Source: Pyxidicoccus trucidator
GTDB taxonomy: Bacteria > Myxococcota > Myxococcia > Myxococcales > Myxococcaceae
DNA length: 64,000 bases
Assembly (NCBI RefSeq): GCF_010894435.1
Contig: NZ_JAAIXZ010000003.1
Location: 124,001-188,000 of the forward strand
Reading direction: 5' to 3'
The notes beneath the pieces are model-generated. The model ran no database searches and had not been told where the DNA came from. It was given only the letters and a program-made list of their open reading frames with translations. This document shows positions 1 through 64,000 of this stretch, piece after piece. The translations under genes and the position numbers were made by a program. Numbering within the stretch: position 1 is the first letter of the stretch; every line of letters starts with the position of its first letter.

Positions 1-551
1 ATGTCCACCCGGTCGTCCTCGACGGGGATGAAGTCGCGCTCCGTAATCGAGGAGCCGCGGCCCAGGGCCTTGGCGCCGTGGCGCACGACCTCGGAGAAGG
101 TGCGGTCCGTCACCTTGCGCTGCTTCTGGACGCGGCTGGCGCCCACGCCGACGGCGATGCGCTTCGTCACCTCGTCAATCCAGCGGCGGCGCAGCGCGGG
201 GTCGGCGACGTCCTCGGCCATGAGGGACGTCTGCAACTGCACCATGCCGCAGCCGATGTCGTAGCCGGCGGCGGTGGGCAGGAGGATGCCGTCCGTCTCG
301 ACGACGGTGCCGATGGGCACGCCGTAGCCCACGTGACAGTCGGGCGTGACGGCGACGCGGGTGACGCCCGGGAAGGACGCGGCGTTGACCACCTGGTCGA
401 ACACGGCGTCCTCCAGGCCGGGCGCCTCGGGGCCCTCGCCCCAGAGCAGCTTGTCGGACAGGAACAGGTCCGCGTCGACCTTCATGCTCTTGGTCTTCGG
501 CAGGACGTAGTGGCCCTCGGAGGCCTTTTCGAGATGTTGCTTCCAGCTCAT
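1..551 (-). CDS. rtcB: RtcB-family RNA ligase, C-terminal part cut off by window edge
   Basis: RtcB joins RNA 2',3'-cyclic-phosphate or 3'-phosphate ends to 5'-OH ends in a GTP- and Mn-dependent reaction in the cytoplasm, in RNA repair. The ATG is at 549-551 (reverse strand), and 183 codons are visible before the edge. The N-terminal half shows the family hallmarks: VTPDCHVGYGVPIGTVV followed by YDIGCGMVQLQT. These correspond to the PDxHxGxGxxxG and DIGCGM metal-binding segments of RtcB. The rest of the protein, with the guanylated His, lies outside the window. The gene is alone on its strand here, with about 400 bp of gene-free DNA upstream. No archease or rtcA gene is visible. The family call is firm; the coordinates are partial. 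Confidence 0.93.
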   Translation of the reverse strand, partial: MSWKQHLEKASEGHYVLPKTKSMKVDADLFLSDKLLWGEGPEAPGLEDAVFDQVVNAASFPGVTRVAVTPDCHVGYGVPIGTVVETDGILLPTAAGYDIGCGMVQLQTSLMAEDVADPALRRRWIDEVTKRIAVGVGASRVQKQRKVTDRTFSEVVRHGAKALGRGSSITERDFIPVEDDRVD

Positions 552-951
552 GGCTTGAATCCCCCCGATAGGGGTGAACACGCGGCAGTGACGGGAGCGT
601 CCGAAGGAGGCTGACCGGCAGCACCCGAAAACCCGGTCCGAAACGAGGATGCTGGGAGAGCAGGCGGGAAGGCGAGCGATTTCGCGGGGCTCCAGAGCCG
701 CCACGAAGCAGGGCGGACCCTCCACGAAGCCGTGCACGGACGCGTCAGCCGAGCCCCGCACGGGCCACGGATGTTGCCGCGACGACGTCGATGTCCCACC
801 TTGGGATGAGACGGGCAGCGCGCCCGCGCGTGGAGCCGGCCGAGCGAGAGTCGGCTCGCGTGCGAAGGACGCGATTCCGATCGCCGTGGGACTTGCGGTG
901 TTCCGCCCTCATTCCCATCCATTGCTCAGCATCCAGGTAGGGGGTTGGGCG
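552..951. other. gene-free stretch between divergent rtcB and a small secreted-protein gene
   Basis: This 400-bp gap separates two divergently transcribed genes and so should hold both promoters. Open frames cross it on both strands, but none has a convincing start, ribosome-binding site or recognisable product. The open frame running in from 649 on the plus strand is best read as an upstream extension of the small gene that starts at 952. I see no clear promoter box, terminator or RNA gene. Confidence 0.5.
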
Positions 952-1278
952 ATGGGCTTTCTTGGTGGGGTTTTCCTGGCGGTGGCGCTGAACACGGCGC
1001 CGGTGGAACAGAATCAGTCGCAGGCGGAGCAGAAGCCGGAGCTGGTGGCGGCCCCGGTGTTCAATCCGTCCATCTGCGCGAAGAAGCGCGTGGACCCCTG
1101 CGGATGCCACCACGTGTACGGCATCCGGCACTGCCACCCGAATCGGAAGGGTGAGCACTGCGAGGCTCCGGTGAAGGCACAACTGCCCGCCGAGAGCACC
1201 CAGGCCCCGGAGCCGGCGAAGACCGAGGCTCCCAAGCAGAAGAAGCAGATCGACCCGAAGAAGTCCGTGTCGATGTAG
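952..1278 (+). CDS. small secreted protein of unknown function with a Cys/His-rich core
   Basis: A 108-residue protein. I chose the ATG at 952 because a G-rich ribosome-binding stretch precedes it and because it starts a hydrophobic signal-peptide-like segment (MGFLGGVFLAVALNTA). The mature part has a compact core, DPCGCHHVYGIRHCHPNRKG, at about residues 48-67, with several Cys and His residues that could bind metal or form disulfides. A low-complexity Lys/Pro/Glu tail follows. I do not recognise a named family. An upstream in-frame extension to 649 is open but has no signal sequence at its start. The gene converges on the TPR gene across a repeat-bearing gap. Confidence 0.6.
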   Translation: MGFLGGVFLAVALNTAPVEQNQSQAEQKPELVAAPVFNPSICAKKRVDPCGCHHVYGIRHCHPNRKGEHCEAPVKAQLPAESTQAPEPAKTEAPKQKKQIDPKKSVSM

Positions 1279-1430
1279 GCCCACGGGCGCGCCTTGGAAG
1301 GCAAGGCGCGCCCCGCGAAGGAACGCGTCGACCTCGCGCGCGAGCAGGTCCGGCGCTGTTCGGTGACTTCCTGGCACAGCTCCTCGCCGAGGTGTCGTGA
1401 GGCTCGGTGCGTGACGGACGTCAGGCTCGC

Positions 1431-1498
1431 GAAGGAACCATCGTTCCAGCGGGCATGCGCCCCGGGGGCGAAGGTGGAAGGAACCGTCGTTCCAGCCG
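1431..1498. repeat. intergenic palindromic repeat cluster, locus A (two clear units)
   Basis: Two related units begin at 1431 (GAAGGAACCATCGTTCCAG) and about 1477 (GAAGGAACCGTCGTTCCAG), 46 bp apart. Each has a GGAAC...GTTCC inverted core. A more degenerate piece follows near 1573. The cluster lies between the convergent ends of the genes at 952-1278 and 1547-2863. It resembles the clusters at 28.05 kb and 46.04 kb in core sequence, spacing and position after gene ends. The frames open across it are a by-product of the repeat. Confidence 0.6.
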
Positions 1499-1546
1499 TC
1501 ACCCGTCAGGGCGGAGTCCGCGCAGTCTCTTCCCGTGTCATGAGAC

Positions 1547-2863
1547 TCAGTGCGTGACGGAGGTCGGGCCCGTGGAACGCGGCTCGGAGGCGTACGCCGC
1601 GCCAGGCTGTTGCTCGACGGGCAAGGGGAGCGTCTCCGCGCGGCTCACCTCCAGCGGGCTGTCCGAGCGGATGATGACCCAGCGCGCCTGCGGTGACACC
1701 CGGAGCGCCACGGCATTCGGACCCAGGCGGCGCAGCTCGGGACGGTACGGCATCGTCTGTGTGGGCGTGCGCGCGTCTCCGCCAGAGGCAGTGGCCGCAT
1801 GAGGCATGGGCACCATCGTCAGTGAGGTCGCACCGGAGCTCACGGCCTGTCCGGGCATGGCCACGCCGCGAAGAGGGGGTGCTCCAGCGGGGCGGCCCGA
1901 TGGGGGCACCGGCGCCATCGTGGCACCAGCGGGCCGAGCGGAGTGCGGCACCGGCGCCATCGTGGCACCAGCGGGCCGAGCGGCGTGTAGAACGGGTGCC
2001 ATCGTCGCGCCAGTGGGCCGTCCCGCCGAAGGCAGCGGCGGAATCGCCCCAGCGGGCCGTGCAGGGAGCACTCCCGCGGGCCGCGCAGCCGAAGGCACGG
2101 GCGCCATCGTGGCCCCGGTGGGGCGCGCGGACGCAGACCCCGTTCGCGCGAGAGGAAGGTTCGGAGGCACCGGCGTCTCGCTGATGAGCTGTCCCTGAAC
2201 GACCGGAACGAGGCTCGGGAACTCACGTGCCGTGCGTCCCGGAGTCACCGGCTGCGTCAGCGGAATCGGTGCCATCGTCCGCCCGGAAGTGCGCAGCGCG
2301 TCCAGGTTCACCGGGGTGATGGTGGGCACGATGGAGGGAAGCGGCCCAGGCACCGGCGTCGCCTCGGCCGCGCGAAGGACATACGGAGGCGGCGGCGGAG
2401 GCGGCGCGGCCTGGCCTGGTGGGGCTCGCGGCGTCGTGGAGCCCGCGCCTTGCGCGGAGGCGGCACCGGGCCGCTCGAAGAAGCCAGTGGCGCCGCTGTA
2501 GAGCCGCGCGTCCTCCAGCGCGGTGGAGGGCGTGGCCTGGTACCCCATCCGCGCGAGGTCCGCGTGAATCTGCGGGTCCCTCGGGTCGAGCTCGAGCGCG
2601 GCGCGCAGCGCACCCCGTGCGCGCGACTCGCAGCCCTCCGCCAGCAGCAGCTCCGCGGCGGCCCGGTACGAGCCGATGGCCGACTGACGGTCCCCCGCGC
2701 GGCGACAGGCCTCCGCGTGGCGCACGCGGACGTTCGGGTCCTTCGGGGCCAGCCGGAGGATGCGCTCATAGGTCTCCGCGCACTGGGCGTAGCGGCCTCG
2801 AGCGAAGAGGGCGTGCGCGGCTTCCTTCAGCTCCCTCAACTTCATCAGCTCCCGCTCGCCCAT
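1547..2863 (-). CDS. TPR-repeat protein with a long Pro-rich repetitive tail
   Basis: A 438-residue protein. Residues about 1-110 form two to three tetratricopeptide repeats (helix pairs such as ALFARGRYAQCAETYERILR, then ASYRAAAELL-type and ALRAALELDP segments), a protein-protein docking fold. From about residue 125 on it is Pro/Ala-rich and low complexity, with tandem units like RPAGATMAPVP. A short globular piece ends it. I placed the start at 2863, with GGGAG immediately before the ATG; an alternative Met lies six codons further in. The frame stays open further upstream, but that stretch lacks TPR character. It is divergent from the sigma-factor gene at 3138, so it may share a control region. 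The function is unknown beyond a likely scaffold role. Confidence 0.7.
   Translation of the reverse strand: MGERELMKLRELKEAAHALFARGRYAQCAETYERILRLAPKDPNVRVRHAEACRRAGDRQSAIGSYRAAAELLLAEGCESRARGALRAALELDPRDPQIHADLARMGYQATPSTALEDARLYSGATGFFERPGAASAQGAGSTTPRAPPGQAAPPPPPPPYVLRAAEATPVPGPLPSIVPTITPVNLDALRTSGRTMAPIPLTQPVTPGRTAREFPSLVPVVQGQLISETPVPPNLPLARTGSASARPTGATMAPVPSAARPAGVLPARPAGAIPPLPSAGRPTGATMAPVLHAARPAGATMAPVPHSARPAGATMAPVPPSGRPAGAPPLRGVAMPGQAVSSGATSLTMVPMPHAATASGGDARTPTQTMPYRPELRRLGPNAVALRVSPQARWVIIRSDSPLEVSRAETLPLPVEQQPGAAYASEPRSTGPTSVTH
1911..2036 (-). repeat. in-gene 42-bp tandem repeat (14-residue unit)
   Basis: Within the TPR gene a 42-bp unit beginning GGCGCCATCGTGGCACCAGC on the plus strand repeats at 1911 and 1953 almost perfectly, and again at 1995 with changes. 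It encodes a 14-residue Pro/Ala-rich unit containing ATMAPVP. Looser copies lie on both sides. Exact multiples of three keep the frame, so unit number could vary between strains. Confidence 0.75.
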
Positions 2864-3137
2864 CTCCCTGCCCCCATTGCCATTTCGAGCAGCAGGAAGC
2901 AGGGCGCGTGCCGCTGGGTGCAGGGCCGCTGAAAGGTCCAATGTCTGGCGGAATCTCCACCTGTGGCCGCAGTCGCCTGTCACACATCGCGCAGCGCTCA
3001 CGCCCGAAGTGCGAGCCGGCACGCCCCCCGGTCCGCCCCACCCGTTGCCGGACCCTGTAGAAATGGGGAAGGGCGCTGTAACAAGGAAAGTCCCCGTGGC
3101 GGCCCGAGGGTCGGGTTCGCTCCAGACCGAGGCGTGC

Positions 3138-4028
3138 ATGCAAACGCGGCAGAGCCTGTCGCTCCTGTTCATTCCGTACCTGCGTCCCGACTCGCGGGCG
3201 TATGCGGACATGCCCGACCTGGAGGACGTGCTGGCGTCGCTGTACGCCTCGGGCCGACAGGCCTGGCCCACGGTGCCGCTGTCCGAGGAAGGCTTCCTGC
3301 GCCACCTCGCCGAGCGACTGGCACCGGAACGCACGCTCGCGGAGGTCCACGCGGCGGACCTGTACCTGGCCTGTGCGTGTGCGCGAGGCGTGCCGTCCGC
3401 GCACGCCGCGCTGGAGCGTCACGTCCTGCCGAAGACGGCCGCGTCGGTGGCGAGGGTGCGTGGCGCGGGAGTGGAGTCGGCGGAGGTGCTCCAGCGCCTG
3501 CGCGAGCGGCTCCTGGTGTCGGAGGGAGGCCGCCCGCCGCGAGTGGCGGATTACGAGGGAGGCGGGCCGCTCGTGGCGTGGCTGCGAGCCGCGGCGGTGC
3601 GCACGGCCCTCAACCTCCAGCGGGCGGAAGGCCGCAGGGCGAGGCTGGAGGAGGACGCGGAGGCGGGGCCGCTGGCGGAAGTGGCGGGAGCGGATGTCGA
3701 GCTGGGCTACCTGCGCCAGCGCCACCGTGAGGACTTCCAGGCAGCGTTCTCCGAGGCGCTCGCGGCGCTGCCCGCGCGGGAGCGCACGGCACTGCGCCTG
3801 CACGTGGTGGAGGGGCTGAGCCTGGAGCGCATCGGCACCATGTACCGCACGCACAAGTCCACCGTGTCGCGCTGGGTGTCACGGGCTCGGGAGGAGGTGC
3901 TGGCCGGAGCGCGCCAGCGGCTGGCGGAGCGGCTCCGGCTGTCCTCGGGCGAGCTGCACAGCCTGATGCGCGCGGTGGACGGTGAGCTGGACCTGAGCCT
4001 GCCCTCGTTGCTGCGCGAGCCCGGGTAG
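3138..4028 (+). CDS. RNA polymerase sigma factor, ECF-like, with extended N-terminus
   Basis: A 296-residue regulator. The C-terminal part is a clear sigma region 4: ALPARERTALRLHVVEGL, then a helix-turn-helix IGTMYRTHKSTVSRWVSRAR that would read the -35 element. Region 2 is weaker, around residues 130-165 (VAWLRAAAVRTALNLQR). The protein is longer than a typical ECF factor, with about 100 extra N-terminal residues. I chose ATG 3138, preceded by GAGG at good spacing; an in-frame ATG near 3063 has no ribosome site. Downstream come a secreted sensor-like protein and a kinase with an anti-sigma-type zinc finger, so control by sequestration at the membrane is a reasonable inference. The class is confident; the regulon is unknown. 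Confidence 0.8.
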   Translation: MQTRQSLSLLFIPYLRPDSRAYADMPDLEDVLASLYASGRQAWPTVPLSEEGFLRHLAERLAPERTLAEVHAADLYLACACARGVPSAHAALERHVLPKTAASVARVRGAGVESAEVLQRLRERLLVSEGGRPPRVADYEGGGPLVAWLRAAAVRTALNLQRAEGRRARLEEDAEAGPLAEVAGADVELGYLRQRHREDFQAAFSEALAALPARERTALRLHVVEGLSLERIGTMYRTHKSTVSRWVSRAREEVLAGARQRLAERLRLSSGELHSLMRAVDGELDLSLPSLLREPG

Positions 4029-4132
4029 CCGCGGGGCGGGAAACTATTTTCGAGCCCGCGTGCAACACCGCGAGGTGGCCGGTGTCACCCCGATGAAGGC
4101 GGAAGCACATCCCCATCCAGGAGGACACACCC

Positions 4133-4657
4133 ATGCGGTACGGCCTTGGCATCACCCTGTTCGCGCTGGCACTGGCCAGCATGCCCGCGAGGGCGGAGGA
4201 GCGCATCGAGCTGAAGGTGGGCGAGCAGCGACTCCTCACGGTGGGAGCGCTGACCCGCCTCGCGCTCGGGGAGATGGAGTTCGCGGAGGTGCGGACGGTG
4301 GGCACCACGCAGGTGGAGGTGACGGGGTTGGCACCCGGGAGCACGAAGCTGCTCGTGTGGAAGCGCTCGGGAGAGCGGGTGGACTACACGCTGGAGGTGA
4401 CGGGCGAGGCGGCGAAGGCGCCCGGGGTCGTCTCTCCTCCGGAAGAGACGGTGACGCTGAAGAAGGGAGCCACGCGCGACGTGCACGTGAAGGGGCTGAT
4501 GCGTGTCGCGGTGGGAGACCCCAAGGTGGCCGACATCTCCGTGAGCGGGACGGACGTGGTGCGAGTCACCGCGAGCAAGGTCGGGGAGACGACGCTGCTC
4601 GTGTGGAGCGGAGACGGCAAGGAGCGCCGCGCGTATCGCATCACCGTGAAGGAGTGA
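4133..4657 (+). CDS. secreted protein with two pilus-N-type (CpaC/RcpA N-terminal) beta domains
   Basis: A 174-residue exported protein: a signal peptide (MRYGLGITLFALALASMPARA), then two tandem copies of a small beta domain. Copy 1 (about residues 24-98) runs from IELKVGEQRLLTVG to LAPGSTKLLVWKRSGERVDYTLEV. Copy 2 (about 105-174) runs from VTLKKGATRDVHVKG to VGETTLLVWSGDGKERRAYRITV. This pattern resembles the 'pilus formation protein N-terminal' domain that opens CpaC/RcpA secretins, but no secretin domain follows. AGGAGG at 4119-4124 gives a strong ribosome site. It sits between a sigma factor and a kinase whose outer domain has the same pattern, which suggests a periplasmic partner or ligand-sensing subunit. 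Confidence 0.72.
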   Translation: MRYGLGITLFALALASMPARAEERIELKVGEQRLLTVGALTRLALGEMEFAEVRTVGTTQVEVTGLAPGSTKLLVWKRSGERVDYTLEVTGEAAKAPGVVSPPEETVTLKKGATRDVHVKGLMRVAVGDPKVADISVSGTDVVRVTASKVGETTLLVWSGDGKERRAYRITVKE

Positions 4658-4718
4658 TTCACGACGGGGAGGCGTCGGGCCGGCGAGCCTTCCTGAGAAC
4701 CGGGAGGAGCGCGGGCCC

Positions 4719-4845
4719 GGCTCCGCCCCGCGCCTTTCCGCCACCCGCCGAGGCCGCGATGGCGCGATGCACGCCATGAAGCCACGGCTCCGCCCCGCGC
4801 CTTTCCGCCACCTGACGGGACTGCGATGATGCAAGGCACTCCATG
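4719..4845 (+). repeat. 67-bp direct duplication of the kinase gene's leader, including its start codon
   Basis: A 27-bp perfect repeat starts at 4719 and again at 4786 (GGCTCCGCCCCGCGCCTTTC and on). Similarity continues in weaker form to an ATG exactly 57 bp later in each copy: 4776 in copy 1 and 4843, the kinase start, in copy 2. The offset of 67 is not a multiple of three, so copy 1 opens a different frame, a 17-codon reading frame from 4776 to its stop at 4827-4829. It looks like a duplicated translation-initiation region. Confidence 0.75.
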
Positions 4846-6279
4846 ACCCCTCCGCCCCGCCCCGAGCACGGTGCATGCCCGGATGAGAACGTGCTCGCGA
4901 GCTTCGCCACGGGTGCGTTGCCCGCCACCGTTGTGCCCAAGGTGGAAGCCCACCTGGACGGCTGCGCGGACTGCCGGGAGCTGGTGGGCGCGGTGGCGGC
5001 CGAGTCCTCCGTGCCCGATACACGCTGTGCCGACGCACCCACGCGGCTGGACACCGGAGTGCCAACACTCACCGAGGCCGGAACGGAGCCCGTGCTCCCG
5101 GAGGGGACACGCCTGGGCCCCTACGTGCTGCGCGAGCTGCTGGGCGCGGGAGGCATGGGCGTGGTGTACGCGGCCGAGGACCCGAAGCTGGGGCGTCGCG
5201 TGGCGCTCAAGCTGCTGCGTCCGCTGCGAGACGGCGCGGAGGGCGAGGGCCGCGAGCGACTGCTGCGCGAGGCCCAGGCCATGGCGCGCCTGTCCCATCC
5301 CAACGTGCTGCCCGTCTTCGAGCTGGGCACGGCGGACGGGAGGGACTTCCTGGCCATGGAGTGGGTGGAGGGAACGACGCTGGGAGGCTGGCTGCGAGCC
5401 CGCGAGCGCCCCTGGCGCGAGGTGCTGGAGCTGTTCCTCGCGGCGGGAGCGGGGCTGGCCGCGGCGCACCGTGCCGGGCTGGTGCATCGCGACTTCAAGC
5501 CCGCCAACGTGCTCGTCGGCTTGGACGGCCGCCCGCGAGTCACCGACTTCGGGCTCGCGAGGCACGGCATGTCGGACCGCGCCCTCGCGGCAACGCCTGC
5601 CGTCTCCAACGAGCCCGCGCTCACCCGGGCCGGAGCGGTGGCGGGCACGCCCGCGTACATGTCTCCCGAGCAGCGCGCGGGTCGTCCCGTGGACGCACGC
5701 AGCGACCAGTACAGCTTCTGCGTCGCGCTCCACGAGGCCCTCCACGGTGAGCGCCCCTCCGGACCTGAGGGCCGCGCCCGAGGCGCCACCGTCACTTCCT
5801 CTCGGATACCGAAGCACGTCCGAGCCGCACTGGCCCGAGGGCTCGCGGCGGCACCGGAGGACCGGTTCCCCTCGATGGACGGGTTGCTCGCGGCGCTCTC
5901 GCGCCCAAGACGCTCTCCCTTCCCGGCGGTCTCCCTCCGGCTCGCGGTAGCCCTGCTGCTCCTGGGCACCGGACTCGTGGTCTCGCTCTGGCGCCAGGTC
6001 GCACCCGAGCCTCCCGTCACGGCGCCACGGGTGTCCACGGAGGCGCCGGGGAAGGAAGCCCCGGGCAATCAGCTCATCGAGCTGCGAGTGGCGGAGGTGC
6101 GTGAGGTTCGTGTTCCCCAGCTCGAGCGCATTGCCGTGGGAGCCCTGGGCGTCGTGGAGGTCCACGCGGGCTCGGAGGGAATGCGACTGACGGCGCTCGC
6201 TCACGGGACGACGCACCTGGTGGCGTGGTCCCGGAACGGCGAGCGCCGTCTCTACACCGTGTCGGTCACCTCGCTCTGA
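4843..6279 (+). CDS. membrane Ser/Thr protein kinase with N-terminal anti-sigma zinc finger and C-terminal sensor-like beta domain
   Basis: A 478-residue protein. Residues 1-50 form a zinc-finger anti-sigma (zf-HC2 type) head with C12 and the H37-x3-C41-x2-C44 motif. Residues about 92-350 are a Hanks-type kinase: glycine loop LGAGGMGVVY, K123 in VALKLL, H215-R216-D217 in VHRDFKPANVL, D235 in DFGLA and a TPAYMSPEQ P+1 loop, so it should be active. A membrane span lies at about 365-385. The outer C-terminal part (about 408-478) ends in LAHGTTHLVAWSRNGERRLY, closely matching the domain of the upstream secreted protein. With the sigma gene two positions upstream, this looks like a transmembrane sensor-kinase that may also bind the sigma factor. 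Confidence 0.9.
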   Translation: MTPPPRPEHGACPDENVLASFATGALPATVVPKVEAHLDGCADCRELVGAVAAESSVPDTRCADAPTRLDTGVPTLTEAGTEPVLPEGTRLGPYVLRELLGAGGMGVVYAAEDPKLGRRVALKLLRPLRDGAEGEGRERLLREAQAMARLSHPNVLPVFELGTADGRDFLAMEWVEGTTLGGWLRARERPWREVLELFLAAGAGLAAAHRAGLVHRDFKPANVLVGLDGRPRVTDFGLARHGMSDRALAATPAVSNEPALTRAGAVAGTPAYMSPEQRAGRPVDARSDQYSFCVALHEALHGERPSGPEGRARGATVTSSRIPKHVRAALARGLAAAPEDRFPSMDGLLAALSRPRRSPFPAVSLRLAVALLLLGTGLVVSLWRQVAPEPPVTAPRVSTEAPGKEAPGNQLIELRVAEVREVRVPQLERIAVGALGVVEVHAGSEGMRLTALAHGTTHLVAWSRNGERRLYTVSVTSL

Positions 6280-6291
6280 GCGGGTGCCAGC

Positions 6292-7092
6292 TCAGCGGCT
6301 CGGCGGAGTCGGGCGGGCCTGGCGCGGCTTCTCCTGGCCCAGCAGGCGATAGGCCTCATCGCGGTGCTTCTTCAGCGTGGGCAGCAGGCCGTCGAGCTGA
6401 CCCTTCAGCTCGGCGTTGCTGGCGAACTGCTGCTGGCCGGCCATCACCTTGGCGATGTCCGAGTCATGGTGGCCCACCATGTGCGCGAGGAAGGCGCGGT
6501 CGAAGGCGGGGCCCTGGAGCGACTGGAGCTTCGCCATCGCGGCATCCGAGGCGTTCCGCATCGTCTTCTTGAAGTCGGTGTCCACCTTCGGCTCGCCGAG
6601 CTCGATGTTCTTCGTCGTCGCGTACGTCATGACCTTCTGGTCCGCGGCCTGGTGGTCCTTCACGAGCCGCGCGCCGAAGTCCTTCACGCCCTTCGAGACG
6701 CCCTTCTGCTGCGCGAGCTGGCCGAGCTGCACCTCCATCTGGTTGGCGCGGTGGAGCATCTCCAGATAGGCCTTCTCGTCGGTGGGAATGGGGAGCAGGC
6801 CCTGGTCCATCAGCTTCGCGCCCGCCGCGTCGGGCTGAGCACCTTGCGCCTGCATCCCGGAGCCACCCGTGCCCTGCACGCCGCCCGTGGCGTCCTTCAC
6901 CCCTTCGCCCTGGTCGATGGCCTCCGCCTCGCCCATGCGGAACATGCCCTGGGTGTCATCCGTCCCGTTCTGCGTCCCGGTCTCCTTCTGTCCGCTACGC
7001 TCCTCCGAGGGCTGCTGCTCGTCGTCCTGCGCGACAGCCGAGCCACCCACTGCCAGCGAGCCCACCAGCATCCATCCCATCCATCGCTTCAT
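6292..7092 (-). CDS. exported DUF4142 protein
   Basis: A 266-residue secreted protein: a signal peptide ([22 protein letters not shown]), a Gln/Gly-rich linker to about residue 105, then a helical DUF4142 domain (ferritin-like four-helix type) at about 105-245. Typical segments are [28 protein letters not shown] and [14 protein letters not shown]. The ribosome site GGAGG sits 6 bp before the ATG. Proteins of this group are often envelope or stress associated, but no reaction is established. The gene converges on the kinase gene with a 12-bp gap and appears to be transcribed alone. Confidence 0.85.
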
Positions 7093-7294
7093 TGCCTGCC
7101 TCCTTCAGTCAGAAAGTCCCGACGGGAAGGTGGAGACGGTGAAGCCCCCGAGGCCAGGGGAGGGCGGGCGGCGGAGCAGGCGTTCCCAGCCAGGAGCGCC
7201 GAGCGACATGGCGAGGCCCGGAGGACGGAGCGCCGGAGCGCCATCCCTCGTGGGAGTCATCGCGAACGAAGGTGCGCCGGCTTCCCGGCGTGCG

Positions 7295-7447
7295 TCAGTC
7301 GCTCGGGTTGTGGCGTTGCTTCTTGCGGACGGCGAGGGTGCCGAAGAAGCCCAGCGCGAACAGCCCCGCCATGACCTGGACGCCGAGGCCGTGGGACTCG
7401 ACGGCTTCGACGAGGTCGGCGACGAGCTTGACCAGCCCTCCGCTCAT
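7295..7447 (-). CDS. 50-residue single-span membrane peptide
   Basis: A short gene with ATG at 7445-7447 and TGA at 7295-7297. The product starts MSGGLVKLVADLVEAV, then has one hydrophobic span (VQVMAGLFALGFFGTLAV) and a basic tail RKKQRHNPSD, which predicts a small inner-membrane protein with its C-terminus inside. It follows two thioesterase genes on the same strand with a 10-bp gap, so it is likely co-transcribed. No family recognised. Coding support rests on position, the amphipathic head, the span and the charged tail. Confidence 0.55.
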   Translation of the reverse strand: MSGGLVKLVADLVEAVESHGLGVQVMAGLFALGFFGTLAVRKKQRHNPSD

Positions 7448-7457
7448 GGCGAGGGCC

Positions 7458-7919
7458 TCACGGCTCCGCGAGGAGGAACAGCGCGTGCGCGCTGGTGATG
7501 GGGCGGGTGCGGTCTTCCTGCCAGGCCTCCACGCGCACGTTGGCGACGCGCCGGCCCTGGCGGGTGATGAGGGCCTTGGCGAAGGTGTCCTGCGCCTTGC
7601 CCGAGCGCAGGAAGTCCACGGTGAGGGAGATGATTTTCGGCACGCGCTCCGTCTCCGTCTGGAGGAGGAGCTCGAAGACGGCGGCGGACTCCAGCAGCGC
7701 GCCCAGGGTGCCGCCGTGCAGTGCCGGCAGCATGCTGTTGCCGATGAGCTTGGGCGTGTACGTCATCCGGCAGAGCATCTCTCCGGCGACGTCCTCCACG
7801 CCGATGCCCAGGTACCGCGTGTAGGGGATGGCGTCGGTGAGCTTGCGGTACTCGCGCGTCTTGCGCACCTGGCGCACCAGGTCGGCGAGGGGCAGCGGGT
7901 TCGGTTTCGTGTCGCTCAT
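7458..7919 (-). CDS. hotdog-fold thioesterase, PaaI/DUF4442-like (second of a pair)
   Basis: A 153-residue single-domain hotdog protein, likely a cytoplasmic acyl-CoA thioesterase. It shows the central hydrophobic helix (ALHGGTLGALLESAAVFELL), the following strand (KIISLTVDFLRSGKAQD) and a C-terminal RVEAWQED strand, as in PaaI-type proteins. A positively charged N-terminus of about 30 residues precedes the fold. The adjacent upstream gene on the same strand encodes a second hotdog protein with a 5-bp gap, so the two may form a heteromeric enzyme or act on related substrates. The substrate cannot be read from the sequence. Confidence 0.83.
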   Translation of the reverse strand: MSDTKPNPLPLADLVRQVRKTREYRKLTDAIPYTRYLGIGVEDVAGEMLCRMTYTPKLIGNSMLPALHGGTLGALLESAAVFELLLQTETERVPKIISLTVDFLRSGKAQDTFAKALITRQGRRVANVRVEAWQEDRTRPITSAHALFLLAEP

Positions 7920-7924
7920 GGCCG

Positions 7925-8374
7925 TCAGCCTTCCGTGCTCATGAAGGTGCCCTGCGCGGAGGCCACCGGATTGCTCTTGTCACCCTGGTGCACGAGCGCC
8001 CGGACGAAGGCGACCTGTCGGGTGAGCCGGTAGCACTCGGCCACGGAGATGAGGGAGATGCCGGGGCGCGCGGGGCGCAGGTAGTCGATGCGCAGGTCCA
8101 GGGTGACGAGCGGCGCGAAGCGGCCCATCTTCAGGAACACGGCGGAGCCGCAAGAGGCGTCGATGAGCGTGGTGACGGCGCCGCCGGCCAGCACGCCCGT
8201 CTCCGGGTTGCCGACGAGGAAGTCCGCGTAGGGCAGCTCGACGGTGGCCTCGGCGGGGCCGATGTCCACCAGCTTCAGACCGAGCGCGTGGTTGTGCGGC
8301 ACGACGTCCGTGTAGAACACCGAGCAGCGTTCCAGACGCCCTGCCTTGTCCTCGGGAAGCGTGAAGTCCGACAT
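7925..8374 (-). CDS. hotdog-fold thioesterase, PaaI family (first of a pair)
   Basis: A 149-residue hotdog-fold protein typical of PaaI-family acyl-CoA thioesterases. The motif VLAGGAVTTLIDASCGSAVF holds the hotdog helix with an Asp where PaaI enzymes have their catalytic acid. It is followed by LVTLDLRIDYLRPARPG, the standard second strand. It heads a minus-strand group with the second thioesterase at 7458 and the small membrane peptide at 7295. The pairing suggests acyl-CoA or acyl-intermediate hydrolysis, but no pathway gene sits beside them. Confidence 0.85.
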   Translation of the reverse strand: MSDFTLPEDKAGRLERCSVFYTDVVPHNHALGLKLVDIGPAEATVELPYADFLVGNPETGVLAGGAVTTLIDASCGSAVFLKMGRFAPLVTLDLRIDYLRPARPGISLISVAECYRLTRQVAFVRALVHQGDKSNPVASAQGTFMSTEG

Positions 8375-8653
8375 GGGCCAGCGATAGCAGAATCAAGGAC
8401 GCATGGCGCGCTGCGTCTTACCGGACCCCCGGAGGTGAACGCTCGCGGGCTCGCGAGTGTCCACCCGTCCCACACGGCCCGTGCCGTCCGCTTCGCTCAC
8501 CGTCCGCGAGCCCGTGGCAACGTCGCGGATTCCCGGTTTCCTTCCGGAGTCGAAAGAGCGCCACAGGGCCTGCGCCCGCCTGCCCACGGCCTGGGTCCCC
8601 GCAGCTCGGGCGAGCCACGAGGCCCCTCACCCGCTCCTCATCGGGAGGGGGCG

Positions 8654-9181
8654 TCAGGCCGCGGGGCTGGGAGGGCCCGAGTCCGCGGCACTCCGTGCTC
8701 TCGCTGACAGCAGGAACAGCCCAAGGCCGAGCATGATGGCCACGTCCGCGACGTTGAAGACGCCGGTGCGCACGGGGCCCACGCCGACAATGATGAAGTC
8801 CACCACGCGCCCGTCGTTCAGCACGCGGTCCAACCAGTTGCTCAGCCCCCCGCCGACGCCCAGCGCGAGCGCGAGGGAGTGGAGACGCCCGAGCCTGCCG
8901 CTCGTCACGAGATAGACGAGCATCCCGAGCAGCAACGCCCCGACTCCCGCCGTGAGCAGCCAGAACCGCGCGGGGCCCGCGAGCCCTCCAAAGAGGCTCA
9001 GGAACGCGCCAGGGTTCTCCGCGTAGCTGAGCCGGAGGAGCCCGCCCAGGAAGGACTGGCCCGGCTCTCCCCGGAGCCCGGAGATGGCCAGCTGCTTCGT
9101 GGCCTGGTCACAGCCCACGGTTCCGGCGAGGACCAGCGAGATGAGCGTCAGTCGATACCAGGGACTCATGGGCAGTCTCAT
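8654..9181 (-). CDS. lspA: lipoprotein signal peptidase (signal peptidase II)
   Basis: LspA is the inner-membrane aspartyl protease that removes signal peptides from prolipoproteins after lipidation. The 175-residue protein has four membrane spans and the family boxes: GCDQATKQ (box near residues 23-30), GGGLSNWLDR (110-119), the catalytic Asp D128 in GRVVDFI and the second catalytic Asp D146 in FNVADVAIM. An in-frame GTG at 9199 and an ATG at 9169 are alternative starts. The tail after about residue 160 is low complexity. The window encodes many lipoproteins that would be substrates. Confidence 0.92.
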   Translation of the reverse strand: MRLPMSPWYRLTLISLVLAGTVGCDQATKQLAISGLRGEPGQSFLGGLLRLSYAENPGAFLSLFGGLAGPARFWLLTAGVGALLLGMLVYLVTSGRLGRLHSLALALGVGGGLSNWLDRVLNDGRVVDFIIVGVGPVRTGVFNVADVAIMLGLGLFLLSARARSAADSGPPSPAA

Positions 9182-9233
9182 GAGGTCGAAGACTATCACC
9201 TCGCCGCGTTCCGGCGCTGGCCCGAGCCGCGCG

Positions 9234-10229
9234 CTACGCCGCGACGGTGGGTGTCACCCCGAGCTGCCTCCACGCCTCCGCGAGCGACTGGCCGATGGGC
9301 TCCATCACCGAGTCATCGGACCAGTAGAAGGGGTGCACCAGCGGAGTCCACGAGAACAGCGGCCCGGCGAGGCGCACGGCGTGGTCCTTCACGGCCTCGC
9401 GGTACGCGGCGCTGAGCGGCTGGAGCGGCCACGCGAAGACGTCATCGTCGTCGTGGAAGTTGATCCACTCGCCGCCCAGGCCGGGGTGGTGGCGCTCCAG
9501 CTCCGGTGCGGGGACGTGGACGGGCTTGTCCAGCTCGGCGCGCGGGTAGCGCAGGCTCCACAGCGCCATCGGCGTGCCCAGCGTGTAGAAGCGGCTGAGC
9601 GTCTCGCCGCGCTCCAGCGGTGAGTTGCCCTGCGCCGCGGCCACCGTCGTCTCGATGATGTCGCGCCCGTGCAGCCGCTGCGCCTGCAAGTCGTAGAAGT
9701 AGTTGCTCGCGATGACGCTGCCCAGGCTGTGCGAGATGACGCACAGGGGCGCGGTGTCTCCGGCCCGGGCGCGCAGCCGGCCGAGCGCCTCGGCGACCTT
9801 CCGGTGGATGCCCGTGTACACGTCCGGGTCGGACGGGTTGCTCTGGTAGGCGATGATGTCGCCCACGAAGTGCACCACCAGCCAGCGCAGGCCGGGGTAG
9901 TGCAGGTCCATGCCGCGCACGGACGGCCGCATCATGCGGAGCATCAGCGGCACCAGCGCGGACTCGCGGCCCTGGTTCACCGCGCGCACGCCGTCGTAGA
10001 GGGACTTCCAGTAGCCCTCCGCGTCGGGAGTGCCCTGCCGGGCGAGGAAGTCCTTCTCGGCGCCCTCCAGCACGGAGGCCCAGTTCACGGTCTCCACCAC
10101 CAGTGCGTCCTCGGGCGCGGAGCGGACGGACGCGCCGAAGTGTTCGTGGAGCTTGTGAAGGGCGGTATCGAAGAGACCCGGGTCATCCACTTCGATGCCA
10201 TGGATGACGAGGACGGCGAGCTTCTTCAT
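9234..10229 (-). CDS. alpha/beta-hydrolase fold protein, lipase/esterase-like
   Basis: A 331-residue protein with a standard hydrolase core: an opening strand LAVLVIHGIEV with the oxyanion-side HG, then the nucleophile elbow CVISHSLGSV with S168. The usual G-x-S-x-G is here S-H-S-L-G. Likely acid and His partners lie in the C-terminal third (NFHDDDDVFAWPL and LVHPFYWSDD). There is no signal peptide. The ATG at 10229 follows GGGAGG at proper spacing, so I prefer it to the longer upstream frame. It could hydrolyse lipids or small esters; the substrate is unknown. Confidence 0.75.
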   Translation of the reverse strand: MKKLAVLVIHGIEVDDPGLFDTALHKLHEHFGASVRSAPEDALVVETVNWASVLEGAEKDFLARQGTPDAEGYWKSLYDGVRAVNQGRESALVPLMLRMMRPSVRGMDLHYPGLRWLVVHFVGDIIAYQSNPSDPDVYTGIHRKVAEALGRLRARAGDTAPLCVISHSLGSVIASNYFYDLQAQRLHGRDIIETTVAAAQGNSPLERGETLSRFYTLGTPMALWSLRYPRAELDKPVHVPAPELERHHPGLGGEWINFHDDDDVFAWPLQPLSAAYREAVKDHAVRLAGPLFSWTPLVHPFYWSDDSVMEPIGQSLAEAWRQLGVTPTVAA

Positions 10230-10437
10230 GGCCGGACCTCCCGGCCAGGGAATGGGCCGGTGGCCCGGACGGCGCTGCCTGGCTGCATGGTGTTCCCCCC
10301 TGGGTACACGCGTCGCTTGCTGGGCGGAGTGACGCGAGGCCCGCTGTGACGGCCGGGCCGCCCGTCGCTTCACCCACGGCGAACGCTACATCTTCAGGAA
10401 CACGCCCGCCCGCCTGCCTGTTCACGGCCGGCAGTCA

Positions 10438-10455
10438 CCGGCCCCGCGGGGCCGG
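10438..10455. promoter_or_regulatory. 18-bp perfect palindrome upstream of the amidohydrolase gene
   Basis: CCGGCCCCGCGGGGCCGG reads the same on both strands. It lies 47 bp before the GTG start of the gene at 10503 and between divergent genes. It may be a protein-binding site or a hairpin in the leader. In such GC-rich DNA a chance palindrome is possible. Confidence 0.3.
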
Positions 10456-10502
10456 TTAGTCTCACCTACCTGACACACCCCCGCCTTTCCCGAGGACTCC
10501 TG

Positions 10503-13500
10503 GTGAACCGACTCATCTCCGCCCTCTGTGCGGCGCTGCTCCTGCCCGGCGCACTGCTGGCCGCGCAGCCCACGACGCCTCCTCCGGCCCCCCGGCAGGA
10601 CCAACCCCCGCCGCCGCCACAGCAGAAGCAGAAGGATGACGCCGCGCGCGAGGCCGCCCGCGCCGCCGAGGTGGACGCCGGCACCCCCGCTGCCACCGCC
10701 GAGGCCGACAAGGACGCGGCGAAGGAGGGCAAGGACAAGGACGCGTGGAAGGTGGACGCGCCGGGCTTCCCCGCCGCCCAGGTGAGCATCGACGTCACCG
10801 AGGGCACGTGGATGAACGTGGACATCAGCCCGGGTGGGGACGAGCTCGTCTTCGACCTGCTGGGCGACCTCTACACGCTGCCCATCGGTGGCGGCGAGGC
10901 GAAGCCGCTGACGTCCGGCGTCGCGTGGGACATGCAGCCGCGCTACAGCCCGGACGGGAAGTCCATTGCCTTCACCAGTGACCGCGGCGGCGGCGACAAC
11001 ATCTGGGTGGTGAAGCGGAGCGGTGGGGAAGCGCAGGCGGTGACGCAGGAGAAGTTCCGCCTGCTCAACAGCCCCGCGTGGAGCCCGGACGGCAACTTCA
11101 TCGTCGCGCGCAAGCACTTCACCGCGCGCCGCTCGCTGGGCGCGGGCGAGGTGTGGATGTACCACCGCTCCGGCGGTGACGGCGTGCAGCTCACCGAGCG
11201 CGGCAACGACCAGAAGGATTTGGGCGAGCCCGCGTTCTCCCCCGACGGCCGCTACGTCTACTTCAGCCAGGACGTCACGCCGGGGAAGACGTTCGAATAC
11301 AACAAGGACCCCAACGGGGAGATCTACGCAATCCAACGGCTGGACCTGGAGACGAAGGAAATCGACCCCTTCGTCACCGGCCCGGGGGGCTCCATCCGCC
11401 CCACGCCTTCGAGAGACGGGACGCAGCTCGCGTTCATCCGCCGCGTGCGCAACAAGAGCGTCCTCTACGTCACCGACGTGGCCTCGGGCGCCGAGCGCCC
11501 GCTGTATGACGGGCTCGACCGCGACATGCAGGAGACGTGGGCCATCCACGGCGTGTACCCGAGCATGGCGTGGGTGCCGGGCAACAAGTCGATTGTCTTC
11601 TGGGCGGGCGGCAAGCTGCAGCGCATCGACGTGGCGTCGAAGAAGGTGACGCCCATTCCCTTCCACGTGAAGGACACGCGCACGGTGTTCCAGGCGGTGC
11701 GCACGCCGCAGTCAGTAATGCCCGAGCGCTTCCAGCCGAAGATGCTGCGCTGGGTGCAGGTGTCTCCGGACGGGAAGCGCGTGGTGTACCAGGCGCTGGG
11801 CAAGCTCTACGTGAAGGAGCTGCCGGCCGGCACGCCGAAGCGGCTGACGAAGCAGGAGGACCACTTTGAGTTCTACCCGTCGTTCTCCCGCGACGGGCAG
11901 TCCATCGTCTACACGACGTGGGACGACGAGAAGCTGGGCAGCATCCGCGTGGTGTCGGCGAAGGGCGGCGAGGGCAAGGTGCTGACGTCGAAGCCGGGCT
12001 ACTACGTGGAGCCCACTCTGAGCCCGGACGGTAGGGCGCTCGTGTACCGCGCGTCGGGGGATGGCTACCTGATGCCCGGGCAGTGGAGCCGGGAGACGGG
12101 CCTGTTCGTCATGCCGGTGGCGGGAGGCACGCCGAAGCGGCTGTCGCGCGACGGCGAGCAGCCGCACTTCGGCGCGCGCGTGGACCGCGTGTACTTCCTG
12201 CACGTGGAGTCGAAGGAGAAGGAGGACGTGCGCTCGCTGAAGAGCGTGGCGCTGGACGGCAGCCAGGAGCGCACGCACCTGACGAGCGCGGAGGCGACGG
12301 AGCTGCACGTGTCTCCGGACGAGCAGTGGGTGGCGTTCCGGGAGAACTTCAACGCGTTCCTGATGCCCTTCCCCCGTGGGGCGAAGGCGGCGTCGGTGGG
12401 GCCGGAGGCGAAGGCGCTGCCGGTGGCGAAGGTGACGAAGGACGCGGGCGAGTACCTGCACTGGTCCGGCGACAGCAAGCGCCTGCACTGGGCGCTGGGG
12501 CCTGAGCTCTTCACGCGCGAGCTGAAGGACAGCTTCCGCTTCATCGACGGCGCGCCGGAGAAGCTGCCCACGGCGCCGGAGAAGGGCGTGGACCTCTCGT
12601 TCCAGGTGAAGTCGGACGTGCCGGAAGGCACCCTGGCGCTGGTGGGCGGGCGCGTCATCACCATGAAGGGTGACGAAGTCCTGGAGCAGGGCGTGGTGGT
12701 GGTGCGGGGCAACCGCATCGTCGCGGTGGGGCCGGTGGGGAAGGTGCAGGTGCCGGCCGGAGCGAAGGTGGTGGACGTGAAGGGCAAGACGCTGATGCCG
12801 GGCCTGGTGGACGTGCACTGGCACGGCGCCATGGGCGTGGACGGGCTGATGCCGGAGCAGAGCTGGGTGCATGCGGCGTCGCTGGCGTTCGGCGTGACGA
12901 CGCTGCATGACCCGTCCAACTCCTCGGAGCAGGTGTTCGCCGCGAGCGAGCTGGGGAAGACGGGCGCGCTGCTCGCGCCGCGCATCTTCTCCACGGGGAC
13001 GATTCTCTACGGAGCGTCGGGAGCGGGCTACAAGGCGCCGATTGAGTCGGTGGACGACGCGCGCTCACACATGCGGCGGATGAAGGCCATCGGCGCGTTC
13101 AGCGTGAAGAGCTACAACCAGCCGCGCAGAGACCAGCGGCAGAAGGTGCTCCAGGCGGCGCGCGAGCTGGGGATGCTGGTGGTGCCGGAGGGTGGCTCGT
13201 TGCTCCAGCACAACCTGAGCATGGTGGTGGACGGGCACACGGGCGTGGAGCACGCGATTCCGGTGGCGCGCATCTACGCGGACGTGAAGCAGCTCTGGGG
13301 GAGCACGGGCACGGGCTACACGCCGACGCTGGGCGTGGCGTACGGCGGCAACTGGGGTGAGAACTACTGGTACCAGAAGACGAACGTCTGGGAGGACGAG
13401 CGGCTGTTGTCCTTCGTGCCCCGGCGGGTGGTGGACGGGCGGAGCCGTCGCCGCGAGCAGGTGCCGGACGACGAGTTCAACCACATCGACGCGGCGAAGG

Positions 13501-13922
13501 TGGCGCGGGAGCTGAATGACGCGGGCGTGAGCATCCAGCTGGGGGCGCACGGCCAGCGCGAGGGGCTCGCGGCGCACTGGGAGCTGTGGATGTTCGGCCA
13601 GGGCGGGATGAAGCCGTTGCAGGCGCTGCGCGCGGGGACGCTGAATGGCGCGCGGTACCTGGGGATGGACAGGGAAGTGGGCTCGCTCGAGGCGGGGAAG
13701 CTGGCGGACCTCATCGTCCTGGACAAGAACCCGCTGGAGCAGCTCCAGAACAGCCGCACGGTGCGCTACACGATGGTGAACGGGCACCTGTACGACGCGG
13801 CCACGCTCAACGAGGTGGGGACGCGGCAGCGCCAGCGCGCGAAGTTCTTCTTCGAGAAGGACGGCAACGAAGGCTGGAGCCCGAAGGCCACGGCGCATAC
13901 GCACACGCACGAGTGCGACTGA
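10503..13922 (+). CDS. exported TolB-like propeller fused to amidohydrolase
   Basis: A large 1139-residue protein. A signal peptide (MNRLISALCAALLLPGALLAAQ) and a Pro/Ala-rich linker lead into a PD40/TolB-type beta-propeller at about 95-690, with blades such as PRYSPDGKSIAFTSDRGG and PAFSPDGRYVYFSQD. A C-terminal amidohydrolase (about 700-1115) follows: LMPGLVDVHWHG gives the H772-x-H774 metal pair, FSVKSYNQ a likely bridging Lys, and later HTGVEHAIP and LGAHGQREG supply His ligands, ending in GKLADLIVLDKNP. The start is GTG at 10503 with GAGGA before it. Fusions of this kind are thought to hydrolyse exported peptides or cyclic amides; the substrate is unknown. It likely acts in the periplasm or outside. 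Confidence 0.88.
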   Translation: MNRLISALCAALLLPGALLAAQPTTPPPAPRQDQPPPPPQQKQKDDAAREAARAAEVDAGTPAATAEADKDAAKEGKDKDAWKVDAPGFPAAQVSIDVTEGTWMNVDISPGGDELVFDLLGDLYTLPIGGGEAKPLTSGVAWDMQPRYSPDGKSIAFTSDRGGGDNIWVVKRSGGEAQAVTQEKFRLLNSPAWSPDGNFIVARKHFTARRSLGAGEVWMYHRSGGDGVQLTERGNDQKDLGEPAFSPDGRYVYFSQDVTPGKTFEYNKDPNGEIYAIQRLDLETKEIDPFVTGPGGSIRPTPSRDGTQLAFIRRVRNKSVLYVTDVASGAERPLYDGLDRDMQETWAIHGVYPSMAWVPGNKSIVFWAGGKLQRIDVASKKVTPIPFHVKDTRTVFQAVRTPQSVMPERFQPKMLRWVQVSPDGKRVVYQALGKLYVKELPAGTPKRLTKQEDHFEFYPSFSRDGQSIVYTTWDDEKLGSIRVVSAKGGEGKVLTSKPGYYVEPTLSPDGRALVYRASGDGYLMPGQWSRETGLFVMPVAGGTPKRLSRDGEQPHFGARVDRVYFLHVESKEKEDVRSLKSVALDGSQERTHLTSAEATELHVSPDEQWVAFRENFNAFLMPFPRGAKAASVGPEAKALPVAKVTKDAGEYLHWSGDSKRLHWALGPELFTRELKDSFRFIDGAPEKLPTAPEKGVDLSFQVKSDVPEGTLALVGGRVITMKGDEVLEQGVVVVRGNRIVAVGPVGKVQVPAGAKVVDVKGKTLMPGLVDVHWHGAMGVDGLMPEQSWVHAASLAFGVTTLHDPSNSSEQVFAASELGKTGALLAPRIFSTGTILYGASGAGYKAPIESVDDARSHMRRMKAIGAFSVKSYNQPRRDQRQKVLQAARELGMLVVPEGGSLLQHNLSMVVDGHTGVEHAIPVARIYADVKQLWGSTGTGYTPTLGVAYGGNWGENYWYQKTNVWEDERLLSFVPRRVVDGRSRRREQVPDDEFNHIDAAKVARELNDAGVSIQLGAHGQREGLAAHWELWMFGQGGMKPLQALRAGTLNGARYLGMDREVGSLEAGKLADLIVLDKNPLEQLQNSRTVRYTMVNGHLYDAATLNEVGTRQRQRAKFFFEKDGNEGWSPKATAHTHTHECD

Positions 13923-14001
13923 GCAGCACGTGAAGGACGGGGCCTCCTGGCGCGTGCGTCAGGCGGTCCCTGCTCGGTGGACGTAGGGCCGGCCGGTGGG
14001 C

Positions 14002-14028
14002 GCCCCGGGCACTGTGGACGGCCGGGGC
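14002..14028. terminator. hairpin between convergent genes, possible terminator
   Basis: GCCCCGG (14002-14008) pairs with CCGGGGC (14022-14028) around a 13-base loop. It lies between the plus-strand amidohydrolase end at 13922 and the minus-strand dioxygenase end at 14038. No T-run follows on either strand. Confidence 0.35.
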
Positions 14029-14037
14029 ACTGCTCCG

Positions 14038-14622
14038 TCACACGCCCGCGCGCCGATACATGAGGTCGGTGCGCAGCGCGTACTTGATGCCTGCGGTGAC
14101 CTCCGCGCCTTCGTGAAGCAGGTGGTGATTGAAGAGCAGGGCGGTGCCCATGCTCGGCGTCACGGAGTACCCGAGCGCGAAGAAGTTCGTCGCGCCTCCA
14201 TGCGGGCAGTCATTCAGATACACCATGAAGGTGAGCAGGCTGCGCTCATCGCTGTGTCGCACGAAGGCGCCGTCGAAGTGCGGAGCGAAGTACTGGCCCG
14301 CCTCGTAGCGATAGCAGCGGAGCCGCTCGTTCGCCCCGCACGCCACCCACTCGCGCTCGAGCCGGTGCGGCACGTGCGGTGAGATGCGCTCGAACAACGT
14401 GGCCGCCAGCGCGACGTCGTCGAACATCACCCGGGTGTTGTTGCGGATGTCGGGCCGCATCACGAAGCCCTTTGCCGTGGTGATGGGCGCCGCCGTCGGC
14501 CCCTCGCTCTCGATTCGCTCAACCAGCGCGCGGCACTCCTCCGCGCTGAGCAGGTTGGCGACGGTGATGAGGAGCGGGTTGCCTGTATCCAGCTCCTCAT
14601 CGGGATTCGGAAGGATGGTCAT
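14038..14622 (-). CDS. 2-oxoglutarate/Fe(II)-dependent oxygenase, prolyl-4-hydroxylase type
   Basis: A 194-residue P4H-like protein. The iron site is visible: H115-x-D117 in YFAPHFDGAF and distal H170 in LLHEGAEV. K180 in GIKYALRTDLMY would bind the 2-oxoglutarate carboxylate, as in the prolyl hydroxylase family. RCYRYEAGQYF is another family segment. There is no signal peptide, so it should act in the cytosol on a protein or small-molecule substrate. It starts 3 bp after the stop of the upstream lipoprotein gene, so the two are probably one transcript. Confidence 0.88.
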   Translation of the reverse strand: MTILPNPDEELDTGNPLLITVANLLSAEECRALVERIESEGPTAAPITTAKGFVMRPDIRNNTRVMFDDVALAATLFERISPHVPHRLEREWVACGANERLRCYRYEAGQYFAPHFDGAFVRHSDERSLLTFMVYLNDCPHGGATNFFALGYSVTPSMGTALLFNHHLLHEGAEVTAGIKYALRTDLMYRRAGV

Positions 14623-14625
14623 CGC

Positions 14626-16110
14626 TCAGGGCTTCGAGACCGCCGAAGCCGAGCCTCCGCACTTCGCCTGGTAGCTCTGGAGCCGCTCCTTCAGCACCGT
14701 GCGCATCGAGTCCGAGGCCTTCTCGTGCAGCATGTCCATGGCGCGCCGCTGCAGCCCCAGCGCCTCCGGGCAGCGGTCCAGCTGGAACAGCAGCGCCGCG
14801 TGCGTGTCCAGGATGGCCGAGTCCCCCGGCGCCAGCGCCACCGCCTTCTGCGCCGCCGCGAGCCCCTTCGCCGGCTCGTGCACCTGGACGTAGTGCCACG
14901 CCAAACTGTTCAGGATGTTCGCATCGTGCGGCAGCAGCTCCGCCGCCCGCTTCCGCGCCTCCTCCGCCTCCTTCACCTCGCCCTTCGGCCCCAGCTGGTC
15001 CGCCAGCAAGTCCCACGCGCGGCCATTGTCCGGGTTCGCCTTCACCACCGCCCGCACCGCATCCAGTGACACCGCTTCCTTGTCCAGCTGCGTCGCCAGA
15101 ATCGTGGCGTTGACGTTGTTCGGCCCTTCCTTGAGTCCCTGCGCCACCTCGCGCTTCGCGTGCTCCAGCCGCTGCTCGCGCTTCAGCTCACCCGGCGCCC
15201 GCAGGTACAGCATCGCCCGGACGGCGTGCACGTCCGCGGCCTCCATCGGCCGCACGTCCACCTTCGTGGGCACCGGCGGCAGCGGCAGGGTGAAGACGCT
15301 GCCGCGCCCGCTCGTGACGTACGTGCGCAGCTCGCCCGCCAGGTCCTGCACGCCCCGGAACGAAGCCTCCCACGCCTTCTTCGGGTCCTCCGCGTTGGCC
15401 AGCCGCGTCTGGAAGTCCTCCATGCGCTCCGTGTGGACGTTGTACAGGTAGTGCACCCACAGCCACGAGGACGCGTAGTGCCGCTGCTGCTCGCTCTGGC
15501 TCAGCAGGCCCCGCTGGTCCCACGCCCACAGCTCGTCGATGTCCAGCCAGCCGTGCGCCTTCACGTAGCCCAGGTTCCACCCGTTCACCCGGCCCAGCAC
15601 CACCTCGTTGGTGCTCGGCTTGATGTGAATCGTCTCCAGGTACTGCGCCAGTCCCTCCGCCACCCACCGGGGCTGGCGCAGCAGCACGAAGTTGCTCAGG
15701 TAGTGCGCCAGCTCGTGCGTCTGCAGGCGCAGGTCCGGCGAGTCCTCCAGCACATAGCCATTGCCGCCCATCACCAGCAGCGGGCCGCGCTCGGTGGTGC
15801 CCGCGAAGCCGGCCGCGTGGCCCTGGGTGAACTCGGACAGCTCGTTCAGGTTGCGCAGGAGGATGACCTCCACGGTGCCGGGCGGGTCGAAGTCCGCGCC
15901 CCAGGACAGCAGCAGCGCGCGCCGGTGCTTCTCCAGCTCCAGCGCCGTGGTCGTCGCGGCCTCGGGGGACAGGTTCGTCTGGATGCGGAAGTGGGTGCTC
16001 TGGACCTCGGACCAGGGCCGCCCGCCCTCCTGGGGGCACAGGGCCCGAGTCCCCGCGCAGCCCGTGGCAGCCACCAATGACAGACACACCAGTGCCATCT
16101 GCAATTTCAT
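14626..16110 (-). CDS. lipoprotein with gluzincin-like HExxH domain and TPR tail
   Basis: A 494-residue lipoprotein: lipobox LVAATGC (C18), then a domain of about 30-280 with a zinc-metallopeptidase-like motif H132-E133-L-A-H136 in THELAHYLSN and a third ligand candidate E152 in WVAEGLAQYLE. That is the pattern of gluzincin peptidases (DUF1570/M61-like). Residues about 310-480 form TPR helices (NSLAWHYVQVHEPAKGLAAA, AILDTHAALLFQ). The ATG at 16110 begins the signal peptide; the frame is open 18 codons further upstream without one. It is coupled to the 2OG oxygenase gene downstream. Peptidase activity is inferred from the motif only. Confidence 0.78.
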   Translation of the reverse strand: MKLQMALVCLSLVAATGCAGTRALCPQEGGRPWSEVQSTHFRIQTNLSPEAATTTALELEKHRRALLLSWGADFDPPGTVEVILLRNLNELSEFTQGHAAGFAGTTERGPLLVMGGNGYVLEDSPDLRLQTHELAHYLSNFVLLRQPRWVAEGLAQYLETIHIKPSTNEVVLGRVNGWNLGYVKAHGWLDIDELWAWDQRGLLSQSEQQRHYASSWLWVHYLYNVHTERMEDFQTRLANAEDPKKAWEASFRGVQDLAGELRTYVTSGRGSVFTLPLPPVPTKVDVRPMEAADVHAVRAMLYLRAPGELKREQRLEHAKREVAQGLKEGPNNVNATILATQLDKEAVSLDAVRAVVKANPDNGRAWDLLADQLGPKGEVKEAEEARKRAAELLPHDANILNSLAWHYVQVHEPAKGLAAAQKAVALAPGDSAILDTHAALLFQLDRCPEALGLQRRAMDMLHEKASDSMRTVLKERLQSYQAKCGGSASAVSKP

Positions 16111-16210
16111 GCGCGGCGTTCTTGCACGGATGCATGGGCCTTGAACAGAGGCCATCGGTCGCAATCCAAAACACCCCGCGGGCCCGGGAAGCCAGGGTTA
16201 CACTGACGCC

Positions 16211-16678
16211 ATGCCCGTCCACATCGTCGAGGGAGACCTGCTCGCACAGCCGGTGGAGGCCATCGTCAATGCGTGGAACCGCAACATCATCCCCTGGTGG
16301 CTGCTGCTGCCGCAGGGCGTCTCCGGGGCTATCAAGCGCCAGGCGGGGCTGGCCCCGTTCCGCGAGCTGGCGCGGGTGGGGCCGATGCCGCTCGGCACGG
16401 CGGTGGTGACCTCGGCCGGCCGGCTCACCTACAAGGCCATCATCCACGTGGCCGGCATCAACATGCTGTGGCGCGCGTCGGAGCGCTCCATCCAGGACTC
16501 CGTCCGCAATGCCCTGGCCCGCGCCCGGGAGCGGAGCTTCGCCTCCCTGGCATTCCCTCTCATCGGCGCCGGCTCGGGCGGCTTCAACGAAGCGCGGGCG
16601 CTGGAGGTGATGCGCCACGTCCTGGACGCCGAGGTCGGCGCCCTGGAGGTGCGCGTGGTCCGCTTCCGGCCCGGCTGA
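16211..16678 (+). CDS. macrodomain protein (ADP-ribose-binding, possible hydrolase)
   Basis: A 155-residue single macrodomain. The signature segments are in order: VEGDLLAQPVEAIVNAWNRN at the N-terminus, GVSGAIKRQAG (diphosphate-binding loop), PLGTAVVTSAGRL..AIIHVAG, and AFPLIGAGSGGF as the second ligand loop. Such domains bind ADP-ribose or its derivatives, and some remove ADP-ribose from proteins or deacetylate O-acetyl-ADP-ribose. No ART or other ADP-ribosylation gene is next to it. The protein is cytosolic. Confidence 0.88.
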   Translation: MPVHIVEGDLLAQPVEAIVNAWNRNIIPWWLLLPQGVSGAIKRQAGLAPFRELARVGPMPLGTAVVTSAGRLTYKAIIHVAGINMLWRASERSIQDSVRNALARARERSFASLAFPLIGAGSGGFNEARALEVMRHVLDAEVGALEVRVVRFRPG

Positions 16679-16767
16679 CTGCCCGCCCTCCCGGCCCCGC
16701 CCTCCAATCGAGCCATGGAAATCACGTATGCTCCCGGAGCGCGGCCCCGCCGCCCGGGAGACATCGT

Positions 16768-17325
16768 TTGAGTGATACATCCGCCCCCCCGTCACGCCTT
16801 GTGACGCTGCGCCCCTCCGTCCACCGTCCGAGCCGCCGCCTCCGCGCCAGGGCCACCCTGTGCGGCGCCTGGCTCGCCCTGGGCCTGGGCCTCGCGGGCT
16901 GTCCCGCGGACCCGGAGGGGCCGGAGCTTCCCTTCGAGGTGGGCACGGGTCGCATGTTCACTCCGCTGGAGGAGGGCGACACGGTGGAGCTCATCCAGGG
17001 CGGCCAGGGCGGCCAGCATGTCTTCGTGTCCATGCGCGCCTGGGATTTGACGAACATCCGCGCCCGGGTGGAGATGTCCATGGAGCGCACCTCGGACGGC
17101 GAGCGGGTGTCGTCCCCGTACAGCGTCGACCTGCGCTTCACCCAGAGCGCCCAGGAGGGCGCGCCTGCCCTGCTGGAGGGCCTGCTGCTGCTGGTGCCCG
17201 ACCCGGCGGAGGCCGTGGACCGCGAGGTCCGCCTCACCGCGTCCTTCGAGTCCGAAGGCGGCGAGCACGGCACCGACACGCGCACCGTCCACCTCCAGTG
17301 GGCCTCCGAGCTGCAACAGCCGTAG
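16768..17325 (+). CDS. lipoprotein of unknown function
   Basis: A 185-residue lipoprotein: a long basic N-terminus, hydrophobic segment and lipobox LGLGLAGC, then a single beta-rich domain (VELIQGGQGGQHVFVSMRA..RARVEMSMER). I chose TTG at 16768 because GGGAG lies 7 bases before it; GTG at 16801 is an in-frame alternative without a ribosome site. It is 57 bp upstream of another lipoprotein gene on the same strand and may be co-transcribed. No family recognised. Confidence 0.62.
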   Translation: MSDTSAPPSRLVTLRPSVHRPSRRLRARATLCGAWLALGLGLAGCPADPEGPELPFEVGTGRMFTPLEEGDTVELIQGGQGGQHVFVSMRAWDLTNIRARVEMSMERTSDGERVSSPYSVDLRFTQSAQEGAPALLEGLLLLVPDPAEAVDREVRLTASFESEGGEHGTDTRTVHLQWASELQQP

Positions 17326-17382
17326 CCACTGGCCTCCTCTCCACCCCCCGAACTGAACCCGCGACCCCGCAGGAGCCGCTTC

Positions 17383-20238
17383 ATGCCGCAGCACCTCTTC
17401 GCTTCCTCTCCGCCCCGGGCCCGCGTGCTCCTATCCCTGCTGCTGGGGGCGCTGCTCACCGGCTGCCCGGACGACCCCGAGCCCGAGCCCACGCCGGACC
17501 CCATCCCCTGGGCCGCCGTGGCGCGGACCCGGCCGGAGGCGCTGCTCTCCATCTCCGGCCGCTCGGCGACGGACGTGTGGGCGGTGGGCGCGGACCGGGG
17601 CCGGGGGCCCACGGTGCTGCACTTCGACGGGAGCGCCTGGAGCGAGCTGGCCACCGGCCTGCGCGGTGACTTGTGGTGGGTGCACGCCTTCCGGGACGGC
17701 CCGGTGCTGATGGCCGGAGGCAGCGCCACCATCCTCCGTTACGAGAATGGCGCCTTCACCCGCATGCGCACGCCGGGCCTGGCGCGGCACACGGTGTATG
17801 GCGTGTGGGGCTCGCGCCCGGATGACGTGTACGCCGTGGGCAGCGTGGCGGGCCGCAGCGGCTTCGTCTGGCACTACGACGGCACGGCGTGGAGTGAGCT
17901 GTCCCTGCCGCTCGCGGCCCTGCCGCGCACGGTTGACGGAGACATCCCCGGCTTCTTCAAGGTGTGGGGCACTGGCGGTGACGTGTACGTGGTGGGCGCG
18001 CAGGGCGTGGTGATGCGCTCGCGCGGGGGCGGCGCCTTCGCGGTGGTGCCCACGGGCACCACCAGCCGCCTCTTCACGGTGCACGGCGGCGGCGGCACGG
18101 TGGTGGTGGTGGGCGGCGAGGGCCAGGGCGAAATCCTGGAGCTGGACGAGGCGGCAGGCCGCTTCGTGAGCCGCGCTCCCGAGGGCTGCCCGCTGCTGCA
18201 AGGGGTGTCCATCTCCGGGGACGGCAGCGGCTGGGCCTCGGGCTCCCGGGGTGAGCTGTACCAGCGCGCGGGTGGACGGTGGACGCGCGTGGAGCAGGAC
18301 GCTCCGGTGCAGGTGGAGTCGCTGCACGCGACGTGGACGGACCCCGAGGGCGGGGTGTGGGCGGTGGGTGGCAACGTGCTATCGGGCACGCTGGACTCCG
18401 GCGTGCTGCTGCACCGGGGCGTGGAAGTGGCCCTGGTGCCCGAGGTGGTCGTCACGCCTCCGGCCCCCGCCACCTGTCCCGCGGCGGCGGTGGACCCGAA
18501 GCAGACGGGCACCATCGCCCGCCGGTGGAACGAGCAGATTCTGGGCGCCATCCGCCGCGACGTCCCCCGGCCGACGGTGCACGCGCGCAACCTGTACCAC
18601 CTGTCCGCGGCCATGTGGGACGCGTGGGCCGCGTATGACGCGACGGCGGACGGCGTCTTCCTGCGTGAGAAGCACACCGCCACGGACGTGGCGGCGGCGC
18701 GCGCGGAGGCCGTCAGCTACGCCGCCTATCGCGTGCTCGCGCACCGCTACACCAAGGCCATTGGCGGGCCCACCTCCGCGGCGTGCTTCCGTGCCTTCAT
18801 GGAGCGGCTGGGCTACGCGCCGGACGACACCGTCACCACGGGCGACAGCGCGCGCGCGCTGGGCAACCGCATCGGCCAGGCCATCATCGACGCGGGCGCG
18901 GCCGACGGGGCCAACGAGCAGAACGACTACAAGGACACCACGGGCTTCACGTTCGTCAACACGCCGCTGGTGGTGGACTCGCCGACGCTGACGTTGGAGA
19001 ACCCCTCCGTGTGGCAGCCGCTCAACCTGGCGGTGTCCGTCACGCAGAACGGCATCATCACCTCCTCGGGTGTGCAGGGCTACATCGGCGCGCACTGGCG
19101 CCAGGTGACGCCGTTCGCCCTCACGCGGCCGCAGGGCGGAGGCATCTACCTGGACCCGGGCGCGCCGCCGGTGTTCGGCGCGGAGCTGCGCGCGCACGCG
19201 GTGGAGATTCTGCGCAAGGAGAGCTGGCTGGGCAGTGAAGAGCTGATGGACACGTCGCCCGGCATCGGCGGCCTGGGCAACAACAGCCTGGGCACCAACG
19301 ACGGCAACGGCCACCCCGTCAACCCCATCACCGGCCAGCCCTACGTGCCCCAGCTCGTGAAGCGCGGCGACTTCGGGCGCGTGCTGGCGGAGTTCTGGGC
19401 GGACGGCCCCAAGTCCGAGACGCCGCCGGGGCACTGGAACGTGCTCGCCAACGCCGTGTCGGACACGCCCGGCTACTCGCGGCGCCTGTTCGGCGCGGGC
19501 GCCGAGGTGGACCCGCTGGAGTGGGACGTGAAGGTGTACCTCGCGCTCAACGGCGCCGAGCATGACGCGGCCATCGTCGCCTGGGAGGTGAAGCGCGAGT
19601 TCCTCGGCGCGCGGCCCCTCACCCTCATCCGGTACATGGGCAAGCTGGGCCAGTCCACGGAGCCCGGTGGCCCGTCGTACCACGCGGACGGCCTGCCGCT
19701 GGTGTCGGGGCTCATCGAGGTGGTGACGGCGGAGAGCTCCGCGCCGGGCCAGCGGCACGCGCACCTGGCCCGCTTCCTGGGACAGGTGGTGGTGCACGCG
19801 TGGCGGGGTGAGCCGGGAGACCGCCGCAACGAGGTGGGAGGCTCCGGGTGGATTCGCGCGGTGGAGTGGATGCCCTACCAGCTGCGCACCTTCGTGACGC
19901 CCGCCTTCCCGGGCTTCATCTCCGGACACAGCACCTTCAGCCGCGCCGGCGCCGAGGTGCTCGCCGGCATCACCGGCAGCGCGTACTTCCCCGGCGGCCT
20001 GGGCGAGTTCGTCGCGGGCCGCGACGCCTACCTCACCTTCGAGCGCGGCCCGTCCACCGACGTGCGCCTGCAGTGGGCCACGTACTACGACGCCGCGGAC
20101 CAGGCCGGGCAGTCCCGGCTGTGGGGCGGCATCCACGTGACGCCGGATGACTTCGTCGGCCGCCGGCTGGGCAGCACGGTGGGGCAGACGGCCACGGCCC
20201 GGGCGCGGCGCTTCTTCGAGGGCACCGAGGTCCCCTGA
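17383..20238 (+). CDS. lipoprotein with kelch-like N-terminus and vanadium-haloperoxidase/PAP2-type C-terminus
   Basis: A 951-residue lipoprotein (lipobox LLGALLTGC). Residues about 45-360 hold propeller-like repeats with the DVWAVG and GTAWSEL pattern. From about 380 on it is a vanadium-dependent haloperoxidase-like domain. The complete PAP2/VHPO active-site set is present: K737-x6-R744-P (KREFLGARP), S847-G-H849 (FISGHSTFSRAG) and S911-R912-x5-H918 (SRLWGGIH). It should therefore bind vanadate or phosphate and could be a haloperoxidase or an acid phosphatase, acting at the cell surface. Phosphatase versus peroxidase cannot be told from sequence alone. Confidence 0.85.
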   Translation: MPQHLFASSPPRARVLLSLLLGALLTGCPDDPEPEPTPDPIPWAAVARTRPEALLSISGRSATDVWAVGADRGRGPTVLHFDGSAWSELATGLRGDLWWVHAFRDGPVLMAGGSATILRYENGAFTRMRTPGLARHTVYGVWGSRPDDVYAVGSVAGRSGFVWHYDGTAWSELSLPLAALPRTVDGDIPGFFKVWGTGGDVYVVGAQGVVMRSRGGGAFAVVPTGTTSRLFTVHGGGGTVVVVGGEGQGEILELDEAAGRFVSRAPEGCPLLQGVSISGDGSGWASGSRGELYQRAGGRWTRVEQDAPVQVESLHATWTDPEGGVWAVGGNVLSGTLDSGVLLHRGVEVALVPEVVVTPPAPATCPAAAVDPKQTGTIARRWNEQILGAIRRDVPRPTVHARNLYHLSAAMWDAWAAYDATADGVFLREKHTATDVAAARAEAVSYAAYRVLAHRYTKAIGGPTSAACFRAFMERLGYAPDDTVTTGDSARALGNRIGQAIIDAGAADGANEQNDYKDTTGFTFVNTPLVVDSPTLTLENPSVWQPLNLAVSVTQNGIITSSGVQGYIGAHWRQVTPFALTRPQGGGIYLDPGAPPVFGAELRAHAVEILRKESWLGSEELMDTSPGIGGLGNNSLGTNDGNGHPVNPITGQPYVPQLVKRGDFGRVLAEFWADGPKSETPPGHWNVLANAVSDTPGYSRRLFGAGAEVDPLEWDVKVYLALNGAEHDAAIVAWEVKREFLGARPLTLIRYMGKLGQSTEPGGPSYHADGLPLVSGLIEVVTAESSAPGQRHAHLARFLGQVVVHAWRGEPGDRRNEVGGSGWIRAVEWMPYQLRTFVTPAFPGFISGHSTFSRAGAEVLAGITGSAYFPGGLGEFVAGRDAYLTFERGPSTDVRLQWATYYDAADQAGQSRLWGGIHVTPDDFVGRRLGSTVGQTATARARRFFEGTEVP

Positions 20239-20247
20239 AAAAGCAAA

Positions 20248-20273
20248 GGGCCCCGGCGGTGAAGCCGGGGCCC
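20248..20273 (-). terminator. strong hairpin terminator between convergent genes
   Basis: A perfect 10-bp stem, GGGCCCCGGC/GCCGGGGCCC, closes a GGTGAA loop. On the minus strand it is followed by TTTGCTTTTT, which makes a classic intrinsic terminator for the lipoprotein gene that ends at 20299. It would also stop plus-strand transcription from the gene ending at 20238, though without a T-run in that direction. Confidence 0.88.
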
Positions 20274-20298
20274 TCGGGTGCTTCAAGTCACTTCGAGA

Positions 20299-20766
20299 CT
20301 AGACGGGGTTGCCGCAGAGGCACGTCCAGCTGCCGTTCGGCTCGCGCTCGGAGTCGCAGTAGTTGCCCGCGTCGTCGATACAGATGGGCGCGGGCTTCTG
20401 GATGCCCTCGCTGCCCTCCGAGCCCGCCATGAACGGGAACATGGTGATGCCCTTGGCATAGTCCGAGGGCGCCTTGCCCGTCTGGGACGCCGCTTCGACC
20501 AGCAGCGCGTCCAGGCTCATCACCCGGCTGCTCGGGCAGATGATGGTGATGGCGTTGAGGTCCAGGCCCTTCTCCACGCGGAAGCCCAGGTTGCTGTTCC
20601 GCATGTCCACCGTCACCTTGCCGTCCGGCGAGCCCGCCACCATCTCACCGATGGAGACCACCTCGCGGCCGTCCATGGTGACTTCCGGGGGCTGCTCGGT
20701 CGACTCGGTGCCACCACAGGCGATGAGGCCGACGCACGCAGCGGCCAGGGCGAGGTGCTTGAACAT
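20299..20766 (-). CDS. small lipoprotein of unknown function
   Basis: A 155-residue lipoprotein with a short signal peptide and lipobox VGLIACGG. The mature part opens with a charged linker (TESTEQPPEV), then a domain with MDGREVVSIGEMV and VDMRNSNLGFRVEKG. It ends in a Cys-rich tail (ICIDDAGNYC, SWTCLCGNPV) that may form disulfides. CTGGAG precedes the ATG. It is flanked by two near-identical hairpins (20248 and 20918). No family recognised. Confidence 0.68.
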   Translation of the reverse strand: MFKHLALAAACVGLIACGGTESTEQPPEVTMDGREVVSIGEMVAGSPDGKVTVDMRNSNLGFRVEKGLDLNAITIICPSSRVMSLDALLVEAASQTGKAPSDYAKGITMFPFMAGSEGSEGIQKPAPICIDDAGNYCDSEREPNGSWTCLCGNPV

Positions 20767-20917
20767 GCTGTTTCTCCAGTCCCCTTCACAGGGGGTGATA
20801 CACGAAGGGGTGTCTCACTTATCTTTCAGGGAAGGATAAGAAAGCAAGACCGTGGGGCGGGAAACTCCCGCTCGCGTGGGAACCTGTCCACCACCGTGCG
20901 CGGCGCCTGAGACGCGG

Positions 20918-20945
20918 CGGGCCTTGGCGGTGAAGCCGGGGCCCG
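20918..20945 (-). terminator. degenerate copy of the 20248 hairpin, probable terminator of the SDR gene
   Basis: CGGGCC (20918-20923) pairs with GGCCCG (20940-20945), with an inner GGC/GCC pairing. The segment differs from the 20248 hairpin at only two left-arm positions (CC to TT) over 26 bases. It lies just past the SDR stop on the minus strand. No T-run follows. Confidence 0.5.
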
Positions 20946-20967
20946 GATGACTCAGGCCATGTAGGCC

Positions 20968-21846
20968 CTACTCCTTGGATTCGCCGCCGAGGATGCGCGG
21001 CGCCGTCGCGCGGTGGAACCCCTCGTAAGGCTTGGAGGCGGTGGACTCGTCGAGCGGGTAGATCTTCGTGTTGCAGGACGCGCCACCGTCAATCTTGATG
21101 ACGTCCCCGGTAATGAAGGCGGCGGCGTCGGTGAGCAGGAAGACGATGGCGGCGCTCACCTCGGACTCGGTGGCGAGCCGCTGGAGGGGCACCTCCTTCT
21201 TGAGGAGGGGGATGAGCGCCTTGACGCCCTCGTCCTGGTAGCTGTCCATCCCACTCGAGGCCACCCAGCCGGGGGCCACGGCGTTGACGCGCACGGCGGA
21301 GGCGGCCCACTCGACGGCGGCCGTCTGGGTGAGGTTGAGCATGCCCATGCGCGCCGCGCCCGAGTGCCCCATGCCCGGCATGCCGCCCCACGAATCCGCG
21401 AGCATGTTGACGATGGAGCCACCGTGGCTGCTCATCGACTGGAGGTAGACTTCCCGCGCCATCAGGAAGCCGCCGGTGAGGTTGGTGGAGACGACGGCGT
21501 CGAAGCCCTTCTTGGAGATGGCGGCGAGGGGCGAGGGGAACTGCCCGCCGGCGTTGTTGACCAGGCCGTGGATGCGGCCGCGCGCGGCGACGATGCGGGC
21601 GACGGTGGCCTTCACGCCCTCCTCGTCGCGGATGTCGAGCACCTCCAGCGAGCACTCGCCGCCGTCCTCGCGCAGCTCCGCCGCGACGGCCTCCAGCTTG
21701 TCCTTCTTCCGGCCCACCAGGACGACGTGCGCGCCCAGCGAGGCCAGCTCGTGCGCGGTGCAGCGGCCGATGCCACTGCCGCCGCCCGTCACGACGATGG
21801 TGCGGTCCTTGAAACAGCCCGGTGCGAAGAGAGAGCGGTAGCCCAT
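20968..21846 (-). CDS. SDR oxidoreductase resembling peroxisomal trans-2-enoyl-CoA reductase, no YxxxK
   Basis: A 292-residue short-chain dehydrogenase. The cofactor loop IVVTGGGSGIGRCTAHEL, LVNNAGGQF and VNAVAPGWV mark the family. The usual Tyr-x3-Lys is absent: the aligned segment reads GHSGAARMGMLNLT, which is the pattern of mammalian PECR (trans-2-enoyl-CoA reductase). It is therefore probably an enoyl-CoA or dienoyl-CoA reductase. ATG 21846 follows GGAG. It lies 58 bp after the TetR gene on the same strand and opposite an AtuA/acyl-CoA carboxylase operon, which supports a role in acyl-CoA breakdown, similar in place to the SDRs AtuB/AtuG. Confidence 0.85.
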   Translation of the reverse strand: MGYRSLFAPGCFKDRTIVVTGGGSGIGRCTAHELASLGAHVVLVGRKKDKLEAVAAELREDGGECSLEVLDIRDEEGVKATVARIVAARGRIHGLVNNAGGQFPSPLAAISKKGFDAVVSTNLTGGFLMAREVYLQSMSSHGGSIVNMLADSWGGMPGMGHSGAARMGMLNLTQTAAVEWAASAVRVNAVAPGWVASSGMDSYQDEGVKALIPLLKKEVPLQRLATESEVSAAIVFLLTDAAAFITGDVIKIDGGASCNTKIYPLDESTASKPYEGFHRATAPRILGGESKE

Positions 21847-21904
21847 GTCAGCTCCAGAAGCGGCCACGGTGTGCACCGGGCCCGTGTTGGCGTGTTGAAG
21901 TGTG

Positions 21905-22540
21905 TCAGCTCCCGGCCTTGCGAGGCCGGCGTGCATCGAGCGCGGCGTCCAGCGTGAGCGCCCAGCGGTGGAGGACCTTCTTGCGTCGGGCGCTGTCGTC
22001 CCGCAGCAGGTTCGCCAGTGCGAGGCCGCGGATGAGGTCCAGCGTGCCCTGAATCAGCTCGCGCACCTCGGCGTCTCCGTCATCCACGTCGAGCAGCTTC
22101 ACCGTCAGCCGGTGGAACTCCCGGCCGGTGCGGGCCTCCAGGGGCTGGAGCTGTGCGCGCAGCTCCGGGTCCGCCACGGCGGCGACCCAGAGCTGCACGG
22201 CGGCGGTGAAGAGGGGGCTGGTGTAGATGCCCGCGAGCATGTGGAGGATGGCCTCCGTCCGCCGCTCGTCCGTCGGGAGCCGGGCCGCGCGGCGGAGCAC
22301 CTCCTCCACCTGCTGGCTGCCCACGTACTCCACGGCCGCCGCCACCAGGTCGGCGCGGGTGGGGAAGTGGTGCTGGCAGGCCCCGCGCGAGACGCCCGCG
22401 CGCTCGGCGATGACGGTCATGGTGGCGCCTGCCCACCCGAGCTCCGAGAGGGCGCTCAGGGCGGCCTCCATCAGACGCTGGCGCGTGACGCGGCTGCGCT
22501 CCTGCTCCTGCCTGCCCGTCGCGCCGGAGGACTCACTCAC
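21905..22540 (-). CDS. TetR-family regulator, likely repressor of the AtuA/carboxylase operon
   Basis: A 211-residue regulator from a GTG start at 22540. The N-terminal helix-turn-helix is standard TetR: TRQRLMEAALSALSELGWAG, then MTVIAERAGVSRGACQHHF. A ligand-binding helical domain follows. It is divergent from the AtuA gene, and a perfect AT-rich palindrome lies 25 bp before its start. In Pseudomonas, AtuR (TetR family) is divergent from atuA and represses the acyclic terpene operon, so the arrangement matches. The inducer would be an acyl-CoA, by inference. Confidence 0.85.
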   Translation of the reverse strand: MSESSGATGRQEQERSRVTRQRLMEAALSALSELGWAGATMTVIAERAGVSRGACQHHFPTRADLVAAAVEYVGSQQVEEVLRRAARLPTDERRTEAILHMLAGIYTSPLFTAAVQLWVAAVADPELRAQLQPLEARTGREFHRLTVKLLDVDDGDAEVRELIQGTLDLIRGLALANLLRDDSARRKKVLHRWALTLDAALDARRPRKAGS

Positions 22541-22565
22541 GGGGGCAGGATGGAAGTCGCGGGCG

Positions 22566-22591
22566 AAAAAAGCAAGCACGCTTGCTTTTTT
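22566..22591. promoter_or_regulatory. 26-bp palindromic operator between TetR gene and AtuA operon
   Basis: AAAAAAGCAAGC, an AC centre and GCTTGCTTTTTT form a perfect 12+2+12 inverted repeat. It is one of the few AT-rich stretches in the region and lies in the 124-bp divergent gap (TetR start 22540, AtuA start 22665). Length and symmetry fit a TetR dimer or dimer-of-dimers site controlling both directions. Confidence 0.82.
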
Positions 22592-22664
22592 ATGGGGTGG
22601 CGCCGACACTGCCTGGAGCTGGCTGGCGGCGTGGAGGGTCATGCCGCGGCTGGATGGAGAGTGC

Positions 22665-24383
22665 ATGAGCGCGTCCCCCCTGCGTGTTGGCAATGCCTCG
22701 GGCTTCTACGGAGACCGCTTCTCGGCGGTGAAGGAGATGCTGGAGGGCGGGCAGCTCGACGTCCTCACCGGCGACTACCTGGCCGAGCTGACGATGCTGA
22801 TTCTCGGCCGGGACAGGATGAAGGACCCGGCCACGGGCTTCGCGAAGACGTTCCTCCGGCAGATGGAGCAGTGTCTGGCGCTCGCGGTGGAGAAGCGGGT
22901 CAAGGTCGTCACCAACGCGGGTGGGCTGAACCCGGCGGGGCTCGCCGCCGCGCTGCGGGAGCTGGCCACCCGCCTGGGCGTGAAGGCCCAGATTGCGCAC
23001 GTCGAGGGGGATGACCTCTCCGGCAGCGCGGACGCGCTGGGGCTGGGCAGCCCGCTCACGGCCAACGCGTACCTGGGCGCATGGGGCATCGCCGAGTGCC
23101 TGCGCGCGGGCGCGGACATCGTCGTCACCGGGCGGGTGACGGACGCGTCGCTGGTGGTGGGCCCGGCGGCGGCGCACTTCGGCTGGAAGACGGACGACTG
23201 GGACCGGCTGGCCGGGGCCATGGTCGCCGGCCACGTGCTGGAGTGCGGGACGCAGGCCACGGGCGGCAACTACTCCTTCTTCACGGAGGTGGACGTCCGC
23301 CGTCCCGGCTTCCCTCTGGCTGAAATCCACGCGGACGGAAGCTCCGTCATCACCAAGCACGCGGGCACGGGCGGCGCGGTGACGGTGGACACGGTGCTCG
23401 CGCAGCTCGTCTATGAAATCACCGGAGCCCGGTACGCGGGGCCGGACGCGACGGCGCGCTTCGACAGCATCTCCCTGACGGAGGAGGGGAAGGACCGAGT
23501 CCGGATTTCGGGCGTGCGCGGCGAGCCGCCGCCTCCCACGGTGAAAGTGTGCCTCAACAACCTGGGCGGCTACCGCAACGAGGCGACGTTCGTCCTGGTG
23601 GGGCTCGACATCGAGGAGAAGGCCCGCCTCGTCCGTGAGCAGCTCTCCGCCGCCATGGTCCGCAAGCCGAAGGAAGTCCAGTGGACGCTGGTCCGCACGG
23701 ACCGCGAGGACGCGGCCACGGAGGAGCAGGCCGCCGCCTTCCTGCGCGTGGTGGTGAAGGACGCGGACGCGAAGCTGGTGGGGCGCGGCTTCAGTGGCGC
23801 GGCCGTGGAGCTGGCGCTGGGCAGCTACCCGGGCTTCACCATGACGGCGCCGCCGTCGGATGGCGCTCCGTATGGCGTCTACACGCCGGCCTATGTGGAG
23901 GCGGCAAAGGTCGAGCACGTCGCCGTGCTCCCCGACGGCACGCGCACCGTGATTGCGCCGCTGGCGCCGGAGAAGACGCTGGCGCTCGCGCCGGTGGAGC
24001 CGCCCGCGCTGCCGGCACCGCTGCCCTCGTCAGGCCCCACGCGCCGCGTGCCGCTGGGGCGCATCGTCGCCGCGCGCAGTGGTGACAAGGGCGGCACCGC
24101 GAACATCGGCGTCTGGGCGAGGTCGGACGAGGCGTGGCGCTGGCTGGTGCATGCGCTCACTCCGGAGAAGCTCCGCGAGCTGCTCCCCGAGGCGGCGGCC
24201 TTCCCCATGGAACGGCACGTCTTCCCGCACCTCCGGGGGCTGAACTTCGTCATCGACGGCCTGCTGGGCGAGGGCGTGTCGTCCTCGACGCGCTTCGACC
24301 CGCAGGGCAAGGCGCTGGGTGAGTGGCTCCGCTCGCGCCACATGGACATTCCCGAGTCGCTGCTCGGCGAAGGGCAGGGGTGA
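22665..24383 (+). CDS. atuA: AtuA-family protein (DUF1446) with C-terminal AtuA-like domain
   Basis: A 572-residue protein of the acyclic terpene utilization AtuA family. The N-terminal DUF1446 part has VGNASGFYGDRFSAVKEML, VTNAGGLNPAGLA, GADIVVTGRVTDASLVVGPA and ECGTQATGGNYSFF. A smaller C-terminal domain (about 465-565) carries ARSGDKGGTANIGVWARSDE. AtuA is needed for citronellol/geraniol breakdown in Pseudomonas, but its reaction is not known. The ATG at 22665 follows GGAG; another in-frame ATG is at 22641. It leads an operon with the carboxyltransferase 5 bp downstream. Confidence 0.88.
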   Translation: MSASPLRVGNASGFYGDRFSAVKEMLEGGQLDVLTGDYLAELTMLILGRDRMKDPATGFAKTFLRQMEQCLALAVEKRVKVVTNAGGLNPAGLAAALRELATRLGVKAQIAHVEGDDLSGSADALGLGSPLTANAYLGAWGIAECLRAGADIVVTGRVTDASLVVGPAAAHFGWKTDDWDRLAGAMVAGHVLECGTQATGGNYSFFTEVDVRRPGFPLAEIHADGSSVITKHAGTGGAVTVDTVLAQLVYEITGARYAGPDATARFDSISLTEEGKDRVRISGVRGEPPPPTVKVCLNNLGGYRNEATFVLVGLDIEEKARLVREQLSAAMVRKPKEVQWTLVRTDREDAATEEQAAAFLRVVVKDADAKLVGRGFSGAAVELALGSYPGFTMTAPPSDGAPYGVYTPAYVEAAKVEHVAVLPDGTRTVIAPLAPEKTLALAPVEPPALPAPLPSSGPTRRVPLGRIVAARSGDKGGTANIGVWARSDEAWRWLVHALTPEKLRELLPEAAAFPMERHVFPHLRGLNFVIDGLLGEGVSSSTRFDPQGKALGEWLRSRHMDIPESLLGEGQG

Positions 24384-24388
24384 GACAG

Positions 24389-26005
24389 ATGCCGAGAATC
24401 ACGTCGCGAATCGATTCGGCTTCCGAGGCCTTCAAGGCGCACCGCGCGGACATGCTCGCGCGAGTCGCCGAGCTGCGCGAGGTGGAGGCGAAGGTCCGCA
24501 ATACGGAGCTCAAGGCGCGCGAGAAGTTCCACAAGCGCGGCCAGTTGTTACCTCGTGAGCGGCTGATGCTCCTGCTGGACAGGGGCTCGCCGTTCCTGGA
24601 GCTGTCCACGCTGTGTGGCTTCGGCTACCACGACGACAGCGACGGCTCGCTGGCCGGAGGCAACAGCATCATCGGCATCGGCTACGTGTCCGGTGTGCGG
24701 TGCATGGTGTTCGTGAACAACTCCGCCATCAAGGGAGGTACAGCGTCGCCGTGGGGTGTGCAGAAGGCGCTGCGGGCGCAGGAGCTGGCGCTGGAGAACA
24801 AGCTGCCCATGGTGTCGCTGGTGGAGAGCGGCGGCGCCAACCTCATGTATCAGCAGGAAATCTTCATCCCCGGCGGGGAGACCTTCTACAACCAGTCGAA
24901 GCTGTCGGCGGCGGGCATTCCCCAGGTGACGGTGGTGCATGGCTCGAGCACCGCGGGCGGTGCGTACCTGCCGGGCCTGTCCGACTACGTGGTCATGGTG
25001 AAGAAGAAGGCCAAGGTCTTCCTGGCGGGCCCGCCGCTGCTCAAGGCCGCGACGGGCGAGATTGCCACCGACGAGGAGCTGGGCGGCGCGGAGATGCACG
25101 CCACGGTGGCGGGGACGGCGGACTACCTCGCCGAGGACGACGCGGACGCCATCCGCCTGGCGCGCGAAATCGTGGCGAAGCTCGGGTGGAACGCGCAGCT
25201 GGCTCGCGAGGAGCGGGCGCCATACGCGGAGCCCCTCTACTCCCCCGAGGAGCTGTGCGGCGCCGTCCCGGTGGACTACCGGAAGCCCTATGACTGCCGC
25301 GAGGTCATCGCGCGCATCGTCGACGGCTCCGAGTTCACCGGCTTCAAGGACGAGTACGACCCGCACACCGTCTGCGGACGCGCGAGCATCTTCGGGATGC
25401 CCATTGGCATCATCGGCAACAACGGTCCGATTACGCCGAAGGGCGCGACGAAGGCGGCGCAGTTCATCCAGCTCTGCTGCCAGTCGGACACGCCCATCCT
25501 GTATCTACAAAACACCACGGGCTACATGGTGGGCACGCAGCCGGAGCAGGCCGGAATCGTGAAGCACGGCGCGAAGATGATTCAGGCGGTGGCGAACGCG
25601 ACGGTGCCGCAGCTCACGGTGCTCATCGGCGGCGGGTTCGGCGCGGGCAACTACGGCATGTGCGGCCGGCCCTTCCACCCGCGCTTCATCTTCGCGTGGC
25701 CGAATGCGCGCACCGCCGTCATGGGCGGCGAGCAGGCGGCGAAGGTGATGTCGATTGTCTTCGGCGAGAAGCTCGCGAGGCAGGGTGAGGTCGTGGACGA
25801 GGAGGGGATTCGAGCGTTCTGCCAGCCCATCATCGACCAGTTCGACAAGGAGTCGCACCCGTTCAACTGCAGCGCGCGGCTGTTCGACGACGGGCTCATC
25901 GACCCGCGCGACACGCGGCGGGTCCTCGGATTCTCGCTGGCCGTGTGCCGCGAGGCGAAGCGGCGTGAGCTCAAGCCCAACACCTTCGGCGTGGCACGCC
26001 TGTGA
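24389..26005 (+). CDS. atuC: acyl-CoA carboxylase carboxyltransferase subunit (geranyl-/methylcrotonyl-CoA type)
   Basis: A 538-residue carboxyltransferase, the usual length for AtuC/MccB. Crotonase-like halves are clear: N half with MVSLVESGGANLMYQQEIF and HGSSTAGGAYLPGLSDYVV, C half with PILYLQNTTGYMVGTQPEQ and TVLIGGGFGAGNYGMCGRPF. The enzyme moves CO2 from biotin to the gamma carbon of an alpha,beta-enoyl-CoA. The order AtuA, carboxyltransferase, biotin subunit favours geranyl-CoA carboxylase over the leucine-pathway enzyme, but the two are hard to tell apart by eye, so the symbol is tentative. Confidence 0.85.
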   Translation: MPRITSRIDSASEAFKAHRADMLARVAELREVEAKVRNTELKAREKFHKRGQLLPRERLMLLLDRGSPFLELSTLCGFGYHDDSDGSLAGGNSIIGIGYVSGVRCMVFVNNSAIKGGTASPWGVQKALRAQELALENKLPMVSLVESGGANLMYQQEIFIPGGETFYNQSKLSAAGIPQVTVVHGSSTAGGAYLPGLSDYVVMVKKKAKVFLAGPPLLKAATGEIATDEELGGAEMHATVAGTADYLAEDDADAIRLAREIVAKLGWNAQLAREERAPYAEPLYSPEELCGAVPVDYRKPYDCREVIARIVDGSEFTGFKDEYDPHTVCGRASIFGMPIGIIGNNGPITPKGATKAAQFIQLCCQSDTPILYLQNTTGYMVGTQPEQAGIVKHGAKMIQAVANATVPQLTVLIGGGFGAGNYGMCGRPFHPRFIFAWPNARTAVMGGEQAAKVMSIVFGEKLARQGEVVDEEGIRAFCQPIIDQFDKESHPFNCSARLFDDGLIDPRDTRRVLGFSLAVCREAKRRELKPNTFGVARL

Positions 26006-26016
26006 GGACGGACCGC

Positions 26017-28029
26017 ATGGAGCGATTCAAGAAGGTCCTCGTCGCCAACCGTGGCGAGATTGCCGTCCGAGTGATTCGGACCTGCAAGAAGCTCGGCTAT
26101 CGGACCGTGGCGGTGTTCTCCGAGGCGGACCGCTCGGCGCCGCACGTGCTCGCGGCGGACGAGGCGGTGCCCATCGGCCCGTCGCCCGCGAAGGAGTCCT
26201 ATCTCGTCATCGAGAAGCTCATCGCCGCGGCGAAGGCCTCCGGTGCGGACGCGATTCACCCCGGCTATGGCTTCCTCTCGGAGAACGCCGGGTTTGCTCG
26301 CGCGTGCCGGGACGCGGACGTGGTGTTCATCGGCCCCGGTGCGGAGGCCATCTCGCTGATGGGGAACAAGCGGCAGGCGAAGCTGCGGATGCTCGCGGCG
26401 GGCGTGCCCTGCATCCCTGGCTACGAGGCCACCGACGCGAATGACGAGGCGCTGGCCGCGGAAGGCGAGCGCATCGGCTTCCCGCTGATGGTCAAGGCGG
26501 CGGCGGGTGGCGGTGGGCGTGGCATGCGGCTCGTCCACGAGCCGGCGCAATTGCGTGACGCGCTTCGCTCCGCGCGCTCGGAGGCCACCAACGCCTTCGG
26601 GAGCGGAGAGCTCATCCTGGAGAAGGCCGTTATCGGCGCACGCCACGTGGAGCTGCAGGTCTTCGCGGACGAGCACGGCAACGTGGTCCACCTGGGCGAG
26701 CGCGACTGCTCCGTCCAGCGCCGGCATCAGAAGATTGTCGAGGAGAGCCCGTCACCCGCCGTGAGCCCCGCGCTGCGCTCGCGCATGGGCGAGGTCGCCG
26801 TGGCGGCGGCGAAGGCCATCGGCTACCGGGGAGCGGGGACCATCGAGTTCCTGCTCGCGCCGAGCGGCGAGTTCTACTTCATGGAGATGAACACCCGCCT
26901 CCAGGTGGAGCACCCGGTGACGGAGGCGATTACCGGGTTGGACCTGGTGGAGTGGCAGCTGCGCGTCGCGGCGGGTGAGCGGCTTCCCCTCACGCAGGAG
27001 CAGGTGTCGTGGTCGGGGCACGCGATTGAAGTCCGTCTCTGCGCGGAGGACCCTGCGAACAACTACGCGCCCCAGGCGGGCCGGCTGCTGGCGTGGAGGC
27101 TGCCGTCGCGGGAGGGCGTGCGCATCGACCACGGCGTGCGGGAGGGGCAGGACATCCCGCCCTTCTACGACTCGATGCAGGCGAAGGTGATTGTGCATGG
27201 TCCGGACCGCGAGACGGCGCGCAGGCGGCTGGTGGAAGCACTGCACGAGCTGACCGTGTTCGGCGTCACCACGAACAAGAGCCTGTTGCTGTTCGTGCTC
27301 GGGCACGTGGCGTTCCAGACGGGTGAGTACGACACGGGCTTCATCGGGAAGTACGCGGACGGTGTGACGCTGGAGGCGCTGTACCGGACGCATGCGAAGG
27401 ACCTGGCCCTGGCGGGGGCAGCGCTCTTCCATGGCGAGGCGCTGAGGCTCGCGCGCGAGTCGGGCCTGGACGCGTCGCTGGTCAACTGGAACAGCCCGAA
27501 CTCGTCGCATCCGGTGCGGCTGAAGCTCGCGAGCCGGGAGCGTGAGGAACCCGTCACGGTGCGCCCGGTGTCGGCGGAGCGGTACGAGGTGGAGGTGGGG
27601 AGCGAGACGTTCAACGTAGCGGTGCTCGGGATGTCGGAGGGGGTGCTGGACTTCGCGCTCTCGGGGACTCGTGGGCGCGCGCGGTACTCGCGGGAGGGAG
27701 ACACGCTCTGGCTGGACGTGGGGCATGGAGCGCATGCCGTGTCCGACGTGACGTTCCGGCCTCCGTCGAAGACGGAAGGCGCGGGAAGTGGCCGGCTCAT
27801 GGCGCCGATGGACGGGCGCATCCTGCGCGTGGACGCCAAGCCCGGTGCCTCGGTGAAGGCGGGAGAGGTGCTCGCCGTCCTGGAGGCGATGAAGATGGAG
27901 TTCCAAGTGGTGGCGGACGTGGCGGGTACGGTGGAGGCGGTGAACGTCTCCGTGGGCAGCCAGGTTGCCGCGCGGCAGCTCCTGGTCCTGCTGACGCCGG
28001 AAGGGAAGCAGCCGCCCGCAGCGAGCTGA
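26017..28029 (+). CDS. atuF: acyl-CoA carboxylase biotin-containing subunit (biotin carboxylase + BCCP)
   Basis: A 670-residue subunit. Residues 1-445 are biotin carboxylase (KKVLVANRGEIAVRVIRTC, IHPGYGFLSENAGFARAC, KAAAGGGGRGMR, EFYFMEMNTRLQVEHPVTE). A linker domain follows, and a C-terminal biotinyl domain ends with the lipoylation-like site VLEAMKMEF, with K626 to carry biotin. It pairs with the carboxyltransferase upstream. I chose ATG 26017, preceded by GAGG; a GTG at 26002 would overlap the upstream stop. The substrate (geranyl-CoA or methylcrotonyl-CoA) is inferred from the AtuA neighbour, so the symbol is tentative. Confidence 0.85.
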   Translation: MERFKKVLVANRGEIAVRVIRTCKKLGYRTVAVFSEADRSAPHVLAADEAVPIGPSPAKESYLVIEKLIAAAKASGADAIHPGYGFLSENAGFARACRDADVVFIGPGAEAISLMGNKRQAKLRMLAAGVPCIPGYEATDANDEALAAEGERIGFPLMVKAAAGGGGRGMRLVHEPAQLRDALRSARSEATNAFGSGELILEKAVIGARHVELQVFADEHGNVVHLGERDCSVQRRHQKIVEESPSPAVSPALRSRMGEVAVAAAKAIGYRGAGTIEFLLAPSGEFYFMEMNTRLQVEHPVTEAITGLDLVEWQLRVAAGERLPLTQEQVSWSGHAIEVRLCAEDPANNYAPQAGRLLAWRLPSREGVRIDHGVREGQDIPPFYDSMQAKVIVHGPDRETARRRLVEALHELTVFGVTTNKSLLLFVLGHVAFQTGEYDTGFIGKYADGVTLEALYRTHAKDLALAGAALFHGEALRLARESGLDASLVNWNSPNSSHPVRLKLASREREEPVTVRPVSAERYEVEVGSETFNVAVLGMSEGVLDFALSGTRGRARYSREGDTLWLDVGHGAHAVSDVTFRPPSKTEGAGSGRLMAPMDGRILRVDAKPGASVKAGEVLAVLEAMKMEFQVVADVAGTVEAVNVSVGSQVAARQLLVLLTPEGKQPPAAS

Positions 28030-28052
28030 GCCGGCCGCGGCTGGGGTGCCGA

Positions 28053-28266
28053 GTGGAACGAACGTTCCGTCCACGCTCACTCCCCTCCGGGCAGGGGCTG
28101 AGGTGGAACGAACGTTCCTTCCGGGCCCGACCCATTCCGGCCGGGGGCTGCCGTGGAACGAACGTTCCTTCCTGGCTCGACCCGTCCCAGGCGGGGGCTG
28201 CCGTGGAACGAACGCTCCTTCCGGCTCGTCCGCCTCGCCCGGGGGCTGCCGTGGAACGAACGTTCC
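28053..28266. repeat. intergenic palindromic repeat cluster, locus B (five units, 50-bp period)
   Basis: The 16-mer GTGGAACGAACGTTCC occurs at 28053, 28103, 28153, 28203 (as ...CGCTCC) and 28251, with 50, 50, 50 and 48 bp between starts. The core GGAACGAACGTTCC is nearly palindromic. The spacers are similar to each other (GGGGGCTGCC just before most units, a C/G-rich CTCGACCCGTCCC-type stretch after). It fills the gap between the carboxylase operon and the oxidoreductase gene at 28370. All frames across it are open, so short 'proteins' with WNERSF/GTNVPS repeats are artefacts. Confidence 0.9.
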
Positions 28267-28369
28267 TTCCGGGCTCGACCCGTCCCGTCCCGGGCCGGTC
28301 GTCGGGCCATGGACGCTTGGCCTCTCGCGGCATTGCCCGTCCCGGTGAGCCCGGTTAATCCCGCGCCCT

Positions 28370-29323
28370 ATGCGAGCCATGGTCCTTCCCCGCTTCGGCG
28401 GGCCCGAGCTGTTCGAAGTCCGCGACGTTCCGACTCCTACTGCCGGCCCCGGGCAGGTGCTCGTCCGGGTCCTCGTCTCCGGTACGAACCCGGTGGACGC
28501 CAAGCTGCGCCAGGACGGCACGTGGGCCGGCATCCAGCTTCCCGCCGTCATCGGCTACGACGTCTCGGGAGTCATCGAGCAGGTGGGCCCGGGTGTCACC
28601 GACTTCAAGCCCGGTGACGAGGTCTTCTACACGCCGGAAATCTTCGGCAACCCGCATGGCAGCTACGCGGAGTTCAACGTCGTCCCCGTAAGCATCATCG
28701 CGAAGAAGCCCGCGAGCCTCACGCACGAGGAGGCCGCCGCCATCCCCCTGGCCGGAGGCACCGCGTGGGAGGCCCTGGTGCGGCGGCTCCAGCTCCGCGT
28801 CGGGGAGACGGTGCTCATCCACGGTGGCGCGGGTGGCGTGGGCTCGTTCGCGGTGCAGATTGCGAAGGCCCTGGGCGCCCGAGTCCTGGCCACCTCCGGG
28901 CCGGACAACCTGGAGACGCTGCGCAAGCTCGGCGCGGACGTGGCCATTAACTACCGGAGCGAGGACCCGGCGCAGGTCGCACTGCGCGAGACGGGCGGGC
29001 AGGGTGTGGACGCGGTGTTCGACACCGTGGGCAAGAACATGATTGCCAGCATGCCCGCGACGCGGCCCTTCGGACGGCTCGCGACCATCCTCGGCTTCAA
29101 CGGGGACGTGTCCGCCTTCTACCCGCGCAACCAGACGCTGCACGGCGTCTTCCTCACCCGCGAGCGCCGTCGCCTGGAGGAGATGTCCGTCCTCGTCGAG
29201 CGCAAGCAACTGAAGCCGCTCGTGGAGCGCGTGCTCCCGCTGGAGCAGGTGGCGGAGGCGCACCGGGCCCTCGACTCGGGGCACGGGCGCGGCAAGGTGG
29301 TGCTGACCGTGGCGAAGAAGTAG
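28370..29323 (+). CDS. zinc-independent quinone oxidoreductase-like MDR protein
   Basis: A 317-residue medium-chain dehydrogenase/reductase. It has the N-terminal GroES-like domain (LVSGTNPVDAKLRQDG, IGYDVSGVIEQVG) and a Rossmann domain with the NADPH loop VLIHGGAGGVGSFAVQIAKA. No structural-zinc Cys cluster is present, which fits the quinone oxidoreductase/zeta-crystallin branch. It likely reduces quinones or activated alkenes with NADPH in the cytosol. The start ATG lies 104 bp beyond the last repeat unit of locus B. Confidence 0.88.
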   Translation: MRAMVLPRFGGPELFEVRDVPTPTAGPGQVLVRVLVSGTNPVDAKLRQDGTWAGIQLPAVIGYDVSGVIEQVGPGVTDFKPGDEVFYTPEIFGNPHGSYAEFNVVPVSIIAKKPASLTHEEAAAIPLAGGTAWEALVRRLQLRVGETVLIHGGAGGVGSFAVQIAKALGARVLATSGPDNLETLRKLGADVAINYRSEDPAQVALRETGGQGVDAVFDTVGKNMIASMPATRPFGRLATILGFNGDVSAFYPRNQTLHGVFLTRERRRLEEMSVLVERKQLKPLVERVLPLEQVAEAHRALDSGHGRGKVVLTVAKK

Positions 29324-29477
29324 CCGCGGCTCGCAGGCCGTCCCTGCTACGGACCGGAGCACGGCTTGTTCGCAGGCACGCGTACGGCACACGCGGTAGC
29401 CTGGGCGGTGTCTCGACGCCGCCCGGAGCCGGTTTCCAGCGGCGCCGGGCCGTAAGAGACGCGGGAGGCAGCTCGGA

Positions 29478-30119
29478 ATGGCAGCAGGGCGTCAGAAGGT
29501 GGCGCGCGTCACACGGCGCATTCTCGTCCGGGGGCCTCGCATCGTCCTGCGCGCGCCCCATGCGCAGGACCGCGAGGACTTCCTCGCGGCCACCCGGGCC
29601 AGTCGCGCCTTCCACCGGCCCTGGGTCGCACCGCCCACCACGCCCGCCGCCTTCCAGGCCTATCTCCAGCGCAACGCACAGGACGACTTCGAAGCGCTCC
29701 TCGCCTGCGAGCGCGAGTCGGGCCACTTCATCGGCGCCTTCAACTTGAGTCAGATATTCCGGGGCGGCTTCCAGAATGCCTACCTGGGCTACTGGGCCAT
29801 CCACGGCTTCCAGGGACGCGGACTCATGTCCGAGGCCCTGCAGCTGGTGCTCGCGTACACCTTCCGGACGCTGAAGCTTCACCGGGTGGAGGCCAACATC
29901 CAACCCGGCAATGCCGCGTCCCGGGCGCTGGCGTCACGGGCCGGCTTCCGGATGGAGGGGTTCTCCCCCCGCTACCTCAAGGTGGGCGGCCGGTGGAGAG
30001 ACCACGAGCGCTGGGCGCTCTGCCGCGAGGACTGGCGCCCCACAAACAGCCAGACTCCCGGTCCTGACCAGACCCCTGCTCAGGATTCCCGAGCGCGAGG
30101 GTCTGGCCGCCAGGTGTGA
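29478..30119 (+). CDS. GNAT acetyltransferase, RimJ/RimL type
   Basis: A 213-residue N-acetyltransferase of the RimJ-like group. Typical segments are RIVLRAPHAQDREDFLAA at the start, NAYLGYWAIHGFQGRGLMSE as the acetyl-CoA loop, and LHRVEANIQPGNAASRALAS followed by GFRMEGFSPRYL. It could acetylate ribosomal protein N-termini or an antibiotic or amino acid. GGGAGG lies 9 bp before the ATG. The last 25 residues are low complexity. Confidence 0.87.
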   Translation: MAAGRQKVARVTRRILVRGPRIVLRAPHAQDREDFLAATRASRAFHRPWVAPPTTPAAFQAYLQRNAQDDFEALLACERESGHFIGAFNLSQIFRGGFQNAYLGYWAIHGFQGRGLMSEALQLVLAYTFRTLKLHRVEANIQPGNAASRALASRAGFRMEGFSPRYLKVGGRWRDHERWALCREDWRPTNSQTPGPDQTPAQDSRARGSGRQV

Positions 30120-30308
30120 GCTGAAAGGGAAGGAGCGGCGGGTGTATTGCCTCGACCCCTGGATGGGCGCCATGCAGGCGTCGCCGTACGCAATGCGCCG
30201 TGCCCAGCCCGGCCTGCGTCAGGCCCTACCGCGGCCCGCTGTCCATTCAGCTTCCGGTACGTCACACAGCCACATGTCCCGCCGGCCATTCAATGAGGTG
30301 GACACGTC

Positions 30309-30611
30309 ATGGGTGCTCGGCAGTTTGCGAGGCTGGTCTTCGATGGCGGCTTTTCCGAGCGCGACGCAATGGAGACCCCGATGCGAGGGTACCGGAGCCA
30401 CGTGTGGGCGGAGTTCGACGATGGCACGCATTGCAGGTTGACGTTCTTCGACGTCACCCGACTGGCTCAGACGCTTGAAGACGAGCGCCGAGCAGGTCGG
30501 CCGTTCTTGATAGAGCCCGGGCTCATCATCCTCACGGAGGTGACGCTGGCCAACATGGAGGCCGCCGCTCGTGCGCTCACCTCCGAGGGGTTCTTCGGCC
30601 CTGCCACCTGA
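30309..30611 (+). CDS. conserved-looking 100-residue protein of unknown function
   Basis: A small soluble protein (MGARQFARLVFDGGFSERD...). It has alternating strands and helices: HVWAEFDDGTHCRLTFFDV, then VTRLAQTLEDERRAGRPFL, then IILTEVTLANMEAAARAL. The amphipathic regularity and coding-like composition support a real gene, but I recognise no family. It stands alone, with 189 bp before it and the MFS gene converging from the other side. Confidence 0.6.
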   Translation: MGARQFARLVFDGGFSERDAMETPMRGYRSHVWAEFDDGTHCRLTFFDVTRLAQTLEDERRAGRPFLIEPGLIILTEVTLANMEAAARALTSEGFFGPAT

Positions 30612-30692
30612 GCTGGCTGCCCACCTGCTGCTCGGCATGAGGCCCGTGTTCCATCAGCGTGTCCGTGTGTTCAGGCCCGCGGTGCCTCACCT

Positions 30693-31904
30693 TCAGCTCC
30701 GCGCTGGCTCCTGTGCCGGACTCGACGCGCTCCGCCACAGCACCAGCAGGGCCACGACACACAGCGCGGCACCCGCGGCGCACACGCCCGTCCAGCCCGC
30801 GTGCGTCCACGCCGTCGTGCCCAGCCACGAGCCCGCCGCGCCGCCCGCGAAGTACGTCACCATGTAGAGGGTGTTGAGCCGGCTGCGCGCCTCGGGCTTC
30901 AGGGCGTACACGCGTGTCTGGTTGGAAATCTGGTTCGCCTGCGTCCCCAGGTCCAGCAGCACCACGCCCAGGGCCATGCCCCACAGCCAGCGCCCCAGCG
31001 GCCACATCACCACGAAGGACAACAGCAGCACTGCGATGCCCAGCGCGTTGATGCGCCGGTCTCCCCGCGCGTCGGCATAGCGCCCCACCAGCGGAGCCAC
31101 CAGCGCGCCCACCACCCCCACCACGCCGAAGAGCCCCGCCACCTGTGGCCCGTACTGCTCCGGCAGGCTCTGGAGATACAGCGCCAGCGTGGACCAGAAG
31201 ACGCTGAACGCACCAAACGTGAGCGCGCCCAGCAGCGCGTGGAGCCGCAGCACAGGCTCGGTGCGCGCCAGGTGCCCCAGGGAGCGCAGCAGCGCCAGAT
31301 AGGGCATCTCCGCCATGGGCGGCTGCGCCGGCAGGACGAAGCGCAGCACCCCGCCCAGCGCGAGCATCAGCCCGGCCGCCATCCAGAACATGGCCCGCCA
31401 CCCCAGGTGCGTGCCCACGAAGCCCGCCGCCGTGCGCGACAGCAGGATGCCGATGAGCAGCCCGCTCATCACCGTGCCCACCACCCGCCCGCGCTGCGCC
31501 GCCGGCGCCAGGTGCGCGGCGAAGGGGATCAGCAGCTGGGGAATCACCGTGGTGGCGCCCACCGCGAAGCTGGCCAGCACCAGCAGGGGCAGCGTGGGCG
31601 CCAGCGCCACGCCCACCAGGGCCAGCGTCACCAGCGCGGACATGGTGACGATGACCCGCCGCCGCTCCAGGCTGTCGCCGAGCGGGACGATGAAGAGCAT
31701 CCCCGCCGCGTAGCCCACCTGCGTCAGCGTGGGCACCAGCCCGAGCGCGCTGCCCGAGGCGCCCAGCTCGCGGCCGATGTCTCCGAGCAGCGGCTGGTTG
31801 TAATAGAGATTCGCCGCGGTGGCGCCCGAGGCGGCGGCCATGAACCACACCAGCCCGGGACTCAGGACGGCGTGCGGGGACTCCGGAGTCGGTTGCGTCT
31901 GCAT
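30693..31904 (-). CDS. MFS transporter, 12-span, YnfM/DHA1-like
   Basis: A 403-residue inner-membrane transporter with twelve hydrophobic spans. The first loop GDSLERRRVIV carries the MFS motif between spans 2 and 3, and the N-terminal YYNQPLLGDIGRELG is typical of this drug/arabinose-type exporter group. The second half mirrors the first (GRYADARGDRRINAL). It probably exports a small molecule or drug. It is divergent from the IPNS-like dioxygenase gene at 31969 with a 64-bp gap, so the two may be co-regulated. Confidence 0.88.
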   Translation of the reverse strand: MQTQPTPESPHAVLSPGLVWFMAAASGATAANLYYNQPLLGDIGRELGASGSALGLVPTLTQVGYAAGMLFIVPLGDSLERRRVIVTMSALVTLALVGVALAPTLPLLVLASFAVGATTVIPQLLIPFAAHLAPAAQRGRVVGTVMSGLLIGILLSRTAAGFVGTHLGWRAMFWMAAGLMLALGGVLRFVLPAQPPMAEMPYLALLRSLGHLARTEPVLRLHALLGALTFGAFSVFWSTLALYLQSLPEQYGPQVAGLFGVVGVVGALVAPLVGRYADARGDRRINALGIAVLLLSFVVMWPLGRWLWGMALGVVLLDLGTQANQISNQTRVYALKPEARSRLNTLYMVTYFAGGAAGSWLGTTAWTHAGWTGVCAAGAALCVVALLVLWRSASSPAQEPARS

Positions 31905-31968
31905 GGGGGCGCGCGGCGCACTCTGGCGCCGGCCTCCCCCCGGGTCCAGACCTGTGTAGGCTCACGGC

Positions 31969-32997
<1,029 letters not shown>

Positions 32998-32998
32998 C

Positions 32999-33526
32999 TC
33001 ACCGCGCTTCCAGCTCCTCGGGGTGGAACACGCGTGAGGCCACGCGGTCCAGCACCTCGTCGCCCCACTTGATGCTGGCCTTCATCAGCCGGCGCATGTC
33101 CTTGGCGAAGGCGCGCTCCGTGGGCATCCGCGTGTACAGGCGGCTGAGGAACAGGCCCCGGTTCTCCGGCTCGTAGTCCACCGAGCCGCCGCCCGTGTCG
33201 ACGCCCTCGCGCTCCTCCGCCCGGAAGCCGTCGATGACGCCCGGCTTCGGCACCTCGCGGAAGCGGTACACCAGGGCGCTGCACTCCAGCGCCCCGGCTT
33301 CCTCATTCCACTCGAAGTAGAGACTCGCTCCTCCGGCGGAGATGCCGCCGAAGCCCTGGGGGTTGATGCCCTGGCTGGGCGCGGTGCCTTCCTCGCCGAG
33401 GTAACCCTGCACCAGCCGCTGCGCGGACTCGCGCGTCAGCGGGGTGTTCTCAGGAGCGGCCGGGGCCAGGACGGAGACCCAGGACCGCAGCAGGCCGGCG
33501 AGGCCACTGCGCGGAGCGGTCGCCAT
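32999..33526 (-). CDS. 175-residue protein of unknown function paired with the hydrolase at 33530
   Basis: The gene begins 3 bp after the hydrolase stop on the same strand, so the two are translated as a pair. After a 25-residue N-terminal stretch the protein has a strand-helix pattern (GGASLYFEWNEEAGALEC, RGLFLSRLYTRMP, AKDMRRLMKASIKWGDEVL). That order of strands followed by two helices recalls CesT/Tir-type secretion chaperones, but the likeness is by eye only. An immunity or accessory role for the hydrolase is an alternative. No signal peptide. Confidence 0.6.
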   Translation of the reverse strand: MATAPRSGLAGLLRSWVSVLAPAAPENTPLTRESAQRLVQGYLGEEGTAPSQGINPQGFGGISAGGASLYFEWNEEAGALECSALVYRFREVPKPGVIDGFRAEEREGVDTGGGSVDYEPENRGLFLSRLYTRMPTERAFAKDMRRLMKASIKWGDEVLDRVASRVFHPEELEAR

Positions 33527-33529
33527 GGC

Positions 33530-34495
33530 CTAGCGCTCGAAGTTGCCCGCGCGCGCCTGGTCGAACGGAACGCGCTGGTTGAGGTAGATGGACTCGAAGC
33601 CGTGCGCGTCGATGGGGTTGAGGCGGAACTCGTTGAAGTGCCGCACCTGCGAGCCCTTGCCGCCGTCGGCGATGGGGTTCCACTTGTCGGCCACCGGGCC
33701 GAGGCCGAAGAGGCCCGGCACCGGGTCGCCGCGGTTGACGTAGTGCACGTAGTTCGGGCCGTCCGGGTAGCGGGTCGCCGCGGCGCCGAAGGTCTCCACG
33801 TTGATGCGGCTCATCATCTGCTGCGTCTGCTCCGTGGACATCCCGTCTTCAATGCGCAGCCGCCTCTGGACGTCTCCCAGCGCGCGGCTGGAGATGAGGC
33901 CTCCCTGGCTGTGCGCCATCAGGTGCACTTCCCGGCCCGCCTTGATTTCGTTGTAGAGCGTGTCCGCCAGCGTATCCACGGCGGGGTTGTGGCCCTTGTC
34001 CAGCTTGTCCTTCACGCACTGGGTCAGGTCCGCGGCCATGCCCTCGGTGGCGTTGTGGATGCCGATGACGCGCGCGCCCGTGGTGTCCGCGATGGACTGG
34101 AGGCTGTTGGACTGCGCCTCCTTCGACGTCTGGATGCCGTTGACGTAGAGGATGGTCTGCGTCGCGTTGGGGTTGTTGCGCGGCGTGACGGCGGGGATGT
34201 CGCTCAGCGCGGTGTCCGGCCCGAAGGTCTGCCCGCCAGCGCCCACGAACTTCCCGTCATGCACGCGGTCCGGCTGGTTGCCGAAGCCGAACACGCCGGC
34301 CACGGCCTGGGTGGCCTGCGCCGCCTTGGTCTCGAAGCCGTCCACCACCTGGCCTACCCGACGGCCGCCCGCGACGGCGACGTCCTTCACACCCTCGGCG
34401 ACGTTGCCCACCGCCTCCGTCGCGTTGTTCACGACGCGCCCGGCAGTGTTGGCGACCTGGGTGACGACCTGACGTGCTCGCTGAAGGGGATTCAT
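33530..34495 (-). CDS. alpha/beta-hydrolase fold protein, possible secreted lipase/effector
   Basis: A 321-residue protein. Residues 1-75 are an Ala/Val-rich amphipathic stretch (QVVTQVANTAGRVVNNATEAV) without a signal peptide. The hydrolase part has ILYVNGIQTS (oxyanion side), then the nucleophile elbow VHLMAHSQGGLIS, with Ser in H-S-Q-G-G, and Asp/His candidates in RINVETFGAAATR and DAHGFESIYL. The long helical leader and the coupled partner gene downstream are like secreted lipase effectors with their chaperone or immunity protein, but that is inference. Confidence 0.72.
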   Translation of the reverse strand: MNPLQRARQVVTQVANTAGRVVNNATEAVGNVAEGVKDVAVAGGRRVGQVVDGFETKAAQATQAVAGVFGFGNQPDRVHDGKFVGAGGQTFGPDTALSDIPAVTPRNNPNATQTILYVNGIQTSKEAQSNSLQSIADTTGARVIGIHNATEGMAADLTQCVKDKLDKGHNPAVDTLADTLYNEIKAGREVHLMAHSQGGLISSRALGDVQRRLRIEDGMSTEQTQQMMSRINVETFGAAATRYPDGPNYVHYVNRGDPVPGLFGLGPVADKWNPIADGGKGSQVRHFNEFRLNPIDAHGFESIYLNQRVPFDQARAGNFER

Positions 34496-34523
34496 GGGGG
34501 CTCCGAGGGAAGTTTGGGGGAGG

Positions 34524-34585
34524 GTATAAAACGCCCGTGTAGATCATTGTCGCAAGGGCGCACGGGGAGTTGCGTCTCCCTGTGC
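34524..34585 (-). promoter_or_regulatory. hairpin and promoter-like boxes upstream of the hydrolase gene
   Basis: On the minus strand a near-perfect 10-bp stem with 6-base loop (34560-34585, arms GCACAGGGAG/CTCCCCGTGC) sits between the MIP18-like gene and the hydrolase. It may end the upstream transcript. Just after it come TTGCGA (34550-34555) and TTATAC (34524-34529), 20 bp apart, a loose sigma-70-like pair in otherwise GC-rich DNA. The spacing is longer than ideal. Confidence 0.38.
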
Positions 34586-34635
34586 GATTCCTGGCGCCAA
34601 CTTCCCTACACGCCTGAATCCGAGGGGTTGCGGGC

Positions 34636-35007
34636 TCACGCGTCGCGGGTGCGGGCCTCGTCGCGAGGCATCAACCGGCCTCCGAGCATGGTGATCCGCT
34701 TCGCCGCCAGCCGCGCGCGGGCGTCCGGGTGGATGTCCCCGGGCGTCCACTGGAGGTCCTGGTCGAACTCCACGTGGACCGACGCGACGCCCTCCTGGCC
34801 GGTGAGGCGCTGCTCGATTTCGCGCATGAAGTACGCGGCCATCATGCACATGGGAGAGGTGATGTGCAGGCGCACCGTCACCCGGCCCTCCGTGCAGTCC
34901 AGGGACTGAATCAGCCCCATCTCACCGATTCCCAGCGGCACGCCGGTGGCCAGGCTGCACGGATCCGGGATGTCCTGGATGCGTGCCCGCGCCTCTTGCG
35001 CGTTCAC
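34636..35007 (-). CDS. MIP18/DUF59-family metal-sulfur cluster assembly factor
   Basis: A 123-residue DUF59 protein, the family of SufT, PaaD and MIP18, which help mature Fe-S proteins. The pattern is typical: DPCSLATGVPLGIGEMGLIQ, then RLHITSPMCMMAAYFMREIE with the conserved Cys, then VASVHVEFDQDLQWTPGD. The GTG start at 35007 overlaps the TGA of the amidohydrolase gene (GTGA), so translation is coupled. The pairing suggests that this factor serves the amidohydrolase or a shared pathway. Confidence 0.88.
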   Translation of the reverse strand: MNAQEARARIQDIPDPCSLATGVPLGIGEMGLIQSLDCTEGRVTVRLHITSPMCMMAAYFMREIEQRLTGQEGVASVHVEFDQDLQWTPGDIHPDARARLAAKRITMLGGRLMPRDEARTRDA

Positions 35008-36077
35008 GGCTGGCCCTCCTGGAAGCTGTAGGGCGTGGCGTCGCCGCGAGCCCGGGCCTTGGAGAAGGCGTCGTTGGCGATGCGCGCCTTGACGGCCTCG
35101 ACGTCCACTCCCGCGTAGCGGGCGTAGTTCTCGCCGAGAATCATCCGCTTCACCTCGGGCGTCACCTGCATGCCCGCCACGCTCACCAGGTCGTCCGGCA
35201 GCTGGAAGTCGTTCCAGAACTTCTGGAGCGCCGGCTCCGGGTGGCAGAACACCGTCCCCGAGCCCCACATGATTTTCGCCGGGCCCGCCCACTTGAGCAG
35301 CGCGGCCAGGGACTCGGCGAACCAGCGCTCGCGCTTCACGATGAGCGCGCCCGTGACTTCCAGATTCACATACACGTTGGGGAACAGCGACAGCTGCATC
35401 CCCGTCTCGTCCAGGAAGGCCATGCCGCCGTGGACGATTTCGAAGTTCAAATCAGGGAACGCGTCCGCCGCGCCGCCGATGTCGTCCACCTTGTAGGGCT
35501 CAATCGGCACCGCGCCCATCGGCAGTCCCTTGTGGACGGCGATGTTCTTGATGCCCAGCTTTTGCGCCCGCTCGAAGAGGGGGAAGGCGATGCTCGGGTC
35601 ATCCATGCGCCAGCCGGTGTGGCGGAACGAGTCCCCCAGCCACGCCGCGGGGTAGAGCTTCAGGCCGCTCGGCTTCAGCTCCTCGGCCTGCTTCTCCAAG
35701 TCTTCCAGCGCCGCGGTGCCGCGCAGCGGGTCCACGCCGGCATAGACGAGGAAGCGGTCCGGGTAGCGCCTCTTGATTTCGAGCGTCTTCTCATACGAGC
35801 AGAGCCCGTCCGTGTAGAGCGTCTGGAGCGGCAGCACGTGGTGCACGGCCAGGTCGATGCCGCTCTCCACGAAGAGGATGTGGGCCAGCTCCCGGACGGA
35901 CCAGTTCTTGAGGAAGAGCCTCTCCTCGGGAACGCGGTGCGAGTCTCCGGACAGGCCGCTGTGCAGGCCCCAGATGAGCTGGGCGAGCGACGCGGCATAC
36001 TTGCCGGCGCGGTAGTTGGACGGATGGAGGTTGTACGCGTGCGTTACCGCATCGATGACGAAGTTGCCGCCAATCAC
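35004..36077 (-). CDS. amidohydrolase-2 family metal-dependent hydrolase/decarboxylase
   Basis: A 357-residue TIM-barrel amidohydrolase (ACMSD/amidohydro_2 group). Metal-site candidates are the early DAVTHAYNLHP (no canonical HxH), AVHKGLPMGA with a His, and FEIVHGGMAFLD with the second His; WGSGTVFCHPEP near residue 275 is where the catalytic Asp usually lies. The N-terminal HxH is atypical, so activity is not certain. The last codons overlap the MIP18-like gene. Confidence 0.8.
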   Translation of the reverse strand: MIGGNFVIDAVTHAYNLHPSNYRAGKYAASLAQLIWGLHSGLSGDSHRVPEERLFLKNWSVRELAHILFVESGIDLAVHHVLPLQTLYTDGLCSYEKTLEIKRRYPDRFLVYAGVDPLRGTAALEDLEKQAEELKPSGLKLYPAAWLGDSFRHTGWRMDDPSIAFPLFERAQKLGIKNIAVHKGLPMGAVPIEPYKVDDIGGAADAFPDLNFEIVHGGMAFLDETGMQLSLFPNVYVNLEVTGALIVKRERWFAESLAALLKWAGPAKIMWGSGTVFCHPEPALQKFWNDFQLPDDLVSVAGMQVTPEVKRMILGENYARYAGVDVEAVKARIANDAFSKARARGDATPYSFQEGQP

Positions 36078-36119
36078 CAGGGCACTCCTTTGGAATGACT
36101 GTCCATTGCTGCTGGGAGC

Positions 36120-38105
36120 TCAGTGCGTGTCCAGCACTTCTCCCAGGAACTGATGAATCAACTGCACGTCGAAGGGCTTCTCCAGCTGTCGGTTGGGGAC
36201 TCCCTCGAGGAACTGGCGCGCGCGCGCGGTGTAGGAGCCGCCGGTGATGAAGATGAAGCGCCGTGAGAGCTCCGGTGAGGAGACCCGGATTTTCTCGTAG
36301 AGGTCCATCCCGGAGAGGCCGGGCATCATCAAGTCACAGAAGACGGCGTCGTAGGACTTGCCCGCGCTGAACGCCGCGAGGGCCTCCTCGCCGCTGCCCA
36401 TGAGGGTCACCTGGTGGCGCGGGCCGATGATGCGCGCGAGGGAGCGCCCCACGGGCGGCTCGTCGTCAATCACCAGCACCTGGCCCTTGCGCTCCGTGGG
36501 GGGCGCGGGTGCCGGGGCCACGGGGGTCGCCACGACGGGCTTCTCGGGGGCGGGGGGCAGGATGACTGTGAAGGTCGTCCCCCGGCCGACCTCGCTCTGG
36601 ACGGTGATGTCGCCGCCGAGGTTGCGGATGAGGCTGTGGCAGATGGCCAGCCCCAGCCCGGTGCCCTGGCCCACGGGCTTGGTGGTGAAGAACGGGTCGA
36701 AGATGCGCGGCAGCACGTTGGCGGGGATGCCACCGCCGGAGTCAGTCACCTCCACGGCCACGCACCCGGCCGGCGCGGGGTGGACGCGGACGGTGACGTG
36801 GTGGGCCTCGGAGTTGCCCTCGGGAATGGCCTGCGCGGCGTTCACCAGCAGGTTGAGGAAGACCTGCCCCAGCCGGCTCGCGTCGGCGTGGATGAGGGGC
36901 ACGGGCTCGTACTGCTTGATGAGCCGGGCGCGGTGGCGCAGCGCGCTGGAGGCCATGTTGATGGAGAAGTCGAGCGGCTCGCGCACGTCCACCGCCTCGA
37001 GCCGCTCCTCGTCCTGGCGGGAGATGAAGCGTAGGTCACGCACGATGTTGCGCACGCGCGAGGCGCCCTCCTGGGCCTCCTTGAGCAGGCCCTCCGTCTC
37101 GCGCAGGGTGGTGCTCCAGGCCACGGTGCCGGGGCCGTCAGGCACGGCCTCGGAGAGCGCGCCGCCGAGCCGGGCCAGGGCCTCCATGGCCGAGTCCAGG
37201 TTGGCCATGACGTAGGTGAGCGGGTTGTTGATTTCGTGGCCCACGCCGGCGGCCAGCGTGCCCGCCAGCACCATGCGGTCGTTCTGGAGGAGCTGCGTCT
37301 GGGCGCGCTTTCGCTCGGTGACGTCGCGGGACATCACCACGACGGACTTCTCGCCATCGAACTCGACGGGGAGCCCCACGCTCTCCGCGTCGTACCAGGT
37401 GCCGTCGCGGCGCAGGTAGCGAATCTCCTTCAGCGGGGCCAGCTCGCCGCTGACGGCGTCACGGACGCGCTGCCGGACGACGTCCAGGTCATCCGGATGG
37501 ACGATGGACCAGATGGGCTGGCCGATCAGCTCGCTCGCGTCGTCGTAGCCCAGCGCCTTGAGGAGGGTGGGGTTGGCGTAGACGAAGCGCGAGTTGCTGT
37601 GGACGAAGATGCCCTCGGGCGCGGTGTCGATGAGCCTGCGGAAGTTCTGCTCCGAGCGCTGGAGGGCCTGCTCGACAGTGGGGGTCGGCAGGCGGACGGC
37701 GCAGTAGAACTCGTCCGCATCGGGGGCGGCGGCCACGGCCCAGAAAAAGGGCTTCCAGGTGCCGTCCTGCCCGCGCCACCGGAAGGTGAAGTCGCTGTGT
37801 CCTCCCGGGCCCGCCAGCGCCTTCAGCTGGGCGTCCACCAGCGGCAGGTCCTCGGGGTGTACGAAGTCACGAAAAGCCGAGTGCCGCGTCGCTTCGAGGG
37901 GCCAGCCCACCAGGCGGCACCAGGCGGCGTTGGCCTGGCGAATCTGCCCGTCCACGCTCAGGACGACGAGGGCCTCGGGGGCGAGCTCGAAGAAGCGGTG
38001 CGCCCAATGCTCTATCAACATACTTCCCTTGGGGGGGCCGGGCGTCGCCTGGACCGGCGGGAGGGAGGGCCGGTTCAGGGCAGGCGAGGTGTTCTGGGGT
38101 GCCAT
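36120..38105 (-). CDS. hybrid sensor histidine kinase (PAS-PAS-HisKA-HATPase-REC)
   Basis: A 661-residue cytoplasmic hybrid kinase. Two PAS domains (about 33-140 and 150-265) precede a HisKA with H290 in AAGVGHEINNPLTYVM. The ATPase N box is FLNLLVNAAQAI (about 416-427), followed by DSGGGIP and GTGLGLAI. A C-terminal receiver has D591 in VFCDLMMPGLSG, preceded by the acidic pair in VLVIDDEPP. There is no membrane span, so it senses an internal signal through PAS. It has no adjacent output regulator. All key residues are present. The start ATG at 38105 follows a region with an inverted repeat at 38116. Confidence 0.95.
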   Translation of the reverse strand: MAPQNTSPALNRPSLPPVQATPGPPKGSMLIEHWAHRFFELAPEALVVLSVDGQIRQANAAWCRLVGWPLEATRHSAFRDFVHPEDLPLVDAQLKALAGPGGHSDFTFRWRGQDGTWKPFFWAVAAAPDADEFYCAVRLPTPTVEQALQRSEQNFRRLIDTAPEGIFVHSNSRFVYANPTLLKALGYDDASELIGQPIWSIVHPDDLDVVRQRVRDAVSGELAPLKEIRYLRRDGTWYDAESVGLPVEFDGEKSVVVMSRDVTERKRAQTQLLQNDRMVLAGTLAAGVGHEINNPLTYVMANLDSAMEALARLGGALSEAVPDGPGTVAWSTTLRETEGLLKEAQEGASRVRNIVRDLRFISRQDEERLEAVDVREPLDFSINMASSALRHRARLIKQYEPVPLIHADASRLGQVFLNLLVNAAQAIPEGNSEAHHVTVRVHPAPAGCVAVEVTDSGGGIPANVLPRIFDPFFTTKPVGQGTGLGLAICHSLIRNLGGDITVQSEVGRGTTFTVILPPAPEKPVVATPVAPAPAPPTERKGQVLVIDDEPPVGRSLARIIGPRHQVTLMGSGEEALAAFSAGKSYDAVFCDLMMPGLSGMDLYEKIRVSSPELSRRFIFITGGSYTARARQFLEGVPNRQLEKPFDVQLIHQFLGEVLDTH

Positions 38106-38115
38106 CTGTCCTTTT

Positions 38116-38155
38116 CAGGACATAGACACCATTTCAGGAAGAATTGCATGTCCTG
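38116..38155. promoter_or_regulatory. 8-bp inverted repeat upstream of the hybrid kinase gene
   Basis: CAGGACAT (38116-38123) and ATGTCCTG (38148-38155) form perfect arms around 24 bases in the leader of the kinase gene, ending 10 bp before its start codon. The stretch is AT-richer than its surroundings. It may be an operator or part of the promoter. Confidence 0.4.
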
Positions 38156-38447
38156 AATTCATGGCGCCACTGTCGAGCGGGGCTGTGTGTCGGGGAGCGT
38201 CCGCGCACCACATGGACAGACTGCGGGAAAGCCGCACGGAGAGTCGTAGTGATGAGACACCTGCGAGCCCACTGAAACGCGTGGGGATGTGGAAAGCCCT
38301 GACGTCTAGGGATGCTAGCGCGCCGCGCCGGCGGTCTGGCGAAGGTTGCCTTGGCGCACATGCGTGGGCACGGTGGCAGGAGAGGCCCGCGGGTGGTGGT
38401 GGCCCGTGCCCACGGAATCGGTCTCCGTGAGGCGCTGAGGCGCGCGC
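38156..38447. other. gene-free leader of the kinase gene, with a hairpin after the methyltransferase gene
   Basis: The gene-free gap runs from 38106 to 38447. Beside the inverted repeat at 38116, it holds an 11-bp perfect inverted repeat, CGTGGGCACGG (38363-38373) and CCGTGCCCACG (38404-38414), with a 30-base loop, about 35 bp past the methyltransferase stop on the minus strand. It could end that operon, though no T-run follows. Frames open on either strand look non-coding. Confidence 0.45.
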
Positions 38448-39191
38448 TCAGGGCTCGCGGAGGCGCAGCAGGTAGAACACGTAGCCGTAGCTATCGCCGT
38501 GGCGGCGGAAAAGGTCGGTTTCCCCCTCGGCAGCCGCGAAGGCCTCACGCAACTCCGCGTCCGCCGAGGGACGCAGGCGCTCGAGGCGCTCAAGCAGTGG
38601 CGAGTAGTAGTCGTCCCACCAGGCGGAGTGGGGCAGGGCGAAGGTTTCGACCACCTCGTAGCCCTCGGCCTCCGCGCTGGAGCGGTTCTCCGGGATATTG
38701 GCCATGGTGGGGTAGCCCTCGGCCCAGAAGCGGACGGCCTCGGCGGGGCGCGCGTCGGTGAGCCAGGTGCACTCGGTGACGGCGACCTGTCCGCCTCGCG
38801 CGAGCAGCGGGCGCCAGCGGCGCAGGCCCGGGCCGAAGCCAAGGTGGTAGATGGCGCCCTCGGACCAGAGCAGGTCCACCGAGCCGGCGGGAAGGTCCAG
38901 CGCGCCCATGTCCGCCTGTCGCGTCTCGATGAGCGCGTCCAGGTGCCGCGCACGGGCCTCGCGTTCGAGCTGGTCGAGATAGGGACGGTGCAGGTCCACC
39001 GCGAGAATGCGCGTGCGCAATGCCTCCGCGAGCACGAGTGTCTGTCTTCCGGTGCCGCACCCCAGGTCCACCACGCGCGGCGCGGAAGGCAGTGCCGTGA
39101 GTCGCTTCAAGGCTTCACGGGTGCAGGCGTCACTGCCGGGCCCGAGCCGGGGCAAGTCACTGTAGAGAGTGAAGAAGGCTTCGGAGCTCAT
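38448..39191 (-). CDS. class I SAM-dependent methyltransferase
   Basis: A 247-residue methyltransferase. Motif I is APRVVDLGCGTGRQTLVLAE (about residues 38-57), the acidic ribose contact follows in ILAVDLHRPYL, and post-motif segments are QADMGALDLPAGSVDLLWSEG and LARGGQVAVTE. The C-terminal part is helical with DDYYSPLLERLERL. No DNA-methylase NPPY/DPPY motif is present, so a small-molecule substrate is more likely. ATG 39191 overlaps the HipA stop by four bases (ATGA). This overlap and the next suggest one operon DUF262-HipA-methyltransferase. Confidence 0.9.
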   Translation of the reverse strand: MSSEAFFTLYSDLPRLGPGSDACTREALKRLTALPSAPRVVDLGCGTGRQTLVLAEALRTRILAVDLHRPYLDQLEREARARHLDALIETRQADMGALDLPAGSVDLLWSEGAIYHLGFGPGLRRWRPLLARGGQVAVTECTWLTDARPAEAVRFWAEGYPTMANIPENRSSAEAEGYEVVETFALPHSAWWDDYYSPLLERLERLRPSADAELREAFAAAEGETDLFRRHGDSYGYVFYLLRLREP

Positions 39192-40420
39192 GGCTTGCCC
39201 TTGAGGAGAGGCACCCGCTTCCAGTGGGCCTCGATGCGCTGACGGCTCTCCGCGGAGAGGGGGAGGTCGGGGTGGAGGGACGACCACGTGTCGAGCGTGG
39301 CGCTTACCGCGGCCTTCACGACGGGCAGCACGTCATCGGGGGACAGCTCCAGCTTCCGGGCGAGCCGCTCGAAGCTGTCGAGGGACACATCCTCGAAGCG
39401 CTTGGACTTCGCGAGGTTCAACGCGAGCGTGTCCCCGGTCATGTACTGGATGGTGGAGACCAGGTCGTACGCGGGGGACAGCGCCGCGTGTGTGCCGTCG
39501 GGGTAGAGCAGCGACCAGTTCTTGTGGTGCGCGTCGCCGTTGCCGATGGCGGTGATGAACACGAGGCGGCGCAGGAACTCGTGCAGCGCATCCAGACCCG
39601 CGACCTTGAGGATGACGTTGGCGACGGTCTCGTAGTTGTACTTCTTGTACTTCTCGTCCGAGTACAGCCCGAGCACCTGGGCCATGTCCTCCATGTGGAT
39701 GCGCCGGCCGGGCTCGGGACGGTCGAAGCGGCGGATGGCATAGGCCAGGTCCTCGCGGAGGGTGATTCCCGCGGGGAGCCCCTCGACGTCGGCGACCTTG
39801 ACCAGCGTCACCTCCGGCACGGCGATGCCCGCGGCGCGGGCCCAGGTCATCATGGAGAATTCATTCTCCGGGACATGGTCGTAGCGGTTGTCCGGGAGCT
39901 TGACGATCCAGTCGCCCCCACGGCCCGCCGAGGGGAGCGTCATTCCCCGGTCCTTGCGCAGCATGGAGAACTTGAGCTGCACACCCGCGAGCGAGAAGCG
40001 GAGGGGCTCCTGTTCCTGGTCAGTGCTGGCGGGCCGGGGCTCCTCGATGGGCCCTGGCTCACCGAGGGACAGCACTCCAGAGGGACGGACGACGATGGCA
40101 CCGGGGAGGTCTTCACCGAGCCGGGCGATGAGGAAGAACTCGCGCTGGCGGGACACCTGCTCCCGCTCGGCGATGAGCTCGCGCAGGGGGCCTTCCGGCA
40201 GGAGGTTGGAGAAGAAGTGCGGCAGCCGCATCCGGCTGACGTGACGGCGGGTGAGGTCGTCCTCGAAAGACTGGCTCAGCACGGGGCGCGGATGGCGCTG
40301 CCGGTATTCCTCCGAGATGATGAACTCGATGCGCTCGTCCGCGAGCAGCGTCAGCGTACCGACGTGGAGGTCACCGAGGCGGACGTCGAGAACTCCGGCC
40401 ATGGTGCTCGCGGGTTCCAA
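39188..40420 (-). CDS. HipA-family kinase toxin without an adjacent HipB
   Basis: A 410-residue HipA-type Ser/Thr kinase. The N-terminal subdomain (about 8-110, LDVRLGDLHVGTLTLL) precedes the kinase core: the SLAGVQLKFSML loop (about 143-154), K174 in WIVKLP, PENEFSMMTWARAAGI, AIRRFDR, the catalytic D296 in GNGDAHHKNWSLLYPDG and D319 in SPAYDLVSTI. HipA proteins block translation by phosphorylating GltX and normally pair with the repressor HipB; no HTH partner is next to it. I chose TTG 40420 because GGAGG lies 6-7 bp before it; ATG 40402 is the alternative. The DUF262 stop is 1 bp upstream. Confidence 0.9.
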   Translation of the reverse strand: MEPASTMAGVLDVRLGDLHVGTLTLLADERIEFIISEEYRQRHPRPVLSQSFEDDLTRRHVSRMRLPHFFSNLLPEGPLRELIAEREQVSRQREFFLIARLGEDLPGAIVVRPSGVLSLGEPGPIEEPRPASTDQEQEPLRFSLAGVQLKFSMLRKDRGMTLPSAGRGGDWIVKLPDNRYDHVPENEFSMMTWARAAGIAVPEVTLVKVADVEGLPAGITLREDLAYAIRRFDRPEPGRRIHMEDMAQVLGLYSDEKYKKYNYETVANVILKVAGLDALHEFLRRLVFITAIGNGDAHHKNWSLLYPDGTHAALSPAYDLVSTIQYMTGDTLALNLAKSKRFEDVSLDSFERLARKLELSPDDVLPVVKAAVSATLDTWSSLHPDLPLSAESRQRIEAHWKRVPLLKGKP

Positions 40421-40421
40421 G

Positions 40422-42077
40422 TCAGTCCTCCTCGTCGTCGACGATGAGCGATTGGAGCGAGGGGCGGTCTGATTCGTCCCAGCGAGTGCGTGCTTTCAGG
40501 AACCTGATGGTCAGGTCGTTCAGCGCGAGCGTTCTCTGCTTCAAGAACTCCACGTGCTCGCCGCCTTGTAGAAGCGCTAACCCTGTTGGGAGAATGGCAT
40601 GGCTCTCAAGAGCCTCGGACGCAGCATGCCCCGGTGTGACGAGGACTTCGAAGAGGCTCCTGTCTGATAGCGGCGGATGGAAGAGCCTGTTCGCCACGAT
40701 CCACATCAGACTGCGCACGCTCAGCGTCAGTCGTGACAGTGACTTGGGAGTGACGATGGGGCGGAACGCCACGGGCCCCAGTTCGTCGACCAGGGACGCC
40801 ACATCTAGCGGTGTGCCGGTAAGCAGGTGCCGAGGGCGCAGTGAGAGCAAGGCATTCGCTTCGAGCCGGCTGACCGGCTCTTCAAGATTGAAGTGCCTGA
40901 TGCGCGAGTTGGGCATGCCCCAGTTGGGGTTTGGTGCAGGAAGGTCGGCAAGCAGTGCCTGGACCGCTTGCTCCTCATCAACTTGGAGGCAGGCCAGAAG
41001 CTCTTTCGGCTCCGAAAGCCAGGCGGTGAGGTCCATGAGGGTGCCGGCAACAGCTCGCCGCCAGAGCCAGCGTGACAGCAATTCCCGAGAGCGTGGGGAC
41101 GGTTCCGGGTGCAGGTAGAAGAACCGTACAAGGACGTGGAGAGAGAACGGCTTGGGCAGAAGCCTGAGGTGGGCGAGGCCCGCATCGCGCTTCAGGAAGA
41201 TGATGGTGTCCCTCAAGGCCCGCTGGGTTGCCTGAAGGGTTTCCGAGAGGTCGTCTTCTTCCCTGAGCTGGCGCTGAAAGCTCTGGGTGAAGTCGAGCCC
41301 CCGCACGGCGAGAACCAACTCAAGCAGGGTGGACTCATCCAGGGTTCCAAAGCTCAGCGCCTTCAGGTCTTCGGCAAGCGCCCCGAGACTGGCGGGCCGT
41401 GAGCCCGCGACTCCTCCATAGAGCGCATTGAAGACCTCGGTCTCGATGAGAGGGTTTCCCGCCGTGTTCAGCCGCTTGAAGATGATGCGGAGTGTCTTCT
41501 CCTCCGCCGCCTCGACGACATAGGCCGGCACCTGATACTCGCGGATGGCCTTCCCGAAGCGGATGGCCCGTCGTGTGTGCTCCAGGTGCTGTGCGCGCCC
41601 GGGATAGCGGTTCAGCCACTCCAGCAGCAGCTCACTGTCCAGCACGACCCGCAGGGGCAGCCAGTGTTGCGGCGGAGTCGCGTCGCTGGCGGAGGAGACG
41701 ACCTCTTCCGTCTCCAGGTCGAAGAAGAGGCTGAAGTCATCACGTTCCCCGTCCTCGGGATGGAGCAGCACGCCCGTCAGCGCGGTGATGCGCTGCTGTC
41801 CGTCCACCACCCAGAGCGCCTGGCTCGTCGAGGGCGCGTCGATGCGCACCGGACCCAAAGTGACGCTCGCGGCGGGCGCCTCGCGCTTCCAGAAGAGCAG
41901 CGTGCCAATGGGATATCCCCGGTACACGCTGTCGAACAGGTCGCGTACATCCTCGGCCGTCCAGCGCAGCGGGCGCTGGAACTCGGGGATGCGCACCTCT
42001 CCACGCCGGACACTGTCCAACAGGTCCTCGATGCTGAAGGCCGTCGCTTGGGGCCGCCGGGTCAGGGTCGCGGGCAT
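40422..42077 (-). CDS. DUF262-domain protein (GmrSD N-terminal-like, DGQQR motif)
   Basis: A 551-residue protein. The N-terminal DUF262 (ParB/Srx-like fold) spans about 15-230 with FQRPLRWTAEDVRDLFDSVY, GTLLFWKRE and the signature VVDGQQRITAL (D92-R96), where GmrSD-type enzymes bind nucleotide. FKRLNTAGNPLIETEVFNAL is another family motif. The C-terminal half is helical and lacks the HNH (DUF1524) nuclease of full GmrSD, so it is not a complete type IV restriction enzyme. The region reads less GC-rich than its neighbours, a sign of transfer. It heads the operon with HipA and the methyltransferase. Confidence 0.85.
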   Translation of the reverse strand: MPATLTRRPQATAFSIEDLLDSVRRGEVRIPEFQRPLRWTAEDVRDLFDSVYRGYPIGTLLFWKREAPAASVTLGPVRIDAPSTSQALWVVDGQQRITALTGVLLHPEDGERDDFSLFFDLETEEVVSSASDATPPQHWLPLRVVLDSELLLEWLNRYPGRAQHLEHTRRAIRFGKAIREYQVPAYVVEAAEEKTLRIIFKRLNTAGNPLIETEVFNALYGGVAGSRPASLGALAEDLKALSFGTLDESTLLELVLAVRGLDFTQSFQRQLREEDDLSETLQATQRALRDTIIFLKRDAGLAHLRLLPKPFSLHVLVRFFYLHPEPSPRSRELLSRWLWRRAVAGTLMDLTAWLSEPKELLACLQVDEEQAVQALLADLPAPNPNWGMPNSRIRHFNLEEPVSRLEANALLSLRPRHLLTGTPLDVASLVDELGPVAFRPIVTPKSLSRLTLSVRSLMWIVANRLFHPPLSDRSLFEVLVTPGHAASEALESHAILPTGLALLQGGEHVEFLKQRTLALNDLTIRFLKARTRWDESDRPSLQSLIVDDEED

Positions 42078-42554
42078 GGCTTACCTATGGACGGGCTGTA
42101 ACACGGCCCCGGACAGCGCTCCGCTTTCAGGTCTCCCCTCATCCATAGGGTCCAGAGTCTCTTTTGAACCCCCTGGGAGTGGGGCTCGGCGAACACTGTT
42201 AGTGTAAAGTTGCGTCCATTTGGAACCGTGAATGTTTGTTTGTGTGCTCGGAGGGGAAGGGTGCTTGACGGTCGCTTGAAGGGCCTTCAGAGTGCCTCCC
42301 ACGTTTCCTCTTCGGAGTGAGACGCGGCGGCGGTGAATGCCTCCCCCAAAAGCGTCACCGCCGTGGAAGTCCCAGTTGAGCCCCGCGCGCCGCGTTCCCC
42401 CTCTCGGCGCGCGGTGGCCCCTGGGATTTCTCCCCACCTCCTCGCACCCACGCCCTACGAGCAACCGTCCTCCGCGCGCCTCATGCGCGTCGTCCATCGC
42501 GCTTGCGAGCACCGGGTGACTTGCGGAGAGTGGGCGCCTCCCTCGGAGGACCCC
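42078..42554. other. divergent intergenic region between DUF262 operon and M28 peptidase gene
   Basis: About 477 bp between divergent starts. It is partly AT-richer (GTGAATGTTTGTTTGTGTG near 42228-42246) and contains a 13-bp palindrome at 42193. The peptidase reading frame is open from 42333, but its signal peptide begins at 42555, so I leave the earlier part as leader. I see no RNA gene. Confidence 0.5.
42193..42205. promoter_or_regulatory. palindrome ACACT-GTT-AGTGT, possible operator
   Basis: A perfect 5-bp inverted repeat with a 3-base centre, in AT-rich sequence 115 bp before the DUF262 start and in the divergent gap. It could be the operator that a missing HipB-type repressor would use, or a site for the peptidase promoter. 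It is short, so chance is not excluded. Confidence 0.35.
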
Positions 42555-44075
42555 TTGCCCGTCGCCACCTTCGTCCTGCCTGCCTCCCTCGCGCTCCAGC
42601 TTCTGTCGGGCGCCGCGCCCGCGAAGCCCGCTGCTCCCGCTGCCACCGCAGTGAGCGCCACCGGCGCGAAGGCCGCGGCGCCCGCCACTGGCGCGAAGGC
42701 CGCGGCCCCCGCGTACTCGCAGGCTGTCGCGGAGAAGCTCATCGGTCCCGCACTCACGGAAGGCCAGGCCTACGCGCGCCTCGCCGAGCTGACCGACGGC
42801 ATCGGCCCGCGCCTGTCCGGCAGCGAGGCCGCCGAGGCCGCCGTGCAGTGGGCCCTGCGCAGCTTCAAGGCCGACGGCGTCAAGGCGTGGACGGAGCCCG
42901 TCAAGGTGCCGCGCTGGGTGCGCGGTGAGGAGCGCGGCGAGGTGCTCGCCTCCGAGCGCACGCGCGGGCACCCGCTCTCGCTGCTCGCCCTGGGCGGCAG
43001 CCCGCCCACCGCGCCCGAGGGACTCACCGCCGAGGTGGTGGAGGTGACGTCGCTGGAGGAGCTGGCGGCGCTCGGCGGGGCGGTGAAGGGGAAGATTGTC
43101 TTCTTCAACCACACCATGTCCGTGGCCGCCGACTACGGTCGCTTCGCCGGGCTGCGCGGGCGTGGGCCGGCTGTCGCGGCGAAGGCCGGAGCGGTGGGTG
43201 CGCTGGTGCGCTCGCTGGCCACCGCCTCGCTGCGCACGCCGCACACCGGCTCCACGCGCTTCGAGGACGGAGGCCCGCGCATCCCCGCCGCCTCCATCGC
43301 CACCGAGGACGCGGACCTGCTCCACCGGATGCTCGCCGGTGGCGCGGTGCGCGTGAAGGTGGTGCTCGGCTCCTCGGAGCTGCCGGACGCGGACTCCCAC
43401 AACGTCATCGCCGAGGTGCGCGGCCGGGAGAAGCCGCAGGAAATCGTGCTCATCAGCGCGCACCTGGACTCGTGGGACGTGGGCACGGGCGCGCATGACG
43501 ACGGCGCCGGCGTGGTCATGGTGATGGAGGCCGCGCGGCTCATCGCGAAGCTGCCGCAGGCGCCCCGGCGCACCGTGCGCGTGGTGCTCTTCATGAATGA
43601 GGAGAACGGCCTGCGCGGCGCGCGTGCGTACGCGGAGGCCCATGCCGCCGAGCTGCCCCGGCACGTGGCCGCGATGGAGATGGACGCGGGCGGCGGGCGG
43701 CCCCTCGGCGTCAGCCTGCGCGCGGGCGCGGGCGGGCAGGAACTGGTGCGCCCGTGGCTGAAGCCGCTGGTGGCGCTGGGCGCGGGCACCTTCTCCGCGC
43801 GCGAGGCGGGCGGCGCGGACCTGAGCCCCATGGTCTCCGCGCGCGTGCCCTTCTTCGGCGTGGAGGTGGACAGCAGCCGCTACTTCGACGTGCACCACAC
43901 CATGGCGGACACGCTGGACAAGGTGGATCCGCAGGACCTGGCGCGCAGCACCGCCGCGACGGCTTGGGCGACGTACGCGCTCGCGGAGATGCCGGGCCTG
44001 CTCGTGCGGCCGGAGCCGCCCCCGGTGCCTTCCGGGCCTCCCGCGGTGTCACCGGCGAAGGCCTCGGGGCACTGA
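42555..44075 (+). CDS. exported M28-family zinc aminopeptidase
   Basis: A 506-residue M28 peptidase. TTG 42555 follows GGAGG at 4-bp spacing and starts a signal peptide (MPVATFVLPASLALQLLSGA), so I prefer it to the longer frame from 42333. An Ala/Pro-rich linker leads to a PA-type insert (GKIVFFNHTM) and the catalytic domain: SAHLDSWDVGTGAHDDGAG gives the H-x-D zinc ligand and bridging Asp, NEENG the catalytic and zinc Glu, EMDAGG an Asp ligand and DVHHTMADTLDK the last His. All five ligands are present. It removes N-terminal residues from peptides outside the cytoplasm. Confidence 0.9.
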   Translation: MPVATFVLPASLALQLLSGAAPAKPAAPAATAVSATGAKAAAPATGAKAAAPAYSQAVAEKLIGPALTEGQAYARLAELTDGIGPRLSGSEAAEAAVQWALRSFKADGVKAWTEPVKVPRWVRGEERGEVLASERTRGHPLSLLALGGSPPTAPEGLTAEVVEVTSLEELAALGGAVKGKIVFFNHTMSVAADYGRFAGLRGRGPAVAAKAGAVGALVRSLATASLRTPHTGSTRFEDGGPRIPAASIATEDADLLHRMLAGGAVRVKVVLGSSELPDADSHNVIAEVRGREKPQEIVLISAHLDSWDVGTGAHDDGAGVVMVMEAARLIAKLPQAPRRTVRVVLFMNEENGLRGARAYAEAHAAELPRHVAAMEMDAGGGRPLGVSLRAGAGGQELVRPWLKPLVALGAGTFSAREAGGADLSPMVSARVPFFGVEVDSSRYFDVHHTMADTLDKVDPQDLARSTAATAWATYALAEMPGLLVRPEPPPVPSGPPAVSPAKASGH

Positions 44076-44121
44076 GGGTTGGCGGAGTAGGGCGTCGATG
44101 ACGAGCAGGTGGAGGACTGCC

Positions 44122-44496
44122 ATGAAGCGGAACACGCGGCTCCCGGTGCTGATGGCGGTCCTCTGCGTCTTCGTGGGCTGTGCGTCCGCGCCGGAGACGA
44201 GCGCTGGGCTGGAGGAGAGCAAGCTGTCGCTGCGCGACGGCGCGGTGCTCGAAGGGCCCGCGTGTGGGCTGGAGTCGCCCGAGTGCCCTGAGGGCCTCAC
44301 GTGCGCGAGCCTGGACCTGGACACGGGACGGAGCTTCCAGTGCGTACGCGCCCAGGAGGTCTGCGACCGTCTGCAGTGCGGCCAGGGCCGCGAGTGCGTC
44401 ATCCTGGAGAGCTACCCCGCGCAGATCCGCTGTGGCCCTGAGCGGTGCGCGCCGCCCGGGAGCAGGGACGCAGCGTCCAGTCAAACCTGTCGATAG
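44122..44496 (+). CDS. small Cys-rich lipoprotein of unknown function
   Basis: A 124-residue lipoprotein: lipobox LCVFVGCAS, then a short linker and a Cys-rich domain (about 40-124) with segments PACGLESPECPEGLTC, CVRAQEVCDRLQCGQGREC and IRCGPERCAPPG. The even spacing of Cys resembles the small disulfide domains common in myxobacterial surface proteins. ATG 44122 has GGAGG 8 bp before it; an in-frame ATG at 44098 lacks one. It lies 46 bp after the peptidase gene and could share its transcript. Confidence 0.7.
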   Translation: MKRNTRLPVLMAVLCVFVGCASAPETSAGLEESKLSLRDGAVLEGPACGLESPECPEGLTCASLDLDTGRSFQCVRAQEVCDRLQCGQGRECVILESYPAQIRCGPERCAPPGSRDAASSQTCR

Positions 44497-44604
44497 CGGC
44501 CGGCTCCGGGGCACGTGCGGGCAGCACACCCGAATTGGCGGCGTTGAGCGGCGGTGGACCTGTTCTCCGAGCTGGGATGAGTGCCGGGTTCAGGGTGCCA
44601 GCGC

Positions 44605-44637
44605 CCAGGCAGGCCCGTGAGGCCCCTGCCTGCCTGG
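44605..44637. terminator. hairpin after the Cys-rich lipoprotein gene
   Basis: CCAGGCAGG (44605-44613) pairs with CCTGCCTGG (44629-44637) around 15 bases. It lies about 110 bp past the gene end at 44496 and about 100 bp before the cyclase start. It could be a terminator; no T-run follows. Confidence 0.4.
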
Positions 44638-44735
44638 CTCCCCTGGCTCGGCTTGCGTCGCTCGCACCGGGCCCGGTTCGGTGAAACAATGAGATACCCC
44701 TGGCAGCGGCTCCCCGCCGGGAAGAGCAGAGCACC

Positions 44736-45983
44736 GTGACAGTGAACGCCCCAGACTCACGGATGATGCGTGGACAGCAGGCCAGCACCGGCCCTGACGT
44801 CGCGGGCTGGCTCGTGTCCGAGGCGCGGAGCCTGGAGGGCCCGGCCCCGCTGCTCGACGCCCTCTGCCAGCGCTTGGTGGCTCAGGGTGTCCCTCTCGCC
44901 CGCGCGTCCATCGTCCTCTTCACCCTGCACCCGCTGCTGCACGGCCGCAGCTTCCGCTGGCGCCCCGGGCAGCGGGTCTCCACCGAGGTCCACCCGCACG
45001 GCCTCCAGCACCTGCCCGGCTTCGCGCTCAGCCCCTTCAAGGCGCTGCTCGACGGCTCTCCCGGCCTCCACCGCCGCCTGGAGGAGCCGCCCGCGCCGGA
45101 CGACTTCCCCATGTACGCCGAGCTGCGCGCGGACGGCCTCACCGACTACGTGGCGCTGCCGCTGTGCTTCAGCGACGGCGCGCGCCATGCCGTCTCTTGG
45201 GCCACCTCCGCTCCGGGTGGCTTCACGGATGCGCACCTCGCGCTGCTCCATGGCTTGCACCCGTTGCTGCAGCTCGTGCTGGAGGTCCTCGCGCGCAAGG
45301 ACATGACGGGCGTGCTGCTGGACACGTACCTGGGCAAGGACACGGGCCGGCGCATCCTTCAGGGACAGATTCGACGGGGCGACGGAGAGACGACCTCCGC
45401 CGTCATCTGCCTGAGTGACTTGCGCAGCTTCACCGCGCTGTCGGACGCGCTCCCGCGTGACTCGCTGCTGGAGCTGCTCAACGCGTACTTCGAGACCATG
45501 GTGACAGCCTTCCACGCGCACGGCGCGGAGGTGCTCAAGTTCATGGGCGACGCGGTGCTCGCCATCTTCCGCATCGACGCGGAGTCGCCGGTGGAGGAGC
45601 GCTGCGCGGCCGCCGCCCGCACCATCCGCGAGGCCGTGGCCGCCAGTTCGCGCGACAACGCCGAGCGCCGCCGCAAGGGCCTGCCCACGTACGAGTTCGG
45701 CGCCGCGCTCCACGTGGGCGACGTCATGTACGGCAACATCGGCGCGTCGGACCGGCTGGACTTCACCGTCATCGGCCCGGCCGTCAACCTCGCCAGCCGC
45801 ATCGGCGGGCTGTGCGCCGCGCTCAATGAGCCCGTGCTCCTGTCGGAGGCCTTTGCCTCCCACTTCCGTGGCGGCACGCGAGACCTGGGCGAGCACGTGC
45901 TCAAGGGCGTGGGCCTGCCCGTGCGCATCCACACGCTCGAAGCCGAGGCCGCTGTCGACTCCAATTCGCTCACCGCCGCCTGA
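44736..45983 (+). CDS. class III adenylate/guanylate cyclase with GAF-like N-terminus
   Basis: A 415-residue soluble protein. Residues about 15-190 resemble a GAF-type sensor domain, followed by a short linker and a class III cyclase domain (about 215-400). Metal residues D228 (ICLSDLRSFTALSD) and D272 (KFMGDAVLAIF) are present, with K268 before it, LDFTVIG and AVNLASRIGG as the purine and transition-state segments. It should make a cyclic nucleotide (cAMP more likely). The start GTG 44736 is one of two close GTGs (44742 too). No effector gene is next to it. Confidence 0.9.
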   Translation: MTVNAPDSRMMRGQQASTGPDVAGWLVSEARSLEGPAPLLDALCQRLVAQGVPLARASIVLFTLHPLLHGRSFRWRPGQRVSTEVHPHGLQHLPGFALSPFKALLDGSPGLHRRLEEPPAPDDFPMYAELRADGLTDYVALPLCFSDGARHAVSWATSAPGGFTDAHLALLHGLHPLLQLVLEVLARKDMTGVLLDTYLGKDTGRRILQGQIRRGDGETTSAVICLSDLRSFTALSDALPRDSLLELLNAYFETMVTAFHAHGAEVLKFMGDAVLAIFRIDAESPVEERCAAAARTIREAVAASSRDNAERRRKGLPTYEFGAALHVGDVMYGNIGASDRLDFTVIGPAVNLASRIGGLCAALNEPVLLSEAFASHFRGGTRDLGEHVLKGVGLPVRIHTLEAEAAVDSNSLTAA

Positions 45984-46043
45984 GCCGGGACGGGCTTGAC
46001 CCGTATCCGTGCGCGGCGGCTCGCCTCTCCCTCGCCGGCAGCC

Positions 46044-46279
46044 TGGAAGGAACGCTCATTCCGCCGAGGCTCGCCCCTCTCGCGACGGCTTGGGTGGAAG
46101 GAACGCTCATTCCGCCGAGGCCTGCCTTTGTTGCCCCTGCCGCCTGGAAGGAACGCTCATTCCGCCGAGGCTCGTCCCTCCCGCGACGGCTTGGGTGGAA
46201 GGAACGCTCATTCCGCCGAAGCTCGTCCCTCCCGCCCCTCCGCGTCGTGCCGGCTTGGGTGGAAGGAACGCTCATTCCG
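46044..46279. repeat. intergenic palindromic repeat cluster, locus C (five units)
   Basis: TGGAAGGAACGCTCATTCCG occurs five times, at 46044, 46095, 46145, 46196 and 46260, spaced 51, 50, 51 and 64 bp. The core GGAACGCTCATTCC is an imperfect inverted repeat like those in loci A and B. Spacers share CGACGGCTTGGG and CGAGGCTCGTCCC-type words. It fills the gap between the convergent cyclase and MFS genes; the last unit overlaps the MFS stop codon at 46272-46274. Confidence 0.9.
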
Positions 46280-47996
46280 CTGGCGCGGGCCCGCGTCCTC
46301 GCCGCAGCGGTTGCTCCGGCAGGAAGCACGTCACCCCCAGCGCCAGCAGCGCGATGAGGATGGCCACGCGGTACACCGCCGACACGCCGCTCGTGAAGGA
46401 CGCCTTCAACGCCTGCCAGGCCTGGTCCACTGACTCCAGCGCGCGCTGCTCCTCCGCGTCCACCCGCGCGCGCTCCGTTGCACCCACCCGGCGGCGCTCG
46501 GCGTCGAACTCCGTGCGCAGCCGCGCCTTCACCTCTCCGGCCTGGAAGCTCCCGCCCGCCGGGGCTCCTTCACCGCTCGTCCCGGGCGTCGCCACCGCCA
46601 CCTGGGCCCGCACCGACTCTGGGAGTCCGGCGGTGGCCGCGGGCATGCGTGCCCCCAGCTCGCTCGACAGCGTGGCCGCGAACACCGTGCCCAGCAGCGC
46701 CACGCCCATGGTCATCCCGAGCTGCCGGAAGAAGGTGGCCGCTGACGTGGCCACGCCAATCCGCTGAGGCGGCACGGCGTTCTGGATGGCCATCGTGAAC
46801 AGCGGAATCGACGGCCCCAGGCCCAGGCCCACCAGCACCATCTTCGCCGTCACCTCGGCCTGGGTGGAGTCGGGCGTCAGCGTGAAGCCCATCACCGCGA
46901 AGCCCACCACCAGCAGCACGAGCGAGCCCAGCAGCAGCACCTTGTATCGGCCCAGCTTCGACACCAGCTGCCCGCTGAGCACGTTGCCCGCCACCACGCC
47001 CAGCGTCAGCGGCGTAATCGTCAGCCCCGAGCGCGTCGCCGACAGTCCCACCACGTTCACCATGAACAGCGGCAGGAAGACGACGCCCGACAGGAACACC
47101 GCACCGATGATGAACACCGCCGCGTTCCCCGTGCTGAAGGCGCGCAGGCGGAACAGCTTCAGGTCCAGCAGCGGCTCCTTCGCGTGCGCCTCCAGCCGCA
47201 GGAACATCGCCGTGCCCACCACGGCCAACGCGAACAGCCCCAGGATGCGCCACGAACTCCAGGCCCACGCGCCGCCGTCACTTCGCCCCATGCTGAGCGC
47301 CAGCAGCAGTGGCACCACCGCCATCGCGAGCGCCCCTGCGCCGGGCAGGTCCAGTCCTCCCTGTCCCGCGCCCTCGGGCCGCAGCTTCGGCATGCGCAGC
47401 AGGACGAGCGCCAGCGCCACCGCGCCCACCGGCAGGTTGATGAAGAACACCCAGTGCCAGCCCAGGTGGTCGGTGATGAAGCCGCCCACCAGCGGGCCCA
47501 CCACGCTCGACAGGCCGAACACCGCGCCGAAGAGGCCCTGGTACTTTCCTCGCTCGCGAGGCTCGAAGAGGTCCGCCACCACCGCCAGCGCCGCGGTGAA
47601 GAGCGCCGCGCTGCCCAGCCCCTGCACCGCGCGGAAGAGGATGAGCGCCAGCGTGGACCGGGCCACTCCGCACAGGAAGCTGCCCGCGAGGAAGATGAGG
47701 ATGCCCACCGCCAGCACCGTCCGCCGGCCCAGCAGGTCGGACAGCTTCCCCCACACCGGCACCATCATCGTGGACGCCACCATGTACGACGTGGTGAGCC
47801 ACGCGTAGTGCGACGCGGGGATGCGCAGGTCTGCCTGGATGGCCGGCCCCGCGGTCGCGACGATTGTCTGATCCAGCGCCGCGAGCAGCAGCCCCAGCAG
47901 CGCCCCCAGCATCGTGAAGACCTTCTGTGCGCGAGTGAACGCGGGGAACGCGGCGGGCAGGAGGTCGGCGGAGGCTGGAGCGGCGGACGAGGCCAT
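46272..47996 (-). CDS. MFS multidrug transporter, DHA2 (EmrB/QacA) family, 14 spans
   Basis: A 574-residue exporter. Span 1 carries LAALDQTIVATAGPAIQADL, the DHA2 signature; the loop GKLSDLLGRRTVLAVG is the MFS motif A; VVGPLVGGFITDHLGWHWVF is the antiporter motif C region. Residues about 455-535 form a long charged insertion (AERRRVGATERARVDAEE) between the last two spans. It probably uses the proton gradient to expel drugs. Its stop codon and last residue lie inside a repeat unit of locus C, so the tail may have been changed by repeat insertion. Confidence 0.9.
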   Translation of the reverse strand: MASSAAPASADLLPAAFPAFTRAQKVFTMLGALLGLLLAALDQTIVATAGPAIQADLRIPASHYAWLTTSYMVASTMMVPVWGKLSDLLGRRTVLAVGILIFLAGSFLCGVARSTLALILFRAVQGLGSAALFTAALAVVADLFEPRERGKYQGLFGAVFGLSSVVGPLVGGFITDHLGWHWVFFINLPVGAVALALVLLRMPKLRPEGAGQGGLDLPGAGALAMAVVPLLLALSMGRSDGGAWAWSSWRILGLFALAVVGTAMFLRLEAHAKEPLLDLKLFRLRAFSTGNAAVFIIGAVFLSGVVFLPLFMVNVVGLSATRSGLTITPLTLGVVAGNVLSGQLVSKLGRYKVLLLGSLVLLVVGFAVMGFTLTPDSTQAEVTAKMVLVGLGLGPSIPLFTMAIQNAVPPQRIGVATSAATFFRQLGMTMGVALLGTVFAATLSSELGARMPAATAGLPESVRAQVAVATPGTSGEGAPAGGSFQAGEVKARLRTEFDAERRRVGATERARVDAEEQRALESVDQAWQALKASFTSGVSAVYRVAILIALLALGVTCFLPEQPLRRGRGPAPAE

Positions 47997-48356
47997 GGGT
48001 CGCGAACGTCGCCCACGACGCGGGCGCCGGACGAAAGGTGGGGCCGCTCCAGGTGGACGGCCAGCCATCCAGGCCGGACGGCTGCCCGGCGAACGTCCAC
48101 CGCCCGGCGCTTTCGTCTGGGAGCGACGAGCGGAGAACACCTCCAGAATGCAACCGTGTCGCGGCGCTCCCGTAGGTCGAGAACGCAACGACAGTGTCAT
48201 GGCAAGGATCCACCGGCTGTCCGCCGGTGGATCTCCTCATGCCGCAAGCATCTGGAGGGGGGATGTCAGCCCTGCGCGTAACCTCCGGAGCGCGCCACTT
48301 CTCCACGCCTGGGCCGGACGTGGCGCCTCTTCGCGTGGCTTTCGAGGACCGACGGC
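47997..48356. other. divergent gap with a strong hairpin at 48207-48233
   Basis: A 360-bp stretch between divergent genes (MFS and lysyl-oxidase lipoprotein). GATCCACCGGC (48207-48217) and GCCGGTGGATC (48223-48233) form a perfect 11-bp stem with loop TGTCC. No T-run follows on either strand, so a structured leader or protein site is as likely as a terminator. Both strands have open frames, but none convinces me as a gene. Confidence 0.45.
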
Positions 48357-50420
48357 ATGCAACAGTTTCGAGCGCTGACCCTCTCCACCCTGCTGGCGTT
48401 GTCGCTATGCGCCTGTCCCGGAGACCCCGACCCCATCCCCGATGCCGGAGCGGATGCCGGCGAGCCAGACGCCGGTGGCCCCGACGCAGGCGAACCTGAC
48501 GCCGGTGAGCCAGACGCGGGCGAACCCGATGCGGGCGAGCCGGACGCGGGGCCCGGGGATGCGGGGCCGGTGCTCTCCGACGTGCCGGTGTGGGAGGTGA
48601 AGCACGACCCCGAATACACCGCGGGCTGCTTTGGCCGCTCCATCGCCATGGGCGACCTGAATGGCGATGGGCAGAAGGACCTGGTCGTCGCCGCCCCGCC
48701 GTGCCTCACCACCACGCGAGACCCGGGCCGCTTGTCCATCTTCACCGGCGAGGCTCCCTACTTCACCAAGCAACCCCTCTCCACGGTGATGAACTGGCGG
48801 AACGCCTCCACGCGCACCAACGGCAACCAGATGGTGGTGTCCACGGGCAACGTGGACGGGGACGCGTACGCGGACGTGCTCGTCTCCGGCCAGTACGGCC
48901 TGCTGGTCTTCAAGGGCCGGACAGACCTGGGCCAGCTGTTCGCGGAGCCGCTGTTCCTGGTGCCGGGAGGCGGCGTCTACAACAACGCCGTGCTCGCGGA
49001 CGTCGACGGGGATGGGCTGGATGACCTGGTCAGCGTGAAGGGGACCCAGGTGTCCGTGTACCGGGCCACGCCGGGCGCGGAGGGCGGGCCCTTCACCCTC
49101 GTGCCTCGCACCCAGGCGCTCTTCACCAACAGCGTGCGGCGCGCGGGTGACTTCAACGGCGACGGCGCGCAGGACCTCGTGGTGAACAACGGGTCGTCCT
49201 TCGGCCTCTTCCTGGGGTGCAAGGCGGGTGGCACCCTGGAGTGTGATGGGCTCCTGGCGCGGAGCGCCACCTGGGGAGTGGCTTCGCGCACCCTGGCCCT
49301 GCTGCCGGACCTGAATGGGGACGGGACGTCGGAGAGCTTCCAGGGCCCGGGCGGGGGAACGCAGCAGCTGCACCTGTCGGACGCACAGTCGCCGACGGGC
49401 TTCTCCGCCACGCCCGTGTGGACCGCCATGGCCGATCCGGTCTTCTCCCTGTTCGGCAACGTCATCGTCTCGGCGGGAGACGTGGACGGAGACGGCCAGC
49501 GCAACGACTTCATCGTGGGCTCGGATGGCCGGCTCTACGTCTACTCCCCGGCACAGGGCGTCTCCGCCGAGCTGAAGCCCGTCTGGGCCTGGCCGCGCGC
49601 GGACAGGCTCCGCGCCGGGTTCGAGGGCTTCCACCGCTTCTCCGTGCTGGCGCCGGGCGACCTGGACGACAACGGCTTCGACGACGTGGTGGTGGGCATG
49701 GCCCCGCCGCCCGGGCTCGTCTCCGGACCCGGCGGGCGCGTGGTCATCTACGGCGGTGGCGCGGTGCCCGACGAACCCACGGCCCCGCCCCACCTGCCCG
49801 CGGTGGCCGCGTGTGGCCTGCAGTTGGACCCGGTGAACGGCAAGCCCGACCTCACCGTGGACGCGGACGTGCTGGCCCGCTCGCTGTATGTGGAGACCCG
49901 CACCTTCGCTCCCGATTCCTGCGAGGTCATCGAAGGCTGCGTGCCCGCCGGCGGCCAGCGGCGCCTGCTGCGCTTCAACACCTCCATCGTCAACCTGGGC
50001 ACCGCCGCGGCCACCGTGCCCGACGTGCAGGAGCGTCCGGACCTCTACGTCTGGGACGAGTGCCACGGGCACGACCACCTGACGAACTTCGCTGGGTACG
50101 CGCTGCGCGACGCGCAGGGCCAGGACGTCGTCCTGGGACGCAAGCAGGGCTTCTACCTCGTGGACTACCACCGCCAGTGCTCGGACGCGGCGCCGTTCTT
50201 CCTCTACGCCGAGCGCATGGGCATCTCCGCCGGCTGGTCGGACATCTACTTCGCGGACATCCCCTGCCAGTGGGTCGACATCACCGACCTCTCCGACGGC
50301 ACGTACACCCTGCGCGTGGGCGTGGACGAGCAGGACATCATCGAGGAGGAGACAGTCCACCCCAACGAAGTGTCTGTGCGCCTGGTGCTGGAGGGCGACA
50401 CGGCCACCGTCCTTCCGTAA
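48357..50420 (+). CDS. lipoprotein with FG-GAP repeats fused to a lysyl-oxidase domain
   Basis: A 687-residue lipoprotein (lipobox LALSLCAC). A repetitive EPDAG tract spans about residues 30-65. FG-GAP/VCBS-type repeats follow (GDLNGDGQKDLVV, ADVDGDGLDDLV, GDFNGDGAQDLVV), each with a Ca-binding-like Asp set. Residues about 480-687 match the lysyl oxidase domain: copper His H570, H572, H574 in ECHGHDH, then K596 and Y631, at the positions of the residues that form the lysyl tyrosylquinone cofactor in animal LOX (35 apart, as K320/Y355 in human LOX), and IPCQWVDITDLSDGTYTL. It should be a surface copper amine oxidase, perhaps a crosslinking enzyme. Confidence 0.88.
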   Translation: MQQFRALTLSTLLALSLCACPGDPDPIPDAGADAGEPDAGGPDAGEPDAGEPDAGEPDAGEPDAGPGDAGPVLSDVPVWEVKHDPEYTAGCFGRSIAMGDLNGDGQKDLVVAAPPCLTTTRDPGRLSIFTGEAPYFTKQPLSTVMNWRNASTRTNGNQMVVSTGNVDGDAYADVLVSGQYGLLVFKGRTDLGQLFAEPLFLVPGGGVYNNAVLADVDGDGLDDLVSVKGTQVSVYRATPGAEGGPFTLVPRTQALFTNSVRRAGDFNGDGAQDLVVNNGSSFGLFLGCKAGGTLECDGLLARSATWGVASRTLALLPDLNGDGTSESFQGPGGGTQQLHLSDAQSPTGFSATPVWTAMADPVFSLFGNVIVSAGDVDGDGQRNDFIVGSDGRLYVYSPAQGVSAELKPVWAWPRADRLRAGFEGFHRFSVLAPGDLDDNGFDDVVVGMAPPPGLVSGPGGRVVIYGGGAVPDEPTAPPHLPAVAACGLQLDPVNGKPDLTVDADVLARSLYVETRTFAPDSCEVIEGCVPAGGQRRLLRFNTSIVNLGTAAATVPDVQERPDLYVWDECHGHDHLTNFAGYALRDAQGQDVVLGRKQGFYLVDYHRQCSDAAPFFLYAERMGISAGWSDIYFADIPCQWVDITDLSDGTYTLRVGVDEQDIIEEETVHPNEVSVRLVLEGDTATVLP

Positions 50421-50432
50421 TCCTGTGGGGGC

Positions 50433-51587
50433 ATGAGCCCTACCGAGCGCCCCCTGTACCTGGACCACAACGCCACCACCCCCATCGACCCGGAGGTGGT
50501 GGACGCGATGCTGCCGTACCTCCGCGAGGAGTTCGGCAACCCCTCCAGCGGGCACCCGTATGGCAGGCGGGCCCGCGCCGCGCTGGAGGAGGCCCGCGCG
50601 AAGGTGGCGGCCCTCATCGGCGCGGGGCCCGGGGACATCCTCTTCACCTCCGGCGGCACCGAGGCCAACAACCTCGCCATCCGCGGCACCACGGAGGCTC
50701 GCGCGGAGCGACGCCATGTCCTCACCTCCGTGATTGAGCACCCGGCGACGAAGCTGCCCTGCGACTCGCTGGAGTGGCGGGGCTGGCGCGTGACGTGGCT
50801 GCCGGTGGACGCGGAGGGCCGCGTGCGGGTGGAGGACGCGGCGCAGGCGCTGGACGCGGCGGGCGCGGACACCGCGCTGGTGACGCTGATGCACGCCAAC
50901 AACGAGACGGGCGTCCTCCAGCCGGTGGCTGAAGTCGCGGCGCTGGCCCACCGGCACGGCGCCACCGTGCACACGGACGCGGCGCAGTCGGTGGGCAAGG
51001 TGCCGGTGGACGTGGGCGTGCTCGGCGTGGACCTGCTGACGCTGGTGGGGCACAAGCTGCGCGCGCCCAAGGGCGTGGGCGCGCTGTACGTGCGCCCCGG
51101 CACGCCGCTGCGGCCCTTCGTGCTGGGCGGCGGCCAGGAGCGGGGCCTGCGGCCGGGGACGGAGAACGTGCCCTACGCCGTGGCCCTGGGCACCGCGTGC
51201 GACCTGGCGCGCGCGAGGCTGGCGCGGGGGACGGCGGCCGGGGTGGCCCTGCGCGAGCGGCTGTGGGAGCGGCTGCGGGCGGAGGTGCCCGGGCTGGCGC
51301 TGAATGGCCACGCCACCGAGCGGCTGCCCAACACCCTCAACGTGCGCTTCCCGGGCGTGAAGGGCAGCGACGTGCTGGCGGCGGCGCCGGAGGTGGCGGC
51401 GTCCACCGGCTCGGCCTGCCACGAGGGCGGCGAGTCCGCCTCCGCGGTGCTGCGCGCCATGGGCCTCCCCGAGGCCGAGGCCCTGGGCGCGGTGCGGCTG
51501 TCCCTGGGGCCGGACACCACCGAGGCCCAGGTGGACCGGGCGGCGGCGGCGCTGGCGGCGGCCTGGCGGAAGGCAGGCGGGCGCTGA
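50433..51587 (+). CDS. cysteine desulfurase, NifS/IscS type
   Basis: A 384-residue PLP enzyme that takes sulfur from cysteine to make alanine and a persulfide. The N-terminus LYLDHNATTPI, the ALVTLMHANNETGVLQP segment and VHTDAAQSVGKV are typical. K208 in LLTLVGHKLRAPKG binds PLP, and C329 in STGSACHEG carries the persulfide. No iscU or Fe-S assembly genes are adjacent, so it may serve tRNA thiolation or another route. It starts 12 bp after the lysyl-oxidase gene with a G-rich ribosome site, so read-through is possible. Confidence 0.9.
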   Translation: MSPTERPLYLDHNATTPIDPEVVDAMLPYLREEFGNPSSGHPYGRRARAALEEARAKVAALIGAGPGDILFTSGGTEANNLAIRGTTEARAERRHVLTSVIEHPATKLPCDSLEWRGWRVTWLPVDAEGRVRVEDAAQALDAAGADTALVTLMHANNETGVLQPVAEVAALAHRHGATVHTDAAQSVGKVPVDVGVLGVDLLTLVGHKLRAPKGVGALYVRPGTPLRPFVLGGGQERGLRPGTENVPYAVALGTACDLARARLARGTAAGVALRERLWERLRAEVPGLALNGHATERLPNTLNVRFPGVKGSDVLAAAPEVAASTGSACHEGGESASAVLRAMGLPEAEALGAVRLSLGPDTTEAQVDRAAAALAAAWRKAGGR

Positions 51588-51771
51588 CGTCCCGGCCGTC
51601 CCGGAGGTGGGATATGGCCCGAGGCCGGCCGCTCCGTGAAGAAGATCCGGACGGAGCGCGGTTGCCCTGGGGAAGGTCGCGTGCAATCACCCGTTCTCTG
51701 ATGCGTAGTCAGGGTGCCTGCCGGGATTCCGCGCTCGGGGCGCGACGCCGTACCGGCGGAGAGGTCATCAC

Positions 51772-52998
51772 GTGAGCTTCCGGGTCGATGTGTGGGAGGG
51801 AGCGCGCATCGCGCTGTTCTCACTCCGTTCCAACCGCCTGCGGACCGTGCTGACGACGGTGGGCATCGGCGTGGGGGTGTGCACCCTGCTGGCCATCGTC
51901 GGCATCATCCAGGGCATCAACCGCTCCTTCGAGGAGCAGCTCTCCGAGATTGGCGCCAACACCATCCAGGTCTCCAAGTTCCCATGGACGATGCGGGGGG
52001 ACTGGTGGGAGTACCGCAACCGCAAGGACCTGTCCGCGGACCTGGTGGGGCCCATCCTCAAGTCGTCCGAGCACGTGCTGGCCGTCGCCCCCATCTACTT
52101 CGAGCGCGTGGAAGGCCGCTTCCTGGACCGGAAGATGGCCGCGGTGACGATTGTCGGCACTACGCCGGACTACGCCACCGTGTCCTCCTTCGTCGTCGAC
52201 AGCGGGCGCTTCCTCACGGACTCGGACGTGGACCAGCGTGCGTCGGTGGTCGTCATCGGCGCGGAGCTGGTGCGCTCGCTCTTCCCCGGCATCAACCCGC
52301 TGGGGCACCGCATCCTCCTGGAGGGCCGGCCCTACCGCGTGGTGGGGACGCTCGAGCCCAAGGGCACCATCCTCGGAGAGAACCAGGACGTCGTGGTGAT
52401 GGTGCCCTACCGCACCTTCCTGTCGCACTTCGGCAAGCGGCGCTCGCCCAACATCGCGGTGGCGGTGGACTCGCCGGAGAACGTCCTCAAGGTGCAGGAC
52501 GCGATGACGCCCGTGCTGCGCCGGGAGCGGAACACGCCGCCGGGAATCCCGGACGACTTCGCCATCAACCGCCCCGAGCAGCTCGCCAACATGTACGCCC
52601 AGCTCACCGGGGCGCTCTACGGCGCGGCCACGGGCGTAGGCTTCATCACCCTGCTGGTGGGCGGCATCGGCATCATGAACATCATGCTGGTGTCGGTGCG
52701 CGAGCGGACGCGCGAGATTGGCGTGCGGCGGGCGCTGGGAGCGAAGAAGCGCACCATCATCATCCAGTTCCTCATGGAGGCCTCCAGCGTGTCCGCGCTG
52801 GGCGGCACCATGGGCACGCTGGCGGGGTTGGGGCTGGCGCGCACGGTGTCGCTGGTAACACCGCTGGCGGCGGCGGTGGAGCCGCTGACGGTGGTGTTCG
52901 GCGTGGGCTTCGCGGCCATGGTGGGGCTGCTGTTCGGCATCTGGCCGGCGGCGCGTGCGGCGAACCTGGACCCGGTGGAAGCCCTCCGCCATGAGTGA
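51772..52998 (+). CDS. MacB-like ABC transporter permease (first of a pair)
   Basis: A 408-residue membrane protein: one N-terminal span (LRTVLTTVGIGVGVCTLLAIV), a large periplasmic MacB domain (about 50-275) and three C-terminal FtsX spans. The coupling motif between them is ERTREIGVRRALGAKKRTII. Starts at GTG 51772. MacB-type permeases drive export or mechanotransmission with an ATPase; none is found beside this pair. The next gene encodes a related permease 15 bp downstream. Confidence 0.9.
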   Translation: MSFRVDVWEGARIALFSLRSNRLRTVLTTVGIGVGVCTLLAIVGIIQGINRSFEEQLSEIGANTIQVSKFPWTMRGDWWEYRNRKDLSADLVGPILKSSEHVLAVAPIYFERVEGRFLDRKMAAVTIVGTTPDYATVSSFVVDSGRFLTDSDVDQRASVVVIGAELVRSLFPGINPLGHRILLEGRPYRVVGTLEPKGTILGENQDVVVMVPYRTFLSHFGKRRSPNIAVAVDSPENVLKVQDAMTPVLRRERNTPPGIPDDFAINRPEQLANMYAQLTGALYGAATGVGFITLLVGGIGIMNIMLVSVRERTREIGVRRALGAKKRTIIIQFLMEASSVSALGGTMGTLAGLGLARTVSLVTPLAAAVEPLTVVFGVGFAAMVGLLFGIWPAARAANLDPVEALRHE

Positions 52999-53013
52999 CG
53001 GGAGCGTCCAGCG

Positions 53014-54234
53014 ATGATGGCACTGTGGGACACCCTGCGGCTGGCGTTCGGGACGTTCATCTCCAACCCGCTGCGCTCCTTCCTGACGTTGCTGGGCATC
53101 GTCATCGGCGCCACCACGGTGGTGTCGATGATGGGGCTCATCCAGGGGCTGCGGAACCAGGTCAACGAGAGCCTGTCCGAGCTGGGCACCAACTGCTTCC
53201 AGGTGCAGCGGCTGCCCTTCGGCGGCGAGCTGTCGCTGGCGGAGCTGTCGCGGCGGCCCCGGCTGAACGAGGGTGACTTGGAGGCCATCCGCGAGCAGCC
53301 GTCGGTGCTGACGGCGGCGGCGGAGGACTCCAAGGGTGGCTTCAAGGTGTCCACGTCCCTGCGCGAGTCGCGGCCCAACGTGTCCATCTGGGCGGGCACG
53401 CCGGAGTACTTCCAGACGAACTCGGTGCAGGTGCAGGAGGGGCGGGCCTTCACGGATACGGAGTACCTGGACGGGCGGCGTGTGGTGGTGATTGGCCTGG
53501 ACCTGGCGGACACGCTCTTCCCGGGGTTGGACCCGCTGGGGCAGACGCTTCGCATCCAGGGCCGGAGCTTCCAGGTGGTGGGCACGCTCAAGCGCAAGGG
53601 CGGCTTCCTGGGCGGAGGCAGCCAGGACAACCAGGTGATGATGCCGCTGTCGGTGTTCCGCCAGCTGTTCGGCGTGAGGGACTACCGGGTGAGCATCCAG
53701 GCGCGCACGTCGGAGCTGGTGCCGCGGGCGCAGGACGAGGTGACGCTGCTGATGCGGCGGCGGCACGCGCTGAAGCCGATGGAGCCGGACGACTTCTTCG
53801 TGTTCTCCAACGAGAGCGCCGCGGAGACGTTCAACAAAATCTCCCAGGTCATCTCCGTGGCCAGCTTCGGGGTGTGCCTGCTGTCGCTGCTGGTGGGCGG
53901 CATCGGCATCCTGAACATCATGCTGGTGGCCGTGACGGAGCGGACGCGGGAGATTGGCATCCGCAAGGCGCTGGGCGCGAAGAAGCGCCGCATCCTGGCG
54001 CAGTTCGCCACCGAGGCGGTGGTGCTGTCGCTGACGGGTGGCGTGCTGGGCGTGGCCCTGGGCGTGGCCCTGGCGCACCTGGCGCGGTGGGTGATGGGGC
54101 TGCCCACGGAGGTGCCCGCGTGGGCGGTGGGCCTGTCGCTGGCGATGAGCTGCGGCGTGGGGCTGGCCTTCGGCATCTACCCCGCTGCGCGCGCGGCGAA
54201 GCTGGACCCGGTGGAGGCGATGCGCACGGAGTGA
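53014..54234 (+). CDS. MacB-like ABC transporter permease (second of a pair)
   Basis: A 406-residue permease of the same build: N-terminal span (LRSFLTLLGIVIGATTVVSMM), periplasmic domain, then FtsX-type spans, with the coupling motif ERTREIGIRKALGAKKRRI. It is about 40% alike by eye to the first permease and likely forms a heterodimer with it. The ATPase must come from elsewhere in the genome. The periplasmic domains differ, which fits a heteromeric channel rather than a simple duplication. Confidence 0.9.
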   Translation: MMALWDTLRLAFGTFISNPLRSFLTLLGIVIGATTVVSMMGLIQGLRNQVNESLSELGTNCFQVQRLPFGGELSLAELSRRPRLNEGDLEAIREQPSVLTAAAEDSKGGFKVSTSLRESRPNVSIWAGTPEYFQTNSVQVQEGRAFTDTEYLDGRRVVVIGLDLADTLFPGLDPLGQTLRIQGRSFQVVGTLKRKGGFLGGGSQDNQVMMPLSVFRQLFGVRDYRVSIQARTSELVPRAQDEVTLLMRRRHALKPMEPDDFFVFSNESAAETFNKISQVISVASFGVCLLSLLVGGIGILNIMLVAVTERTREIGIRKALGAKKRRILAQFATEAVVLSLTGGVLGVALGVALAHLARWVMGLPTEVPAWAVGLSLAMSCGVGLAFGIYPAARAAKLDPVEAMRTE

Positions 54235-54242
54235 GCGCCGCT

Positions 54243-54274
54243 GAGGCCCCCTCCGCGCGAGCGGAAGAGGCCTC
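54243..54274. terminator. stem-loop between convergent genes, probable terminator
   Basis: GAGGCC (54243-54248) pairs with GGCCTC (54269-54274), with an inner TCCGC/GCGGA stem (54252-54256 and 54261-54265) around CGCG-type loop bases. It lies just after the permease stop at 54234 and before the small minus-strand gene end at 54301, so it may stop both. Confidence 0.55.
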
Positions 54275-54300
54275 GGTGCTTCAGCGTCCGGACGGGGCGC

Positions 54301-54468
54301 TTACGGACACGGCGGCGTGCAGATGCGCTCGCCGGTGATGGGGTGCTTGTAGCAGGTCACCGTGCACTCGGCGGACGCGGTGGCGGGAGCCATGGCAACG
54401 CCCAGTCCGAACATGGCGGCGGCGGCGGTGAGGGCGACGGCGATACGGAGGTTCTTCCGAGCAGACAT
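54301..54468 (-). CDS. 55-residue secreted peptide with four cysteines
   Basis: A short exported protein. ATG at 54466-54468 follows GGAG. The signal peptide (about MSARKNLRIAVALTAAAAMF to ATASA) leaves a 22-residue mature peptide ECTVTC, YKHPITGERICTPPCP with four Cys, likely two disulfides. It resembles the small Cys-containing secreted peptides of myxobacteria, but I know no function. It stands alone on its strand after the terminator-like hairpin. Confidence 0.6.
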   Translation of the reverse strand: MSARKNLRIAVALTAAAAMFGLGVAMAPATASAECTVTCYKHPITGERICTPPCP

Positions 54469-54579
54469 GCGTGGCTCCAGAGATGGGGGGTCCGTACTGC
54501 GGCTCGCAGCCTGAAGCTGGTGCCGCCTGATGGCAACAGCCGCCGCGTCGAGCTTCATTTCGGTGCGCTGGGCTCGTAA

Positions 54580-55425
54580 CTATTGCGTGTGTTCGTCTGG
54601 ACGAGGACCACCGCCGGCCCACTGGTAGCCCACTGTCGCTCCCGCTCCGATGAAGCCGAGACCGATGAGCTGACGCACGGACTTGAGGCGGGCGCTCGGG
54701 CCGGCCAGCTTCATCATCACTCCGTGTGCGGCCACGCCGAGCAGCGCGCCCACCGCGGCGCCTCCGAGCGCTCCGAGGTACGCATTCCCGCGGTCCTTGC
54801 TCCCGCCGAAGGCCAGCTCTCCCAGGCCCCACGTGCCGAGCGCCGCCAGCGGTGGGGTCAGCACGAGGCCCCCGCCGAACGCCACCACCTCCAGCTCCGT
54901 CCAGCGCCCGCCGTTGGGCGTCGCTGGGCGGAAGAAGAGGAGCCGCGCGGGCATGGAGCCCAGGAGCATGCCCGCCGCCGTCTCCGAGGCGGTGGAGGTC
55001 AGGCGCGTGTCACCGCCCACGCGGCTCGCGGCCCAGACGCCTCCGAGCGGGAGCAGCGTCAGCCCGCCATGCGCCACCCAGGCCTCGGGGCTGAGCGGCA
55101 GGTCCTCTCCGTTGGACTGCACGGGCACGCCGCTCATCCCCGGCAGCCGCGTGCCGCCTCTTCCCGAGGACGGGGGCTCCGGAGTCGTGCTCGAGGCCCC
55201 GGTCGCGGGGGATGGCTCATGTGCTGGAGCGTCAGTGCCGCGTGCCTCGTCCGTGACGGGCTCCGGAGTCATGGCCGTATCCGAAGGAGACTCCTGCTCC
55301 TGGAGACGCAGCGCCTGTCCCCGTCGCAGCGGCGCGTCGGAGGCCGCGTGGGCCACGGGCGCCAGCAGGCACCCGAGCAGCAGCAGGGACACGGCAGTGG
55401 AGGCTCTCGGTGGAGACTGGGACAT
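54580..55425 (-). CDS. exported/membrane protein of unknown function with glycine-rich spans
   Basis: A 281-residue protein. A signal peptide (VSLLLLGCLLAPVAHAA) precedes a low-complexity Pro/Glu/Thr stretch to about residue 90. The C-terminal half has several Gly-rich hydrophobic segments (LGALGGAAVGALLGVAAHGV, LIGLGFIGAGATVGYQWAGG) that could be membrane helices. ATG 55425 begins the signal peptide; the frame is open for 38 codons upstream without one. No family recognised. Confidence 0.65.
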   Translation of the reverse strand: MSQSPPRASTAVSLLLLGCLLAPVAHAASDAPLRRGQALRLQEQESPSDTAMTPEPVTDEARGTDAPAHEPSPATGASSTTPEPPSSGRGGTRLPGMSGVPVQSNGEDLPLSPEAWVAHGGLTLLPLGGVWAASRVGGDTRLTSTASETAAGMLLGSMPARLLFFRPATPNGGRWTELEVVAFGGGLVLTPPLAALGTWGLGELAFGGSKDRGNAYLGALGGAAVGALLGVAAHGVMMKLAGPSARLKSVRQLIGLGFIGAGATVGYQWAGGGPRPDEHTQ

Positions 55426-55634
55426 GGGCACACAGGGCCACCCGTCCTCCGGCCTGGAGCGCGGTGGCGGGGAAGGGTGTGCATCCGCCTCGCGTGCTTC
55501 CACCCCTCCACGGGCGCGCGCCCTCCAGCACACAGTCACGAGGGGTTGGGATGTTCGCGGCTGGACGCTCTCACCCGACCTCGGAGTGATGGAGGGCAGG
55601 TGCGCGCCGGACGGTGCGCCACTAACTTCCGGGA

Positions 55635-56882
55635 GTGAAGCTGGTCTGGCTCGTGCTTGGCGCGCTGCTCGTCGCCGGGTGCCCGTATCCCAACCACCGG
55701 CATGACCTGCGCCTGCGCGCGCTGCCCGAGGGCGGCGCCGAGGCGCGCTCGCTCGCGTTCTACCAGTCGCTCGGCGTGGAGCTGGCCCCCGGGCACCGCG
55801 TGGAGCTGGTGGAGAACGGCCACATCTTCGACGCCATCGAGCAGGAGGCGCGCGCCGCCCGCTCCAGCATCCACATCGCCAGCTACATCTGGCGCCCGGG
55901 CGAGCCGTCGGACCGGCTGGTGCGCGCCCTCCAGCAGCGCCAGCCCGGCGTCGCCTGCCGCGTGCTCGTGGACCCGCTGGGCAGCGTCAACTTCGAGTCC
56001 GTGTCGCCGGCTCTCGCGGAGGCCGGCTGCGAGGTGCGCATCTTCCGTCCCATCCAGGGCGCCATGTCCTCGTTCGACGCAGACCGCATGAAGGGGCGCA
56101 TGCACCGCAAGCTGGTGGTGCGCGACGGCGAGGTGGGACTCACCGGCGGGTGGGGCATCTGGAAGAGCTGGCTCGGCAACGCGGACGGGCCGGACTCGTG
56201 GCGCGACATGAATGTGCGCGTGGAGGGGCCCGCCGCGCGAGAGATGCAGCTGGCCTTCGCCCAGAACTGGCAGGAGGCCGGCGGCGACTTCCTCCCCGCC
56301 AGCGACTTCCCACATCCCCAGGCCGTGGGCGAGGCCCGCGCCGGCTTCGTCGCCAGCAGCGACCACCGCTTCCTCTCCGACGGGCGGCGGATGATGCTGC
56401 TCACCATCGCCGCGGCGCGCACGCGGCTCTGGATTGCCAACTCGTACTTCATTCCCTCCGACGCCATCAGCGACATGCTCATCGAGAAGGTGAAGCAGGG
56501 GGTGGACGTGCGGGTGCTGGTGCCCGGGAGGCACCATGACATCGCCCCGGTCCACGCGGCGCAGCGCGCCTCCTACGCGCGGCTGCTCGAAGGGGGCGTG
56601 CGCATCTGGGAGTACGAGCTGTCCATGATGCACGCCAAGACGATGGTCGTGGACGACTCGCTGTCCGTCATCGGCTCCACCAATCTGGACCCGCTGTCGC
56701 TGAGTACGTCTGAAGAGGGCTCGGTGGTGGTGGACGACGCGGAGCTGGCCGCACGGCTCGCGGCGGCCTTCGAGAAGGACCTGGGCCACTCCTACGAAAT
56801 CCACTGGAGCGGGTGGCGCAAGCGGGGGCTGCTCCAGAAGTTGGGCGAGCAGCTTCCCTGGCTCATCGGCAACTTCCTCTGA
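55635..56882 (+). CDS. phospholipase D / cardiolipin synthase-like lipoprotein
   Basis: A 415-residue lipoprotein (GTG start, lipobox LLVAGC with C16). Two HKD motifs are present: H157-x-K159-x4-D164 in HRKLVVRDGEVGLTGG and H333-x-K335-x4-D340 in HAKTMVVDDSLSVIGSTN, each with the trailing Gly/Asn segment. That makes a full PLD active site, as in cardiolipin synthases, which condense two phosphatidylglycerols. A lipid anchor instead of N-terminal membrane spans is unusual for cardiolipin synthase, so a phospholipase role at the outer membrane is also possible. Confidence 0.88.
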   Translation: MKLVWLVLGALLVAGCPYPNHRHDLRLRALPEGGAEARSLAFYQSLGVELAPGHRVELVENGHIFDAIEQEARAARSSIHIASYIWRPGEPSDRLVRALQQRQPGVACRVLVDPLGSVNFESVSPALAEAGCEVRIFRPIQGAMSSFDADRMKGRMHRKLVVRDGEVGLTGGWGIWKSWLGNADGPDSWRDMNVRVEGPAAREMQLAFAQNWQEAGGDFLPASDFPHPQAVGEARAGFVASSDHRFLSDGRRMMLLTIAAARTRLWIANSYFIPSDAISDMLIEKVKQGVDVRVLVPGRHHDIAPVHAAQRASYARLLEGGVRIWEYELSMMHAKTMVVDDSLSVIGSTNLDPLSLSTSEEGSVVVDDAELAARLAAAFEKDLGHSYEIHWSGWRKRGLLQKLGEQLPWLIGNFL

Positions 56883-57011
56883 GGTCTTCGAGCCAGGGCG
56901 GGGTCGTCCAGGCTCGCACCGGACCCGGCGTGAGGGCAGGACGGTGCTCCGGGCGATGTCCACGCTTCATCCGTGCGGCGGGGACCAAGGCCGCGTGTTA
57001 GAGGGCCGGGC

Positions 57012-57539
57012 ATGGACCTGAAGGAAGTCGTGGGGCGGGCCGTCATCCGCGAGGCGCGGCCCGAGGATGACGCGGCCGTGGGCGACCTGCTGGTGGAGGC
57101 GTTCATCACGCAGTACGCGAAGAAGCTGCCGGAGGTCGTCTACACGGAGGAGCGCAAGCGGGAGCTGCGCGACGTGGCCTCGCGCAGGAAGGTGGCCACG
57201 GTGCTGGTGGCGGAGGTGGACGGCGGGGTGTGCGGTACGGTGGCCCTGTTTCCACCGGGAGCGCCGGGCTCGGAGGCGTGGCTGCCGAAGGCGGCGGACC
57301 TGCGCGGGCTGGCCACGGCGGTGCGCTTCCATGGCAGCGGGCTGGCCCGGCCGCTGCTCGACGCGGCCGAGGCCCTGGCGCGGCGCTGGGACGTGGACGC
57401 GGTGTGCCTCCACGTGCGCAGGGGCGCGGAGGGCGTCGCGCGCATGTACATGAACCGCGGCTTCGTGCGGGAGCCGGCGGGGGACATGGCGCTGCCCACG
57501 GTGTACCTCGAAGCGTACGTGATGCGCCTCAAGGGCTGA
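57012..57539 (+). CDS. GNAT-family N-acetyltransferase
   Basis: A 175-residue GNAT protein. IREARPEDDAAVGDLLVEAF opens the fold; the acetyl-CoA loop is weak (VRFHGSGLARPLLDAA), so cofactor binding should be checked. VDAVCLHVRRGAEGVARMYMNRGF is the usual C-terminal strand and helix. ATG 57012 begins the domain directly. The substrate is unknown. It converges on the PD40 lipoprotein gene. Confidence 0.82.
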   Translation: MDLKEVVGRAVIREARPEDDAAVGDLLVEAFITQYAKKLPEVVYTEERKRELRDVASRRKVATVLVAEVDGGVCGTVALFPPGAPGSEAWLPKAADLRGLATAVRFHGSGLARPLLDAAEALARRWDVDAVCLHVRRGAEGVARMYMNRGFVREPAGDMALPTVYLEAYVMRLKG

Positions 57540-57571
57540 GGCCGCGTCCGTGAGGCGCGGCCCGTCGGGAA

Positions 57572-58597
57572 TCACAGGCCCAGCGCGCTCATCGGCACCC
57601 GGTAGATGTCGCCCGTGCCGTTGCCGATGCCCTGGAGGGCACCGTCGTTCCTGGGGGCGTCGAACCGCGCTCCCAGGGCTCCGGTGAACGGCCGGGTGCT
57701 GCTGAAGTACAGCCACTCCCCATCCGGCGAGACGCTCTGGTTGTAGTCGCTGGCCTGGGTGCTGATGCCATTCCCGAGCAGGCGTGCCTTCTCCCAGCCT
57801 CCGTCCGGGAGCCTGCGGCTGAGGTAGAGGTCATAGCCGCCGAGGCCATCCGCGCGACGCAGGGCGCTGAAGAGGAGGTAGCGCTCGTCCGGGGCAATCC
57901 AGGGTTCGACTTCGGCGGAGGGTGTGTTGATGGCGTCGCCCAGGTTCTCGGGAGGTTGATACACGCCGCCCACGAGTCGGGAGACCCAGAGGTCACTGCC
58001 GCCACGAGTCCCGGGGCGTTCGGCCCCGAAGTACAGGTTGCCGTTGGCGGCGACGGCGGGAGACCACTCGTCGAGGTTCGCATCGTTCACCGGCGCGGGG
58101 AGGCGCGTGGCCTCGCCCCACTCTCCGTCGGTCTGCAGCGCCGCCATCCAGATGTCGTGCGTCGCCCGTTGGGCAGCCTCTCCAGGATGGGGGCGGTTGG
58201 AGATGAAGAACACGGTCCGCCCATCCGGCGAGATGTGCGGGTCGGCATTGCTCCACTTCGTTGCGAAGCGTGGCTTCACGGGCGGGGACCAGTGCCCGTC
58301 GTCACCGAGCCGTGTCTCGAAGATTTCGTAGTGCTCGAAGCGGTCGTCCGCGCGGCCGAAGAGCACGCGCTGCTGGTTCGGGGAGAACGCCATGAAGAAG
58401 TCCCAGGCGCCGGTGGTGAAGAGGCCGGCCCCGTAGAGCTCGGGAGCCTGCGCTCCTCGGGTGGGCGCGGTCTGGCTGGAGGGTGCGCGGCACCCGGTCA
58501 GCAGGGCGCTCAGGAGGAGCACGGTGAGCAGCGAGCGCGTTCCTCGGAAGCGCGGTGGGAGTTCGAGGGTGCGGGGAGCCTGCTTCAGTTCGAGCAT
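57572..58597 (-). CDS. PD40/TolB-like propeller lipoprotein
   Basis: A 341-residue lipoprotein. Lipobox LLSALLTGCRA, then WD40-like PD40 repeats throughout (ADPHISPDGRTVFFISNRP, DEWSPAVAANGNLYFGAERP, VSPDGEWLYFSSTRP), as in the periplasmic propeller lipoproteins that contact OmpA/Pal-like partners. The start is uncertain: ATG 58597 or ATG 58615, both without a strong ribosome site. It is divergent from the AraC regulator that starts at 58622 with almost no gap. Confidence 0.82.
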   Translation of the reverse strand: MLELKQAPRTLELPPRFRGTRSLLTVLLLSALLTGCRAPSSQTAPTRGAQAPELYGAGLFTTGAWDFFMAFSPNQQRVLFGRADDRFEHYEIFETRLGDDGHWSPPVKPRFATKWSNADPHISPDGRTVFFISNRPHPGEAAQRATHDIWMAALQTDGEWGEATRLPAPVNDANLDEWSPAVAANGNLYFGAERPGTRGGSDLWVSRLVGGVYQPPENLGDAINTPSAEVEPWIAPDERYLLFSALRRADGLGGYDLYLSRRLPDGGWEKARLLGNGISTQASDYNQSVSPDGEWLYFSSTRPFTGALGARFDAPRNDGALQGIGNGTGDIYRVPMSALGL

Positions 58598-58621
58598 GCG
58601 TCGATGCAGTAGCATCGCGGT

Positions 58622-59524
58622 GTGGCGCGAAACTTTGGGAATGTTGCGGCAGCCGTGGCACCGGGTCCGGGCTCCTTCCCCGTGAGGCCGTGTGGCCTGC
58701 ATGTGCTCGGGCATGGCGAGACGTTCCGCGCCTGGGACTGTGTCTGCCAGCAGGGCACGTGCAGTCCCGTCTCCGAAGGTGAGCACTCGCGCGTCCACAT
58801 CAGCGTGATGCTGGCGGGGACTTTTCACGCCCGGTCGGAGCAGGGTGAGGTGCTCGTGAGCCCGGGGGCCCTGCTGCTCGGCAACGCCCTGGGCGCGTAC
58901 GCGTACCGCCATGTCGATGAGGGTGGGGACCGCTCCGTCGTCTTCGACTACGCGGAGGCCTTCCTCGACGACGTGAGCCGCTCCCTGGGGCGCCGGCTCC
59001 ATGAGAGGCGAGCCTTTGGCAGTGCGTGCATTCCGGCCTCGGCGGCCTCGGCGGATGCGGTGGTCCTCGCGCACCAGGCCATGCGCACCGGCGAGCCGGA
59101 GACCGTGAAGGAGGCCGCGCTGACGGTGGCGGCGGTGGCGCTGACGGCGGACCCGGGCGGTGCCAGCGCGGTGAAGGCGCCCACGTCAGGGCAGGCGCAC
59201 CGCGTCGCCAGGACGCTGCGGTATGTCGAAGCGCACAGCGCCGGGGACTGCTCCCTCGACACGCTGGCCGCGCACGCGGGCCTGAGCAGCTTCCACTACC
59301 TGCGCGTCTTCCGGGTGATGACGGGACAGACTCCGCGTCAGTTCGTCATCGCCACCCGGCTGCGCGCGGCCGCGACGCTGCTGCGCGCGACCCGCATGCC
59401 CATCACCGAGGTCGCGATGGAGGCGGGTTTCGGGGACCTGGCTCACTTCACGACGAGCTTCACGCGGGCGTTCGGTGTCTCATCGCGCGCGTATCGCAAG
59501 CGGCACGGGCCCTCAGCCGTGTGA
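58622..59524 (+). CDS. AraC-family transcriptional regulator
   Basis: A 300-residue regulator. The N-terminal half is a cupin-like sensor (VHISVMLAGTFHARSEQGEV); the C-terminal AraC domain has two helix-turn-helices: CSLDTLAAHAGLSSFHYLRVF, then MPITEVAMEAGFGDLAHFTTSFTR-type. GTG 58622 is the first in-frame start; no clear ribosome site. Divergent from the PD40 lipoprotein gene, which it may control. Confidence 0.88.
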   Translation: MARNFGNVAAAVAPGPGSFPVRPCGLHVLGHGETFRAWDCVCQQGTCSPVSEGEHSRVHISVMLAGTFHARSEQGEVLVSPGALLLGNALGAYAYRHVDEGGDRSVVFDYAEAFLDDVSRSLGRRLHERRAFGSACIPASAASADAVVLAHQAMRTGEPETVKEAALTVAAVALTADPGGASAVKAPTSGQAHRVARTLRYVEAHSAGDCSLDTLAAHAGLSSFHYLRVFRVMTGQTPRQFVIATRLRAAATLLRATRMPITEVAMEAGFGDLAHFTTSFTRAFGVSSRAYRKRHGPSAV

Positions 59525-59602
59525 GTCGGTGTCGAGCCTGGCCTCCAGCGCGCGCACCGCCGCGTCGGACACCTCGGCGCTTCCCCCGCCCGCGCCCTTC
59601 CC

Positions 59603-61264
59603 TCAGCCGCGCAGGGGCAGGACGAAGGCGAGCTGGAAGCGGGTGCCGGCATGCTCCGGCCGGACGGTGGCGCTGACGTGGACGCCCTTGCCGTTGTCGG
59701 TGGAGACGAGCTCCGCGCGGACCTGGCCGTTGTCGGTGGCGCCCCGGAAGAGGAACACCTCGGCGGCCTGCGAGAAGATGGAGGAGACGTCTTCGTTGCC
59801 GGAGCCGGGCGGGAGCTGATCTCGCACCCAGGTGGCGAAGCGGACGATGCGGCCGGTGAGCAGCTGCGCGGGCAGCGGCACAGCGTAGCCTCCGCCGAAC
59901 ACCGTGGGCGCGGCGGCCAGCAGCACCGCGTCCGCGTTGCGCCCGCTGCCGAGCCCGAGGATGCCCCGCAACTCCAGGCGCGACTGCGCGCGGATGGGGA
60001 GGAACAGCTCGGTGGGAATGCCCAGGCCTTTGTCGCGGCCCGAGGGCAGCTCCCAGGTGGACGGCGCGCGCAGGCCGCCGGGCTGGCCCATGATGCGCGC
60101 GAAGGCCGTGGTGTCGCGGAAGCTGGCCGCGAGCATCGCCGCCACCGCGAGCGCGGGGCTGGTGAAGGCCGTGCGCTTCGCCACGCCGCGGCCCTCGCTG
60201 ATGACCACCGCGCGGTTGAGGACGGCGCACAGCCAGCGCGAGGACTCGTCCTGGCGCAGCTCCGTCCAGGCCTCGGAGACGCTCTCGCGCTCCTCTTCCA
60301 GGGCCACGGACAGCTCGCCCGGAGCCACGCCCAGGAGAGTCGGAGACACGGCGGCCACCACGGGCACCTGCGCGCGCTCACCGAGCGCCGCGAGCTTCCC
60401 GAGCAGGCCGACGTCATCGCTCGCCTCCACGACGAAGGCGGCATCGGGACGCTCGAACGGCTCGGCCGCGAGCGCGTCCTGGAGCGACTCCAGGAGGGCG
60501 GGACGGGCCACGTCGAGCACCTCCACGGCGAGGCCCGAGGACTTGGGGCACTGGTCCAGCAGCCACTTCAGGCCGCGCCACGCGGACTCGAGGCGGGCGA
60601 CGGGCTCGGAGGCGAGGATGTCCTTCGCGGTGAGGAGCATGGCCTCCTCGACGAGGTCCCGGGCCGTCTTGCGCGAGGTGGAGGGCGAAGCCGGCGCGGA
60701 GGACGTGGAGGCGGGGGCCTTCGGGTTGACGGCGCGCAGGAAGGCGTCCACGACGCGCGAGGCCGCCGCGGGGGAGCCCGCGTCGGCGCGGTTGAGCATC
60801 GCCTCCACCAGCTCCTCTCCGGACGTCTCGGGAGGCGGCGGCACGGTGGGGAGGGGCGTCACGGTGGCGCGGAGGGCCTCGGCGACGGCGTCGGGGAGGC
60901 GGCCGGGGCCGGTGATGGTGGCGACGCGGGTGGCGGCCTCTTCAGCGGAGAGCGGACGCAGCGGGTCGCCGCCGGACAGCTCGCCGTGGAGCGCGTGGAG
61001 GGCGCGCAGCTCCGGGACGGTGGAGACGAGGTCGGCGAGGCCGAAGGAGCGGAGCCGGTCGAAGGACAGCTCGAAGGTGCGGGTGTCACCGGCGCCGAGC
61101 CGGTCGGCCACGGTGATGCGCAGGCCGGTGGCGGCGCGCGCGAGCTCGGTGCCGAAGGACTCGGGGGTGAGGTGGAAGCGCCGGCCGGAGGGAGCGGGGG
61201 AGAAGGCTCCCGCCACCAGCCACCGCACGCGCGCACCCTCTGCACTGCTTCCGCTCTGACTCAT
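59603..61264 (-). CDS. type VI secretion sheath-like protein, TssB- and TssC-like parts in one chain
   Basis: A 553-residue protein. The N-terminal third has a TssB-like stretch (FELSFDRLRSFGLADLVSTV, PELRALHALHGELSGGDP). After an Ala/Pro/Ser-rich linker, the TssC-like part starts with RDLVEEAMLLTAKDILASEP, then VARLESAWRGLKWLLDQC, the sheath large-subunit motif, and ends in a beta-rich tail with TWVRDQLPPGSG. Standard TssB (about 165 aa) and TssC (about 490 aa) are separate genes, so this is a fused or sheath-related accessory version. It is opposite vgrG across a 235-bp gap. It may act in a T6SS or a related contractile system. Confidence 0.75.
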   Translation of the reverse strand: MSQSGSSAEGARVRWLVAGAFSPAPSGRRFHLTPESFGTELARAATGLRITVADRLGAGDTRTFELSFDRLRSFGLADLVSTVPELRALHALHGELSGGDPLRPLSAEEAATRVATITGPGRLPDAVAEALRATVTPLPTVPPPPETSGEELVEAMLNRADAGSPAAASRVVDAFLRAVNPKAPASTSSAPASPSTSRKTARDLVEEAMLLTAKDILASEPVARLESAWRGLKWLLDQCPKSSGLAVEVLDVARPALLESLQDALAAEPFERPDAAFVVEASDDVGLLGKLAALGERAQVPVVAAVSPTLLGVAPGELSVALEEERESVSEAWTELRQDESSRWLCAVLNRAVVISEGRGVAKRTAFTSPALAVAAMLAASFRDTTAFARIMGQPGGLRAPSTWELPSGRDKGLGIPTELFLPIRAQSRLELRGILGLGSGRNADAVLLAAAPTVFGGGYAVPLPAQLLTGRIVRFATWVRDQLPPGSGNEDVSSIFSQAAEVFLFRGATDNGQVRAELVSTDNGKGVHVSATVRPEHAGTRFQLAFVLPLRG

Positions 61265-61499
61265 GAACCGTTCCCGCCTGTGTCGTGGAGGCCCCTACGT
61301 TAGCGCGCCGGGCCGGGGTTTCAGAGGGGGGGCGGCACTTGTTGCGCATTCAGTCCCCGTGACGCGCCGGGCCCTGGCTCCCCGTTCGTCTGTGTCCTGG
61401 AGGACCGTGCGTCGGCGTGCCCGGCCCGAGTTGCCGGCGCGAGGTGGCATCATGTCCTGACGGTGGGTGCGGGGTGGGAGCCACCGAAGGAGCACCTCC

Positions 61500-63695
61500 G
61501 TGCGGACGGACCTACCGGCGTTCACGCTGCGGGTTGGGGCGCTCGGAGCCGAGGTGCTGGCCGTCTCAGAGGTTTCCGGCACGGAGGGCGTCAGCCGGCT
61601 GTTCGACTTCCAGGTCGACTTTTTCACGAAGGACGGCGAGCCGCTGGGGCTGGCGGACTTCATCGGCAAGGACGCGCTGCTGACGCTGGCGGTGCGCGAA
61701 GGCAGCCCGCGCTATGTGCACGGCCAGGTGCGTGAGGTGGAGTCGCTGGGGGTGAAGACGGGCCGGCGCCGCTACCGGGCCCACGTGGTGCCGAAGCTGT
61801 GGCGCCTGTCGCGGGTGCACAGGAGCCGCATCTTCCAGAACCAGAGCGTGCCCGACATCCTCAAGGCCGTGCTGGGCGAGGGAGGGGTGGAGGTGCGGCT
61901 GGCGCTGTCCGCGAGCTACGCGCCGCGCGAGTACTGCGTGCAGTACCGCGAGAGTGACTTCGCCTTCGTCAGCCGCCTCATGGAGTGGGAGGGCATCTTC
62001 TACTTCTTCGAGCACACGGACGCGGGCCACACGCTGGTGCTGGGCGACAAGCCCAGCGCGCACGTGCCGCTGCCGCAGGGCCAGGCGCTGCCCTTGCGCC
62101 CGCGCATGGGCAAGGAAGCGGTGGACGGCGAGTTCGTCTACGCGCTGGAGGTGGTGCACCGGCTGCGGCCCGGCGCGGTGCACCTGAAGGACTTCGACTT
62201 CGAGAAGCCCGCCCTGGACATCTCCGGCAGGGGCAAGGCGCCCGAGGGCATGAGGGCGCTCGAAATCTACGACTACCCGGCCGGCTACGTGGCCCCGGGC
62301 GTGGGCAGGTCCGCGGCGGGAGTGCGCGTGGAAGCGGTGGCCATGAGTGGACGAACCCTATCGGGAGATGCCATCGCGCCACGTCTGACACCTGGCTACG
62401 TGCTGGAGCTGGACGCGCCGGAGGACGGCACCTTCGCGGGCGAGTACCTCATCACCGAGGTGGTGCACTCGGGCGTGCAGCCGGACGTGTCGGGCGGCAG
62501 CGAGTCCCTGCAGGGGCTCTATCGCAGCCAGTTCCACCTGCTGCCCAAGGCGGTGCCCTTCCGGCCGCGCCGGCTGACGCCGCTGCCTCAAATCGCCGGC
62601 CCGCAGACGGCCACGGTGACGGGCCCGGCGGGCGAGGAAATCCACACCGACGCGCACGGCCGCATCAAGGTGCGGTTCCACTGGGACCGGGAGGGCAAGG
62701 GGGACGAGAAGTCCTCGTGCTGGGTGCGCGTGGGCCAGCCGTGGGGCGGTCCGGCCTGGGGCGACGTGTGGCTGCCGCGCATCGGCCAGGAAGTGATTGT
62801 GCGCTTCCTGGAGGGAGACCCGGACCGGCCGCTGGTGGCGGGGGCCGTCTACAACGGCACCAACACGACGCCGTACGCGCTGCCGGACGAGAAGACGAAG
62901 TCCACGCGCAAGAGCGCCTCCAGCCTGGGCAGCAACGGCTTCAACGAGGTGCGGATTGAAGACTCCGCGAGCGAGGAGGCGGTCTTCACCCACGCGCAGA
63001 AGGACGAGGACCTGCTCACGGAGAACGACAAGGACCAGCGGGTGCGCGGGTACGAGGACCTGCGGGTGAAGAAGGACCGCAAGCGCACGGTAGAGGGGAA
63101 CCATGAGTTGCGCGTCGAGACGGACGACATGGGCGCGGTGGAGGGGAATCATACGTTCCGGGTGCGGAAGCACCGGGACACCATGACGCAGGGCAGCCAC
63201 GACGAGTCGGTCGAAGGTAACCAGGCCATGACGGTGGGGAAGGGGCTCACGACGAGTATTGCCCAGGGTGCCATGGAGAACGTGGCCCTGGCGAAGGCCA
63301 CCACCATTGGCGGGGCCTACAGCGTCAACGTGGCACTGGCCTGCAACGAGGCCACGGGCGGGGCGAAGACGGAGCAGGTGGGGGGACTCAAGGCGGTGGA
63401 CGTGGTGGGCTTCCAGCAGGAAACCGTCGCGGGAGACAAGCAACTCCAGGTGGGCGGCAACGACTGGGTGGAAGGGGATGGCTCCGCCACGTTGACCATC
63501 GGTGAGGACTGGGAGGTTCACGCCGATGAGGGCATGCACCTGCGTATCGACGGTGCGCAGTCCTTGCAGGCGAAGTCCTTCGAGTTGAAGGCAGAGAAGC
63601 TCACCATCGTCGTCAACGATAGGGTGGCGCTCCAGGTGGAGCAGTCCGGTCGGGTCCAGCTCTTCGGTCGCACCATCCTCGTCGAGGAGAAGTAG
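61500..63695 (+). CDS. vgrG: type VI secretion spike protein VgrG (TssI)
   Basis: A 731-residue VgrG. The gp27-like base comes first (TLRVGALGAEVLAVSEVSGT, VSRLFDFQVDF), with the SRIFQNQSVPDILKAVL and YCVQYRESDFAFVSRLMEWE segments. The gp5 OB domain follows with HTDAHGRIKVRFHWDREGKG and CWVRVGQPWGGPAWGDVW, PRIGQEVIVRFLEGDPDRPL. A C-terminal repetitive needle (VEGNHELRVETDD, VEGNHTFRVRKHRD) lacks a clear added effector domain. GTG 61500 follows AAGGAG. It trims the T6SS tube tip and carries cargo. Confidence 0.92.
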   Translation: MRTDLPAFTLRVGALGAEVLAVSEVSGTEGVSRLFDFQVDFFTKDGEPLGLADFIGKDALLTLAVREGSPRYVHGQVREVESLGVKTGRRRYRAHVVPKLWRLSRVHRSRIFQNQSVPDILKAVLGEGGVEVRLALSASYAPREYCVQYRESDFAFVSRLMEWEGIFYFFEHTDAGHTLVLGDKPSAHVPLPQGQALPLRPRMGKEAVDGEFVYALEVVHRLRPGAVHLKDFDFEKPALDISGRGKAPEGMRALEIYDYPAGYVAPGVGRSAAGVRVEAVAMSGRTLSGDAIAPRLTPGYVLELDAPEDGTFAGEYLITEVVHSGVQPDVSGGSESLQGLYRSQFHLLPKAVPFRPRRLTPLPQIAGPQTATVTGPAGEEIHTDAHGRIKVRFHWDREGKGDEKSSCWVRVGQPWGGPAWGDVWLPRIGQEVIVRFLEGDPDRPLVAGAVYNGTNTTPYALPDEKTKSTRKSASSLGSNGFNEVRIEDSASEEAVFTHAQKDEDLLTENDKDQRVRGYEDLRVKKDRKRTVEGNHELRVETDDMGAVEGNHTFRVRKHRDTMTQGSHDESVEGNQAMTVGKGLTTSIAQGAMENVALAKATTIGGAYSVNVALACNEATGGAKTEQVGGLKAVDVVGFQQETVAGDKQLQVGGNDWVEGDGSATLTIGEDWEVHADEGMHLRIDGAQSLQAKSFELKAEKLTIVVNDRVALQVEQSGRVQLFGRTILVEEK

Positions 63696-63705
63696 GAGCG
63701 AGCCA

Positions 63706-64000
63706 ATGGCCAGGTTCAAGGGAAGGCAGGTGCTGAAGATTCATGGCGGCGGCGAGCTACCGTTTGCGCGGCCCATGGTGGAAAATCCCTGTCCTCCTGG
63801 TGAGCATGCCGAGCGCATCTACTTCCCGGACGTGGACCCTGCTGAAGCCAGCCCTCTCAATCGCATCGAGAAGATGAGGGAGGCAGGGAACGACCCGTTC
63901 GAGATTGCCGCAGCCGAATACAATGTCCGGCTCGGGCACATCACCCATGGCCGGCAGATTTCGCGGGGAGCCACACCTGACGAAGAATCCGCCGGAGCCA
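63706..64000 (+). CDS. partial gene downstream of vgrG, likely T6SS accessory or cargo
   Basis: The first 98 residues of a gene cut by the window edge. ATG 63706 has GGAG 7 bp before it and lies 10 bp after the vgrG stop, so it is in the same operon. The start MARFKGRQVLKIHGGGELPF and PLNRIEKMREAGNDPFEIAA show no known domain. Genes in this position often encode effectors or adaptors loaded by VgrG, but this one cannot be named. Confidence 0.7.
   Translation, partial: MARFKGRQVLKIHGGGELPFARPMVENPCPPGEHAERIYFPDVDPAEASPLNRIEKMREAGNDPFEIAAAEYNVRLGHITHGRQISRGATPDEESAGA

Follow-up and report, generated by a model that had tools for sequence, protein, structure and literature searches.

A conserved triad of gmx1 sigma factor, secreted PF13629 protein and zinc-finger kinase in myxobacteria: a possible self-limiting envelope sensor

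How might a sigma factor, a secreted protein and a membrane kinase, encoded one after the other within 3.1 kb, act together? Such a triad, with all three genes on one strand in the order sigma factor, secreted protein (SEC), kinase, is present in the window, a stretch of 64,000 nucleotides from Pyxidicoccus trucidator that was analysed as a whole. An earlier note on this DNA had proposed that an outer beta domain, common to the kinase and the secreted protein, tunes the sigma factor by way of the kinase, which would double as the anti-sigma factor. The coordinates and reading frames given there for the triad were correct on re-checking, and the features of the locus (window coordinates) are as follows.

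3053-3086, + strand: upstream element CCCTGTAGAAATGGGGAAGGGCGCTGTAACAAGG, 5′ of the sigma gene; recurs 5′ of several relatives (sequence comparison)
3138-4028, + strand: gmx1-type ECF-like sigma factor, 296 aa (TIGR03001, Sigma70_r4_2, alignment of 12 orthologues)
4061-4086, + strand: predicted ECF promoter TGCAAC-N16-TGTC, with a T-rich tract before it and the SEC gene after it
4133-4657, + strand: SEC, secreted protein, 174 aa (PF13629, 8.3e-26; AF2 pLDDT 83; signal peptide, residues 1-21)
4196-4402, + strand: SEC PF13629 domain D1, SEC-A lineage (tree clade of 13 SEC rows, support 99/98)
4445-4651, + strand: SEC PF13629 domain D2, SEC-B lineage (tree clade of 26 SEC rows, support 96/82)
4843-6279, + strand: membrane Hanks kinase, 478 aa; zinc finger at the N-terminus, PF13629 domain at the C-terminus
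4876-5004, + strand: kinase zinc finger C12, H37xxxC41xxC44 (ligand invariance, zf-HC2, AF2)
5035-5070, + strand: motif APTRLDTGVPTL in the linker that joins zinc finger and kinase core, a candidate autophosphorylation site
5122-5907, + strand: Hanks kinase core (Pkinase, 5.4e-31; invariant columns)
5923-5991, + strand: predicted single transmembrane helix, residues 361-383 (AF2 helix and hydrophobic sequence)
6070-6270, + strand: PF13629 domain at the outer end of the kinase, residues 410-476 (Pfam, 4.2e-7; AF2 block means ~84-90)

Between SEC and the kinase, positions 4718-4851 hold a tandem pair of 67-bp repeats that are 81% identical, the second copy overlapping the kinase start codon. Divergent from the sigma gene, a TPR protein in which units of the SARPAGATMAPVP type recur is encoded at 1547-2929 on the - strand; its gene stays beside the locus in several relatives.

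The sigma gene that the earlier note had placed upstream of the kinase was confirmed at 3138-4028. Its product matches the whole of TIGR03001 (Sig-70_gmx1; positions 1-244 of 244, E 6.7e-89) with 297 bits against a curated cut-off of 154.6 bits and is a full-length gmx1 member; the match to Sigma70_r4_2 has an E-value of 2.2e-10. Beyond region 4 the protein carries a C-terminal extension, ELHSLMRAV..LDLSLPSLL, in which S275 and S287 are invariant in the alignment of 12 orthologues. Region 2.2 retains its acidic residues in an ESAEV/DAAEV-type motif with an invariant E116, and no conserved Ser/Thr was found in this region of the orthologue alignment. Since the acidic residues are kept, the EcfP route, in which charge is added via phosphorylation, would be unneeded, and EcfP-like activation via region 2.2 is disfavoured. 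Membership of ECF43 was rejected as well: a kinase gene is in the neighbourhood, but region 2.2 does not show the ECF43 hallmark, a DAED motif replaced by uncharged residues with a conserved Thr/Ser.

The kinase consists of a zinc finger, a Hanks core, one transmembrane helix flanked N-terminally by basic residues, and a C-terminal PF13629 domain. The core motifs VALK, HRDFKPAN, DFG and SPE are intact, and the finger ligands read from the sequence in the earlier note (C12, H37, C41, C44) are invariant in 21 triad kinases. They conform to the pattern of class I zinc anti-sigma factors, HxxxCxxC with an upstream ligand. The window kinase itself matches zf-HC2 weakly (1.3e-3, below the cut-off); among the 21 triad kinases, window included, PF13629 was counted in 21/21, zf-HC2 in 20/21 and Pkinase in 21/21. 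In the AF2 model of the whole kinase, which is only moderate (pLDDT 64), the finger is predicted as three helices (residues 15-22, 31-40 and 42-54), and the linker after them has a pLDDT <50. Class I anti-sigma domains use a fourth helix on sigma region 2 (PMC7406223). The absence of this helix from the predicted finger counts against an anti-sigma role, in a model whose linker, where the helix would lie, is of low confidence. The linker motif APTRLDTGxPTL (5035-5070) is kept in most triad kinases and was seen in none of the genome's ten paralogous kinases.

Pairing of a gmx1 sigma factor with a zinc-finger kinase extends well beyond the triad. In this genome a zinc-finger kinase gene adjoins all of the above-cutoff gmx1 genes (11/11), and every one of the 11 linked kinases has an HxxxCxxC finger with an upstream ligand. 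A separate collection across Myxococcota gave a zinc-finger kinase at 61/80 gmx1 loci, with a kinase lacking a detected finger at 3 and no kinase at 16; these 16 belong mostly to one clade of sigma factors with acidic tails, and some are cut by contig ends. No zinc-finger kinase was found next door in this clade (L172, L183, L187, L188, L190, L191, L204, L207, L215), whose acidic C-terminal tails are of the kind ELDPSELEEV. When the 11 pairs in this genome are compared with one another, the distances between sigma factors are correlated with those between kinases (r 0.755) and between fingers (r 0.725; p ~5e-5), which indicates that the pairs evolve as units and is not by itself proof of binding. 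Sigma factor plus zinc-finger kinase is thus the general gmx1 arrangement, and the triad is a variant of it with an envelope sensor. The earlier note had called the exact combination unfamiliar; this holds for the envelope part, while the sigma-kinase pair follows the gmx1 rule. Its proposal that the kinase is the anti-sigma factor fits the 11/11 pairing and the co-variation of sigma factor and finger sequences, and sits less well with a predicted finger that has no fourth helix.

The main rival to an anti-sigma role is direct phospho-activation as in ECF43 (EcfP/PknT, EcfK/PknS), with the zinc finger as a docking site only. The adjacent membrane Hanks kinase has its catalytic motifs intact, S275 and S287 offer invariant residues in the sigma C-terminal extension, and PknS phosphorylates EcfK directly at multiple positions, among them the linker that joins region 2 to region 4 (PMC13147305). 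On the other side, region 2.2 is acidic and devoid of conserved Ser/Thr, the ECF43 kinases have no zinc finger in the published descriptions compared, and the constancy of the finger would need some other reason. We consider this explanation rather unlikely, although it is the strongest competitor.

We then turn to the envelope part. PF13629 matches both beta domains of SEC and the third one at the outer end of the kinase, as the earlier note had seen them: SEC with 89.9 bits (8.3e-26) in two stretches, and residues 412-476 of the kinase with 30 bits (E 4.2e-7), against a Pfam cut-off of 23 bits. The kinase tail is identical to D1 at 29/66 positions (shuffle z 19), and shuffle z values were 16 for kinase tail and D2 and 15 for D1 and D2; at the level of sequence, the likeness among the three domains is far above chance as judged by shuffled controls. 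The predicted structures of D1 (22-90), D2 (105-173) and the kinase tail (410-476) have the same seven-strand order, with block-mean pLDDT values of ~83-96 from shallow AF2 input alignments (10 and 12 sequences). SEC and the outer kinase domain therefore share a domain, PF13629, with matching predicted strands, and the dissimilarity that the earlier note had named as refuting its proposal is not seen.

Apart from these three copies, the only PF13629 domain of the entire 12.67-Mb genome is that of a Tad/CpaC-type secretin, which lies on a different contig (C9) with adjoining genes for an FHA protein and a CpaF-type ATPase. The SEC profile matches the solved Tad secretin RcpA (8odn, 3e-11) and secretin 8jvb (1.4e-10), and D1 is identical to the N-domain of the genome's own secretin at 33/65 positions, exceeding the 29/66 of the kinase tail. 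Foldseek and VIA-align returned general Ig-like folds for SEC; RcpA was not among the matches listed, so that the link to secretins rests on the sequence comparisons. The term pilus N-domain, used in the earlier note, is borne out as far as PF13629 goes and is better put as an Ig-like fold homologous to the N-domain of Tad secretins (RcpA, CpaC). Identity of SEC with the Tad pilus component CpaI was rejected, the locus not being a Tad locus.

Two domains in SEC are unusual, nearly all close relatives having one. In a tree of 91 PF13629 domains, D1 and D2 fall into different SEC lineages, and the window SEC thus joins two lineages that are encoded by separate genes elsewhere. SEC domains, kinase tails and secretin N-domains form old, largely separate lineages; like-with-like binding is therefore not implied by descent.

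A relative of the SEC domain was found in 90/96 genomes of the family, many of the matches being secretins. The order sigma factor, SEC, kinase on the same strand was conserved in 26/41 regions of the family, the 41 being the window and 40 regions chosen around SEC-domain matches, so that this count is not a frequency over genomes. A locus from another family of the order (L324) has the same gene order with two PF13629 domains per partner. The conservation of gene order in relatives, which the earlier note had set as a test of its proposal, thus holds. At L038, L069 and L330 the sigma gene is followed by a kinase that bears either additional PF13629 domains or the sole copy, and no separate SEC gene was found at these three loci; such fusions support a pairing of SEC with the kinase. 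Ten loci (L036, L037, L051, L054, L063, L064, L066, L070-L072) have SEC with neither sigma factor nor kinase nearby, which suggests that SEC has some role of its own. At two of them, L036 and L054, the TPR gene and further neighbours known from the window lie alongside.

Several single loci depart from this picture in other ways. L040, L043 and L046 have a tandem pair of zinc-finger kinases after one SEC gene, and a sulfatase-like gene occupies the sigma/kinase position at the SEC-only locus L036 (L036:4024-6084). A record titled Comamonas sp. KCTC 72670 (L145) carries a Myxococcus-type triad, and its title is probably wrong. In a distant member of the Myxococcota (L331:3980-6037), an ordinary ECF sigma factor, a non-kinase HxxxCxxC protein and a secreted protein with PF13629 and Secretin_N are encoded together; the non-kinase protein has the finger and a hydrophobic segment and is likely a classical anti-sigma factor, and the gene set is possibly a kinase-free counterpart of the triad.

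ECF promoters have AAC in the -35 and GTC in the -10 element, and the motif TGCAAC-N16-TGTC between the sigma gene and SEC resembles them. This promoter, which the earlier note had missed, has the exact spacing in 23/26 triads and a 15-bp spacing in one more; it is missing in two divergent triads (L039 and L050). A scan for the exact motif on both strands of the 26 loci (624 kb) gave 23 sites. In 22 triads the site lies upstream of the called SEC start, and in L065 it is present with the start called too far upstream. No exact motif precedes the sigma or the kinase gene in the 26 triad loci, and the window element at 3053-3086 upstream of the sigma gene does not contain it. In the SEC-only loci, where the sigma gene is gone, the motif has decayed (L036 and L037, TGCGAC; L063, TGCAAT) or is absent (the remaining ones). 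From this co-occurrence we infer that the window sigma factor reads the promoter at 4061-4086.

Genome-wide, the strict motif gave 13 sites compared with 33 for the reversed pattern, and among the 13 only the window site matches the triad form in also having a G ahead of TGTC and a C behind the -35 element. A large regulon under the exact motif is thus unsupported; looser sites may exist. A search of 13 genomes gave exact sites at the triads, with no excess, among the matches listed, over a search with a spacing one base longer that served as control only.

These data also bear on a second rival, that SEC is an output and not a regulator: a periplasmic structural protein akin to CpaI or a secretin N-domain, with the kinase tail sensing some other ligand. 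SEC is the first gene after the promoter, survives alone at loci without sigma factor and kinase, and has in D1 a domain closer to the secretin N-domain (33/65) than to the kinase tail (29/66). Kinases with multiple PF13629 domains and no separate SEC argue, by contrast, that an SEC-type domain is part of the sensor, and we judge the output role improbable. That the three genes are neighbours with no common mechanism, brought together by the chance of locus history, would agree with the loci that retain SEC only, and is strongly disfavoured by an order conserved over many species, a specific shared promoter, co-variation and natural fusions.

The reading we prefer is that the kinase is a membrane anti-sigma factor and SEC its same-fold partner, made under the same sigma factor in a negative feedback loop; we give it an even chance of being correct. 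It starts from the gene order, the domain homology, a membrane layout read from sequence and model, the pairing of gmx1 factors with zinc-finger kinases, and a promoter that is lost together with the sigma gene. The cytoplasmic zinc finger of the kinase would hold the gmx1 sigma factor at the inner membrane, and its periplasmic Ig-like PF13629 domain would pair with SEC. There is a precedent for a small free protein packing on a domain of the same fold: in the Tad machine, CpaI does so on CpaC (PMC13170226). The pairing state of SEC (free, bound, or drawn off by another partner) would set kinase activity; competing partners might be peptidoglycan or the Tad secretin, whose N-domain is most like D1. 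The kinase could then phosphorylate either the sigma factor or itself, in the linker that joins finger and core, and the sigma factor would thereby be released or bound again. Once released, the sigma factor would transcribe SEC and the kinase from the 4061-4086 promoter, and new SEC and kinase would restore ligand and inhibitor; the resulting negative feedback would be like that of CpxP on CpxA. The conserved triad, in which the probable target promoter of the sigma factor lies directly before its two partners, suggests a self-limiting envelope sensor.

In CpxP-CpxA and RseB-RseA, a periplasmic accessory protein restrains a membrane regulator, and CpxP is made under the regulator that it restrains. 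The folds of these proteins are unrelated to those of the triad, where restraint would be by analogy. The ECF43 pairs (EcfP-PknT of Vibrio parahaemolyticus, EcfK-PknS of Xanthomonas citri) likewise have a sigma gene beside one for a Hanks kinase that crosses the membrane once and has a periplasmic sensor; the triad differs from them in its acidic region 2.2, the anti-sigma-type finger on the kinase and the secreted same-fold partner (PMC8999054, PMC13147305). With ECF factors and their class I zinc anti-sigma factors (ChrR/RsrA/RsiW) it shares HxxxCxxC on a neighbouring, often membrane-bound protein and a conserved pairing, whereas here the finger is separated from the membrane by a complete kinase domain and, as predicted, misses helix 4 (PMC7406223). 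The N-domain of Tad CpaC/RcpA and CpaI have PF13629 or a closely similar fold, and CpaI too is a free small periplasmic protein beside a same-fold domain of a larger partner; the present locus is not a Tad locus and the partner is a kinase rather than a secretin (PMC13170226). In the literature outside the 2008 kinome paper on myxobacteria and the 2021 re-classification of ECF factors, no description of the triad was found.

The control of kinase-linked ECF sigma factors with an intact core-binding motif has been stated to be open (PMC8999054, section 3.4). For such factors the triad provides a testable answer, kinase and anti-sigma factor in one protein, in a system that has many paralogous pairs in a single genome, a defined reporter promoter and, as natural controls, species that have lost the sigma factor. 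More broadly, we tentatively propose, at somewhat less than an even chance, that the Myxococcota possess a sigma family run by kinases that are zinc anti-sigma factors. In the triad, this control would be set by contact between the kinase and secreted Ig-like domains, which have one fold and originate from the Tad-secretin family, and it would be self-limiting via a dedicated promoter for which the genome holds few other close matches or none.
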